In this document: positions 1 through 64,000 of the stretch, piece after piece | Layout of the letters: every line of letters begins with the position of its first letter | Numbering within the stretch: the stretch's first letter is position 1 | NCBI GenBank assembly: GCA_030435675.1 | Contig: CM059621.1 | Location: 17,484,001 to 17,548,000, forward strand | DNA length: 64,000 nucleotides | Origin: Steinernema hermaphroditum | Taxonomy: Eukaryota; Nematoda; Chromadorea; Rhabditida; Steinernematidae | Direction of reading: 5' to 3' | Translations under genes and position numbers: made by a program | The notes under the pieces: generated by a model | What the model saw: the letters and a program-made list of their open reading frames with translations, nothing else | The model's database searches: none | What the model was told of the DNA's origin: nothing

Positions 1-23
1 AACGTACATCTACGTGATTTCAG

Positions 24-2215
24 CGATAAAGCAACTGCTGGAAGCTCCGGACGAATTGCCACCCGACTGGCGACCCATGCCACAAATGGACACTCCGGTG
101 GTGACGCCCCAGGGAGACCTGAGCCACGGCATGACTAGCCCTTACGGCAACTTCTTCGACGCCTCTGGAGCGCCACCTATGGCTGCCATGAATCCGTACT
201 ACAATCCGCACGCCTATCAGCAGATGCCCATGTACGACCCGACAGGGATGATGCCACACGGCATGCCGCCCATGATGCACCCACACGACGACCCGGTCCT
301 CTTCATGAGCCCATCGGAGATCACACAGATGAGTGAGATAAAACACAGCAGAACAATGGGTAACTCCTTGATTTAGACCTTCTGGACGTCTCTCCAGGCA
401 ACCACATGACCCCGATGTCCCAAGCCCCGATGTCTCAAGGCCAGCAAGCACAGCCACAACAACAACGCACGCCCACTGCCGACTCGTCTCTGGATGTCTT
501 GACCAACGAGATGTCCAGCAACATGTCCCTCAAGAATATGACGCCCAAGCCAAAGCAAGAACCTCTCAGCCCGGAGCAGATGGTGATCACGCCGCAGATG
601 ACTCCTCAAGCGCCTCAACCTCAAATGAACCATGTCAACCACGCAAATCAGCCGATTCTTCCAGGACCTTCCATGCAGCCCGGGCCGTCCAATGCGGCTT
701 CTGGGTCCAGAGCGTCCTGTAGCTATAACCATCGCGAAGTGAAGCGCGTTAAGAGCGAGGACCTCAGCCGACCCTCGACAAGCGGCGTTGCCGCTACCGT
801 ATCCCCGACGAATCCTTTCGCCCTAAAGGTGCGGCCATCCGACACCAGTGCCCAGGCACAGTTCCCCGAGCTATACGGTAGTCGGCGGAACCGGAATACC
901 AACTACCAGCACACATCTCTGACCACCGATCAGCCGCAGCAGGAAGACGACGACGAAGATCCGCTATTGAGGGAGTTCCAGCGACAGTACTCCGTGGATC
1001 TGGGGCCAGGAGAAGCGCCGCTTTCCAATTTAGAGGGTTCGAACCTGTTTTATACATCTCATTTACATAGATATGCTTTAGTGCCTCCCAGCTGGGCGAC
1101 TATAAGATATTACGAGTTCGACGAAATGGTCGGAACGTCGTACGAGGCGAAGACGAACGAAGTGTTTGTGGACGGGGGTCTCAATCCGGATCATAAATAC
1201 CGCTTTTGTCTTGGAGCGATTTCGAGCACCGTGCGGAACGACATATCGGAGAATGTCAGGTAAGGAGGAGCACTAGCCTGGGGCTTTTTGCAGTTAGAGA
1301 GACCCGGTCATGCATAAAAAAAAGTGTTTTAAAAGTTCAGAAAATTTGTGTCCCTTGTTTTCAAGCTGGCGATGATAAAATCCGGTCGTTGTTTTTGAGG
1401 TCGCTGAGCATGGGATCGTTGCAGTTAGAGCATGTTTCGACAGATAATAATAGCAAAATTTCTCTCCACTGCCCCTTTTTGCAGTTAAAGGGACCCGGTC
1501 ATGTACAAAATCTCCCTCGACTACTCTCTTAAACTTAAATGAGTACTGGTAATCGCCAACTTTCAGGCACAATATCGGAAAAGGCATTCGACTCCACTTG
1601 CAGGGAGAGGGAAACGTTTGGATAACAAACCTATCGAGGAACCCGGTTTTTGTGCACAGCTACTACATTGACAAGACCAATCAAGAGAACACTACGCGGA
1701 ATATCGCTAGGGTGCATCCATTGGCTTACGCTCAGGTAGCGTTTTGTCTCTTTGGCGGAGAGTCTTGTCACTACGCATATTTGAGATCCACATTTTCAGA
1801 TCTTCGACCTGAAGGACTGCTACGACCAGATCCGGAACCAGGACATGTTGAAGCAAATAGGCACCGCCTACCAAGAAGGAGTTCTCACTTTGGACAGGGC
1901 GCTCGAACTGAGCCAAGTGACCGAGGCCGAACTGCAGAGGGTAGCCCTAGTGCTCAATCTCGAAAATAACGATCCCTTTAGTCCGCCGCCATCAACGTCG
2001 ACGATTTCGGCAATTTGTGCACGATCAAGGTATCATTCGTAAAGGGCTGGGGTCCGGACTATCCTCGACGGTCAGTAAAGCAATGTCCCTGCTGGATTGA
2101 CATCCATGTCAACAGGTACACTCTGTTTCATGATGATCCATAATGATCGCTGATATTCAGAGCGCTCCAACTGCTCGACGAGGTCCTCCGTCATCCGAGA
2201 GTAGACTTCAGCTAA
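24..2215 (+). CDS. co-SMAD transcription factor (SMA-4/DAF-3/SMAD4-like), 5' part outside window
   Basis: This is the 3' part of a co-SMAD gene, a nuclear partner of receptor SMADs in TGF-beta/BMP signalling. Exons are 24-332, 377-1259, 1567-1735, 1800-1940, 1982-2115 and 2161-2215, with consistent phase (563 codons in window). The first ~300 residues are a Met/Pro/Gln-rich linker. The MH2 domain begins near WATIRYYEFDEMVG and continues through RFCLGAISS, HNIGKGIRLHLQGEGNVW, SFVKGWGPDYPRRSVKQ and RALQLLDEVL, closely matching Medea/SMAD4. The C-terminus lacks an SSXS phosphorylation tail, as expected for a co-SMAD. The MH1 domain must lie upstream of the window. A 41-bp intron (1941-1981) is needed to keep frame into the C-terminal MH2 block. 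A poly(A) signal AATAAA lies at 2333-2338. Whether it is the sma-4 or daf-3 orthologue cannot be decided here. Confidence 0.93.
1260..1566 (+). repeat. SMAD intron with an internally repeated motif
   Basis: This 307-bp intron carries two diverged copies of a segment built around TTTTTGCAGTTARAGRGACC followed by CGGTCATG, near 1286-1316 and 1476-1508. A shorter relative, GTTGCAGTTAGAGCATG, lies near 1419-1436. Each copy contains an acceptor-like TTTTTGCAG that is not used in the exon model. Origin unknown. Confidence 0.5.
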
Positions 2216-2623
2216 AGAATAATATGTATATCGAATACTCTATGTGATAGTAGAAGAGTTATTTATTCAAAGCTTTCATATTACGACATATGACCATAGA
2301 GATTTATTGAGAGCCTTAACATTTTTATTCCTAATAAATATATTGACTATTATAATGATTCGTTGACAGATCTAAGGTCATATGGTCGAGCTTTAGGAAG
2401 CTTTAAGTTTGCGGAAACTACATTCTGAAAGCAGGTGTGGATCATACTGTGGGCGTGTTGGAAACAGAGCTGCACAGTAACATTACTCTCAAAGCCAATG
2501 CCATTTTTTATTTAATTTCTTAATATAATAAACTCTATTTTTGCGAAAATACAGGGATATTTTATTACACAATCGGAGGTCACAACGGCGGTTAAAGATT
2601 AAGACATCAAAACACTATGCATA
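2216..2623. other. intergenic, convergent 3' regions
   Basis: AT-rich spacer between the convergent SMAD and ETF-beta genes. It holds a forward AATAAA at 2333-2338 and a reverse one at 2566-2561. No coding signal is seen. Confidence 0.6.
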
Positions 2624-3464
2624 TCATTGCAGGACATCCTTCTCCTTGAGTTTTACCAGGAGAGTTGGGACATCGGGAACAAACTCACCAGCTTTACGGT
2701 TGGGAGCCTCTGAAACCTCGATAATATCGGTTTGAGAAATCATGTCAACACCCAACTGGTCGGGAGTCATTTTTTCGATCGGCTTCTTCTTAGCCTTCAT
2801 GATGTTAGGGAGGGTTGCGTAGCGAGGAGTGTTCAGACGCAGATCGGCGCTGAGTACGGCGGGAACTTTCACTCGAACGATGTCCACGCCACCGTCGATT
2901 TCGCGAGTCACTTTGAGATGTGTTCCGCCGTCTCCTTCGACCTTGTTGGCGAACATCGCCTGAGGCCAGTTCAGCATTCCTGCCAGCAATTGACCCGTTT
3001 GTCCAGCGTCGTCATCGATGGCCTAAAGTGGGGCATGTAGGGAGGCTCTGTCGTAAGAATACGATACTCCAAGATGTTAAAAAAGTGTTCACCCTTACCT
3101 GTTTTCCAACAACAACGATGTCAAACTTCTGGTCCTGCACGATCTTCTTCAGTGCCTGGGCAACATGCAAAGGCTCCACCTTCTCGGCGGCCGCATCATC
3201 GACCGAAATGTGGATTGCCTTGTCGGCACCTTTGGCCAAAGCTGTTCGAAGAACCTCTTGGCTCTTGGCGGTGCCAAAAGAGACAGCTACGACCTCCTTA
3301 GCGATCTTGGCTTCCTTCAGTTTGACCGCTTCCTCGAGAGCGATTTCGTCGAAAGGGTTCATTGAGTGTTGCACGTTGTTGGTGACAACTCCGAGTTTGT
3401 CGGGGCGGACGCGAACCTTCACGGCATAGTCTACGACTCGTTTGACTCCAACAAGTACGCGCAT
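2624..3464 (-). CDS. ETFB: electron transfer flavoprotein beta subunit
   Basis: Mitochondrial matrix ETF-beta; with ETF-alpha it passes electrons from acyl-CoA dehydrogenases to ETF:ubiquinone oxidoreductase. There are two exons, 3464-3099 and 3022-2624, joined across a 76-bp intron and giving 254 aa (human 255). The start [16 protein letters not shown] aligns with the family N-terminus. [19 protein letters not shown], the [11 protein letters not shown] nucleotide-binding segment, [25 protein letters not shown] and the C-terminal LLVKLKE are all present. The gene is convergent with the SMAD gene; the reverse-strand AATAAA at 2566-2561 probably ends it. No presequence is seen, as usual for ETF-beta. 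Confidence 0.96.
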
Positions 3465-3842
3465 TTCGATGTATTAGCTGGAACTAAAGTTGGACAGGTT
3501 TATGTGAACTGTATGCGATGCAAATACACATCGTGCAAATGGGCATGTGCATCGCAAAAAAATGACAAGTAGAGATAGATACTGTGGATGGTTTGGTGGT
3601 CAAAGGGGCGGCCGACACCCTCTCCGATGATGATAGATTCAAGTTGAACGTTTTTTGGCGCCATTTTTCGGCCCAAGGCGGGAAACATATCGAGAGATTC
3701 GGAATCGAACGTTGAACCAAGTTTCCGGGATCCGGTTGGTCAGACCAGAAAGCAGAAAGCTCCCGCAATTTGAATTTCTGAATGACTTTCTAATAGACGT
3801 CTGCTAGATTCATGTACAGATGTCTTTTTCAGCCACCCTGTA

Positions 3843-5141
3843 CAGGGTTATCGGAAAGTTCTGCAACATTTTTTGCAATGCTAATTTTCGCAATTTTTCG
3901 GAGTTTTTGCGCGTGTTTCTCGTTATATTCGTGTTGCGCGACTCTTTTTACCCCTATATTCGCTGTCAATAATGCTGTATTAGCTGTTATTCAGGGTAAA
4001 AATGGTTTCGAAAGTGTGCGTTGCGCGATCGTTGAGCTCCATTGCGGCGGAAGCTCAAATCCCGAGATTTGCAAAACCCTCAAACTTCGCCGAGATGCCG
4101 TCAAACGCGTGGTGGATCGATTTAGGGAAACTGGCGACGTCCAGGACCGTCCCCGAAGCGGAAGAAAAAAGACTGCAAGAACTCCACAAGTCCGAGAGGC
4201 CGTTCGAAAGATGATCAAGCGCAATCCCGACCGATCCATCATGAAGCTGGCCAAGAAGTACAAAATCGGCTACGCATCGATGCACAAGCTTGTCACCGAG
4301 GATCTCCATCTCAAGAGCTACAAAATAAGCCGCGGACACCTGCTAACCGATGCGAAAAAGGCCGAACGTCTTCAGAAGTGCAAGAAGCTGAGAGCCGAGA
4401 GCCGCGGGTCCGGATTCGCCAATGTGGTCTTCTCCGATGAGAAGATTTTTACCATCTAAGCGGTCCACAACTCCCAGAATCACTGTTCCCTGCTGCAGAA
4501 AGGCTCCTCGCGTACGAAGCACGTTAAAACAAACCATTTACCCAATTCTGTGATGGTTTGGGGCGAAATCTGCGCAACTAGAAAAATTTTCCCGGTTTTC
4601 GTTGAAAAAGGTGTGAAAATGGACTCTCAGGTGTAGCAATAAGAGATCTTGGTGAAGCATCTGATTCCCTGGACCGAAAAACACTTATAGGACCACGGAC
4701 GGGTGTTCCAGCATGACTGGGCACACGCCCATGGATCCAAATCAACGATGAGCTTCTTGGAAGACCAAATCCCATGGTTTTGGGACAAGTCAGTTTGGCC
4801 CTCAAACTCGCCGGATTTAAACCCGATGGACTACGCAATTTGGTCCATTCTGGAGGAAAAAGCCTGCCGAAGAAGACACGCCACCTTGGACGACTTGAAG
4901 CGCGATCTCCTGGCCGCTTGGGAAGAAATCAGCGTGGAAACACCCGCGGCGATCGTCGAAAATTTCAAGAAGCGAGTGAAGGCCTTCTATCGACGCTAGA
5001 GGAGGCCATTTTGAATGAAATTCACGTTTTATGTGTAATTCAGCGTGCTGAATAACGTAGTATTGTTCGTTTTTGGAATTAAAATGGTTTTGTTTGAGAA
5101 AAATTGTGTTTTTCATGTTGCAGAACTTTCCGATAACCCTG
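3843..5141 (+). mobile_element. mariner-type (DD37D, maT-like) transposon, decayed
   Basis: A 1299-bp element bounded by perfect 27-bp terminal inverted repeats (3843-3869 and 5115-5141, starting CAGGGTTATCGGAAAGTTCT) and flanked by TA at 3841-3842 and 5142-5143, the IS630/Tc1/mariner target duplication. The internal frame resembles a mariner-type transposase: paired helix-turn-helix region (IVELHCGGSSNPEICKTLKL), then catalytic aspartates in FSDEKIFT, FQHDWAHAH and SPDLNPMDYAIW. Exactly 37 residues separate the second and third aspartates, giving DD37D. It sits between the 5' ends of ETF-beta and the UGT gene. Confidence 0.92.
3986..4999 (+). pseudogene. mariner/maT transposase pseudogene with four in-frame stops
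   Basis: One reading frame can be followed through the element without indels, but stops occur at 4457-4459, 4634-4636, 4640-4642 and 4688-4690. The frame is open upstream to about 3812, and no good in-frame ATG precedes the helix-turn-helix region; the ATG at 4002 is in another frame. After the stops the catalytic C-terminal part runs open to 4999 with SPDLNPMDY and ILEEKACRRRHATLDDLK. The copy cannot make full-length transposase. The intact termini mean it could still be mobilised in trans, which is inference. Confidence 0.85.
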
Positions 5142-5371
5142 TATAACCTCAGCTCGACCGGACAATATTAGCTATGCACAACTTATGTAGTAGCAGAGTC
5201 CGAATCGCATCATCATAGGCTACATGTTCTCTGTTCGGCGACCTCCCTATACCGTCTGTTGACACAAGACCTCTTATTTTTTGTGTTCGTCAGTGTTGCC
5301 ACTATGTAGACGATGTGTTATCACTATCAGACGCATTCATTTGGAATTCCATAAGCAAGCAGTGGTGCGCT

Positions 5372-8300
5372 ATGATCCCAGATAAAGCGGTTGTTATACT
5401 CTTCATCGGCCTTCTGTTTACTCCATCTGTGCGATGTGCCAACATTTTGATTACCGTCATGCACGACTCCATCAGCCACATAAACAGCATGAAACCGTAC
5501 TTCCTTCGGTACTGTTCAGACTGGCGATCGTAGATCAGATAAGAATTGAATTTCAGATTAGGCAAAGCGGGACACAATGTAACCGTTCTTGATACGACGG
5601 CCGATGTGAAGCCGAAATATTTTGGTGAACATGTGAATGTCTATCATCTGCACGTTCCCGAAAAGGAAAACTATCGAGATACGTTGGGAACCGCGCTGTG
5701 GACTCCGAATCCTTCGCCCATTTCGGTTCCTTTGCTATGTGCGATGCAGAATGAGGTTTTCAAAAAGATGCTGGATGAGCATCACGAACAGGTAGGGACA
5801 GAAAGAAAGTCTATGTTAAAAGCTGGGGTACTCGCTTTTTGTAGAAGTTTCTACGCGTATAGGGCCTATGAGTTTATGAGAGACATGCAAAAGAAAGTAG
5901 GGGGCATGGATTGAAAAAGGCCAATTCCTTTTGAGACTTTTCACAATTACAACAATGTAGTCAAATAATAATACAATATAATAATACGGTATTACAATCA
6001 TCTTCGTAGACCTTTTCTGAACCCAAGTCCTCGTCTTATTCTGCGGTTCTGCTGAAGCGAACCAGGAGTCATGCTTGAGTGGTTTCCCGTGAAGTCGAAT
6101 GACTGATTTTTTCCTACTTTTGCTCACCATCCAGAACGCAACAATCACGAGGGCACATTGCTGTCCTCTCCCCTGTACTATCACATCCTGAAGAAAAATT
6201 CACCATTGACGTCCACTGTTGCTCGTGACCCTCCCAATCTATGTTGAAACATAGAAAAGGGCTATGAAAGAAGAATTTGGATCATAGATGTGACACAATC
6301 TCAAGAGAGGTGCTTCTCCGGTGGCCACATGTTGACGAACGACCATAAAGCGAGTGTTCATTTGTTTTTCTTCGATCTCATCCGAAAATTTTGCGATAGG
6401 AATATGATGAAATTGCTCGAAATTTCGGTACTCGAATAACATCTCTGCTTAAAAGGGTCACTTCCCACAATGTTGGTTTTCGGGGTCGACGCAATTGTGA
6501 GTGAAATCGGATTTTCTGAACACTGCGAAGACTTTGAGATAGGACACCCTTGCCCGAACCGTGTGAGCAGAAAAAAACTAAAATAGTTTTGGGAATAGGC
6601 CATATTATGTTCAGCTCAGCTTTCATCTTCCTTAATAGCAATTGTTGCAGATGAAACCCGTAATCAACCAAAGATGGGATCTAATCGTCTCGGACGAACT
6701 TTTTGGCGTTCACCAATTTGCACTGGACATGCACCACTTCCGGCAACACAAGACTCCTTACATCGTTTTTGGAACTACGAACAATCTCTTCAGCACCCAA
6801 GTCTACAGTTCTCTTGGTTGCTCCTCTGTGACCGTACAAATCTAAATCCGTCAGTTCAGGTCACACTGGGCCCTCGCAGATGCACACTTACATCAGCACA
6901 CCGAGAGATGATGATGACCTTTATAGACCGGACAGTTTCTGGAGCAGGTTGGAGAACTTCAACCAGCATGCGTTGGAATATTTCAGCATGGAGTATTTCT
7001 GTAGGTTTTAAGAAAAAGGGATTTATGTTTTGGGCTCCTTTAGTATACATGATCGATGGGCTGTCGGAGATGAGAAAGCTGGATATCCACGACTTTTCAT
7101 GGTGGAAGTACTACGAACATGCAGCGCTGGTGTTCACCGAATCGTTCGATCGGATCGGACATCCCATTCCAGGTTGGCTGTTTAAAAATGGTCGTGACAA
7201 TCAGAAATGACAATCACAGACCGAAAAGTGCTATCTTTGTAGCATTTTGAATTTGATGTTTAATGTGATGTTGAATAATTACGTCCTTTGCATAGAAATA
7301 GAATCATAGAAACAAAACGGCGCCCAGTCACTATCGCGCAGCTTAGTCAGTTACGAGACTCTGAATCAGTGAAGCGAATTGAGCCGCAACCAAGTCACCT
7401 GAGACAAGCCGGACACGAACCGAGCTACCTGAGCCATAATCTTATAACCAGCGCCAGAGCCGGCTCCGGCTTGGATGGCGAAATATCAGCGGGCCGGTCG
7501 CCTCTACAGGGCAATCTCCAACAGCTTTTCTTGATAGATAGGAGGGAGCTGCAAAAATTACTATCCGAACTTAGCAGAAAGGTTCCAATCCTAAAAGTGG
7601 TGTCAAATTTGAAAATTCGGCAATCGAAACGTTATGTAAAGGATGTGGCTATTTATAATTTTTAAAGGGTGTCGATGCCGCCACTGTACGAACATTGACA
7701 TTTTCAGAAGGAAATGATTTCGTTGGCATCGGCTCCCATTGTGGCTCTTTAAAATCTCTCCCCCGGAAATATCTCGATTTCATCGAAGATCCCACTTCCC
7801 GAGGGACAATCTACATCGCCTTCGGAAGCAACCTCCTCTGGGACTACGCTCCGAAGCGGGTCTTTCGGTCATTCACCGATGCAATCAAGAGACTCACTGA
7901 TTACCATATAATCTTTGTTTACAACGGAAAACAGAATCTGACGCTTGGAAACCATGTCATGATTACTCCGTGGGCTCCACAGATTGATATTTTGATGCAT
8001 CAGAAGACGAAGCTATTCATCAGCCATGGAGGTCTCAAAAGGTGGTTTCAGGAGGTTTCTTCAATGTAGGGATAATTCAAAGTTTTAGTGTAAAAGAAGC
8101 ACTGTGCTCCAACACGCCAGTCCTCTACCTCCCCGTCTTCTCCGAGCAGTCTTACAACGCTCGGCTGGCAGTGGAAAAAGGCGTCGCTGGAGTGGTGGAC
8201 AAGTTCACAGTAACGGCAGAGGATGTGGTTAGGCAAGCCAGAAAGGTACCGTATAGGAGCCTATTATGGAGTGAATTAAGGAGGTCTTTTTAGATTTTGA

Positions 8301-8524
8301 ACAATCCATCGTACCAATCAAAGATCCACAAACTGCGAAATGTGCTTTTGGACCGACCGATGCCTTCCGCCGACCTTTCGGTGTTCTATACGGAAAGAGT
8401 CATTAGGCGCAAGGGTGAGAAGATTGCGTTCGACCGAAGAGGGAAGAAACTGACCTGGTGGGAGCATCTCAATTTGACGTTAGGATCTCTTTTCATCACA
8501 TGCTGTGTAATACTGTCACTTTGA
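5372..8524 (+). CDS. UDP-glucuronosyltransferase (UGT)
   Basis: ER membrane enzyme that transfers sugar from UDP-sugars to small lipophilic acceptors in phase II detoxification. Eight exons (5372-5508, 5557-5791, 6651-6816, 6860-7000, 7044-7172, 7708-8041, 8089-8245, 8294-8524) give 509 aa, the usual UGT length. Residues 1-24 look like a signal peptide. The donor-binding half contains GTIYIAFGSN, TPWAPQIDILMH, KLFISHGGLKSVKEAL and PVFSEQSYNARL, the UGT signature. A hydrophobic C-terminal segment (SLFITCCVILSL) ends the protein, so the cytosolic tail is almost absent and the usual dilysine tail is missing. Introns 2 (859 bp) and 5 (535 bp) are much longer than the 43-48 bp of the others. I cannot name the paralogue. 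Confidence 0.93.
7173..7707 (+). other. UGT intron 5, no coding support
   Basis: The 535-bp intron holds an open frame at 7288-7665 without family resemblance. The exon phases on both sides join cleanly without it (PIP then EGNDFVG), so I treat it as non-coding. It is rich in GAGCCGG/CCGGCTC motifs also seen near 13460 and 16080, suggesting a dispersed repeat. Confidence 0.45.
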
Positions 8525-9107
8525 CAGATATGTTTTTTTTTAATTTCATAAAAAAAAACAATTGCTTAAGTGGACATAGTGTTGCAGAGGTAGGCATAAA
8601 ACAAGGGCATGGATGAGTGGTATAAAACATGGATGGACAGGAAACATGGACAAGGTGTAGGCTGCGCGACCAACTTCATGAACAGCCTTGATTTTCATGA
8701 TTTTGACAGTCAATCATGGCTCTCGAATGGTGACTTTGACATTGCATCGGCATAAAAACTGAGGTAGCTCTATAGAAGATCACAGGGCGCTACCGCATTC
8801 CTACCGAAATGCAGGGGTGACCTGCTTACAGTGATTCGTTTACTGAGCAGAGTTGGCGGGTTCGGGTTTTCGGGTCAGGTGATCTAGATGATCTAGAAGA
8901 ATCCAGTAGACTCATCATTATGACGCGATAGAACTTGACTACTATGTTTGTGTATCAACTGTTGCGAAACGCACCACCAAATCCAAGTTTATGAAGTAGT
9001 TTTTTATTGTATAACCCGACATAGTTTTCCACCGAACACAGCACAACACCAATAAACACTTCAGATCACTTTGACTACTAGCAAAGACGGTAAGGACCGC
9101 CTCCTTC
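8525..9107. other. intergenic 3' region
   Basis: Spacer between the convergent UGT and RPB11 genes. A forward poly(A)-rich stretch follows the UGT stop at about 8546. No gene is seen. Confidence 0.5.
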
Positions 9108-9501
9108 TCAAGACTGCTCCTTGTCGGCGACGGCCTCACGGAAACGTTCCTCGAAAAGCGACAACTCGGCCATGAGATCGGTGATGGCGCTGGTCAGAGC
9201 GTCGGCGGGAGTCGTGTCGGATGTCGTTTGGATTCTCAAGATGATCTTGTGGTCAAGAGGGTGGGGATTGCGATAGCCGGCGAAGAGGACTTGGGGGTCC
9301 TTGAGGAGCTGACTGAGAAATAAAACTGTACACCAAAAAGTAAAGTTTTCAGACTTACTGCTTGATGAGATTTCCCAGAGTGTGGTCCTCTTTCAAGATC
9401 GTAAAAATCGCGGCGTTTGGCACCTTTGTGTCCTTCTCGAAAGTGATCTTCTTCTCTCCATCGAAAACAAGGAATGATTCGAATGAGGCTGGGGCGTTCA
9501 T
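9108..9501 (-). CDS. rpb-11: RNA polymerase II subunit RPB11
   Basis: Core subunit that dimerises with RPB3 during Pol II assembly. Two exons, 9501-9359 and 9312-9108, flank a 46-bp intron and give 115 aa (human POLR2J 117). The protein begins [18 protein letters not shown] and contains [40 protein letters not shown] and [17 protein letters not shown], the RPB11/alpha dimerisation signature. The start is 190 bp from the oppositely directed start of the Pol III subunit gene at 9691, so one short promoter region serves both. Confidence 0.96.
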
Positions 9502-9690
9502 CCTTCGAGAGGCGAGGAATACTCAAAATAAAAACAGTCGGATATGCAAAAAAAGCGCCAAAGCGATGCCCAATCCGAAATAGCGCTAATGGGATGTCGC
9601 GGTGAGAGCTCTCATAAAAATCGAACTGCGAAAGCGATGCAGAAGGCAAATCAAATAATACACCCAGAGAATCGTAGAGTGACTCCGAGA
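9502..9690. promoter_or_regulatory. 190-bp divergent promoter between RPB11 and POLR3K-like genes
   Basis: The two start codons (9501 on minus, 9691 on plus) are separated by only this segment, so it must hold the promoters or trans-splice leaders of a Pol II and a Pol III subunit gene. I see no clear TATA box. Shared regulation is inferred from the arrangement. Confidence 0.6.
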
Positions 9691-10758
9691 ATGTTGACCT
9701 TCTGTCCAGAATGTGGATCTCTTCTCCAGCTGGACAATAGCGGCGAAGTCAATCGATTTCTATGCCCGTCTTGTCCCTATGCTCTTCCGGTTACGAGAAT
9801 GGTAAGATCTAGCTATTATAGGGTGTGGCAAAAATTATTTGACTTTCAAAAGTGCCGCGGATGCTAATTCTTTCGGTCTCTGGCTGATCCTTCTTTTGGC
9901 GGAAAGATCTAGACTATGTATGTGGCGTAAAAACGGAACCTTCCGCATCGAAATTGATAGAAAGACTTGACACCTTGCCAACGAAATTTGTAAATCATAT
10001 TTTCAGATATCAAGCAAGTTCTGCCCCAAACTGAAAGATTTGGACGAGGTTCTCGGAGGTCCTAGTGCATGGGAGAACGCCCAAATCACTGATGGTATGT
10101 TTCGTTTGCTTGAACGTTTGACGTTTTGTTGAAATTGTCAATTTAAACGCTAAGAACATCGCGTCAAAACATAATCCCATCCAGATGCAGCTCATATCAG
10201 CTGATACACAAAAATCTCGTCCCTACAGAGACTATCTCCATACCTTAAATAGGAACATTTAAAGGTGCCCCTACCGATTCGGCTACACACTACTACTACT
10301 GGCTGAGTGTATTGTTTGTGTATAACATTAGTGGCCAATAGGCACTCTAATCACGCTGAAATGGCATGATGTCCTTTCTCACCAAGGACACATCCGTGTC
10401 ATAAGGTCGTCCACTCGCTCTATCAGAAATGAACTGAGTGAGCAGTCGTTCTTGGCACAGTGATCGGCAAATGACAAATAGTGACTTGCCTATCGTGTGA
10501 AAGATTTGCCTTACACATTTAAGTACACGTGGACACAATTCACTTATTCCTATCCGAAGTTCGAACAATCAAAAAACGAAGAAATGGCCAAGAAAAACAT
10601 TTCTGATCTGTGCAATTTGTGTCCTTTCAGAAAGGTGTCCTCGCTGCTCACACGATCGGGCCTACTTCATGCAACTGCAGACGCGGAGTGCCGATGAGCC
10701 GATGACGACGTTCTATCGATGTGCGAACAAGGAGTGCGCCCACCGATGGAAGGAGTGA
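9691..10758 (+). CDS. POLR3K: RNA polymerase III subunit RPC11/RPC10 (POLR3K)
   Basis: TFIIS-like subunit that gives Pol III RNA-cleavage activity and aids termination and reinitiation. Exons 9691-9801, 10007-10094 and 10631-10758 give 108 aa, identical in length to human POLR3K. The N-terminal zinc ribbon has CPECG and CPSCPY. The central [17 protein letters not shown] is diagnostic. The C-terminal TFIIS-type ribbon has [20 protein letters not shown] then [12 protein letters not shown], including the catalytic acidic hairpin RSADEPMT. A poly(A) signal lies at 10805-10810. The next gene follows on the same strand, so this may be the first gene of a small operon. Confidence 0.96.
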
Positions 10759-10994
10759 TCGCACGGGTAGTGGTGTTGTTGTTTGTTGATTTGTCTGTTA
10801 CTCTAATAAAGTCTAAGTTACCGTCACTATTGGGTGCGTCGTGCGATTCTTTTCTGAGATACCCTCCTGGTTACTGGCTCTGGAACTACAAGATCGCTAA
10901 AAGATACGATAGGTTACAGACAGGTTGTTAGATTTATTTCCTGAAATTATGCAAATATTTATTTGTATGCTAACCAGTTTCAGACGATAGACGT

Positions 10995-12428
10995 ATGGAG
11001 ATATCTACACAGCAAGCGACAAAAGACTTCCTTGTCGATGTGACAAGAATCTATATTTCAGTAGAAAGACGTCATCTTCACATTGGTGCAGCCACTCTGA
11101 TGATCTTGCTCTTATACTTGAAACCCACTTTCTGCATCTTGACGGTAACCTGGAGTACTGTAATGATCGGATTATTTATAAACGTCCGAATCGTCTCGAG
11201 ACGATATTTGGATTGTCATATTCCACCCCACTTCTCGGGATTCTTTGCTTTCGCCGTTGTCAGGTAACAAAATGGTGGAAAAAGTGATTTTTTGTGATTT
11301 TAGCGCATTCCTCGGTCAGTTAGTGAAAGCCTACAGTGAAATAATCGTGGCACAAAACGTATTAGAGACATTGGGACCGCCATGGGTCTGCTCATCGGTA
11401 GGTTTTTGCACTTTCAAAGATTGCTTTGGGCATAGGATAGGAGATGTTCGATTAGCGGTTCATGCATCCTTTTAGAACCTGTAGTGCACTGTAGTGGTCA
11501 CCCGAAATGGAACAACTTAGCCATTGACCGTATCCCAGATCTATCACAAGATTATGTGAGAAAAAGACCCAGCTATAACAGTGACAGCCACCAAGCTTAA
11601 GCAAAACCGGTACGGATAAGGACGTACAGGCGTAAAATCAGAAGGTTTAAGCCAGAGCTCAAGCCAAGACGCGGTTTTCCGAAGCCCTTGGAGCATGCAT
11701 AAAATCAACAGGTTTAAAGATTGGCGGTGTCACGGCATAGAACCGTTGCAGGCGTCCCCTTTGTGATTTGAGGTGTCCATCTTTGTGCGTTTGAACGTCC
11801 CCTCTCGGATTTCATATCCAAGAGGGAACGCCTGAAACGGATTTACTCCGGTGTCATTATTATAGCTGCGTTTTTTCTTCTGGTATAAGGTTCTGGCACA
11901 CCCCTTTCCACAAAATGAGTCATGAGGATTTCGGTTATCGTAGACCGAACCTCCCTCTTAGGACCCTTCTGGTGGTTCGAACCCTTAAGCACTTATTACA
12001 ACATGCACTTATTACTGCTTCTTTCTGATAGCCTCATCTTTCAGGCTTGGCTGCGCTTCATACTCGGCGAATCGACATGCATTTCCTACTACTCCGAACT
12101 CAGCAAATCTCTTCTCTGGGAACTGAATCCTTTCAACATCGCCATTTTCACCACACGAGACCTTTGTCTTGCAATGGGAGAAGCGGTAAACATTCATCTT
12201 TTATGCAGTTGACACGTCGTTCAGGTTGGAAAAGTGGCGGGAAGAACGGTGGCTGCGTTCATCGGAGAGCTTCCCTACATCCTTCTTCTGCCAGTCCTCA
12301 TATGTCTTTCAGTTTGCTGTTGTACAACGGTTCTTCTCTTCTTCAACTACAGCGGCAGATTTTCGTTTTTGAAAGGACTCTTTGAATTCAACTTTAGTCC
12401 TCTGAAAACTGCGGACAAGAATATGTGA
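10995..12428 (+). CDS. CLCC1-like (chloride channel CLIC-like) membrane protein
   Basis: Exons 10995-11263, 11304-11397, 12045-12185 and 12225-12428 join in phase to 235 aa. The C-terminal half (LNPFNIAIFTTRDLCLAMGE, then AAFIGELPYILLLPVLICLS) resembles the ER channel/scaffold CLCC1 from its NPxxxxP region through the last membrane segment. Hydrophobic segments also occur near residues 30-65 and 85-100. I chose ATG 10995 because a TTTCAG acceptor at 10981-10983 lies 11 nt upstream, like a trans-splice site. An exon ending at 10923 (reading YPPGYWLWNYKIAKRYD) would also join in frame, so the N-terminus could be longer, and CLCC1 proteins usually are. It may be an operon partner of the upstream Pol III gene. 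Confidence 0.55.
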
Positions 12429-12650
12429 GCTGCCTGTTGACGTATACTGACATGACCTGTAACTCTAGGGTCAGCAGAGATTCCGTGTCGAAGTCACCTT
12501 CAAGTGAGAACAAGGTGGAACAAATCGGACAGCCACAAGTCAAATTGGTTAAGGAATGTTATCTGCGATCATAACGATAAAGATTTTGTCGAATCTCCAC
12601 CGAGAAAACGTTTACTGGTGGACACGTAACAACAATGCTCTAGGTAGATT

Positions 12651-15155
12651 CTAGTCGATTCGCACTTCGGTCTCCCACTTGTACAGCTCTTCTTTGAAGT
12701 CCCACTTGTCGGGGTGACCCACGTGCTTCACGATGCCTCTCTGAAACGATCAATGATCTGGCGATCTTTGGAAGATCTGTCTTACGAGATCACTGATGCT
12801 CCACTGGAACACGGGCAGCGGGTCATAGGTGGGTCCGCTCCAGGCACGGAACTGCAGCTTCTTGAAGAGTTCTACGTTGGTGCCCTTGTAGTCCAAGGCT
12901 CCGTGGTTGACGTGACCCATTCCACGGAGGGGGAAGGTGCCGTTGGCGGGGTTCAGGTCGCCACGAGCGGAGATACCAGCCTCGGCGGTATAGGGAGGAG
13001 TGCAATTGCACCGACTGAACGGGTCGTTCTTGTAGTCGTTGTATCTAAACGGGAGTTTAGTGTGTTCCTCTCTCCAACGCCAACCTCATGAGCTTCGTGA
13101 GCGAGTCCAAATCGACGACTTTGTGATGGTCGCGTCGGAAAATCTTGGCACGTGGCGCGTTCTGCCAACTGAACCAGTCCAACTCCTTGGCCTTCTTGTC
13201 GAATCCGGTCAGTTTGGACACCTTGCGGAAGAAGGGGATGTTGTAACTGGCGAAGTAGGAGTACTTTCGCAAGTACCAAGTGATGTCGCGGTACATGGTG
13301 AAGCCACTAAATGGCATATGGTTAGTGTAGAAATTTGGGTCAGTTAGTATTTGAATGTACGATGGATCAAGGGACACCTTCGGGTGAAATCTTTTTTGGG
13401 GTTGATTTCGCAATCCGAGCCGAGCCCGAGCTCCAGCTCTTTCCTAGTACATGTGGATACCGGCTCCGGCTCAGTTCGCATCTCTCCTCAGAAGCCAAAT
13501 AGCCAAAAGGGTCAAGCATACTCTTAACTTACGGCACTTGTTCAAGAACGTAGAGGAGTCCATAGGCCGGCAGATCCTTGCCAGGGCTGAACTTGTTGTA
13601 GTTGAGAATCGTCCACTGGTTGTTGTACGTTCCCGAATTGTACTTCTGGAAAATCTCGCACCATTCGCGGCCATCGCGCGCCAGTTGATTGGCGACGATG
13701 GCGCGCAGCCAGCATGAAAGCTGACCCTCGGGCTGAATCTTTTCGAAGAGCGTCTCGTCGAAGACGTTGACCGTCGTCTCGATCATGGCGAGTCCGGAGC
13801 TGGCGAGGGCGAAGTCGTCGGAAGAGTACAGCATGCCTGGGTAGCTGGAGAAGGAGACCGTGTGGCCGGGGTACATCTTCTTGTCTGAATGCGATGTCGA
13901 ATGGGTGATGAGTGAAACGAGAACTAGGTTACCGTATCCGAACTTGTACAGCTTCAAGACACGGGTCATGGCTTCGAATCCTGACATGGTAACTTGGGAG
14001 ATGAAGAGGTCCTTGTTTCCAGGAGAGACCTTGATGAGACCCGAGCACTTTCCGTTGTCCTCTGGCTTCAGAAGGTCCTTAGTTTTGTTGAACTTCTTCT
14101 CCAAATCGATCAGTTCTCCGTTCACGTTGATCATTCTGAGCACAACACTATCTCCGGTGACTAAAGGGACTCTTACAGAATAGGATGGATCTCGTAGAGA
14201 ATTCCAGGGTTGATGACATTCGTGTAGCCGTGGTAGATTCCGGTCAGTTGGAGCAAGGTTCGGTTGACCTAAATGTGGGCTGTACAGGGTGGATGTGTGG
14301 CCAGCTTACAGCCTGCCAGTACGGATCGTCGGGAGATTGAGACTCGAGTTGCTTCTTGATCCACTGAAGGTTGGTGTTGACGTACTTGTGGAGACGTTGA
14401 CAGTATCCCTTGAAGCCTGTACAGTAGTCGGTGACGAGATTGGCGGTGAAGTGGTCGATTACAACATGAGTCAGGTTGCCTGAAAATGGGGACTGAAAAG
14501 ACTATCTTCCTAGAGAGCTAAATGTTCGTTCCAGCATGATTTTTGTTAGAATCGCACGTCATACATATCTTCTTGTGTGCAACCCCTCCTTCATACCTTC
14601 AAGAAGACCCGCAGCATAGGCCTGAAGATTCGGGTCGAACTCCGACTTCGTTTCGATCTCCAGGTAGGACCAACCAGTGACGTTGATGGAGTTACGGAAT
14701 CGGCCGACGGCGACCTGGTTTCTGCAATCGAACCCGTGAAGAATCTGCAGCTTTCCGTCGACCATGCAGGCGCTCTTGTATGTGTATCTGTCGTCCTTGC
14801 CGGGCTCGTTCTAAACAGTATCAACTGTGTAGGTTGAAGGCGAAAGCGCTTCTAACTTTTTGATATGCTTAATCTGCGAATTGGTCATTTAAAATATTGA
14901 CATTAGGGGTTCATCTTTGACGATAAAATGAGTTTCAGGGGGATCAGGGTATCGAATGTAGATGAGTTTTAGATCTAGAGTATTACCTCCTCAGCAGTCA
15001 AAGGACTACTGTATTCTCTGGGAGAGTTGACATAGTCCTCGTAGTCGTCCTCGTGAACGGCAAAAACGCCGACTGTCGCTGAAACGAGGCCATAGCAAAG
15101 AATCGAAAGTTGCAAACGAACCGAAAAAGGCGACAAGGAGGAGAGTCGCCCTCAT
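12651..15155 (-). CDS. phospholipase B-like protein (PLBD family, lysosomal/secreted)
   Basis: N-terminal-nucleophile-type amidase family (phospholipase B-like/laminin ancestor protein), usually lysosomal or secreted. Ten exons (15155-15122, 15078-14987, 14810-14597, 14479-14310, 14268-14177, 14135-13933, 13884-13533, 13306-13085, 13044-12786, 12740-12651) give 575 aa, typical length. A signal peptide (MRATLLLVAFF) starts it. Family motifs include GWSYLEIETKSEF, YAAGLLEG, KCSGLIKV with the candidate autocatalytic cysteine, KKMYPGHTVSFSSYPGMLYS, KYNSGTYNNQW, ASYNIPFFRKVSKLTGF and KIFRRDHHKV. Introns are mostly 40-110 bp. Sequence around the 229-bp intron at 13307-13532 contains the GAGCCGAGCCCGAGCTCC-type repeat. 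Confidence 0.94.
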
Positions 15156-16685
15156 CGTGGCGATAGAAGCAGAGAGTGAAGTGAAACGCCGTCGGCTTCC
15201 TCGGGAACGATAAGGACTATCGGTCGGTGTGGTTCCGTCGTTATCGGCCGCGATCAACTCCCACCACTCGGCAGCAAAAAGCCGAGTTCACAGTTTAGAC
15301 GCTTACGAGATAGACCACAATACGCAGGCTTAACAGCGTTTAGTATAAAGAGCGTCTCTATTATCCTACTTCTGAGGGTGTTGATCTTAACCACTTTCAC
15401 ATGCAGAGTGGCCCAAAAAGACCATCTAGACAGAAGTTTGGAATCACTTTAGGATGGTCACGGAAATGACATTCCAGTTTTTGATTTTTTTTTGTTTAAA
15501 TGTTTTTAAGGGAACATGTCCAAGTGTCCGCTTCCGATCATGTTTAACCTTAGTTTGTAGCTGGTTCACGCAAGCTCGTCCTTTCATATTAGCTCTGTGC
15601 ATCGCTAAACGTATACTTGGTTGCACTTGGTCGATATACAACTATACGCCCGATGAGAAACTTTGCTCCTTTCTAAACACTCCTTATGCCTTCACACGTA
15701 GAGCTCTGAACCTGACAAACACTTCTGCTTGGGTTGCAAAAACTTCCACAGCCTCTGCCTGTCCAACAGATAACAAATTGAAAACACCTCCCAGTTGGGC
15801 CCCGGTGCGTGTGTGCGCTTTGTTCTCATTCTTATCAGTGGAGCTCGTACGTGGCTGCCGAATCATAGATCTTAGGAGGCCCGTTTTATGGCACACTCTT
15901 ATAATAAAGAAGCAATTAATAGATTATTGGCCTGACCTTATTCTATCCGGGTGGTCGGGTGAAAGGAATTAGTGTCGTGTTAAGATTCGTAATAAGTAAT
16001 AGAGAGTCAAATTCATGAACTTTCACATCGATCACGATTGCCTGAATCTGCTCAACCTACTGAGTTCGACTGATTTCACCGGTTTGGATCGATAGGCTAA
16101 CCAGGCTTGAGCCGGTCGAACTCGGATCTGGTAGAGTGGAAAGAGATTAGGTTGAGGGGCCACCTGTGTAGAGATAAACTCGCGCGCCATCTATCATGCT
16201 TTGGGATCTAAAACTGGCCACAAATTTGAACTGTTCCTGGTCTATCGTGACGAGATCCACCAGTGACCCGTGTAGCTCCGATTCAACTCACGATCGGATA
16301 ATTCCATGATATTAAAACTTGATGGAGGGCGCGCGAGTTCGTGTGTACGTAATTCCCAGCCCAGAGCTCTATCCATTTGAGGCCGATCGGCACCATCCAC
16401 TAGGAAAGGTTCCCTTGGCGGTCTTCCTTTTCGACCAGTTCATCCCTCTGCCGTCTTGGTCGAACCTCGAAGCGCAGGCCATCGATGCCATATATCAGCT
16501 TCGCATATACCAATCCACCGAATCGAGTCATCTCACGACGATAACAATTAACAACAATGTATTTTCCGACTGACTGAGAACTAACAATAATAAAACGAGT
16601 CCAAATCACTTATGATTTAGGGGAAACATCCGTTGGCGAAACCACTTGCGCGCCATGGCTCTGAACTCGAAAGTGCCCTGACTTC
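15156..16685. other. intergenic region, repeats but no supported gene
   Basis: About 1.5 kb between the PLB-like start and the RAP1-like stop. It contains a CATCTAGACAGAAG...AAATGACATTCCAG module (15424-15478) shared with repeats near 46.9 kb and 50.2 kb. Open frames at 15454-15972 and on both strands near 16319-16609 show no family resemblance or splice context, so I do not call them genes. Confidence 0.5.
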
Positions 16686-17745
16686 CTAGCGCCACCATAC
16701 GAATATTAGAGACGTTCGAACCTTCCTATAACTCAAATATGAAAGAAGAGACGTATCGAAAATGCCGTTTGCCTGAGGTACTACGCCAGCGGAGCTGGCA
16801 GCAGGCATCTGGGAATCCTCGCTGTCAGAGGAAGTCATCGAAAGGAGTCGGCGGAACTGCTTACGGTGGCGCTGAAAAGAAGGACATTCCCATCAAATGA
16901 AACCAGCTTCTCTTTCGGTATCAAGATACTATAAAATCTTACCGGATGATCGCCTACTTCATGGTTATCACTGCTGGTGGGTACAGGGTTCCCTTGAAGA
17001 GCATTCTGACGATGAGACGGACGGCGACCGATGCTGAAGAAATAGGATACGGTACACAACAGTACACATACTGCTGGATCTGATGCTCATCAAGTCGAAT
17101 ACCCAAACGTTCGATTACAGTGTTCAGATCGGGCAAGGTCAGCTGGGCTTCGTGGATCCTAGGCAGCAGCTGTCGACGGAAGCTGAAAGAAAAGCACTTC
17201 AAGAAGCTGTGTTGGCTCACTCACTGTGTTTGGAGGCTGCCCTTCGTATGTGGACATAGGGGATACGTCCGACGATACATACCCCAGATTTTGTAGCCTT
17301 TCGGATGCTTCGCAAACTTGTTTCCAGCTTTCAGCTGGTCAGCCAGGAACTGCCACATCCGGTGCTCCTCTTCCGCGATGAAACAGCTTCCGTTGACCAT
17401 GGCCAAGATGACGCAGCCGAGATCAGGACATACCCTGAAAGACAAAAATGGACTGTGCATTGCAAAATGTCAAAACTTGGATGCTCCAAACGAACGAACA
17501 AACAAAATTTGAATTCTGGTTGTTAGCCGAAGAAGATACAGACTTCACCGGACCACGATATGCTCTTTTTCCCAGCACGTTTCGATCAAATCAATGGCGA
17601 TATTTAACTTACCGGTTGGTTAGCGTTGTAGCCGACGATGAGATCGAACAGCGGGCAGTTTTCACGATCCATCGAAGAATGTCGAAGAGGTGAAGGTGGC
17701 GGCTCGAGTCGTCGTTAACAAAGAGCGCATCGGTGACGACGAAGC
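16686..17745 (-). CDS. BRCT/Myb-like protein resembling RAP1 (TERF2IP), ends unresolved
   Basis: Exons 17745-17613, 17434-17225 and 17182 onward join in phase. Probable further exons run ~17064-16943 and 16871-16686, the first joined by an unusually short ~32-bp intron. The first exon reads ALFVNDDSSRHLHLFDILRW, similar to the RAP1 BRCT start (LFVRDDGS in TERF2IP). Next come VCPDLGCVILAM and an acidic-start helix AEEEHRMWQFLADQL, then PKGYKIWGMYRR and SLQTHFRRQLLPRIHEAQL, which fits a Myb/homeodomain-like three-helix fold in the RAP1 order BRCT then Myb. The nematode SPK domain is an alternative for the second part. The C-terminal piece is Ser/Asp-rich. The 5' exon with the start codon was not found. 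Confidence 0.45.
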
Positions 17746-18600
17746 CTGAACAGTTTGGAAACACCATAATTAGTTGATATCAGATGCTAGCAAATCCACA
17801 TGACACGGTCCTGACGGGCGCCAATAGGGTTTGAGAAGCGCCAAAAAAAACCACGATTATCAGCCTAAGCCTATAGCTGACGCAGATTATGATGCACAGC
17901 TGACACAAACCACTGCAGTTCACTGGTTGTTGTCCGCATACGTTTCAGCTCAATTGAAACCGATGCAGAAAAGCGCTCATTCCTTCGTGGCAGGACCGTG
18001 AAATTTTATCCTTACCAACATCACTTGTATCCGAGAGCGCCGTTCCAAAGCCGGATCACTTTTTTTGACTCGACTTGCCTCGCTCGATGACTCAACGCTT
18101 CTTGACTCAAATATCAGCGACTATCGATTCTGAGCACCCTCGGTTAACAACATATTTTATTATGTTTTTGTGCAAAAAAATCATTATTGGAGTCTGATAT
18201 CTGTAAATGACGATGAGGAAGAAGTGCAGTTGGCTACAGCGAGAGAGCAAGTTGTGGTTTCCAAAGCTCCAATCCAAATATGTTGATAGGAAGCCCGGAT
18301 TCAAGGCCTTTTATTCGTGTATTATCGTTTCAATCATTCGTCTGATCAATTTATTTTCTTTTATTACATTTGGAGGTACACGCGAAGGCTCTGTTGAAGA
18401 CGGGAAAGTAAGTGAATTGTCGAGTTTTGGAAGTGAGACTCAGCGGGTTAGGGTGTGGACCGAAATCAACGAATCCACTCCCTGACTATTGCTTGAGTAC
18501 TGCTGGAAACATATACGATAAGTGGACAAGAATGCTTGGATGGCACTAAGCGGCTGCAGAAAGGACGATATTTACAACACGGAGAGAGGGAAGAAAGAGT
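17746..18600. other. intergenic, unassigned
   Basis: This should contain the missing 5' exon(s) of the RAP1-like gene and the 3' flank of the aquaporin gene. A plus-strand open frame at 18207-18485 has no recognisable features. I see no other gene. Confidence 0.4.
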
Positions 18601-19651
18601 TTAAGCGGCGACATGCGTGAACTCTCTCATGGCACTAACTTTGTAGCCCTTATCGCTGCGGGGATAAGGTTGGCCGCCGGTGATCTCGAGGTCCTCGTTG
18701 AGGCCGTGGAGACCGACGAACAGTTTGTAGATCCAGGCCCCCACGATGGCGCCGATATAGGGACCGACGATCGGGATCCAGAAGTAGTAGGAGTTGGCAC
18801 TGAAAGGGCCAATTTCGTAAGTCCGATCTTCGCTCCTTACCTGAAGACTTCCCATCCATATCCAACACAGAGGGTGAAGAGTCGAGGCCCGAGATCGCGG
18901 GCGGGGTTGATGGCGAATCCGCCATTGGCGCCGAAGGTCATCGCGATCATTGACATGATAAGACCGGCGAGGGCGGGGATCATGCCGGAGGGGATGCGGT
19001 GGCGCTTATCGGTGATGAGCATGATGCAGCCGGAGAGGATGGCTGTGCCGATGATCTGATCGAAGAGACTTCCGGCGACGGACATGTGCTCGGAGGGGTA
19101 GGTGGCGAAGAGGCCGGCGGTGGCGTTGGGTCCGGTGACCAGACGCTCGCCGTCGGCGAAGTTGTTTAGGTCATCTGGAAAGCGTTAAGTTATCTTTACT
19201 GCAAATCGCTGATTACGGTAGATGAAGGATGTGTGTGACAAACCTACCAAGATGACCGAGGAAAGCAACTGCGGCGCCGGCGAAGGCGCCAAGTATCTGA
19301 GCGACGGTGTAGAGGAGCACCTTGAGAAGGGAGATGTTGCCGAGGATAAAGGCAGTGAGGGAGATCGCTGGATTGAGGTGGGCGCCTGAGACGCTGGCTG
19401 CCAAGTAGACGGCGAAGGCGAAGCCGAATCCCCAGGCGAGATGCGCGGAAGTGGAGTTTCCCCCAGGAGCGAAGCGATTCTGGATGTTCGCAGAGTTTCC
19501 AATTAACTAAAGGCTTCTGTAGATTACGGTAGATGGGAGAAGAGACACTGACCAGGAGGAAGAAGGTGCCGATGAACTCGGCCAACGCCTCTCGGACGAC
19601 GCTCGTTTCTAGGCGAAGATAGTCGGAGATTGTCTCGCGGAGACTATTCAT
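18601..19651 (-). CDS. aquaglyceroporin (aquaporin family)
   Basis: Plasma-membrane channel for water and small solutes such as glycerol. Exons 19651-19553, 19479-19248, 19174-18841 and 18799-18601 give 287 aa. The first pore motif is SGAHLNPAIS and the second NGGFAINPARDLGPR. The Asp after NPAR marks the glycerol-facilitator branch. Six hydrophobic segments fit the fold, ending in SYYFWIPIVGPYIGAIVGAW. The start MNSLRETISDYL follows a CTTCCAG acceptor by 11 nt, so I prefer it to upstream in-frame codons. The junction between exons 1 and 2 omits a few residues usual in the first loop, so that donor is less certain. Confidence 0.93.
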
Positions 19652-21173
19652 GGCGGCGAATCTGGAAGGAGTCCACTTGGAGCGACTGTTAGGGCTGCAA
19701 CACAGTCGCAACACTGATGCCCAATCGAGGCACTCTTCACCGCCTATGCTTGCCACTCTCGCGGGATTTGCATAATTTCCTCCGCGGCGCAAACCGCTTT
19801 CCGTCGCGTTGGCAGCGTCTAGTCATCGTTTTCATAATAACATTACGAATTTCACGCAGTGGAATGTACACACAGGCCTGGCACAAACTGAGTACGGTGT
19901 GTCGATCGCAATAGGAAGAAAAGAACATGAACCTAATCGAGATGGGCACTTCTCTATGCACTAACAGACAGGTGAACTGGAAGGGGAAAGAAGGAATGTC
20001 CCTTCGAAAAAAACGAGTTCCAAGAAGTTTCTTGACATGTTCTTCCTAATAAGGTCATTGTTCTTCAGTATAGGGTGGTGTTCTAAGTGGCTTCCCTAAT
20101 GACGTCATCTACAGAGAGGTAGAACCTCGGATAACTGATACTTCGCTTTGACGTGACAAAGTCATTATTAGGGCTAGAACCATCCTTTTTCTGAGGGTTT
20201 GCTTTGCTCTGACCCAGCCCCTTTACACTACTTTCTTGTACACTTCGTTCGGTGAACAGTGAACACTCCTTTTTTTCTTTTTCAGTTATACTATTCGTGT
20301 GATGATCCAAAATCAGAGGTCTCTGGCCATTTTCAAAAAGATGACCAGTTTCACAACAAGCAATAGATGAACAATACCATGTGAACCCAAAACGTTCTGA
20401 AAAAAAAAACATGAATAATGGAAGAGTCCAGCATCTGTCTTATTTATGGGGTCTAGTTTAATGCGAGCCCATCCCGTTCGTGCAACTCCAGTAGAAAATG
20501 AATACAAAAATCACGCAAATTATGACATTTTTCCAAACGCCTGGAAATTGATCTGAGTACACAATAGACAAAAAAGGAAGCAGTCTGTCTAGATGTCTAG
20601 TGTCTAGACTGCTCATTCAGTGGCCGTTACGTCTGCAAAAAGCACATTGAATCAGCAGCTAGCTATGATCACTATGCAAGAAATGGGAAGCAAACTAAGC
20701 GCCGCAAGAGGCCGAATGATCGTCGGACTCCTTCTGCAGGGTTAAAACAAAAACTGACGACCACGGCCTTGGCGCTCCTTTAAAAATCGCTTCATCTATC
20801 AGAAAATTAACGAAACCCGTTTGACATCGCCTAAAATGGAAAATCACAAGTTCACGATCGCTTAACATGATTGATAGGTCTGTTCATTCGCGCAAAGGCG
20901 CTGCGATTACACTCCATCTTCGGAAACACCACTTTATGCGCACAAATAGTTAGAAGCTAAACACTCACAATCACATTCACGTACGAGAAGCGAAAAGAGA
21001 ACTGCGCTGGCAGTGCGGAAGAAGATGCGCAACAACAGTCGAGAGAACTAGAATGCATAATCCTTCGATGCAAAACATGAGATCAAGCGATGAAAGGGAA
21101 TGGGAGGAGTACATGAGAGTGACGGATTACAATCATACATAGTGAAAGACAGGCTCATACCCACAGCAATTCG
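19652..21173. other. intergenic, no supported gene
   Basis: Upstream region of the aquaporin gene and 3' flank of Twinkle. It has a TAGGGTGGTGTTCTAAG-type repeat end near 20070 and a TCTAGATGTCTAGTGTCTAGA palindromic cluster near 20588-20608. A minus-strand open frame at 20083-20412 is unsupported. Confidence 0.45.
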
Positions 21174-24100
21174 TCATTTACGCTCCTGGAGAATATGGGT
21201 GTACGTCGGTCTTTGGAAAACCATCTCAAGTGTGTCACTTTCGACCTTCCTGCCGGCGTGACGGTTTTTGAGAATCTAAACAGGGTTCTGGTGATTTGCT
21301 GGGTCATGCAGAGCAACTTACGTAGAGGAACTTTCGCATCTTCCCACCTTCGTCCACTTTGCGCTTCTGGATCGCCAACACATTGTCCGCTTCTTGCGTT
21401 ACTCGCGCTGATCCACCGAAATGACGGATATCCAAATCAGTGGCCTAAAGGTGGTCTCAGTGAATGAAGTGTAAAGTCATCAATCATCTCACATCTGTCT
21501 TGCGGGGATGCACAACCAATGTCACGTGAACACCGTAGTCCGTAGCCATCTTGCGCATAAGGCCAACGAAGCGATCCTGGCAATATTTGATATGTCAATA
21601 AATGGCATACATGAACAAACACACCTGTTGATTGTAGTGTTCAAAAGAGGTTGCATCTTGGTGTAGATTCGCTAATCCGATCAAAAACTGCAGGTTATCG
21701 ATGACAACATGTTGAATGCCAGCGGAAACGACTTGATCCCTGATCGCCTGCAAAATCGCGAAAACTTTGCACCCTCGTGGCGAACAATTCCAAACTCACA
21801 TTGGCGATTTGGTTAATGCTCTTGTCGCGGAATTCGTCCACCTTCATGATAATTAAATCACCTTTAGTGCGTTCGAATCGATCAAGCCACATCTCCACTG
21901 ACGGATGGTGTTCAACACGATATAAGGGCAACCTTCAAAAACAAATATCAGACGCATACGTTGACATATTAAGAGTGCATACAGTGATAAAGATGTCAAA
22001 ACAGTTGTGAGACACCAAATCAAAAGCCATTCTCAGATGCAAAGCCAGCACCTCGAACTCGAACAAAACCACTTATAAGTGCATCCCATTTCTAATACAC
22101 CGTACTTACTTAATACCATTGTGGTAAGTTCGAGTGCGAGCTAAACTGCGCACATGCGACGGCCTACATGGCTAACCATTAGCGATCAAATCAACAACTC
22201 ACTTACCCTGAGTACTGCACGACCATCCATTTGAGAATCTTCTCTTCCTGCATTTCGAAACTGCAGAATAGAGTACGAACCTGAAGGTACGTGTAATCGC
22301 CGATATGAAGGGCTACGTTAACTCACCCCTTGAACGAATAGGTCGAGCGAATACTCGCAAAGGAAAGTCGTCTTTCCTATGCCGGTGGCTCCAGTGAGAA
22401 CAGTGAGCTCACCAGGTCGGAATCCTTGGAGGTATTTGTTGAGAGCATCAAAGCGCTTCCACTGAATACAAAAATGATAATATCTCATCCGGGAGAATGC
22501 CTCATACAGTGGTCAAACCCAGCATTTTGCTGTTCGAGTTGAGAATTTCATCGCGAAGTTCGCTTCTCACATCGATCATCGAGCGGAATCCGCGACCTCT
22601 GACTCGAACTGCTTCTTCACGGATGGCGCGGTTAATCTCCTTCTCCCGGTTATCCCGAACAAGTTCGATCGGACGCTCGCGTTTTCTGGAATGTGTATAC
22701 TTTCGGTTTTGATAGCATAAACTAGCAACTCAATGTTTTGCTTCTTAACCGCCGATATTCCACTGGAACCAAATTTGGATGAAAATACTTACGGAATAAT
22801 GAAACAGCGCGAGCTGTTCAAATACGAAGCGTATTCCTTGGCGAATTTCTCGTGGTGAGACGGAAACCACAAGTATATACTCTCGAAATCTTCCAAGAAT
22901 GGCAGCACAGAGTGATCAAAACGTTCCGCCTTTGGCAGCGCTACAGTCAGCATTCCCCCCGTAGAGTCGTACACTGCCAAGGCGTCGCGTTCATTGGTGG
23001 TCAAAATGATGCGCCTATCCGATGGAGTCACCATGTGATAACCAAAGATGCCGGAAAACTTCGCCTGGCCGAATTCGTCGGGCTCCGGATAGTTCTCCTT
23101 CTCCATTTGATCACCGACTTTCCGAATGATTTTCAGCCCATATGGTGGTCGTGTTCGTCCAGAAGGACCCTTGTAGCGTGGATAACACAGTGCGGCATTG
23201 TCATAGCTGTCAAGATGGCCTTTGACGTGAAAGCGTGAGAGCGTGTCGAGAGATATCCGATCCACTCCAAGGAGCATCCGCAGTGAGAGAAAAACCGTTT
23301 GATCCTCAACGTCCCGCATGTCGGCCAGATCGATGGCTTCATTCCAGATGTTTCTGATCATTGGGTCTACTTGAGAAGACATCGGCGCAACAGAGGAGGT
23401 TTGAGGAGCAACGTTAGGTGGAGAGCTGTCATCATTAGCAGGTTGACCACGAGCGCTCAATTTGTCGGCTCTGAAATGGGCTGTATGAAATGTATTCTGC
23501 CGATAAACAATTGGGATGAAATAGGTTAGAAGGGGACAGAAAACGTTACATGTACTCATCGTCGGTATACTGTTGAAGGCTGAGATGAGAAGGACGAGGA
23601 AGCCTCGACATGACATCAAGAGTGCACAATTCCTATATGACTTCAGGGAATGAATTTTCTTTCAAGAACGTCGGCAATTTCGCCCAAAATTGTCGCGCTA
23701 CAGCAACAAAGAACCAAAAAGCGGAGGCACAATAATTATAGAGCGGGAGTGGGACAAAGGGAAAAGCGACTTACTCTTCACGCAGCCTCCGCATCGACTC
23801 GTACTGCTCAAGTTTGCGTTGGCGCTCTTGCCTTTCATGTTCACTCATGAGGTTCAGGTAGCTTACTCGATCATATAGATCAGCATCAAGCTGAAAGAAG
23901 AATATACCATAAGCAGTAAAACATAATGTGATTGATCAATTTGACCATATCGCAACATCACTTTTTAAATGGTTCCAACATCTACTCATAAAAAGAATAG
24001 ACAGCTTTCTATTAATAAACTCAGCATTGAAGACCCAAGATTGTACTTACATCATCGTAGTTCGACATAAGAGCGGTGTCCGCTTTTGGTGGTGGCGGCG

Positions 24101-25598
24101 CACTGGTAGTCGGCACAAAAATGGTGTTTCCACTTGGCAAGGTTAGCTGATAGCTGGTTTCGTCCGGCTCCACGAATCCGACGGTTCGCCTCGGACGGGG
24201 GAAGGTACCGCGCTGCTGGCGAACGTAGACCTGAAATGATCGCTTGTCATGGCATGTAATCCTTCAAGCGGCTGACCACGGAAGTGTCCACTTGAGGGGG
24301 AATATAATTGCAAGAGATTGCGGTTCCTCCTCGGCACACGTTTCAAGCGCACACCTCTCGGGTGCACTTTCAATAAGTGCACATATAATAGACCACGGCG
24401 CGACACTTTTAAAGCGCTAATGAGGCGTGAAGCAATTCAGCTTGAGTAGCCATCGCGAAACCGGCGCTCATTTGTATAGCTTCGCAACAGAAAACCTCGA
24501 AAGTCACTTTTCGGCCCCGGAGCAAAACAACCGCGGCGGTCATTATGGCCAGTTGCGGACGGAAGTGGAGGCAAAGGAGACAAGAAAATTGGACTCTTGT
24601 GACAATTTATCTATCTACGGTAGGGCGTTCTTACCTCGTGCTTGAAATCCATGAAGGAGCCGCTGTGATCACACACTTGACACGTTACAGATCCATCAAA
24701 GCGAGAGATTGTCAGGCTCTTCGGCGCAAGGCACTGGGCACACGTAGTTAGCACGTTTTTCGTGAATTTCTAAAACAAAACATATGAATGAGATATGCTT
24801 GCAGACACTTTTCGGGGGCTATAAGAATTCGCTTATATAGCGAAGTGTGAGCGGCACTCGCCGTCCAGCGTCTACGCGCTAAACGATCACAATTATCGGA
24901 AAATTATTGCTACGATTACACCTCCATTGTTCGCGGGTGGAATTTGGGGGCAATAATACTAGGGTCCAGAATGTGCTTTCTTAAGAAGCCGCCGCTGACG
25001 GCCCCGGCCACTCACCAGGATTTCGAACTCTATGTCGTTTGACTGCAGGAATTTGCACACGTTTGAGATCGTTTCAACTTTGTTCCCATTGTCTTTGGAT
25101 TTACCGTTTTCCGGCTCCTCTTCATTCTGAATGCGATAGTTAATTACCTGTGACATAATTATAGCCCACCTGGACAATTTCGGCTTCCCTGGGGAGATTC
25201 AGTGGTTCCCTGGAGGCCTTGTTCAGTGAAACTATCAGATCTTCGAAGTTCAGTTCAGCTGAAGGCTAAATGAGAAATAATTAACGCAAAGTAATCACTG
25301 GGAGTAATTAATTAGATGCACGATGATTCAGTAGCCGTAGATGTAGATTTCGACGAAAAAGAGAAATGGAAGATATCGTTGACTTGAACCACACTCAGCT
25401 TCGCTCCTCTAGCCCGTGTCATGCCTGCTTAGAGCATAAACCCACTCTCGGTCAGACTCTAACTACGGTTTTGAGTGGTAATAAGGAACTTACTTTGCCG
25501 CCGCAGAATCTCAGAGTCCGTTTTACAGGGAGGCCCACCCTTAGTCGATGGAATGAGGTAACAGAAGCTGTCCGAAGGCAAACAATCCTTTTAAACAT
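21174..25598 (-). CDS. TWNK: Twinkle mitochondrial DNA helicase (T7 gp4-like)
   Basis: Hexameric replicative helicase of mtDNA. Fifteen exons (25598-25494, 25265-25170, 25126-25016, 24769-24635, 24230-24051, 23890-23775, 23470-22793, 22685-22508, 22461-22327, 22280-22207, 21932-21800, 21747-21625, 21576-21493, 21444-21322, 21275-21174) join in phase to ~790 aa. Residues 1-35 ([20 protein letters not shown]) form a mitochondrial presequence. Residues 105-149 hold a zinc ribbon CAQC-x16-CQVC. A primase-like region follows, then the RecA-like helicase with [17 protein letters not shown] (Walker A), the Walker B strand [19 protein letters not shown] and [15 protein letters not shown]. The TOPRIM acidic DxD is replaced by FPSHHE, so primase activity is probably lost. 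Confidence 0.95.
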
Positions 25599-26289
25599 CT
25601 TCGCACACAAAGCATAACCTCGGGATGCTTCAGATCCGACTCTCCAACCTAGTAGGGGGTTTGAGAGCTTCTGTGCCCTGAAAACAAACTGTCAATAGCA
25701 GCAATTAAACAGTAATCAGATGATAACACAGGCAGAAACAGAAGTCACCCGAGTGAAAGTTTAAATTTCAGCAGTTTAGCGCGGTCGTGAAACACAAAAG
25801 AGTCCTGAAACGATCAGCCTTCAGTCAAATGCGGGAACTCGCGGCGGTTTGAAAATGGCCGATCCATCTGTTTTCCCTGTTTGTACGGAAGAACGGTCTG
25901 TCGTGAGCGTTGAACCTTTCTATGGTCTGTGATTTACGTCTACTTAGCACTATTTAACCGTGAGGGGGTGCTTGTTTTGTTTGTTCTTGACCTTCTAAGA
26001 TGCTTTTCGTAGGGAGAAGTGGCTTATGTCGTTGCCGAGTTTTGTGTGATTTTTCGCACATTTGACCACTCACTCTATTCCGTTGCCTGTTTTGGGCATT
26101 CTGATAAGGTTTTATGATCGTTTTGAGAAGTTTGTCTTTGTGGATTGTATGTTGCTAACGAGAGGATCGTATATGGCGGTGGTGGCAGAGGATTATTTGC
26201 ATGTATTGTACTTTCATAATATTCGTGTTGTAAGCTTACATGTTTCTGACATCTTCGCCGAGTCTCATCTTTCTGTTGTAGCTTCAGAT
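25599..26289. promoter_or_regulatory. divergent promoter region, Twinkle / PPP2R3C operon
   Basis: A 691-bp spacer between two divergent start codons. A CTTCAG acceptor at 26282-26287 lies two bases upstream of the PPP2R3C ATG, a likely SL1 trans-splice site. No TATA box stands out. Confidence 0.45.
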
Positions 26290-27904
26290 ATGTCGTTCGA
26301 TGAGTTCTCCGATCCAGAGATTAAAGATCGCGAGGAAAAGCGCGCACACAAGCGGCAAATCATACGGCAGCAACTGTTAAGGCGGAAATTGAGCGAACTG
26401 CCTGATTATCGGCAACTGAGAGTAGGCATTTTGATTGTTGCTCTTGCATCGAATTCCATTTTAGGATTTTCGAAGTTTTGTGCATAACTATGCAGATTCG
26501 TTTGGACCCGAGCAGGAGATAGTTCTCACGTATTTGAACTTCCAGGTATCCCCACTTCTGCACGCATTCGTATTCAAAGGTCTTTCAGAAAGTTCGAGAA
26601 TTAGTGCCGGAACCGCTGAAAAGCTTGCTGACAGCAGAGTTATTTTCGCACGACAAGAATGCCGCCGATGGAGTGGCGCTTTGCGAAGTGGGATCCTTAT
26701 TTGACATTGTCGATACGAGATTAACAATGACTAGGTATTTTTACCTGCTCTCGCTTTACGACACCGATGGCGATGGTTTTTTAACCGCACTGGTGAGTAG
26801 GTTATTCTTTGAATGATAATAATGCTGTTCGTAGGAATTTTATCAGTTCTACAACGAGAACGTCGCAGTACACTTCCCAGAGCTAGCGAATGTAAAGGAA
26901 CAGGTTTGTGGCAGAATTTTGACCTTAAGATTAGCAGAATGATTCAGTACCAAGAAGATTCAATAGTCGCTATAGTTGTAGCAAAGTTCCAGTTGTTCCT
27001 GGATCGAGGTAAATGTGATCGTGTATGGATCAGAGATATTCTTTCGAGTGGAATAATATCCGAAGTGAACGCCTTGTGCGACGGATCGTCACGATACGAG
27101 TTCGGCAATTGGTCAGTATGCTCCTTAGTGCGATCACTTTTTAATCTACCTTCCTTTAGGTTTTGTCCAGAAAACATCACATATGTGCTGGAAGAATATG
27201 CTCAGTATATGAGCGACGATGGCTTCATAAAGCGTGAAGACTTCCTCAAATACCAGCTTGGGGTGAAGAATCGACTGTTCCTTGGGAAGATTTTCGACTT
27301 CCTAACGTGTTCGAGCGATGGGTGTATGGACGTCGTTCTATTCAGTAAATTTCAGCTAATTCTAAGATATAAATCAGTAAGATCTCTCTGAATAGTACGT
27401 TTTCCACAAGACTATTTCAGAATCCCGTATCTCTGAAGGTCATATTCGAAGGACTGGACATCCACTACGAAGGAGTACTCACTAGGCGCGTTTTGGAAGA
27501 GCATTTCAACGAGTTGTATTGCTTGGCCGATTGCCGCGGCGATCTTGACGAATATCCTATTGATTTCCCTAACTGGGTGTGCGAAGTATTCGACATGTTA
27601 AGCCTGGAAAAGGGCAAAACGTGCGTGTTTGGGATACCAAAGCCGAAAATATTTGGAAATCTGTTTTAGGCATATAACACTAGAAGACTGGCTGAATGGC
27701 CCCTGTGTGCATTACGTCGTACTGAAGCTTCTTGACTCTGTGGCGCTGGTTGCTCTTGAAAGGGAAGAAGACCGCAAAGCATTCCTGAGCTTCGACAGCG
27801 ACACAAATGTCGTGAAAGTGAGATGTGATGACAACGCAGACAGCATCGAACAGTATTTCGGCGAAATCGATGAGCTGGACATACCAGCACCGCAAGCCGA
27901 GTAA
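26290..27904 (+). CDS. PPP2R3C: PP2A regulatory subunit B'' gamma-like (PPP2R3C)
   Basis: EF-hand regulatory subunit that directs protein phosphatase 2A. Eight exons (26290-26421, 26465-26545, 26589-26792, 26835-26903, 26948-27111, 27160-27376, 27421-27620, 27670-27904) give 433 aa (human 453). A canonical EF-hand loop, LYDTDGDGFLTALEFYQFY, spans the exon 3/4 junction. A second, degenerate calcium-binding region follows (EYAQYMSDDGFIKREDFLKY). The C-terminal ITLEDWLNGPCVHYVVLKLL corresponds to the family's terminal block. Most introns are 42-49 bp. AATAAA lies at 27940-27945, followed within ~170 bp by the next gene's splice acceptor, so this appears to be the first gene of an operon. Confidence 0.9.
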
Positions 27905-28118
27905 CTAACAATTCTGCTATGTCCTGTAAATATCGGGGAAATAAACGTTATCTGTCAGCTATCTGTGTCGGCTTGGTTATGGTGACGGTCCGTGTTTGTA
28001 CTTCTGTCTGTATGCGCCTGCAGTCATTACTTTGATACTTCTACTGTTCGTGCTGTGAATAGTAGATTTTTCAGCCCGTCGGAGGAGCTCATCTGATCTC
28101 TCGTTGCTTTCCTTCTTG

Positions 28119-28342
28119 ATGCCTCAAGAACGACAGAGGCTGCTTAAATTTGCCACTCATTTGAGCGCTTGTACACCTGAGGTGGGAATGTGGGAATGTG
28201 CTGAACGATCTTAACTGGCTGTTTTCAGGCTACTGCGTACGGACGCTGTGTTTCAGAAAAGGCCGAGAAGATTACACACAACGCCTGTCAGAAGGAGTTT
28301 CAGACGTTACTTCAGTGCTTTAAGAAACAGGTAAGATTCTAG
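28119..28342 (+). CDS. NDUFAF8: NDUFAF8-like twin-cysteine complex I assembly factor
   Basis: Small mitochondrial intermembrane-space protein needed for complex I assembly. Exons 28119-28181 and 28229 onward join as MPQERQRLLKFATHLSACTP then ATAYGRCVSEKAEK and CQKEFQTLLQCFKKQ. Cysteine spacing and the AYGRC and EF-x4-CF motifs match human NDUFAF8. If the second exon runs on without splicing it ends at the TAG at 28340-28342 (58 aa). A donor-like GTAAG at 28331 means a short third exon is possible, so the last residues are uncertain. A TTTTTCAG acceptor at 28067-28074 is a likely trans-splice site for a downstream operon gene. Confidence 0.72.
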
Positions 28343-28510
28343 TCAAGCATGTTAAACGGTTTTCCTCAAGCAAGCGATGTACGATCCTGATTTAGATCGA
28401 TTTGCGTTGTCGTGTCATACGTGTAATCTTCTCTTGCACTGATTTCTGCTTGATTACATATGTTTTCATTACTTGTATTCATCATTCTGTTTTCAGCAAA
28501 GCAAAGCCAA

Positions 28511-29352
28511 ATGAAGGCCAAACGCTACAAGACAGCAAACAAGATCTTAACCCATTTTCGCTACAACCACGGTTACGAGCCTCCATTGCGCGTGCTTGTC
28601 GACGGCACGTTCTGCAAAGCCGCGCTGGAGAACAAGATTAACTTGCGTGAACAGATTCCAAAGTATCTAGGCTGTGAAGTGGAAATCTTTACAACTTCAT
28701 GCATTGTTCAGGAACTCGGTTGGTTATTTCATATCCATAAGATCGCTAATACATGATTTTTAGAGAGCTTGGGGAAAAAGTTATTCGGAGCGCTGAATAT
28801 TTGCAAACAATTTAAAGCAGTTCACTGTCCACACAAGCCGGCTAAAACCGCTATCGAGTGTCAGCTGCAATTGGCGCGAAGATCAAAGCGACCCGACCGT
28901 CCGAAGTACATCATCGCTACTCAGCAGCAAAGCGTTCTGGAGAAGTTGAGAGACCTAGGTCATGTACCCGCTCTGTTCATCAAATTCAACGCTATTTTGT
29001 TCGATACGGTTAGGAGTGGATGACGTCGGTTGCTTGTTAACGCTTATCGTTACAGCGTGGAAAACTGAACGACGCTTCTGAGGACAAGAACGCCGACGAA
29101 ATGAGCCGCCTGCAAGAGATGAAGAAGTCGATTCTGGGAATTGGAGAGAGTCGACCTCGCAAGCGCAAAGGGCCGAAGGGCCCGAATCCGTTGTCGTGCA
29201 AGAAGAAGAAGGTGGACAAGCCGACAGCAACTCCAGCAGATAAGCAAGATTGTGGAAATGGTGAAGCTGAAAAGAAGAAGCGACGCCGAAAGAAGAAGTC
29301 CACTGCCGGTGCGAACGCATCGGTCGTACAGTCCACCGAAGCTGTGGAATAG
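28511..29352 (+). CDS. UTP23: UTP23 small-subunit processome factor (PIN-domain, rRNA processing)
   Basis: Nucleolar factor for early 18S rRNA maturation. Exons 28511-28718, 28764-29008 and 29056-29352 give 249 aa, the same length as human UTP23. The PIN-like fold is seen in KAKRYKTANKILTHFRYNHG, RVLVDGTFCKAAL, LREQIPKYLG, EIFTTSCIVQELESLGKKLF and ECQLQLARRSKRPDRPKYII. The zinc-binding cysteine/histidine region (FKAVHCPH) is present. The C-terminal tail is Lys/Arg-rich and carries GPNPLSCKKKK, conserved in UTP23. TTTTCAG at 28490-28496 upstream of the ATG is a probable trans-splice acceptor. The gene lies 169 bp after NDUFAF8 and 121 bp before ITFG2. Confidence 0.93.
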
Positions 29353-29472
29353 TTGTTCTTCGTTGTTGATTTCTTGTTTTGTTTTTACGAATAGTACGTT
29401 GATTTCACTGCATTCGTTCTCTGGAAAGGCCTGGTACCGTACTCATACCTGGAATAGCGCCACAAATCCACT

Positions 29473-30784
29473 ATGGCCGAGAATTCTAGCATGCCTCTGC
29501 AGCGCACTTCACCAACGGTACACCCAACAGTGCTTCTGACGGCAAAATTGAATTCGCCGTGTACGGCTGTGACCGCAGCCGCGTCACCGTTTGGAGATGA
29601 CCCCCACAACCGTAACTTATGCTACATCATCTACGGAAAAGCCAATGGCGAAACTATTGTCGCCTCCGACGATCAGTGCATCCAGCAGTCGATCCCGACG
29701 GAGTCCGAGTGTGCCATCAGTGTTATTGTTTGTGGTGACGGACGTGACATCGACGAGGCAGAGATATTCGTCATCGCTGCCGATGGCCAAATGCGGGTCT
29801 TCTCCTTTCCCAGATGCTTGGAGCGAGGCGTGCCCAGAAGCTTCCAGGCGGGCGAATGCCAATTCGAGCAGCTCCTCAACGCGAACATTTGTTTCGCTGA
29901 GATTCTCGACTTCGACTATGACGGCAAGAACGAGCTTCTCGTGGCGATGACGGACAGAGTCGGTGAGTCGATAGTGGATGGAGTGTAAGATTGATTCTGT
30001 CTCCCTTCAGTAAGAAGCTATCGCTACGAAGAAGTGGACGACGACGAAATGCATTTCGTGCCGCTGAACAAATGGGAAGTTCCGTCGCACATAAGCGGCA
30101 TCTCCGTTGGTTATGACACGTAGGTTACGAGCGCCACGCGTGACACGTTCGACCCATTCATAGAGACCTCACCGTACTACTCTCGCAAGTGCACCATCAG
30201 AAGTATGTGCGAATAAACTGGGCTACTCAGTGTCGCGTTGTGCAGCCAATGAGCGCCGAAGAAAGCACCAAGAATACGCATCAACTAATCCTTCCGCCGA
30301 AGCCGATCCGTGTCAGCCTTTTCAGCTCTATCGCAACAAAAGTCTTTGTTGCCAACACGAGTAGGCCTCGTCCAGTTCTTCTTAATCATGTTGTTCCATT
30401 TAGCTTGCAACTCCGAAATTCTGCTCAAAGTGGATAAAAGTCCCATCACAGGAGCGGCGGCAACAATTCTCGGCAATAAACTTCAAATCTTGATTACTGT
30501 AGATAGCAAAGGATTCACGTTCGTTTACGGCTGGATGGACCACCTGGTATTGAAGATTCTAAGCATAAAAATAGCCGATGCACTCTTTGCAGATACCAAA
30601 CACGGACCCGATGGCGAGATGCCGCATACCTAGGAACCCTGACAGGCTATGCGCCTTAGCTGACCCAGGCAACCCAAATGTTGTCCTTCTTGGAGTCTCG
30701 TACCTCGGCAATAAGCTTACGTTCCTGAAGTTCAACCTGGAAAATTCCCTCATCAAGGCTAACTTAGCAATCGACCAGCAGTAG
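29473..30784 (+). CDS. ITFG2: ITFG2-like FG-GAP/beta-propeller protein (KICSTOR subunit)
   Basis: ITFG2 is a beta-propeller subunit of KICSTOR, which tethers GATOR1 to lysosomes to restrain mTORC1. Exons 29473-29962, 30011-30119, 30164-30360, 30404-30546 and 30593-30784 give 376 aa (human 447). FG-GAP-like signals are FAEILDFDYDGKNELLVAMT, then the diagnostic DRVVRSYRYEEV. Later blades read GAAATILGNKLQILITVDSK and NVVLLGVSYLGNKLTFLKFN. The N-terminus is shorter than in vertebrates, so a blade may be missing or lie in an unrecognised exon. It is the last gene of the proposed operon, ending 200 bp before the convergent FKH-TBP gene. Confidence 0.82.
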
Positions 30785-30984
30785 TTTTACTATGTACATT
30801 CCTCCATAAAAATGGTACACACGAGAGTTCTCATATCTGCATATCATCAACAAGACGAAACAACACAACGTTTCCAATCTCGAACACTCGAAAAGACGAC
30901 CACAGAGTGGGGTTATAAGAATTTATCCAGCACGATAATATAATAACAATGACAACCAGCAATAATAATAAGGATACGAACATA

Positions 30985-32670
30985 TCAATAGAATGTATAG
31001 GGGCTGAAGTTGTCCAGGCACGGCTCGAGGCTGGCGGTGAAGTCGGCGTAGTTGTCGTGGAACTGGTAGCTGTGGCTGAAGATGGCGATCGGCTCGTAGA
31101 AGTTGTCCTGAGGGAGTGGCGCTTCCGGCTCATCATCGACGACGAAGAGAGGCGGTTCCGGGTCCTCGCCGAAGTCGAAGGTGGCTGCATCGAATTCGAA
31201 CTCTGGCTCGATGTCCGCAAACGGCGTAGAAGTTTCGGCTGGAGACGACTGGACCGGTTCCGGGGCGCTGACAACGGCTGCTGGGTTGAATTCATCGAAG
31301 AGGGGACGCATCCGCTCGAAGCCGTCGAGGACCTGCTGCTCCGACTTCCCTCCGACGATGTTCACTTTGCCGTTGCTGAAGACGTTCAGCGTCAGCTTCT
31401 GCGACCCATCGCGGAGTTCGTACGTCGCAGCGGAGAACAGTTCCGGATCGTACGTGCATCGGCCAGCGTGGCGACTGGCGAAGGCGGAGAGATCCACCTT
31501 GAAGCCGAGATCCACAGTGGCGACGACGTTTGTGATGCGGAAGTCCTTCTCGATCCCCTTCGGAGCGAACCCCAGCTTCTTGAAGATTTTGGCGACTCTC
31601 CTGGCGGCCTCCCTGCACTGTTCCACTGACTTGAGTCCAGTGACGACGATTTTTCCGCTGCTGAAGACGAGTGCCGTGGTGTCGGGGTTCTTGATCTTCA
31701 TCCGGAGCGAGTTGTGCTTCTGCTGGTCGTACTCGGCGTTCGGCACCTGCGGGGCGACCTTGTGGAGTTCCAGCTTTCTCGGGAGGTGCATGTCCGCGGT
31801 TCCGACGACGTTGACGAAGACGACTTCTCCTACGGGTCCGACGGGGCGCTTCGACTTCTTCTTCGGCTCGGCGGTTGTCTTCGGCTCTGGAGCTTCAATC
31901 CTGAAGGTTGGAGGCGGGAGTGCGGCTGACGTCGAAGGCATCTGGAAGACCGGGAACTGCTGGTACTGGATCGGCATCTCGATGAGCGGGAACTGTTGGT
32001 ATTGGAGCGGCATCTCGAAGGCGGGCGCTGGGAGAGGCTGGATGGGCATCGATGGGGGAGGCGGCGACGAGACCTGAACAGAAGAATAATTAGAAGAACT
32101 TACTTTTCTCTTGGCTTCGGAAGAGTCAAGAGGTTTCATCTCGGCGTCCTTCCATCCGAGGTTCCCGGTGAGGAGGTCGTTGAGCAGGAGACGGTTAACG
32201 AGCTGCTTCCCGAAGACGTCGCAGTGTTCTCCCTTGAAGAGCTTGTTGATCCTTTTCTCGGCGGCAACCTCCGACTCACCTTCGGCTGGATGAAGAGTCC
32301 ACAGTCCTCCTTTGTCGGCTCCTTGCTGCTTGCTGGGGACGATCCTTCCGGTGCCGGCGTCGTCGATCTGGAAACGTTGGAAGTAGGTCGTCTGCGAGAG
32401 AGTGTGCCGAAGCACCCGCTGCGTCTTGTTCCACTCCTTCTTGTCGAGCTTCTGGATGGCGACGACGTGGGTTTGCAGGAAGGCGTAGACGTCCTTGATC
32501 GTGAGAGCGCGGTCGAAGAAGCGCGAGTTGATCCGGGTGTCCGAGTTCCGCATGGCGACGACGATCATCCCGGCGTAGGAGAGTCCGAGCTGGTTCTGGC
32601 GACTGCCTGAAGCAGAAGAAGAAGCATTAGCAGACTTACCACTGGCAGAGGATTTCGAGACGGAAGGCAT
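30985..32670 (-). CDS. forkhead-domain/TBP-core fusion protein with acidic tail
   Basis: A single open frame of 561 codons from ATG 32670. Residues ~28-130 form a divergent forkhead (winged-helix) domain: LSYAGMIVVAM, LTIKDVYAFL, WNKTQRVLRHTLS with the recognition-helix RHxLS, and GGLWTLHP, matching FoxA-type GSFWTLHP. Residues ~205-255 are a Pro/Met/Gln linker with repeated MPxQYQQFP. Residues ~283-370 and 376-462 are two TBP-like repeats (NPDTTALVFSSGKIVVTGLK; YDPELFSAATYELRDGSQKL then LNVFSNGKVNIVGGK). Three of TBP's four DNA-intercalating phenylalanines are kept; the first is His. The last ~95 residues are acidic and aromatic, like an activation domain. Two GT-AG segments of 33 and 30 bp are in frame whether spliced or not. 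The gene is divergent from MSP. It is probably a DNA-binding factor, germline role inferred only. Confidence 0.88.
   Translation of the reverse strand: MPSVSKSSASGKSANASSSASGSRQNQLGLSYAGMIVVAMRNSDTRINSRFFDRALTIKDVYAFLQTHVVAIQKLDKKEWNKTQRVLRHTLSQTTYFQRFQIDDAGTGRIVPSKQQGADKGGLWTLHPAEGESEVAAEKRINKLFKGEHCDVFGKQLVNRLLLNDLLTGNLGWKDAEMKPLDSSEAKRKVSSSNYSSVQVSSPPPPSMPIQPLPAPAFEMPLQYQQFPLIEMPIQYQQFPVFQMPSTSAALPPPTFRIEAPEPKTTAEPKKKSKRPVGPVGEVVFVNVVGTADMHLPRKLELHKVAPQVPNAEYDQQKHNSLRMKIKNPDTTALVFSSGKIVVTGLKSVEQCREAARRVAKIFKKLGFAPKGIEKDFRITNVVATVDLGFKVDLSAFASRHAGRCTYDPELFSAATYELRDGSQKLTLNVFSNGKVNIVGGKSEQQVLDGFERMRPLFDEFNPAAVVSAPEPVQSSPAETSTPFADIEPEFEFDAATFDFGEDPEPPLFVVDDEPEAPLPQDNFYEPIAIFSHSYQFHDNYADFTASLEPCLDNFSPYTFY
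32074..32103 (-). other. 30-bp in-frame intron-like segment in FKH-TBP gene
   Basis: On the minus strand this begins GTAAGT, contains CTAAT, and ends TTCTGTTCAG. It is in frame and free of stops, encoding residues ~190-199 (Ser-rich) if retained. Confidence 0.6.
32607..32639 (-). other. 33-bp in-frame intron-like segment in FKH-TBP gene
   Basis: On the minus strand this begins GTAAGT and ends TCTGCTTCAG, with CTAAT inside as a branch-like motif. Retained, it encodes a Ser/Ala-rich stretch; removed, the frame is unchanged. Confidence 0.6.
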
Positions 32671-33198
32671 GTTGAGAGACCGACCGCTCAGTAGGTTGCA
32701 CAAATGCAAAGTGATGCCTGAGGGGACGAGGGGCGGGGTCCTGCAGAGACAACAGTATGGGTGCAGCGGCGTGGTGGGACCACCCCAGACGGACAGAGAG
32801 AACTACGGTAACTCATGCTCTACGCTGGGCTCTTGAAGAGAATGTCTGGTTCACTGTGGGAGGAGGAGCCGGAGTCTATGAATTCAACTCTTCGATGAAT
32901 CGGTGAATCTGAGTCATCGATGTGGATTCGGGAGGTTGACGTCTGGGTTCTGGAAGACGACCACGGAATCTCAAGGATTATGGTCAGTGGCACTTAGCGG
33001 TCGTCTTTTTGGGGGCGTGAGTCTGACCGACAGATCTGTAGACATGGGCATAGCAACGTGACTTTTCCTCATCTGTAGACGCAAATACTGTCTGAACAAT
33101 CAGACTGAAACACTTTTCTCCGTCTCCTAATGAGACTCGACCGCTTGCTACCCTATATAAGCACATCAGAGCGGAAGAACGGGCAGGCAGCAGCAGCA
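32671..33198. promoter_or_regulatory. shared upstream region of FKH-TBP and MSP genes
   Basis: A 528-bp spacer between divergent starts. A TATATAA box at 33154-33160 sits about 40 bp upstream of the MSP ATG. On the FKH-TBP side a CCCCTCAG acceptor at about 32718-32725 could be a trans-splice site. Confidence 0.55.
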
Positions 33199-33582
33199 AT
33201 GGCTCAATCCGTTCCCCCTGGTGATATCAACACCCAGCCCGGCACGAAGATCGTCTTCAACGCCCCGTACGACGACAAGCACACCTACCACATCAAGATC
33301 ACCAACGCCGGAGGACGCCGCATCGGATGGGCCATCAAGACCACCAACATGAAGCGCCTCGGAGTCGACCCTCCCTGCGGAGTTCTGGACCCCAAGGAGA
33401 ACACTCTCATGGCCGTCTCGTGTGACTCGTTCGCCTACGGACAGGAGGACACCAACAACGACCGCATCACCATCGAGTGGACCAACACCCCCGACGGAGC
33501 CGCCAAGCAGTTCCGCCGCGAATGGTTCCAGGGAGATGGAATGGTCCGTCGCAAGAACCTTCCCATCGAGTACAACCCTTAA
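33199..33582 (+). CDS. msp: major sperm protein (MSP)
   Basis: Nematode-specific cytoskeletal protein that polymerises to drive amoeboid sperm and acts as an oocyte maturation signal. A single exon of 127 aa, the canonical length, starts [20 protein letters not shown] and contains [39 protein letters not shown] and ends [11 protein letters not shown]. It is intronless, as many MSP genes are. TATATAA lies at 33154-33160 and AATAAA at 33618-33623. Identity to Caenorhabditis MSPs appears very high. This is the strongest single taxonomic marker in the window. Confidence 0.98.
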
Positions 33583-33617
33583 GTGTTCTCTGATGTGCTG
33601 TGTGTGCAGGTGCGCTG

Positions 33618-33623
33618 AATAAA
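33618..33623 (+). terminator. poly(A) signal of MSP gene
   Basis: AATAAA 36 bp after the MSP stop codon. Confidence 0.7.
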
Positions 33624-33900
33624 AGCTGTGTTTGTTATTTCCCTTGTTTGGTTGGTTGTTCTTGCTGCACTTGATACAATGCGCTCCATTGCTTGAAACG
33701 AAGGGAGTCGCTGAAAAAGTCATATATGTACGAAAAGCGGTCGTCTCCCAGCACGATTGTCGCTGCGCGTTGTTTGCGTTGCATTTCTTCTTCGGACTGG
33801 TTCGCCTGCGCCTGGCATCTGTATCGTGCACGCGTTTCTCCTGGCGAATCTAAAGATCGACCGGTTCACCGATTCATTCTGTTCTCTTCTACTTTCAGAC

Positions 33901-35133
33901 ATGCGTCTCAATGAAATGCCAAGAGTAAGTGTTCCATGCTTCAGCGCTCTCACAAATTACTTTTCAGTCACTCACCGGTTTTGAGACTCCATTGAAACCC
34001 AGCGAACGCAGCTTTCGCGCCAGAGACAAAACAATCAACAAGCAAAAACGCGAAATCCATCAGTTGAAACAGCGAAACGAGGTATTCAGTGGTTTATACG
34101 AAATTTAATTTATCTGTATCTCGTCAACGTTTGCAATTTCTAATGCAACTTCTTTTTTAGGAACTGGAGCGTAAAAATGAGTCGTATTGCAAACAAGTTG
34201 TAGCTCTGGAAAGCAAGAATGAAGAACTTAGACGTGTAATTGAGGAGAAGAATACGCGGTTCCAAGAGGTGCTGAAAGCTTTCACTACTCTCGAGAAGCT
34301 GAATGTGTTCGAGAGCGAATTACAAAAACGGTCAGTTGGAACGTACTAAACCACTAACGGAAAATGGACTTTTAGCGCAATACTGACGTACAAGAGGAAG
34401 AGCGAGGATCTGGATCTACAAAATCAAAACTTGTTCAACAGGAGCGTGCTCGCAGAGGCAGAAGTGACGAAACTCTCTGCAGCCAATGAGGTGGTCTACA
34501 AACTTGAGAGAAAGATGGATCATGCTTGTTTCAGGAACTGTCCATTCTGAACGATTCACTGCAGGGCGAGAAGTTGGATATGTCAGTATCGTGCACGGCT
34601 GAGAAGCGAGGAAACGAAAGGGCCATTGCTAAGCTCTCGAAAACGATTGATAAATTTTTTGAGCCGGAAGAGGTATGAGGCTTATCATTTTCTCAAGGAT
34701 GTTGGTGATGCCTAGACAGCTAAATATATGTGGCGTTCAGAAGGTGTTCAGGATGTATAATTTTATTGAATTCCGCCTAAAAAATGAAAATCTAGGCGGC
34801 AAAGATCACAAGCTATATTATTACTGGTGACTGAGGATGCGAATTACACCTGCGTTTCAGGGAATTGAGACGGTCATGGAAGAATCGGCCAACATTTTTA
34901 AGGAGGTGGCAGATGTGGAGGAAGAGTTGCTGTTTCGAACGAAGTCCCATTTCGAAAGACGGATTAGTGAACTGCAACTTCGAAAGAGGGCTGTGGCTCG
35001 GGCGGCGTTTCTGGAACAGAAAAGGCGGTTAGAGCACGAAGCTGAACAGTTGAGAAACACGAGGCTCAAGTACTTGATGGTGGTGCTTGCTATCCTTCTG
35101 TTTTTCCTTTCTCTGATTTCAAATATCGCTTAG
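33901..35133 (+). CDS. coiled-coil protein with C-terminal membrane anchor, unrecognised
   Basis: Exons 33901-33924, 33968-34081, 34161-34330, 34376-34490, 34535-34672 and 34861-35133 join in phase to 277 aa. Nearly the whole length is heptad-like and charged (KTINKQKREIHQLKQRNEEL, LERKNESYCKQVVALESKNE), pointing to a long coiled coil. The last 23 residues, starting KYLMVVLAILLFFLSLISNI, form one hydrophobic helix with a two-residue tail, typical of tail-anchored proteins of the ER, outer nuclear membrane or mitochondria. TTTCAG two bases upstream of the ATG is a probable trans-splice site. No family could be named. Position next to MSP is compatible with germline use but does not prove it. 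Confidence 0.8.
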
Positions 35134-35832
35134 AGTTACAACCATTGTTTGTTTATTGTTGTTGCTTAGTGTTGGGATAAACGTAACTTTAGTGAGTTCT
35201 CGCATATGGACACATGTTTTCTGCTTGCATTTGCGTGTTTCTGGGCTAACAATTGTACCCATCTTCGATCGAACTTGAGCTCGTATCACCGATACAAGAT
35301 CGATTGGGGCTGAACCTGCATCGAATAGATAAGAAAATAGACCAACCGAAGTTGTCTAACGAGCATTGTGAACTCAAGCTTGCTAAATCTGGATAATTAG
35401 ACATCAGGAAACTTGCGAAGGTGAAGAACATGAAAAATGTGTCGTTTTCAACCGGTCGCACAGACATTTCCGTCTCCTTTTGGCGTTCGAAAATGATGGA
35501 ATTTGCAAACGAGACAGGAAAATTAGTCTATTACACTCCATGCGACTGGTCTCCCTCTCCGAATGAAGAAGTGACATTTCTGAAATGCTCTGTGGATGTG
35601 CCGGTCTGCAAATCGACCGTAATTTCTGTTCTTTTTCTGTAGCGTGGAGTAACGATAGAACTTGTTTATTTCACGCTCGGAAACATTGGAACACCTTGCA
35701 TACGCACCGTAACCCAGAGCGAACGTCTGCTAACTTGTTCACAGACCAGTTTATTCCCCCACTGACCACGTAGATAGTGCAAAATAGACAATTTAATAGA
35801 CAAGATTTCAATGATTCCATGATCTGTTAGTG
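35134..35832. other. intergenic, nothing recognised
   Basis: About 700 bp between the convergent coiled-coil and LOTUS genes. A short open frame at 35421-35642 has no supporting features. Confidence 0.5.
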
Positions 35833-37927
35833 TTAATTAAGTGCAGAAATGAAAATAAAATCTCCAACATATTCAACACCGAACTGATTATCCGCTTCGA
35901 GCGACTCCAGCAAACCCGCACATATCATACACGGCAGTCCCTGTCCATCCAGCTCTCTCCGAAGGGTCTCAAAATCGACACGGCAGTCAGCACTTTTCCT
36001 AATAACTTCGTAGGCCTAAATCTATACTTTATTGCCAAAAAAACTAGACACCTCCGCCTTACTCTTTTCAGAAACTCTCGGAATGCCTCGTCGTCGGCAT
36101 GTCCGTCCTCGTCCATTTCAATGCTGACTTCGGCGCATGGGAACAGCGACTGCTGCAAGTCAACAGAGACAGAGTCCATGGCGATGTCCAACACTCTCGG
36201 CGGGGCGCAACACTTGAACGATATCTCTTCGTGATACCGCTCACCATGACGCAGATCTCCTTCGACTCCAGAATTTTGAGAACGAACGCCATTGACGAAT
36301 GCACTTTCACAATGCGCCAAAATTTCTGTGACTGCTTGACTTGAGGGGACATCACCATACGCGTGCACAGGTTCACAATAAGCTGTCGACCCATTCTGTT
36401 TGTATTCGTCGATGTATTGGAACGGTTTTGCGTCCGATTTTGCCAAGGCCGAGATGATATCGCCATCAACTTGCACCACACCCTCAAGCATTAGCTTGAT
36501 CGCCGAGAGCACCGAGCGACAATTGCAACCGAGGATTTTGTTCAACTAAACGGGTGGGTGTGAACTAAGAAGTGGATCTTCCCAATTACCAGCTTGACGG
36601 TAAGCGGTATGCCGTATCTATCGACGAAGAGCGTCTTTAATTCAGCGATTGAAAAACTCGGGCGTTCCTTTATCAGCGCGATGAATGACTCCTTCTTTAA
36701 AAAATTTTATTCATAATATGAAAATCAAATTGTAAACATACCGATAACACGATATTGTCGTCGGACGCCATGATCTCTTCGGTAACTTGAGTGTGATGCA
36801 TGGACTTGTATTCAGCTAACACTGGCGGCGGAGAAACTACTGAGGCTGGGTCGGCAGCCACTGCAGATGAGAGGCTTTTCAAAAATCTCAAATACAATTT
36901 CGTACCTTCCATAGCTGATTCTGGTTGATATGACTCTTTGTTGAGTTCCGCGACATTTTCAAATCCAGGTGGAGGCCCAGTAGTTGGAAGGAACTCTTCT
37001 TGTTGTTGTTGATGGTACGAACCATCATACCTATTTCCATAGTAACTCTGCGACGACGATGTTCTATTCTTTCCGGACTGATATCGATTTCCGCTGACAT
37101 ATTCGCCTGTGCCATAGTTACTCCATTGCTGCCGCTGCTGCGCATTTGCTCGAAAACAATTGTCGAAGTTGTATACGCCACGGCCTCTTGAAGACGAACT
37201 TTGATAAGAATTATAGGCTGAGTTATCTAAAATGCGTTAGAAATAACAACGCTGAACCCAATGCGGAACGCAGCCTACATTGATTCTGTACGTCGAAGTT
37301 GTATACGCCATGGCCTCTTGAAGATGAACTCTGATAGGGATTATAGGTTGAGTTATCTGAAAAGAGTTAACAATAACAACGCTGAACCAACTGTTGAACG
37401 CTGCTTACATTGATTCTGCGTGTATCCCATTGAGCTCTGACTTCGCGGTGTATACCATGTGTTCTTAAAACTCGACCCCCCTCCTCTCGAGCTCTGACCG
37501 CGGCTTGCCGACTTCTTCTTCCTGAACGTTCGCAGGTTAAATACACAATCTGGGGTAAAAAGTGGCCTACTTCGATTTCCTGTCTGTGGCATCAACGAGT
37601 GCGGTGACATGACCAGTACTTTTATCAGGTACTATTACGGCATGCCATTTTCTTTGCACCTGGACTAGCATAACGGTGTCGTCACAGTCTAACAGGAGAT
37701 CTTCATGACGATTGTATCCTAGTCTGTGTGTCGGGAATTCTTCATTCCAGTCGGGTCTGTAACATACAAAAGCACATGCGAAACAGTGAACAAGAAACCT
37801 ACTTGAATTCCCTGACAAGCCGATCAATCGGTACTCCATCTTTGCCGGCGTGTATCAGTGAGCTCCGTAGTTTGTCCTTGAAGTCTTTTATAAGTCTTTC
37901 ATATTCGTCATTGGATAACTCGGCCAT
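35833..37927 (-). CDS. LOTUS-domain germ-granule-type protein (MIP/LOTR-like)
   Basis: LOTUS (OST-HTH) domains bind Vasa-type helicases or G-rich RNA in germ granules. Nine exons (37927-37803, 37756-37571, 37521-37409, 37356-37279, 37226-36906, 36860-36742, 36694-36590, 36545-36063, 36015-35833) give 570 aa. LOTUS 1 spans residues ~8-100 (LIHAGKDGVPIDRLVREF, HRLGYNRHEDLLLDCDD, HAVIVPDKSTGHV). A Ser/Gly/Arg/Tyr-rich disordered region with RGQSSRGGGSS follows. LOTUS 2 begins KESFIALIKERPSFSIAELK. The last exon adds a third LOTUS-like segment (VDFETLRRELDGQGLP, GLLESLEAD). Exons 4 and 5 share a tandem-duplicated 5' part. The intron at 36861-36905 is 45 bp and in frame, so retention is possible. 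Confidence 0.85.
37162..37418. repeat. tandem duplication of an exon-intron unit in the LOTUS gene
   Basis: Two units, 37162-37288 and 37292-37418, are 130 bp apart and clearly homologous. Each holds a splice donor, ~50-bp intron, acceptor and the exon reading NSxYNxYQSSSSRGxGVYNF. Differences are scattered substitutions, so the duplication is fairly recent but not brand new. Confidence 0.9.
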
Positions 37928-39399
37928 GATCGCGGAGGCTGCTGAACTGACAACGCAGACAGACAGATGGGTCTCTGAAGAATAGAATTCTGTTTATCTA
38001 ATACACGAATCCATGTATTACGACGCGTGCATATGCTGTTCTGAGGCGCAAGCGACGATCCGTCAATGCTGCACTTCCACGGCAACGCGGCAATGTAGGC
38101 AGCAAGAGCGTTGTGCCGATTTGAATTTGGACGATCGATATCTGCGTAAGGCGCGAAGTCAATCGATTTTTTTCGCAAGCGTTTGCAACGCTCGACGAAA
38201 ATGATCGTGCGGCAAATTTTCACAAGCTCACTGCGTTAGTTTTATCTGTGCTTCTGTTCCATTAATGATTTGCCATTTTCTTTCTGTTCGTTGATCCAAC
38301 TTCGAGAATCACAACGAAAATCAATAGTATGCGGAAGAACAATCTATGACAGACAACCTTCCCCACCTCTCCACCCACTATGAGAGGTCGCCGAGTCAGT
38401 CGAGGTCAATCCCGTGTTACCTTGGCCGTCGAGAAGGGAAGTAAACAAATAAACGACGGCCACCGCCGCCTATGTTTATTCAATGCCAAAAGTAAACCTG
38501 GTGCGCCCTACCTCGTCATCCGATTTTTCACTTCCTCAACCTGACCGTTGCAAATAGTCTAAAAATCAATCTCCGAAAATCTCAAACTGGCGTTCGTGAT
38601 CGAGGTCAATTGCCAGCAGTGCACACTTGCATGCAACACGTAAGAGCTGCTCGAAATCGGGGATGTAGGCAAGGCACACACGTCCTTCCAAAACATGTGA
38701 CGCTGCGCATACAAGCAAACACAGTTCAAACGCTCCGAAAAACAGCAAACTTGTTATGAACGGCATAATTTAACAGAGCAAGCAACTTATTCGAAGCCAC
38801 CGAATTTAGCAAGTGCGTCAATTGCGCAAAGAACACAAGAATTCTGTCAAGAAACCCTAGAGAAACTTCAGCAAACGGCTCCTGGGGCGAGCACAAGCGA
38901 GTTCGTCGATTTATCTTTCTGCGCCTCAGCCCAAATTAACACTTTCTTCCTTTTAGCCCAATCCTCCAAAAACATAGCGCCGCAAGCCCCAAAGTTCCAC
39001 CAGAAGACAAAAACACTGCCTAGAAATCTCAGAGAAATTGCGGCCCTGTGCAAAAGATTCCACCCGATATCTGAACCTGTGAAAAAACCAATTTTTATGT
39101 AATGCAATTTGAATGTGCCACTCAAGTTCTTCGTCACGAGACGAATCACAACTTTCAAATCGTTTTTCCAGAAACTTCCTTCAGACACTGTTCTACAAAT
39201 CCAAGATGTGTGTCTTGGAACTCACGCCTGATTTTTGTCTGTAGACAGGTTTTGTGTCTGGCGGACATTCCAGAAAATTCCATTAGGCCCAACGGAGCGC
39301 TGCCGTCGTTTTTTTTTCACTTGCCCTTGTTGTGCCGCGGACTCTGGACGGCTCGGTCCGGTTTTCGAATTTGCCGCTCTCCCTGTGCTCGCTGTCTGC
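37928..39399. other. intergenic region with weak candidates only
   Basis: Spacer between the divergent LOTUS and BiP genes. Besides the small candidate at 38566-38766, a minus-strand open frame at 38868-39188 reads FWWNFGACGAMFLEDWAKRK but lacks an ATG and family match. Not called. Confidence 0.4.
38566..38766 (-). CDS. possible small secreted protein, uncertain
   Basis: A 66-codon frame from ATG 38766 starts with a hydrophobic, signal-peptide-like segment (MPFITSLLFFGAFELCLLVC), followed by a short chain with several cysteines. No homologue is recognised and no intron supports it. It lies in the spacer upstream of BiP. It may be chance. Confidence 0.25.
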   Translation of the reverse strand: MPFITSLLFFGAFELCLLVCAASHVLEGRVCLAYIPDFEQLLRVACKCALLAIDLDHERQFEIFGD

Positions 39400-39414
39400 T
39401 CGCGCCGTTGACGA

Positions 39415-39421
39415 CACGTCA
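39415..39421 (-). promoter_or_regulatory. UPRE-like TGACGTG core upstream of BiP
   Basis: The minus strand reads TGACGTG, the XBP1/ATF6 UPRE core, about 225 bp upstream of the BiP start codon. Assigned by motif and position. Confidence 0.55.
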
Positions 39422-39449
39422 CACATCGACGTCGACCATCTGACCGCAG

Positions 39450-39468
39450 CCAATCAGCGCGCAGCACG
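39450..39468 (+). promoter_or_regulatory. ER stress response element (ERSE-like) upstream of BiP
   Basis: CCAAT, nine bases, then GCACG matches the ERSE consensus CCAAT-N9-CCACG except for one base. It lies ~180 bp upstream of the BiP ATG, as in other HSPA5 promoters, and implies induction by the unfolded protein response. Confidence 0.65.
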
Positions 39469-39645
39469 TTTGCCAAGACCCCGCCCGCCCAGATAAAAGC
39501 GGTCACAACGGCATCAGTCCATCCGTTTTTCGTTGGTCGATTGGTCGTAATCTCTATCGCTTGTGGATTTTCTTGATCGCGATCGGATTTTTGCGTGATT
39601 TGTGCATGGTCGACTCAGATATTAAATCCAGGTGTTTCGCTTCAG

Positions 39646-41776
39646 ATGAAGGCAGTTTTTGCCCTCGGCCTCGTGGCCCTGCTCGCGATATCTTCAGTTT
39701 ATTCCGATGAAGATGACAGCGAGAAGAAGGACAACAAGTACGGAACCATCATCGGTATCGATCTCGGAACGACGTACAGTTGCGTTGGTGTCTTCAAGAA
39801 CGGACGCGTTGAAATCATCGCCAACGACCAAGGAAACCGAATCACTCCCTCGTACGTCGCGTTCAGTGGTGAAGCCGGAGAACGTCTGATTGGAGATGCT
39901 GCTAAGAACCAGCTCACCACGAACCCTGAGAACACCGTGTTCGACGCAAAGCGTTTGATCGGTCGTGAGTACACCGAGAAAGTTGTTCAGGATGACATCA
40001 AGCTCTGGCCCTTCAAGGTAAGTCACGTGTAACACTGACGTGTCATAACTTTTACATATTGTAGGTCCTTGACAAGTCCAACAAGCCCCATGTCCAGGTT
40101 GCTGTCGGAGACAAAAAGAAGGATTTCACCCCGGAAGAAATCTCTGCTATGGTTCTTGGAAAGATGAAGGAGATTGCTGAGTCGTACCTCGGCAAGGAAG
40201 TCAAGCATGCCGTCGTCACCGTCCCTGCGTATTTCAATGATGCTCAGCGCCAGGCTACTAAGGATGCCGGAACCATCGCCGGTTTGAATGTTGTGCGTAT
40301 CATCAATGAACCTACTGCTGCTGCTATCGCTTATGGCCTTGACAAGAAAGAGGGAGAACGCAACATTCTCGTCTTCGATTTGGGAGGTGGTACATTCGAT
40401 GTGTCTCTCCTCACCATCGACAACGGAGTCTTCGAAGTACTTTCAACTAATGGAGACACTCACTTGGGTGGTGAAGATTTCGATCAGCGTGTTATGGAAT
40501 ACTTCATCAAGTTGTACAAGAAGAAGACCGGAAAGGATATTCGCAAGGATAACCGTGCCGTGCAGAAGCTTCGCCGTGAAGTCGAGAAGGCTAAGCGCGC
40601 TCTCTCTACCCAGCACCAGGTCCGCGTTGAGGTTGAATCTCTCTTCGACGGTGAAGACTTCTCTGAGACCCTTACCCGCGCCAAGTTTGAGGAACTGAAC
40701 ATGGATCTTTTCCGTGCTACCATGAAGCCTGTCCAGAAGGTATTGTGAAAGCTTGTAGCATCCGAAATACTGACGTTGTTGTTTTCAGGTTTTGGATGAT
40801 GCTGACATGAAGAAGGAAGATGTTCACGAAATCGTTCTTGTTGGTGGTTCTACCCGTATCCCCAAGATCCAGCAGCTCATCAAGGAATTCTTCAACGGAA
40901 AGGAGCCTTCGCGCGGCATCAACCCTGATGAGGCCGTTGCTTATGGCGCCGCCGTCCAGGCTGGTGTTATCTCTGGCGAGGAAAGCACTGGAGATATTGT
41001 GCTTCTTGATGTTAACCCGCTCACCATGGGTATCGAAACCGTCGGAGGTGTTATGACTAAGCTCATCACTCGCAACACTGTCATCCCCACAAAGAAGTCC
41101 CAGATCTTCTCGACTGCTGCTGATAACCAGCCTACCGTCACCATCCAGGTGTGATTAGATGTTTAGTACTGATTTACTGACTTAATTTCCTTAGGTGTAC
41201 GAAGGTGAACGCCCCATGACCAAGGACAACCATCTTCTCGGCAAATTCGATCTTACTGGCATTCCTCCTGCCCCTCGTGGTGTTCCTCAGATCGAAGTTA
41301 CTTTCGAAATTGACGTGAACGGAATCCTCCATGTTACCGCTGAAGACAAGGGCACTGGAAACAAGAACAAGATCACGATCACCAATGATCACAACCGCCT
41401 GTCTCCTGAAGACATTGAGCGTATGATCAACGATGCTGAGAAGTTCGCCGAAGAGGACAACAAGGTCAAGGAGCAGGTTGAAGCCCGCAATGGACTTGAA
41501 TCCTACGCTTACACGCTCAAGAGCCAGATTGGAGACAAGGACCAGCTCGGTGGAAAGCTTTCTGAAGATGACAAGAAGACCATCGAAGAAGCCGTCGATG
41601 AGGCCATCTCTTGGCTCGAATCGAACCGCGAAGCCTCTGTTGAGGACCTCAAGCAGAAGAAGGATGATCTCGAAAGCGCTGTGAAGCCCATTATCAGCCA
41701 GTTGTACAAGGACGCTGGAGCAGGAGCGGATGCTGGAGCTGGATCCGAAGACCACGAAGACAAGGACGAGTTGTAA
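39646..41776 (+). CDS. HSPA5: ER chaperone BiP/GRP78 (HSP-3/HSP-4)
   Basis: ATP-dependent Hsp70 of the ER lumen. Exons 39646-40017, 40065-40739, 40789-41148 and 41195-41776 give 662 aa. A signal peptide ([20 protein letters not shown]) precedes the acidic mature start. Hsp70 signatures are [31 protein letters not shown] and [17 protein letters not shown]. The substrate-binding domain and lid follow, and the protein ends KDEL, the ER retrieval signal. ERSE and UPRE motifs lie in the promoter. Poly(A) signal at 41845-41850. Introns are 46-49 bp. Nematodes usually have two BiPs, hsp-3 and hsp-4; which one this is cannot be told. Confidence 0.98.
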
Positions 41777-41844
41777 ATTGGGTAGTACGCTCTTCCTGTA
41801 GTCGATTTCCGTTGTTTTTATTTATTGTTGTGAATATGAATAAT

Positions 41845-41850
41845 AATAAA
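41845..41850 (+). terminator. poly(A) signal of BiP gene
   Basis: AATAAA 69 bp after the BiP stop, only about 40 bp from the convergent end of the channel gene. Confidence 0.65.
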
Positions 41851-41892
41851 CCTAATAAGCCGTTTTAGTGTTTATTGTTGTTTAACATCACA

Positions 41893-44800
41893 TCATACGA
41901 GATACAAATAATATGTCCAGTAGGAAAGGTTGAAAAACAGAAACGATAGTGGGAACGCCCATCGACTCTTCTGGTCAATTCGTTTGGCTTCGTTCCGCGC
42001 TGATATTTTCCTAGAACGGTTACCAATAGGAGCGACAAAGAGGTGAACACCTACTTGTTATGTTTGAGCTGTTTAATCGTCGATACCCATCGATCCCCTT
42101 TCTTCTTCGGGGGTGCCGTCTTTCCCCGAGACCCGTAGTTTCCAGCTGAAACGTCTCTCCCAGATGACTTCAGACTAGACAGACTAGACGCACCAGTGCC
42201 GTTCTGAAGTAGACGAGACCACTTCTCTCGCTCCGGAGACGCGTCTCGTTCGGGGAGCGGGTGCTCCACGTGCGTCCAGTTCGCCAGGCGCTCCGCCTCG
42301 CGTTCGCTGTCCCTCCAGGAGCTGCCGTTATTGTTCTGGTGTTCATCCTGCAGGAGCTGAGACTCAGAATACCAAAAACTGCGCGAGGGTGTGTGTGCGT
42401 TGCTACGCAGTGATCTCGGAAAAGTGAAAAGCCAAACCATGTGATAAGAAGGTGCATTGTGGCGTGAAGAGGAGACCATTGAGGTGCCCGACGAATCGCT
42501 TAGCTTCGCCAGTTCGTTATCGTCGTCTTCACAAAACTGCTAGAAAACGTGTGAGTGAATAGGTGATGTGGAGTGAGTTCTGTTGCTACGGTGGAGTCAC
42601 AGAAAAAGATGAAGGCTTTTGAGGTTCCTTCTTCAAAAACTACAACCTTACCTCAATAAGATGATGATGTTGATCGTGCGAGAGTTTGAACGTCTTGTTC
42701 AGGATTTCTCTGGCACACTGTCCAAAGCTGCTGGCAACACTCTCGCTCTTCGACATGGTCTTCTTGTCGCGCTTCGAGGAGTTTGCTGAGTCGAGGGCGA
42801 TGCCTAGAAATGGAGGCGGTGAGCACGGCAAACGGACTAGGTGCCACAAGGGGACAGAGAGAATGTTAAACGGAAACGACGGAAACGGTTAGTTGTGCAC
42901 GACAGAGTGCAAGGAGGAGAAGGAGGAGGAGGAGGGAAGGACCGTCCGAAGCGGAAACACCGTTGCGACATAAGCAGAGGGCTAAGAGGAGAAGAGAACG
43001 CATTCGCCAAACCCCGAGAAGAACTCACCAAATAGTTCTTCGGTCGAACGGTACATCCGATACTTTCGACCAAAAAATGAGAACGATTAATACAGATACT
43101 TGTGAAGGTTGTAAAGTGAATATTAGAGGTTCAGATGATCGTTTGATTCTGTTGTTATCAAGGTTGAACATAAAGAGTCCCAGAGGCTATACACCACAGA
43201 TTTTGACATTGATTTGCGAGGGAATATCCTCAAATGTCGGCCGAGTAAGGTACACAAATTAGGCGCCTTTTGACGTTTTGGCATGGCGTAAGTAATATCC
43301 TACCTTCTTCCGTTCAGAAGTGTACCCCGATGTGACTAGGACATGCCTTCCAACCCGCATGAAATATGACTATTTTGAAGTTGCTTAAGGTTGAGGCATC
43401 GTATGCTTTTTAAATCAAAAGCATCTTTTTAAATCTCACCCTTTTGCTCGATAAATTTTCAGCTTTACCCCTTAGGATTGGTTATTACTGAATCCCTTTT
43501 CTGTCAAATGTTCTTTTTTGTCATTCAAAATATCCTTGTTTTCACCCCTACCCCGTCTTTACCTTGCCGTTGAGCGTAGTTCACAATGGTAAACTCGATC
43601 ATCACTCCGAAAACGAACCTAAAACGAACCAAAGTCCAAATCTTGTTAGACCATTTGTAGAATGCGATTAGACGACACGTGAACTCACATCATGCATGTC
43701 CCCATCCACACATCGATCGCCTTCATGTAGGACACCTCGGGAAGCGCCATCCGGGCGGCGTTCGCCTGCGTCGACAGCGTTAGAAGCGTCGTGATGGCAA
43801 GGGAAACACGTGCAGGCACCGCTTCCACATCCAGCCAGAAGCTGAGAAGAACATTGAGGATTCGTATGGGCCACTACAGTATACCTGAACCAGGAGATAA
43901 CGACGATTAGTGTTGTTGGCACGTAGGACTGCATCACGTGATGGGTGATTTCCCGTTTTACATAAAACTCCGCTGTTACACAGCTCCAGACGCCTACAAG
44001 AGATGAACAGGAGTACGGTAGCTGAGTAAAGATAGGTGGAGTTTTTGAGCTGCTTCAAGACTGACCTGTGCTGTAATTGCCGTCACAAATCCCTGGTCGG
44101 AGATCGACTATGTGCATGTCGGACATGGCGATGTTCGGATTTCGTGTGATTGGCTCATTGTCACTCCACGCTATCTGCAGCTGCTCGACGTCGTACGCGT
44201 CTAAACAGACGTGTCAGCCGTGTACACAGATTCAGAATTTACAGCTCAGTATCCGAAGATAGCAAGTCTGGTCGTCGAGCGGCCACTTGGCCAGATTCAT
44301 CATGCACATCACCACCATCGATATCCTGGTGTCGTAGAGAATGGACCCGTCCCGTTCGATCCAAATGAGGAAGTTTGGCTGCGTGACCTCGTGGAACTCC
44401 GCTATTCTCGCGTTTGCGAAGTAAATATCTGAAAAGGTACATTTGAAGAGAGAGAATGGGTTACTGAGAGGCTAACGCTAACAACTGTTCATAGCATAGG
44501 ACTTTAGACATGCAAGCTGAACGTCTCATCCAGTGGTGCCGAGTCCGTTTCGGACTGGTTTTCTCAAAGTTTTTAAAAAGTGCGATGTCATTTTTTCCCT
44601 AGAACTTCGCTACCGTCTGTCCGCATCGGTACGATAAAGGCAGATGAACAGCGAAAAAACCATTTGTTCGCCAGCCTCTTGCACCGACGCGGAGAGACGG
44701 TAGCGACTGTATGCGACTCTCATACAGTCGTTTCGGTGTTTTTATAAAGTGCGATGTCATTTCTTCAAAGTGATGTTGTCTCCCAACAATGACCCGCTCG

Positions 44801-47800
44801 AACCCTCTACCTACCTGGATGCCACATCTTGTCCAAGATCTTCTTATCGCGGATCAATATCCTCCTGAAATGGACGGAAATTGAAAAACATGTTTTGCAG
44901 CTGGTCCCTGCAGCGACGCTTCCTCGTCTGCAAGCCGATCTCTCCCATTGCGAGAAATGTGATTTATAAAGCGCTTCTTGACACCAATCAGATTCGGCCA
45001 TTGAGTGTTCTGACAAACGACTTGGACGTTCTTCTGAGGGCCGCGCGAGTTCAAAGCGACGGAAAAAGAGATTAATGGCGCGCCGAAAGTGGCACCTTCC
45101 GGTTCCGATTTCGTTTTGATCGCATACAAAAAAAAAGAGGACTTGGCGCACATTAGTTATGCATTTAATTCGCCGCTTGCAGGAAGTTCGTTGCGAATTC
45201 TGATGGAAGAGACTCTGTGGGTGGTTTAAGCGGCGACATCTTCGATACATCTTAATCAATTATAACAATGACAATCCATCACGTTTCAAAAAACCCGTCT
45301 TTCATGAATGTCTCAATGAAAGACAGTCTTCTTTTCTGATCTTGTCTGTTACAAAAGTAAAAAAATAAATATGTATAGCGAATTACGATGAATAGGACTA
45401 TTAGTGAAATCTGCGCATGTGGAACACATGTGGTGCTTATGTGAAATCTGCCTGTGTGATCGAACTGGGTAGTGTCTTGGCTGTCATTTTTCAGGTCCGG
45501 GTTCGACTCCCCTCTGAACCAATTCTTTTTTTCTTTTCCCCATTTGGTATTTTAATATTATGAACAAAAGTAGATAGCAAAGATTGACCAGTTTTAGTAC
45601 AAAAACCGTTATGGGCGGCTCCACTTCACTTCACTTTATTCACGACTCAAAGGCATTTCGCCTTGCATGACACCGAATAATAGACAAGCAGAGGATGTCT
45701 CATTGCTGCAGGCTTCATCCTTGGCGTAGCGGTGATGTCGAGCCGGTCGTAGACGGCGCACTTCACGGGGCATCTGCGAATCAACAAAACTTCGGAAATG
45801 GCGGTGGAACATCTTATTCGCGGGCGTTTGGAGCACTGGGGTAGCTTCGGGGCTCGCCTCTGCTTCGGGGAGATAAGTCCGCGTTCCGGGAGTTGCATAT
45901 TCGGTGCTGATGGTGTCCTCAACTTGAATATACCCCTTCAGAGGAAGATTAGCCGATGATTACGGTGCATTATTATTCATACACCAATTTTCATGTAGAG
46001 GAACTTTTAGAATCGCGCAATACACACTATCCATGCGGATATGGAGTGCATAAAACATAAAATGGGCGATCACATTTTTACGCCTCAATCCCTAAGAGGT
46101 GCTTCTTCCAGATTCTGATGAAGGAATGCGTCTTGGGTGGCCCTGAAGATGACGGCAAGACATTTCGATGCATGATTAATCACCCTCAACACCCAAATTG
46201 TCACGCACCACGACGTCTGCCGTTTCATTCATAGGGTTTTATGGTCTTGTCACGAAGAAACTTTCGACAGAAAAAGTAGGCATGTATAGAATTGTGCGTG
46301 GTTTGTTGCAACAGAGCAAGAGCGGTATAGAAGTTCATCAGACCGGAAGCGCGAAAGTCGGTTAATTTTAGAAGGCAGTCCTAATTAGGTATGCGACCGA
46401 CAAGGAACTAAGGATGTGTGCATTGAGTGGGTGGTCGGTGAAGTAATTTGGGACGAAATGAGTATTGTTTCGTTCCTTTAACTTCCTAGGGTTCTATAGT
46501 CCTGACGATGACACCAAAACAATGAGAGAACCTGAAAGTTATGTGATAATGTAAAAAAGAAAACGAGGTGCTTAGGCTTAGGCCTATTTTGGGCACAATA
46601 ATTCACAGATCGTTCAGGCGGTATCCAAGAGACTAATGTTCTCCGGACGCCTTCTTTAGACCATCGTTGCCAGAATCTGACATTTATCTTGTGCCAAGAG
46701 CCTTGACTCTTAATGGACGATCGTCTTTGCATGGAAGACCCAAAATTAGCCCCTTGGATACTAATGTGTTGCGCCCCAGTTCCAGGCCGCGATAGTCTAG
46801 CAAAGTAAGCGCTTGAAAGTCAACGATGCACCATTCGAAATTGAATGAGATTCGAGATCAAAATAGTCCTTTTAGGTTGCTAGAGTTCTCACTTTAGGAC
46901 GCACGCATAAATGACATTCCAGTCTTCTGTCTAGATGCCTTCTTTTTTGGTCCACCCTGTATAACAGCCACAAAATGATTCAAATCTTATCCATATGTTT
47001 CCATCTCTTCTAAGAGAATGGACATCTTGGTACTCTACTTTAATCACATTTTTTATTACACACAGTATATCTTTTTTTCTCACCAAAACTCACCCAAAAG
47101 TCTTGCCATCCTTCTTAGCCCACTCAAACTGACTATATGACGTAGCCTCATAGATCCCATAGACAAATACCGCAATTGTGTGCACTTCGCTTTTCAAACA
47201 GTTTGCCAGTGAAAAGACCAGCTGGCGGTCTAGACAGACACAGAAGGATCATACTTTCTGCACATCCACTCTTTTTCAGTAATCGTTTTCAAACAGTTTT
47301 GCTTACTCTCACAGTCTTAAAAATTAGCAATTGTATTCATAAAGAGATACAATTTCCCCGGTTTGGAATGTTTGCTAGCAACAGAATGACATGTACCCTA
47401 GAAATTGCCCAAAAGAGTGGATCGGTAGAAAGTATGGCTTTTCCTAGTACATAGATGAGATATGAGTAGTTATACAGGAAATTAAGAGAGATAAACGGTC
47501 ACGTTTTCCAACACAACTTTACCGCTCCTGGTTCGCAAATTCCTCGGAATGGGTGATTGTTTACATGGTCAAAGTCTCTGTATAATTCAACTGACCCCAC
47601 TCCCACACCTGCACACCACTTAGAGTGGCTCCTGGGAGACCTATTCGGCTACAAAACACAAACACTTATCCGTCATCTTTTTCTCGCTTCCCCTTTGGGG
47701 TCGAAAACATTCCATTATGGCGCGTAGGCTTTTCAGAAGCGTCGCACTTCGCATGCCGACCCAAATTAGGCTTATTTACCCGCGCCTCACGCGCCTCGAA

Positions 47801-49052
47801 CCTTCCGCGCGATGCAGGAAATCCACTTACTTGCTTTCGTTGTGCGCTAGACGCGCGTCTCTCCAGAACTGTTGGAAGTACACGTCCACTTGGAAGTCCT
47901 ACAGTAGCACAACAGTATTAGCGGCGCTAACCACGTTACTGACCATTGTTTGGGTTCGAAACGACGATAGACCTTCGATGTACATCGAGAGATTCACTTT
48001 CGTAGACATGCCTGAAGCGTTGCAAGGTTAAACAAACAGAGTCGTTTTGTGATTGGACACAGTTTAGAGAAAAACTAATTTAGGGTCGCTGTGGGCGCCG
48101 AAAGGACAAAAGCGAACAAGGTTAGTAAAGCATCGAATTTGGTTATGTGTCCACGGAAAAATAGATTGACATTTGAATTGGAGATGATAGGCAAATCAAA
48201 CAAAACCAAACAACTACCATCTGTTAGATCAAAAGGATAGGCATGTTGAAATGAGTTTACCCCCTTGGATCAATGGCTTGCAAGTTTATTAGTCCCGTGC
48301 CTGTGTCATGATGAATGTGAAGGACCGTGACCCAGGAGATCGCACAATAACTGAGGAAATAATGCAGGTCGATCATTGTGACTGATCATTATTCTAGTCG
48401 CTGACACATTCGACTACTGGATAGCAGTGTGCTGCTCAATCGTGATCCAAATCGATGACCATTTAACTCGAGCATCTAGGTAATATGTGTGGAACTCAAA
48501 TGTGTCAGCAACATTTTCTAGATCGTGGTAGTCTTGCTTGTAAACTCTAACACTTTGAGACAAACTGAGAGAGAGAAGTGTATCTGCAAGACCATTTGGT
48601 CGGTCGACCCTCGAAAGCAATAGGAATACCGTATACGTTTTGATTGTTTAGCACAGTTTAGCACGCCATATTCTAGACCATGACAACCTGATAGTTTGTT
48701 TTCCGTCCTTTTAAACCGTGCTGTTTTGTGTAAAACAAGTTTTGTGATGTTTAGTGAGATATATTTTAAAATCGAAAGAAACATGTACGTCATTCCTTTC
48801 TTCGGCTTTTAATCTGGATGATTTTGAGCGTCGCCATCAATATCATTCTCCAGAAACGATTGTTTTTGTGGCCTTTCATGTGATTTTTGGATTCACGAAC
48901 TCACCTTCGTTTTGCGTCGGTGTAGACTGTTTGTCGTAGACATATCTCCCAGAATTGAGCATTTCGTCCATGTAGAGTGGAATGGGATAACTGTTGAGGG
49001 AGGCAACTTGTCGCGACATAACGGAGATGAGAAAGTAGACTAGGGAGAGCAT
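41893..49052 (-). CDS. Cys-loop ligand-gated anion channel subunit (LGC/GGR/GluCl-like)
   Basis: Pentameric neurotransmitter-gated chloride channel subunit. Twelve exons (49052-48905, 48011-47944, 47898-47831, 44864-44815, 44428-44243, 44200-44066, 43993-43885, 43841-43689, 43618-43563, 42803-42652, 42536-42055, 42010-41893) join in phase to 574 aa. A signal peptide opens it. The binding domain has [18 protein letters not shown] and [13 protein letters not shown]. The Cys loop is C-x13-C ([15 protein letters not shown]). A second cysteine pair ([13 protein letters not shown]) is typical of GlyR/GluCl-type subunits. M2 carries [17 protein letters not shown], whose PAR motif indicates anion selectivity. 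M3 is [14 protein letters not shown] and M4 ends [17 protein letters not shown]. The M3-M4 loop is long (~210 aa). The ligand is unknown. Confidence 0.92.
44865..47830 (-). other. large channel-gene intron with repeats
   Basis: This 2.97-kb intron contains a tRNA-like sequence (45450-45520), two diverged homologous segments (about 45196-45290 and 46112-46206), and a repeat module AAATGACATTCCAG...TCTGTCTAGATGCC at 46911-46945 followed by a CCACCCTGTATAA transposon-like end near 46955-46970. No independent gene was established. Confidence 0.55.
45450..45522 (+). tRNA. tRNA-like sequence / pseudo-tRNA
   Basis: A B-box GGTTCGACTCC at ~45504-45514 is preceded by an A-box-like GAACTGGGTAGTG about 40 bp upstream and followed by T-runs typical of Pol III terminators. 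The acceptor and T stems do not pair well, so it is a pseudogene or tRNA-derived SINE rather than a working tRNA. Confidence 0.3.
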
Positions 49053-50265
49053 GACTGTCGCCGTGTGGAGACGCTTCAGCCTCGTCGAGAAGCGCGGAAC
49101 GGAAGGGAGTGTCGGTAATTAGTCGTTGAGGGGGAGAGTGAAGCAGCGTTCCCGCCGCGAAATTAATCTCGCCTTAAAAGTTTCGAACTGGCCAAGGGGC
49201 GGGGAAGGGCACACGCACCCGGCGATGAAATATGCATGGATGAGGACGGCTAAGCAACACACATTTGTAGAAGAAGAAGAAGGGGAGGAGGTGTCAAACG
49301 GGGTAGACAACATGTATTTGCATTGAGTCATCTAGCAACTGACTGTAAGAAGAGGAAGGTAAAATAAATGAGGAACAGCTTAGAAGCTTTAGTTTCAACA
49401 CGCCAGAAGATGGGCTCGAAAAGCTAAACATACCTAAACATACCAAATGAATAGGCATGTGAATAGCGTCACTGACAAGGCAACTATCCTACGCCGAATC
49501 TCCTCCCAAGCCATACCAACGCCATACCAGCGGTATAGTTATACGCAATTCGACTGACTATACTCGGAGCGTAAACTTCTGTGACGAAAGATATAAACAG
49601 CGATGCTGTTTATATCTTTCGGTATGGTCTCACGTTTGGATGCTCAAGAAAATGATATTCTACTTTTGTCTAGAGCGCTTCTTTGGATTCACGCTATGTA
49701 TATGAATAATCACACATATAGGGTGGTCTAAAGAATAATCACACATATAGGGTGGTCTAAAAAGGGCACTAAAAGTATAGCACTCGTCTTGTAAGACATT
49801 CAGAACTTCAGACCGATGAGACCGGTCGGTTTCTTTCATGTTTCGACTGGTCTCACGTTTGGATGCTCAAGAAAATGATATTCTACTTTTGTCTAGAGCG
49901 CTTCTTTGGATTCACGCTATGTATATGCCGCCAGGAGATCGGTTGAGCGGCTGAGCCAACGGATGAGTCGACTGATCAATCGGTTGAACGGCTGACAGAT
50001 AAACCGTCACCCGATTCACGCTAGTCGATCCAATCCGTTTGTGTCCATCTTTGGTCACAAGGAATCCCTTTTAGTCTAATTTAAGGTATACAGTAATCGT
50101 AGACTGTAAATAAAAACAATAGGGTGCCCCAAAAGGGGTATTTTAGTCAGAGGTGTAGACAGTCATTCAAAAAGTCAAGTCATGAAATCCGTTGATTTAT
50201 TCCATTTTCCGACCGGTCTCACTCTTGGATGTTCACAAAAATGACATTTCTGTCTAGATGCCCTC
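49053..50265. repeat. repeat cluster upstream of the channel gene
   Basis: It includes a 79-bp exact direct repeat (49626-49704 and 49849-49927), a tandem pair of AATAATCACACATATAGGGT units at 49705 and 49733, a 17-bp-arm palindrome (49585-49621), and a related module GGATGTTCACAAAAATGACA...GTCTAGATGCCC near 50226-50265. No coding gene is seen. Confidence 0.75.
49585..49621. repeat. perfect hairpin, 17-bp arms and 3-nt loop
   Basis: CGAAAGATATAAACAGC, then GAT, then its exact reverse complement. It could form a cruciform or RNA hairpin. No flanking terminator T-run is seen. Confidence 0.85.
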
Positions 50266-50540
50266 TAGGGATGCACCGCAACGGAAACCGGAACGAACCG
50301 GAATCAGTCAGAAGGTCCGGGGTTCGAATCCACCCGCGAGCAAAACTTTTTTATTTTCGTATTTTCGTGACATAACATTCTGGAAACTGTTTGATTGTCT
50401 GATTCTATGTAAGCAAAATAAATATGCGGAAAAACGTGCGGAAAAAAGTACATAAAAAAGTTTTGCTCGCAGGCAGATTCGAACCCCGGACCTTCTGACT
50501 GATTCCGGTTCGTTCCGGTTTCCGTTCCGGTGCATCCCTA
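50266..50540. mobile_element. hAT-type MITE with long inverted arms
   Basis: A 275-bp foldback element starting TAGGGATGCACCG and ending CGGTGCATCCCTA, flanked by an exact 8-bp duplication ATGCCCTC (50258-50265 and 50541-50548), the hAT signature. The arms are ~85 bp and nearly identical. Each contains AGGTCCGGGGTTCGAATC, a tRNA B-box-like sequence, followed by GCAAAACTTTTTTA. It inserted within a copy of the TCTGTCTAGATGCCCTCTTT repeat. No ORF. Confidence 0.88.
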
Positions 50541-50651
50541 ATGCCCTCTTTAGATACTCTAGAAGTTTATATAAAAGGGCACATTTATAGAAATTTCAGG
50601 CTTTTTTGGATTACGACGAATTTAACGAATTTATTTGCGATATCAAACATA

Positions 50652-52781
50652 TTACATGTTGTCGCACCCCAAATTTAGCCACAACTGCCTGGCTTCTTCT
50701 TGCGCTCGGTGTCGCCATCGTCTGCTGCCGAGTTTCTTCGTAAATTCATCGCACCATCGGGTCCGTGGTCGTCCAAGAGGCCTCTTCACGGGTGGGCGCC
50801 ATTCCTCTAGTCGGTTGGACCAGTTTTCCGGGCTTCCATTCGCCATCTTCCAGGCGAAATTCCATTTTCGTCTTCTTGCAGCTTCGTCGATATCCTTTAC
50901 CTTGGTCACGCATCGGAGCCACTCGTTGCTCTTTCTGTCTAGCAGACGGACTCCGGCCATTCTCCGCTCCATCCGTCGTTGAGCGGTCGAGAGTTTCTTC
51001 CGTGCTGACATCGTGGGCGACCAAGTTTCGGCGCCGTAGAGCATGGCGGGGAGGACGCACTGATTGAAGAGCCTTCGTTTCCATCGCATCAGGACGCTTC
51101 TGGAGGTCAGGAAGTCCTTGTATCGCCTGAATACATTCCATTCGCTCTGGATTCTTCTGGTGATCTCCTTGGAGTGGTCTCTCTTTAGTCTGACTTCTTG
51201 TCCGAGGTAGATGAAGGCTTCAACTTGCTCAATTTCTTCTCCGTTCAGCAAAATCGACGCTTCGTGTGTGGCCAGAATTTTTGTCTTCTCCCGGTTGATC
51301 TTCAGGCCACTTCTTCGGGACGCGTCATCTAGTTCGGTCACCATCTGTTGCAGTTCTTCTTCCGTGTTGGCGATCAGCGCGATATCGTCTGCAAATCGAA
51401 GATTGGAGAGCTTCGTACCATTGATGTTGATCCCGAAGTCATCCCAGTCGAGTTCTCTGAAGACGTCTTCGAGTGTCGCCGTGAAGAGTTTCGGGCTTAT
51501 GGTGTCTCCTTGACGGACTCCTCTCTGGATCTTGATTCGCACACGTTCTTCGCCAAGTTGGACGTAGGACGAGGCTTCTGCGTAGATCTTCCGGAGCAGG
51601 TTGATAATCGCGGCCGGAACTCCTTGTCGTTTGATCGCGTTCCAAACAGCGTTGATTTCCACGGAGTCGTTGAGGGCGACTGCCATCTTGAAGAGCTCCC
51701 GATTCAGTCTTTTCTTCTTCATGGATGGCTGATCTTCTCTCCAGAGCCTCGGTGTCGGAGGTTGGATCGTCGCTCGAAGAATCCGGTGGTCTGAGCCTGC
51801 GTTGAAAGATCCCAGGACGTTTGAATTTCGGAACTGGATGCATCTCGGAGCCAGAATGTAGTCAATGCAATTCTTGGATCTTCCGTTCGGCGAAATCCAT
51901 GTCCATTTGCGTCCTGGTCGGCTCTTGAAGTAGGAGTTGACCGACCGGAGTCGAAAATCTTCGCAGAGATCGACCAGAAGTTGCCCGCGTCGATTCCGTT
52001 CGCCGTAGCCGTGGTTGCCGACTGCTTCTTCGTCTTCTTCTGTTCTTCGGCCCATCTTCGCGTTCATATCTCCGAGCAGAACAGGGATTATCCGTCGATT
52101 GGATTCCCCCGATCCACCAACGTTGGCACCCCTGTCGACTCCTATCGGCATACCAACGTGGCGCAGTTCTGCCCGGATTTCTTCCAGGAAAGCTTCGTAG
52201 TCATCTTCTTCTTCGGCCTCATCTTCTTCGTTGTCGTCGCTTCCTCTGGATCCCGTCGCTGGCGCATACACGGAGTAGAGGCGCAGAACTTGGTCTTCAA
52301 ACTGCAGATCCAGGTGGGAGATCCTCGCGGAGACTTGGCGGAACTGTCGGACGTGGCGCTTCAGTCGTTTCTTCAAGAAGAATCCGGTACCCGAAGTGGT
52401 TGTGTTGTCTTCTGGACCTGCGTGGAAGAAGCAGAAGTCCGAGTCGTTCAGGTCCATTGCGCCGAAGTTCTTCCACCTGAGCTCGGTGAGGGCGACGACG
52501 TCAATGTTGGTCTTCTCCAGCTCCTTCTGCAGCTCGACGAGGCGCGGCGTTGACGACATCCGGCGCACGTTGAGTGTTCCAAGCACAACGCGAGGAAACG
52601 GGTGGGGGTGGAACATTACTAGACCCTGCGGTTCCAATGCTTCTGAGTCTAGCCCCTGCTGTCTAGATGAGAGCGACGGAGGGACCCGACCGCTCACCAC
52701 CGCGCCAGACAGGGGAATGTGGATTACGACAGTGATAACATAGTGGTTGTGCCACTCGATGATAATAAGACAAATGCTCAA
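50652..52781 (-). mobile_element. RTE-type non-LTR retrotransposon ORF, internally deleted
   Basis: One 709-codon frame encodes an apurinic-type endonuclease (LGTLNVRRMSS, ALTELRWKN, LLGDMNAKMGRR, DYILAP, GSDHRILRATI) followed by part of a reverse transcriptase (motif B QRGVRQGDTISPKLF, motif C LRFADDIALIA) and a C-terminal domain (RPLGRPRTRWCDEF). The fingers and motif A, with its first catalytic Asp, are missing: the frame jumps from the linker (MAVALN) to DSVEINAVWNAIKRQGVP. It is therefore a defective copy, although the frame is intact. True start may be the Met near MFHPHPFPRVVLGTL. Element ends were not determined. Confidence 0.88.
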
Positions 52782-55383
52782 AGACCTCGATTAAGTGAAA
52801 ACATTTATGTGTGTTTTAGCGATAATTTTAAACACAAATTGTTTCCAAAGATATGAATTACTCGGTCCGTTAAAATATTTATTAGTATACAATGACGTCC
52901 GTGTGATTCAGACCAAGAACAGCAAATAATGATATCGTGTATTATAGTAGCGTATAACTTAAATTTTGTGGAGGTGCTGACTTCTTAGAAAGCCAAAAAG
53001 AATAGGCAATTCATAGACAAAAGTTTTCAGAGTAGAAGAACGGAGCAAATGATATAAAAATTTCAGAAAAGGAGCACCAGCAAATAACCACTTAAGCGCT
53101 GTTCATTCTCGACAGAAATGAAGGAGGAGTCGAGGTAAGAGTCAATAAGGATGCCAAGCGGAAGTGTTTCGATTGTGCCTTGTCTGTTCGCAACAATGTA
53201 ACGTTTCCAAAACTCGGGCCAACAATAAAGGGCAAAGGAACGTCGAAGACGGAAGAGGAGGTGTTGGCCGCCAACCGAAATAGCTCCGCCGCAGGCACGC
53301 CTAATCCGGTGTGCGACAAGAATGACGCGACAGGGGTCCAACGAGCGGACGCTCGTCTCCATAATTGTTCCTGATTGACCCCTGAGGCTCGGCGCGCATT
53401 CCTAATCATCTCGAGACAAAGTTGCAATGTTGCTTTGGAAGAGGAAAATGAAGAAAAGAAGCGGCGAATATGGCGAAATCGAGTTTTGCGAACGCATATA
53501 CCGCAGGTATCCGTCCGTTCGGCTTGCCTCCTCTGAGCCTCCGGCGTCCAAATCGAATCATCGCCCGGACGCAAAAACAGCCGACAATATCCTATTCAGA
53601 GTTTTTCGGCAACGCCGGTGTCAACGCGCCGTTGGAGGAGCGGACTCTGGCCCGAGGAGACGAAGACACGTCTTCTTAAATATTAATCATCCGAGCACCG
53701 AACTGGTCCTCCTCGGGGATTCGAACTAATCCAAATCAAAATTAATCCCGCGGCCCTCGTGAGCGGCACAACGAATTAGAAAAACAACAGTAGTATTAGT
53801 GCTGGTTTAATGTGTTATGAACGGAGGGGCAGGATGGTAGTGGAATCGAAATATGGCCTGGAATGTCAGAGTGCATAAATCGAACAAAGGTCGCATAAAG
53901 ACACACTGGTTTGACATGTATTTGTTTATCGAAATGAGGTTAGAATCGAACCTTTCGATCATGGACAGAGTTACGATAATGTGTGGGAGTAGTATTTTTG
54001 GCTCTACCAGTAAACATTGTCCAGGCTTAGGCATTCGAATCATTCAATGTATTCACATCTAACTCGCTAGGCAATCGGTGGACTATAGGTCTCAAATACA
54101 TAGTAGCACTGAACCAGACACTCTTGAACTGTCTGTGTGGCTTATTGCGAGCGTGTTTGATTTGTAAGCTGGTCGGGAACGGTCTGACGCCGGTCTCAGT
54201 CCTAATTCTGTCTGCTCTCTGAAATTGGTCGCTCTGTTTAACTCAAGGTTACCACCGATAGGCTACTTGGCTTTTGACAGTACCTAGAGGGTGCCATTAC
54301 GCGCGTAGACGCGTTTATGTAACCAAATTTTGAGAGAAAACTGTGAAGGAGCGGGATGAAGTTCGTGAGACGAATAAAAAATCGTAATGTGTGGTCGTGG
54401 TTACACCTTTATCAATATACATGGAGAACCTAAATCCACCTCTGCTAAGCATGTGGTGTGGCACATCATCCAAGAAACTACCCTAGAACATTGCGGAATT
54501 ATGAATGACAGCGAATCTGAAGCAGAAAGAACGCAAAGCATAGAGAAACAATGGATCTTTTATTGAGTGGACGTATCACTTCTGGACAGCAAAATAGGCC
54601 CAGTCAAGAAACAAACTTTTTTACCTAAAAATTCCCAAACACCGAACACGCTTTATGTCTTATGTACCGTTATTTTTGCTATTCCTTCAAGTGGTAAAAG
54701 TCGTAGTTCGTCAAAGTTCGTCAATTGCGAGGATATGCCAGGAAAAGGACGTATCATTACACGCTATATTGCACTATGTGATCTGTTTTACAGTTCATCA
54801 TGCGAATGAAACTTGCTGCCAAAAGTTCGATTGGCCAAGAATGTCTAAGGTCAAAAATGACTTATAACAAAAGAGAGGGCGTCCTTAAAAACCCAACAAG
54901 AACAAGGCGTAGCTGAAATTTACGTAGAGGAGGATACACGAAGACTACCGTAGTATACTGTTTGTCCAAAGGGCTTGACACCTTTTATAAAGATGCATGG
55001 GATGGAAACAGGATAAAACACACAGAAAAGATGTGACAATTGTAACGAGACAAATAAAACGTAGTTATGCAGTTTATGCATAAGTGCACCGGCTCCCAGA
55101 AGAAGCCCTGTAACCGATGTTCGCGCTGCTAGCCGGACCGAAGACCGCTCTTCGTCGGTTTCGTTGTGGTCTAACATCATCTACGAAGAACTTAGGCCAC
55201 ACCCTGTAGATGCAACACTTTACCGCTTCAAAGCCCGCGCAAACTGATGGGACCGCAGCTCCGACGTCGCGCCGTGGCCCTTGTGAAGGAGAAGACCAGC
55301 AACGGTGTGATATTGCTATCTTTGTACCTTTAAGTTGCATGCAGAGATGTCGACTCGGCGAAATTTCGCAGTCTGAGTCGACA

Positions 55384-55867
55384 TAATGTCATCTTTTCGA
55401 CATATTAAATTGGTAAACTGCTGGATAAGCGTATGGGGATTGGGTACCAGGACATTTGCGCCCCGGACACTTGCGCCCCAGACATTTGCGCCCCAAACAG
55501 CGTCTTCAGGAAAAACGTGGTGGGACCTTTCTGACGGTACCGACTGTGGTTTTCACGTGTGTTCAGGTTTTCATATGCATGTCTAGACATCTGAGGTTGA
55601 AGCGAGCTTATATGCTCTTTGCATATGTCCCAGACCTAGGCTTGGCTTAGGCTTATATCTAAATATTTGAGGTTACAGGCGAGCTAAGCGAGCCCAGTAT
55701 TCATTTTGTGCAAGGGCTAGGCTTGACTTAGACTCGAGCCCGATTCAACTTGATCTTACTCTGGTCATTGCTTTTCGGGCTGTTCTAGTTCTTCTTCTAG
55801 TATTCTTCTAATGTCATCTTTTCGACATATTAAATTGGTAAACTGCTGGATAAGCGTATGGGGATTG
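55384..55867. repeat. 59-bp direct repeat pair flanking 366 bp
   Basis: Copies at 55384-55442 and 55809-55867 are identical (TAATGTCATCTTTTCGACAT... to GGGGATTG). Between them, 55449-55497 contains three tandem GACAYTTGCGCCCCR units. Confidence 0.85.
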
Positions 55868-58185
55868 TACTACTTTCTGTCGCTGATTGTATCACCTTTA
55901 AGATTCGCGAACGGTCACGATCGCGGTAGAACTGGCACAAGCATGATTTTGAAAATGTAAGGGGCTTGCAACCGCACAAAGGAAGATGGAGCTGCTTATG
56001 GCCGGAGTGCGTCTACTGGACAAGAAGACGAATGTCTAGCTCTGCGGAGTGGCGAAGGTTGCAGAAGCGGCGAAGAAGCGGAAAATGAAATACACGTGGA
56101 AGAATGAAGCGAATGAAGAAGAAAAGAAATGCTCAAAGCTCATCGCGGAGTGGAGCCCAATCGTGGCAAAATCACTCGGAAGACCCAGCACAAGATGGTG
56201 GGCGAAATGAGAACGAAGTTGAGAATGCAAACGAAAAATGAAGCGAGAAGAACGACGCTGCAACCGTGGGTGTACATAATGGGATCCGCTTGATGAAAGT
56301 CAATGAAACGGAATAAATGTAGATGTAACGTTGAGCTTGCATGGCTCAAAAGACAAGTTCTTGTGGAGAACAAAACGACCCAGCTGCAGCCGAAACGATT
56401 CACTCCAGCCGAAGCCAGAAGAAGGTCAACGTCAATGGTGTGATTTTGTCTTTCTTGTGCATATATGAGACGATAGGGAGAAGATAAATGAAATCAAAAC
56501 GATCCAGTGAACGAAGAGGAGCGCAAATTATTAAATTGGAACTGAACCTTAGTGATCTCAAAGATTGGAACAATGGGCGAATTTCGATAAAAAGTGATGT
56601 CTGCTTTGGGGAGCCAACATGTTGAAAGCAGCTGCACATTATAATTGTCCATACGGAGTAATAAAAAACGACGAAAACACGTTCAACAATTTCACGACAT
56701 CTTGAAAGAATCTTCCACAAAACAGTCCATCTTCAAGGTGTAATAGAAATCAACATATTATCAAATTGAAGCTGAACCTAGAGATGTCTAAAATTGCAAC
56801 ACGATAGGCATTCACGGTACAAATATGTACAAGTTGGTAGAGACATACGGTCATGTGGACATGCCATGGACGTCTAGACAGTCTACACTATGATTGTGCC
56901 TTCGTCCAGGTCAAGTTTATGCTAATGTTTACGTATTTTCATGCCTCAGCCTAATTTTTGGTCACAACAGCTTCGGTCCAAACAATAGGCGCCTCGACGT
57001 CACGTCGGACAAAGGCCGTTCTTCCGAGGGCGCCTTCTACATCCGTCTTCGGCCCCAGGCGAGACGGACACGGAATCGATAGCAGGCGTAAGGACAAGTG
57101 CGGATAGGTAATGGAATCTGAAGTGATTCGGGCGCTTGAGTGAGGCTCGCATAAAGCGATTTCGCCAAATCAGGAAGCCTCCTTCCGCCATCGGCGCAAT
57201 AGAAAACGTGTTTTTGCACCTCGTGCGATTTACGCGCACGATAAAGCGCTAAAAAAGAAACATAACGTAGATCAGGACACGTCCAAAAACATGGTCATCC
57301 ACTTGAGGGGTCATCTATCTTAGTCGACAATCACGCGCATTTAATTTTGATGGAACGCCCCTTTCCGAGCCTAAGGCAGCGAGCGAAGCAAAATGGAAAA
57401 CGCTGTGCGTCTGAGCCGATAAAAAGTGCTTAATTGGCTGAGCCGAAAAGATGAATGAGCAGAGAGCACAAAAAACGGATGCTGCTGAAATGGGTATTTT
57501 TGTTCGATGATGCGTAAAGCTACAGTAACCAACGAGAGATCAGTGAAAGTTGTCTCTCGCATCAACAGCAACGGCGGCCAGAAACGCTCGCTCTACTGAT
57601 CCGACTAGACGACCCGATACAAATGAAAGACCCACTGGTGTCGTAAATGTAACAATTGTAGTGAGCCTGTTGTTGCCGGCTTTCTGTTGTTGCTACTTCT
57701 CGCTAATTATTTTGCAACTGGAGTTAAGATTTGACTTTGACTGTGGGAAGGCGAGTGACTAATGAAAGAAACCTAAATATGACCGTTCCGCGTAGATGTG
57801 GTAACCGAACCTGGAATGAGCCACTCTGAATAAAGGTGCCCCCCCCCCGCCGATCCTAACGCCAGATATTCTTTAAGAACATATTGGATTACTTGGGAAT
57901 CACCGATTACAAACGAAAATCGCATAGTCGAGAAAGGGTAACACAACATTTCAGTCGGATCGGACCTAACGGATAGGCGAAAAGGAACATCTTCTCTTCC
58001 GTCTGTTTTGACTTCGGATAAAAAGAATTGTAGCCATATCTCAATTTTGTTCGGATAATAATTGGACAAACAACAATCCAGTGGTTGTAGTGAGAAGTAA
58101 TAACGGCAGAAAGCCCACAACAACTGGCTCGTCGCAATTCTTCCGCGAACAAATTTGAATTTTTGATTTAATGAGATCAGTGTAA

Positions 58186-58262
58186 GTGAAAATAATTAAG
58201 CGCCTCTGAAAGGGGAGTCGAACTTGGATCGGCAGTTTCGCACTTACCCACTCAACCACGGC
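58186..58262 (-). tRNA. tRNA-like sequence (tRNA pseudogene or SINE head)
   Basis: On the minus strand an A-box TGGTTGAGTGGG, as in Ser/Leu-type tRNAs, is followed ~30 nt later by a B-box AGTTCGACTCC. Stems are imperfect and no clear anticodon arm forms, so function is doubtful. The 3' part (GTTCGACTCCCCT) resembles the tRNA-like piece at 45505. Confidence 0.35.
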
Positions 58263-59096
58263 ATTATTGGAGCTGGTAAGCAAAGATGCAACTCGTACAC
58301 CTATGATTCAGATGAAAAATTATTGCTTTTCACTAATTATTTTGTGGCTAAAATTAAGATTTGATTTTGACATAGAATACCCACTGGGGAACGCAGTAAA
58401 ACGCAGTAATCCAGTGCCACCCATTTTACGTTACGAGATTCAAATGACAGAATCGTTAATTGTGGTCAACTTGTAGCACAGTCACCACAATTAACGTGTG
58501 GGCGAAAACTGTCTGCTGGTTAAAGTCTGCTTGCGCTTAACCTCGACCGAACCTGAGTGGTACACGTTGCGTTTCTCAAGAGCACAAAAAAAGTCAATGA
58601 AACACATGAAATCCAGTATTTAAACAAATTATGAGATTGATGTCATGTGAAGATTGAGAACGAATGACTGTCACTTCTCCTCAAAAGCAAGTTTTTAATG
58701 ATCACTATATCTCGCTTTGGTAAACATCAACAAACGAATGACATTGAAATGGCACATTCCACTCGAAAGCATCGAGAGGACTTCGGGAAAAAGACGGCTT
58801 TGAGTGTCATAAATCTGCAGAGGCGTCAGCTCTCGCAACCTAAGTCAATCGGACAAATAAGTTTCGATGGATGCAGCTCACTTCGGCCACAAATAGCAGC
58901 ACTTGAGAAAATGATTTGCAAAGGCCATCTCGCGTCATTTTCAGTTCCGAAGAGTGCTCAGAAGCTTTGAACACAGAATGTTTGTGCTCATCCAAGAAGA
59001 GAGAAAAGGTTTTTATTTACTTGATTATCAATAAGTTATCGTAACAAAGTCATAAAACACCGAGCGATTAGTCCATCCACCGGAGCATTCCTTTCA

Positions 59097-60175
59097 TTAG
59101 TCAACAGGGATCTCCTCCTGTTCGCCTGCGGGCTACAAGAGGGGGGAAAGTTTTATCGGAGTTCGATGAGACGGGCAATTACCTCGAGGTGTCCAATTCG
59201 CTGATGATGAGACAGAGCGACGCGGTCAAGGTAGGGTTGTACTTCGTCGTCGTCCATGGTCTTGAATGGTTGTCCCTGGCCCACAATTGAAATACTCGTA
59301 TTCTAAATAGCGCCGTTTAGATGCACAATTTTGGGTGATTGGAAGAAACCTTCTTCGACAGATTGTCCTCGTTGGGCAGCGTGTCGCGAAGGGCCAGCAA
59401 GGCGTGCTCGATCAGCTGGTCAACAGAGGCTGAAGAATACATGGATGACATCTTTATAAAGCTGTGCTATGTGTGTTACACTCAAAGGACCCACCCAACA
59501 CTTACTCTTGTAGGCTTAACTACGAAAGAATGAACTCACCGTTTGAGAAATCTTCCAAGTGACGTTCGAGGTAAGTGCGAGCACTCTGAGATCGGGCTCC
59601 AATGGACGCGGCGTAAGTTTCGACGACCTCGGCAGAAGGATCGGTCTTGATGATATGGGTGCCCTTGTGGTCGTAGCCGGCTATGATGAGGCCAACTCCG
59701 AACGGTCGACGACCGTAGAACTGGGTGTTAGCTTGCAGTTCTGAAGTGAAGGTCCGTCCGTTTACACTGCGCCAAAAATGGGTATCTTACTCAGCTGCAG
59801 GCGGTTGCTGAGCACCTGAAGGGGGACAGGCTCCTTGTAGTCCCAGCGCCAAGATGAGCACTCGGTTTGCAAAAAGCGACTGGAAGTGGATGTTTTGTAC
59901 GTGGGTATGTGAGGATCTTACGCAAGGATTCGCCCATCAGACAGCAGTCCAGCGATGGAAACGCCAGTGTGCTGGTCCAGCTCGTAAATCTTCTTTTGGT
60001 GAGAGCAGAGTTCGTTGGCAGCCCGCTTCAGAGCGACCAGCACTGCGTGTGTCTTGCTCTTGATGCCGACTGTGGCGCTGCCCTGCTTCATGGCCTCAAC
60101 AGCATAGTCGACCTGATGTAGACGTCCCTGGGGACTCCAAACGGTCACATCACTGTCGTACTGGTTGCGAAACAT
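59097..60175 (-). CDS. pas-6: 20S proteasome alpha-1 subunit (PSMA1/PAS-6)
   Basis: Outer-ring subunit of the 20S proteasome. Exons 60175-59922, 59879-59791, 59740-59540, 59429-59350, 59302-59183 and 59132-59097 give 259 aa (human 263). It starts [20 protein letters not shown], the alpha-subunit N-terminal signature, followed by [53 protein letters not shown] and an acidic tail. All are diagnostic of alpha-1. It is divergent from the eIF4E gene 1.1 kb away. Confidence 0.97.
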
Positions 60176-61288
60176 TGGATATCTCTGTAATTGTGGAGTT
60201 TTCAGTCCTCGCAGGACGGTCTACGCGATACGAATGCGAAAAAGGGATACACACGACCGGTTTCTTTTTGTTTTTGGTCCTTTAATCCGCTATTGTTGGT
60301 TGCCAGCGATTCGCTTCCCGTTCTTTTTCCAGGCTAGGGCATCAGTTATGGTCATCTGCTTGTGCTTCTCCGAGCATTCTTTGGGTTTTCGCCTCATATT
60401 TTTCTTTCTACTCGGGTCTTAATATCACTAGATCACTAGAAAGCATTTCATCGTGAGTGTGCTACCTTCAGTGGCTAGCCTTGCCATCTCTACCGCTGAA
60501 ATTCTACAGAGAAGTTCCTCCAAATATGGTTCAGTAAACGAACACGCTGATTCAAATACATAAACGAGGGGAATAACTTCAAAAAAGCTGACTGTTTTTG
60601 AGAGAGATCGCGCGCGAGAGGCGCAGCAATGAGCCGCGAACGGAAGATATTCACCACACATTGTCACCACATTTTGAATTTCGTCTATCGCGTCGGGAGT
60701 CAGCAATATGAATCGTCGTCGGTGATCGGAGGGGAGGTTCGGTTGAACGAGTGTAAATCAGCCGAAATCGTGTCGCCCCTCGATCGTCGACTGTGTAAAT
60801 CGATCGGAATTTTGTCAGTTTTCGTTTGTTTAGCTAATGTCGCCGTTGATTGATAACGAAAAGTGGATGATCATCAACGAATCACTCGGAAAAGGAAGGA
60901 CGTGATTGGCGACTGTTGATTGTTTTTCCCTCGCTTATTTTGATTCTGAGAAGTGGCGCCGGAAATTCCCACGTGAACCTCCCGCGTGATCCGTTGCCTT
61001 GTACGAGTGCCAATTAGTTTTCCTCCGCCGTAGCCGCCAATTAGCGCTGCACGTGGTGCTCCCTTGCTTTTGCTTTTCCATTCGACTTTATGCTATTTTC
61101 CCAAGATGGTAAGCGGATTTTTCTTTCCGAAAACGTAAAGGAGTTCTGGTTTCTTGCTTCCCTTTTTCGGAAAATCACGTGTAGCACTAAAATGCGAACA
61201 CTACCGTAGCTTGCGCTCTTCCAGTTATGATTTCTGTGGACTTTGCACGCTTTATTTGTCATTGAATGACTCTTTCCAGGTATTCAAC
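60176..61288. promoter_or_regulatory. divergent upstream region of PSMA1 and eIF4E genes
   Basis: About 1.1 kb. A TTTCCAG acceptor at 61273-61279 sits 9 nt upstream of the eIF4E ATG and is a probable trans-splice site. The minus-strand frame at 60428-60706 has no recognisable features. Confidence 0.45.
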
Positions 61289-62053
61289 ATGGCCACCATT
61301 CCAGAGGAACCCTCGAAGTCCGAGTCCGAAATTGATGTGGTTAGTAATTTGGAAAGCTCGCGTATAATTCAACTGGTTTTCTTTTTAGCCTTCTCACAAC
61401 AGTGATCTCCTGAACGAACGCCATCCACTGAAGCGTACCTGGACGCTTTGGTATCTCAACGACAAGAAAAACCTTGACTGGCTGCAGCGTCTCCACGATG
61501 TGTGCAGCGTTGACACTATTGAGGACTTCTGGATGCTCATTCGGAACGTCCGACCGCCTTCAAGACTGAATAACACGTGCGACTACAACGTGTTCCGCGA
61601 CCACATCCGTCCTGTGTGGGAAGTTCCGGAGAACAAGAGTGGAGGACGTTGGCTTATCAACGTAGGCCGTTTCTCGCGGAATCTGTTCAGAACAGGATTG
61701 TTTAGATTGACAGGAGCAAGCACCCTGAACTTATCGACGTTATCTGGATGGAAATCCTGATTGCCATGATTGGCGAGCAGTTTGGCGAAGACTCGGAGCA
61801 GATTTGTGGAATCGTCTGCAACATCCGCAGCAAGGGCTCCAAGATCAGCGTTTGGACGCGCGACGCCAGTGACGAAGAGGCGAACAAGCGCATTGGACAA
61901 ACCATTAAGGAGAAGTTGGTGAATGCCGAACTTCCCGAGCACATCAGTGGACCGGTCTTCGACACGATGCGGTACGAGGATCACGACGATGTCCAGCAAA
62001 AAAACTCAAGTCAGATCAAGTCGAAATTGATTATTAGCAGCACCGGTAATTAG
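61289..62053 (+). CDS. eukaryotic translation initiation factor 4E (IFE family)
   Basis: mRNA cap-binding protein of eIF4F. Exons 61289-61339, 61389-61661 and 61706-62053 give 223 aa. The core is KRTWTLWYLNDKKNLDW, IEDFWMLIRNVRPPS, IRPVWEVPENKSGGRW, WMEILIAMIGEQF and KGSKISVWTRD. The tryptophans and Glu that stack and bind the cap (W in NLDW, WE in PVWE, W in SVWT) are all kept. A 44-bp intron after GGRWLIN restores frame. The start MATIPEEPSKSESE follows a splice acceptor. Among nematode isoforms it most resembles the IFE-3 type, but I do not assign it. Confidence 0.95.
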
Positions 62054-62683
62054 AGTACATGGAAATAAGAACTGCTTTGTTTTATTACTGTTGAAAGCTA
62101 TGAGATGGAATTAACCTTAAACGCCACTTGGTTCTTGTTAAAGTATTTATGCGAACTCATTAAATGCGTTGTCTCCGCCGGGTGGAGAGGTCCGACGCCA
62201 GGTGTGACCAACTCGTTTAGCATGTTCCGTTGGACCGGCTCTTGTGGCTACGTCCTAGAAAGCGATAGAAAGCGACCACAGCGAGCTGTGGTTCTTCCTT
62301 GTGTGGCGTTGGGGATTGTAGGTCGTCCTGTGAGTTGAAGAATTGACAATATTTCGGTATGTCGGAAGTAGAATGAAAAGCAGGTGATGCTCATTCATAA
62401 CTCATAAGGTTTGTAGAACTAAAAAACTACAAATTGAGCAACGAACTTCCTCGGAGATAAGTGATGTTTTCCCAGGATTATCTGGATGAGCTAGGCATTC
62501 GGCAGAAGGCACGGCTCCAAGGTCAAAATACGGTGTAGTTTGTAGCGCCACTATCTTCGACGACGTGCATCGATTCGCCGGCGTCGTCTTTTGTGGTGCG
62601 ACTGACGACTGCATCGCATGCAATCGCATTGTCCCTTTCCATTTTGAGAGCCAAATTTTGCATTTTTTACTTCGAATTCCAGA
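62054..62683. other. intergenic, nothing recognised
   Basis: A 630-bp spacer between eIF4E and PEX3 on the same strand. A TTCCAG acceptor ends at 62682, immediately before the PEX3 ATG. The open frame at 62105-62338 is unsupported. Confidence 0.5.
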
Positions 62684-63997
62684 ATGGAAACCGCGTGGAA
62701 ATGCTACGATTTCGTGAAGCGGAATCGCGGAAAGATCATCGTTGCGGGTACTGTAACTGGCGGCGTTCTGTTTGCAAAGCATCTTTACGAGACGAATCAG
62801 CAGAAAAGCGAAGAGCTCCATGTGGATCACGCTCAAGTTGCAGCGGTAAGTACAGTAATCTCACAAAGCCCTTATAGTCCTGCTTCTAGGCTCGATGCCA
62901 GTACATCTTCGACAGCAACCATCGCTCCTGCGAAACCAAAGTCGTCGAACTCATCCCGTGCATTCGGAATCTCCTCGAAAACTACTATAACGTCGAGTAT
63001 CTGATCACGATGCTGCGAGGTGACACGCTAAATCAGGCAGAAAAAGTCGAAATTTGGGGAAAACTAAAAGTTAGCTTTTGGACATTCAGATCTATAACTG
63101 TAAGCTCTATATTTAGGTTATGTCCGTTGCCAGAGTTGTGGCAGCCGCCTACTCCTATTCAGCCCTAGTGCACGTTATGAAGTGCCAGATGTCGATCGTT
63201 TCCGCCGGGATCTACGGTACCATGCAGACTTCCGAGAAGCCTAAGTCCAGCGGATGGTAAGCGAGAGAATTCAGGAGAGGACATCAAAATTACATTCGTC
63301 TTTCCAGGCTATCCTACCTTCCAGAAGCTATATCCTCCCAGTTCCGAGGAAACGACACTCCCGCCCTTCCCTCTTCGCACGCTTCCCAGGAAGTGTTCCT
63401 CCGCTGTATTCAGTACTTCACCTCTGCGGGCATTTCCCAACTCTTCGAGGCAATCTACAACATGACCTCCGATGTAGTGAGAGACATTGAGCTCACGGCG
63501 AAGCTCACTTGTTCTGAAGTAAACGCCATGCTAACAACGCTTTTCTCCCAAGTGGAACAGCTGGATTTGGCCAAATTTGTTGTCCCCGTACGTATATCGC
63601 CTACCTGCACGTTCCTATATCAATGTCTCTTTAGGGCTTCGGGGAGAATGCTTCTCTCAATGAGCTCCTAGAACGTCTCGTCTTCATTGTCCAATCGGAA
63701 AAATTCAAGAACAACCTCCGAAACTCTCTCGATCCTTTCCTTGAAGCCGCGATGACCGTAAGACCGTAAACATGGTTAGGCCGCTCTTAACGTCACATTC
63801 TTTAGTCAATAGTCACAGCTCATGGAAGAACCGAGGCGAAACCATTCGCGAAGATCATTCCCACGATTGCGGACGCCTTCTTCAGTGTCGCCTCGACCGA
63901 TTTCGACTCTCCTGTTCAGAACTGCATCTGCTCGTCCGAGCTCTACCGCCTTTCCAAAGACGTTTTCAATGCTAACATCATGGATTCTATACGATAG
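62684..63997 (+). CDS. PEX3: peroxisomal membrane biogenesis factor PEX3 (PRX-3)
   Basis: Peroxisomal membrane protein that receives PEX19 and its membrane-protein cargo. Exons 62684-62845, 62890-63069, 63117-63256, 63308-63587, 63635-63757 and 63806-63997 give 358 aa (human 373). The N-terminus KCYDFVKRNRGKIIVAGTVT is the membrane anchor/targeting segment (RNRGK then a hydrophobic stretch). CQYIFDSNHRSCETKVVELI, WGKLKVMSVARVVAAAYSYS and the later helices fit the family. The stop is three bases from the window end, so the gene is complete. A TTCCAG acceptor abuts the start codon. Confidence 0.93.
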
Positions 63998-64000
63998 TTT

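What the first reader, a model, noticed from the sequence alone, without database searches (positions are those of the whole stretch)
30985..32670. Forkhead domain fused to a TBP-like core with an acidic tail
One frame encodes a winged helix with forkhead hallmarks (SYAGMIVVAM, RHTLS, GGLWTLHP), a low-complexity linker with repeated MPxQYQQFP, two TBP repeats and an acidic aromatic tail. Forkhead proteins and TBP/TBP-like factors are well known separately; I know of no protein combining both. Such a factor could recruit basal machinery directly to forkhead sites or act as a gene-specific TBP. Novelty is judged from memory only.
Basis: partly seen in the sequence, partly recalled or inferred. 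Interest (0 to 1): 0.92.

Follow-up and report, generated by a model that had tools for sequence, protein, structure and literature searches.

The report
Forkhead protein fused to TBP core
A worm genome carries a small family of genes in which a gene-specific DNA-binding domain (forkhead) is joined in one protein to a version of the universal transcription-start factor TBP, a combination for which I found no precedent.

Summary
Window 32670-30985 (minus strand) is one 561-codon ORF: a forkhead winged helix (PF00250, marginal by sequence, clear by predicted fold), a Pro/Gln linker, a two-repeat TBP core (PF00352, 4e-45) and an acidic aromatic tail. The genome is Steinernema hermaphroditum (inferred). 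Seven copies lie on one chromosome arm: four intact (96% identical to this one, dN/dS 0.20-0.32 over the ORF), three frameshifted. Separate forkhead-only (10) and TBP-like-only (2) genes persist. The linker matches the TBP-like genes and, less firmly, the tail matches one forkhead-only gene, so a TBP-like module seems to sit inside a forkhead-family gene. No other protein or paper with both domains was found, within limited searches. Five of 7 copies lie head to head with a major sperm protein gene. Likeliest function (inferred): a tethered, promoter-selective TBP variant, perhaps in sperm development. DNA contacts are altered: one intercalating Phe is His and the forkhead Asn is Arg. No transcript was seen. 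Two 30/33-nt intron-like in-frame stretches, one at the junction, are unexplained and could separate the halves.

The parts
30985..32670 (-). Forkhead-TBP fusion ORF, 561 codons plus stop
   Evidence: dN/dS below 1 among intact paralogues
32607..32639 (-). 33-nt intron-like in-frame stretch (GTAAGT..CTAAT..TTCAG), residues 11-21
   Evidence: 30 nt in copy c17343. Splicing not shown
32275..32583 (-). Forkhead winged-helix domain, residues 30-132
   Evidence: PF00250, fold
32098..32271 (-). Helical extension after the winged helix, residues 134-191, shared with the forkhead-only genes
32074..32103 (-). 30-nt intron-like in-frame stretch at the forkhead/linker junction, residues 190-199
   Evidence: present in all 7 copies with substitutions between the splice-like signals. 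Splicing not shown
31822..32070 (-). Pro/Gln linker, residues 201-283, related to the N-terminal part of the TBP-like genes
   Evidence: 0 of 1000 shuffles for each of two genes
31945..32016 (-). Two 36-nt units encoding EMPxQYQQFPxx; 1 to 3 units in paralogues
31573..31821 (-). TBP repeat 1, residues 284-366
   Evidence: PF00352; F99-equivalent is His, F116-equivalent Phe
31291..31545 (-). TBP repeat 2
   Evidence: PF00352; F190- and F207-equivalents are Phe
30988..31278 (-). Acidic aromatic tail, residues 465-561, similar to the C-terminus of forkhead-only gene L044
   Evidence: 3 of 1000 shuffles against L044, no signal against five others
32671..32970 (-). Upstream region kept with the gene in copies with and without the MSP neighbour; probable promoter/5' UTR
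33199..33582 (+). Head-to-head major sperm protein gene (start codon chosen by me within ORF 33130-33582)
   Evidence: PF00635 2.7e-23; ORF

Best explanation
This is a real, lineage-restricted chimeric transcription-factor gene. A TBP-like coding segment (Pro/Gln linker plus TBP core) came to lie inside a member of a Steinernema forkhead-like family, keeping that gene's N-terminal winged helix and probably its acidic aromatic tail; the chimera was then duplicated on one chromosome arm. Proposed mechanism (inferred): the winged helix brings the protein to a subset of promoters, the linked TBP-like core engages core-promoter DNA and/or TFIIB/TFIIA, and the acidic tail acts as an activation surface, so that it works as a tethered, promoter-selective TBP-related factor rather than a general one, most likely in the male germ line. 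Shown: anatomy, copy number, purifying selection, relatedness of the linker. Inferred: expression, DNA binding, partners, germ-line role. The anatomy alone I would put at about 0.93; the figure below is for the whole statement with the tethering mechanism.
For: One open frame with both domains; forkhead fold. Seven loci with the same architecture, four open to the end. dN/dS over six pairs of intact copies: ORF 0.20-0.32, forkhead 0.19-0.36, linker 0.25-0.65, TBP 0.04-0.12, tail 0.27-0.40. Of 11 gap classes in the ORF alignment the four not divisible by 3 are all in the three broken copies. Linker related to two TBP-like genes, 0 of 1000 shuffles each; tail to L044, 3 of 1000. Three of four intercalating Phe positions, both central Asn of the TBP repeats and the E-L of the TFIIB-contact stretch kept (roles recalled). 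TBP repeats are the most constrained part. Head-to-head MSP gene at 5 of 7 copies.
Against: No transcript or protein seen. The fusion was not listed among annotated proteins although close relatives of the same species were in 26 and 27. 3 of 7 copies are broken. Tail similarity is seen with 1 of 6 forkhead-only genes. Raw identity of the TBP core is slightly higher to ordinary TBPs (36-40%) than to the TBP-like genes (34%) or P0042 (36%); only the tree (94/99, long branches) and the linker tie it to the latter. Base-contact residues are changed in both DNA-binding domains. The MSP pairing may stem from a single ancestral arrangement, and 2 of 7 copies lack it. Intron-like stretches could allow split products.
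Confidence: 0.5

Rival explanations
1. A repressor or decoy: the forkhead domain occupies promoters and the altered TBP core competes with TBP for DNA, TFIIA or TFIIB without supporting initiation.
For: F99-equivalent is His in all four intact copies and the V213/T215-type contacts of repeat 2 are changed to N and V (roles recalled). A published title reports that TBP-like protein represses TATA-box genes (PMC4513858, title and start of abstract in the listing).
Against: The acidic aromatic tail looks like an activation surface (inference); three intercalating Phe kept.
Confidence: 0.2
2. Two products: the 30-nt junction stretch ends in TTCAG and is followed by an ATG (MPIQP..), so spliced-leader trans-splicing there could yield a separate TBP-like protein, and the ORF would not be read as one protein.
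For: GTAAGT..CTAAT..TTCAG at the junction; the pattern occurs 4 times in both strands of the 64-kb window and 2 of the 4 are in this ORF.
Against: Frame is open through it in all four intact copies and the linker has dN/dS 0.25-0.65 there; the stretch is 30 nt, against 43-158 nt for 10 introns placed by eye in TBP/TLF genes of the genome; residues there align with coding sequence of the forkhead-only genes (modest).
Confidence: 0.12
3. A short-lived chimera in decay: copies were made by segmental duplication with the MSP genes and are being lost without an important function.
For: 3 of 7 copies frameshifted plus a separate fragment; the duplicated block often includes MSP.
Against: dN/dS well below 1 in the TBP and forkhead parts among intact copies; a conserved upstream region (4.9% mean difference over the 100 columns before the ATG, 21 pairs).
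Confidence: 0.12
4. Assembly or reading artefact that joins two neighbouring genes.
For: None found.
Against: Same architecture at seven places up to about 0.95 Mb apart with diverged flanks.
Confidence: 0.02

Closest known systems
TBP-related factors (TRF1; TLF/TRF2/TBPL1; TRF3/TBPL2)
   Same: Duplicated TBP core with changed contact residues; some act in germ cells (TRF2 at haploid spermatid promoters, PMC5006001 passages; TBPL2 in oocytes, PMC7755920 listing).
   Different: Their described N-terminal extensions are poly-Gln or Pro-rich (PMC7221094 and PMC3142196 passages), not a DNA-binding domain. This genome has its own TLF, and the fusion does not group with it.
Steinernema TBP-like genes (S. 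hermaphroditum C2 2.43 and 3.04 Mb; S. carpocapsae L596_009720)
   Same: Pro-rich N-terminus with a P[TL]xKIG-like end, GKxNxxG in repeat 2, one group in the tree at 94/99.
   Different: No forkhead match (3 of 3); all four intercalating Phe positions kept in all 3.
Forkhead (FOX) proteins; FOXN1/FOXN3 nearest by fold, FOXA2 by profile
   Same: Winged-helix order and R, H, S of the recognition helix.
   Different: Asn position is Arg/Lys, 3-residue insertion before the recognition helix, extra helical extension, fused TBP core.

Membership tests
TBP family (PF00352) | Two tandem TBP repeats above the Pfam cut-off | tested here: met
   152 bits, cut-off 22.9, 2 stretches; other three intact copies 149.3-151.7 bits
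TBP family (PF00352) | Four intercalating Phe (human 193/210, 284/301; PMC3142196 passages) | tested here: not met
   3 of 4 Phe, F99-equivalent (yeast numbering recalled) is His in all four intact copies; TLF too departs from this, so it defines TATA binders, not the whole family
TBP family (PF00352) | Binding to TATA DNA, TFIIA, TFIIB | not testable with these tools
   needs biochemistry
TLF/TRF2 (TBPL1) | Groups with TLF | tested here: not met
   Separate TLF gene at C2 14.5 Mb; fusion groups with the TBP-like genes at 94/99, long branches
Forkhead (PF00250) | Pfam match above cut-off | tested here: inconclusive
   26.4 bits whole protein (cut-off 27); 29.4 bits for residues 1-230; other intact copies 23.2-25.9 bits
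Forkhead (PF00250) | Forkhead winged-helix fold | tested here: met
Forkhead (PF00250) | Asn/Arg/His/Ser of the recognition helix (recalled contacts) | tested here: inconclusive
   Arg, His, Ser kept; Asn position is Arg; a 3-residue insertion makes the register uncertain

The most novel reading that the evidence does not exclude
A dedicated core-promoter factor of the nematode male germ line: a self-targeting TBP that carries its own sequence-specific DNA-binding domain, so that activator and TBP are one molecule, used at sperm genes such as the TATA-bearing MSP genes beside which most copies lie.
Probability: 0.17. Interest if true: 0.92.

Novelty: new variant of a known kind. Interest (0 to 1): 0.74.

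Why it matters
Sequence-specific factors and TBP are normally separate proteins linked by co-activators (recalled). A natural covalent fusion, kept by selection in several copies, would suggest that this step can be bypassed in an animal. Because related single-domain families still exist in the same genome, the birth of a new general-factor variant can be studied step by step, in a worm for which forward and reverse genetics tools are reported (PMC10858997, start of abstract in the listing).

Tried and rejected
Assembly artefact: rejected (7 loci). Membership in TLF/TRF2: not supported. The 30/33-nt stretches as ordinary introns: doubtful (10 introns placed by eye in TBP/TLF genes are 43-158 nt, one of them with a GC start), but their splice-like consensus is unexplained. 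AGATCT as a shared promoter element: in 2 of 7 upstream regions only, rejected. Forkhead-only genes beside MSP genes: comparing the positions listed I saw none on C2 closer than about 0.25 Mb; the lists are capped. A relative with both domains elsewhere: one search listed 5 TBP proteins and no forkhead; the search needs shared 5-residue words and scored only 7992 candidates, so absence is weak. One search (forkhead-only profile) gave 5 hits, all S. hermaphroditum, among 5389 candidates. Other nematode genomes are not held, so the fusion was not sought in them at DNA level. Papers: searches (6 of 6 listed; 0 found; 12 of 63; 12 of 19; 0 found; 12 of 57) listed none on a forkhead-TBP protein; I read listings and abstract starts only, plus passages of PMC12629237, PMC7221094, PMC3142196, PMC8480184 and PMC5006001. 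The S. hermaphroditum genome paper (Schwarz 2025, Genetics iyaf170) is not held, so its gene models were not seen. Full-length structure: not obtained.

Full report

WHICH GENOME. The genome (90.6 Mb, 60 contigs) is Steinernema hermaphroditum by inference: its single-domain genes match proteins named QR680_* [Steinernema hermaphroditum] on contigs of 17,711,000 and 18,227,500 bases, the lengths of C2 and C1. The window is C1:17484001-17548000.

A FAMILY, NOT ONE GENE. PF00352 gives 24 matches at 12 places in the genome: 7 fusion loci on C1 between 16.57 and 17.52 Mb, two TBP-like genes (C2 2.43 and 3.04 Mb), TLF (C2 14.5 Mb) and two ordinary TBP genes (C3 14.1 Mb, C2 17.1 Mb; exons read). PF00250 is listed at 6 of the 7 fusion loci; the seventh, c17277, has its frameshift inside the forkhead part. 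The protein search finds the window copy, 3 further full-length matches at 96% identity, 3 more loci in pieces, and a short fragment at C1 16.58 Mb. Four copies are open to the end (561, 561, 560, 547 aa). Three are broken: a 2-nt deletion (c16570), a 7-nt deletion (c17277), and 2-nt plus 109-nt deletions (c17351).

SELECTION. Nei-Gojobori dN/dS over the six pairs of intact copies: whole ORF 0.20-0.32; forkhead part 0.19-0.36; linker 0.25-0.65; TBP 0.04-0.12; tail 0.27-0.40. Counts are small (one pair has 1 synonymous and 1 replacement change in the forkhead part) and pairs are not independent, but each region lies below 1 in the same frame in all six pairs. Pairs with a broken copy give 0.15-0.30 over the ORF, with some higher regional values (forkhead up to 0.88, linker up to 1.16), as expected if they broke recently.

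ORIGIN OF THE PARTS. Ten single-domain forkhead-like loci (9 on C2, one at C1 6.73 Mb) match the N-half at 40-48% identity, and two TBP-like genes on C2 match linker and C-half at 34-38%. Shuffle tests: linker against the N-terminal parts of the two TBP-like genes, 0 of 1000 each; against S. carpocapsae P0042, 23 of 1000; against C-parts of the six forkhead-only genes, 25 to 283 of 300. Tail against the C-part of forkhead-only L044, 3 of 1000 (score 63, mean 39); against the other five, 325 to 999 of 1000. So the TBP-like segment, linker included, seems to lie inside a forkhead-family gene; the tail's origin is the weaker half of this claim. In the TBP tree the four fusions, the two C2 TBP-like genes and P0042 group at 94/99, with long branches that could mislead, and raw identity of the fusion core is no higher to the TBP-like genes (34%) than to ordinary TBPs (36-40%). 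These seven share GKxNxxG in repeat 2. The forkhead tree keeps the fusions as one group (99/97) among the single-domain genes without resolving the nearest.

DNA-CONTACT RESIDUES. In all four intact copies the position equivalent to yeast F99 is His; those of F116, F190 and F207 are Phe (yeast numbering recalled, human pairs from PMC3142196 passages). In TBPL1 a universally conserved TATA-contacting Phe has become Trp (PMC7221094 passages), so such change is a known route to altered promoter choice. In the forkhead helix R, H and S are kept, while the Asn position is Arg or Lys in the 14 rows compared, with a 3-residue insertion before it.

SURROUNDINGS. An MSP gene lies head to head with the fusion, start codon taken as 33199 (+), with TATATAAG about 40 bp before it (read). 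Five of 7 copies have this MSP neighbour within about 600 bp, and the fragment at 16.58 Mb has one too (positions). Two copies lack it but keep the fusion gene's own upstream 0.2-0.3 kb. The last 100 alignment columns before the ATG differ by 4.9% on average over 21 pairs, the preceding 100 by 8.7% (alignment). The pairing may date from one ancestral arrangement, so it suggests rather than shows sperm expression. Nematode sperm-related regions are reported as enriched for novel genes (PMC8480184 passages), and TRF2 acts in mouse spermatids (PMC5006001 passages).

UNEXPLAINED. A pattern GT[AG]AGT..CTAAY..YAG occurs 4 times in both strands of the window, and 2 of the 4 are inside this ORF, 33 and 30 nt long, in frame and without stops, the second at the forkhead/linker junction. 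Ten introns of the TBP and TLF genes, placed by eye, measure 43-158 nt, so removal of 30 nt seems unlikely. The nine single-domain genes tested have no such stretch. They may be relics of introns used in the fusion, or act as exonic introns, or as a trans-splice site. If they were removed as introns, the frame would be kept.

HOW IT MAY WORK. Shown: anatomy, family, selection, relatedness of the linker. Inferred: tethering of a TBP-like core by a forkhead domain to chosen promoters, activation through the tail, and germ-line use. Rivals are a competing decoy, split products by trans-splicing, and a decaying family; each has a stated test.

NOVELTY. (5 hits, all TBP only, best E 1.1e-31, among 7992 scored candidates) and searches list no protein with both domains. 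Searches list no paper on one (parts of the finds listed; see Tried and rejected). The fusion was not found among annotated proteins of its own species, so it may be unannotated or modelled differently there; the genome paper could not be read. I file it as a TBP-related factor with a new architecture: new variant of a known kind.

Noticed in passing
window 32607-32639 and 32074-32103 (-): Two 33/30-nt in-frame intron-like stretches with GTAAGT, CTAAT and TTCAG inside the ORF.
   Followed up: partly
window 33199-33582 (+); C1 17.28-17.52 Mb: MSP genes duplicated together with 5 of the 7 fusion copies; two of these units (17.343 and 17.351 Mb) face each other as an inverted pair.
   Followed up: partly
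L022 5061-5735 (-), L024 4790-5464 (-), L023 1775-2344 (+): A gene starting MCLASTPKQSPRTFRPSSPKPHELNQLYNG lies beyond the 3' end of three fusion copies; 2 of the 3 were scanned, no Pfam match at E up to 0.01.
   Followed up: no
C2:17124679-17125216 and C3:14121971-14122435: Two ordinary TBP genes in this genome, grouped at 96/97, in addition to TLF and the TBP-like genes.
   Followed up: partly
C2:3041989-3042576 (P0012/P0013): NCBI gives a second form of this TBP-like protein joined to a BTB domain (584 aa, PF00651 + PF00352).
   Followed up: no
C2:2198559-2199263 (P0011): The public protein lacks 13 residues that cover the forkhead recognition helix present in the open frame; perhaps a wrongly predicted intron.
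   Followed up: no
window 32671-32770 (-): The 100 bp before the ATG are well conserved among all 7 copies and hold the near-palindrome GGTGGTCCCACC a little upstream of that stretch's middle part or just before it (alignment).
   Followed up: no
window 29473-29985 (+): Part of an ITFG2-like gene (PF15907, 2.4e-6) beyond the 3' end of the fusion gene.
   Followed up: no
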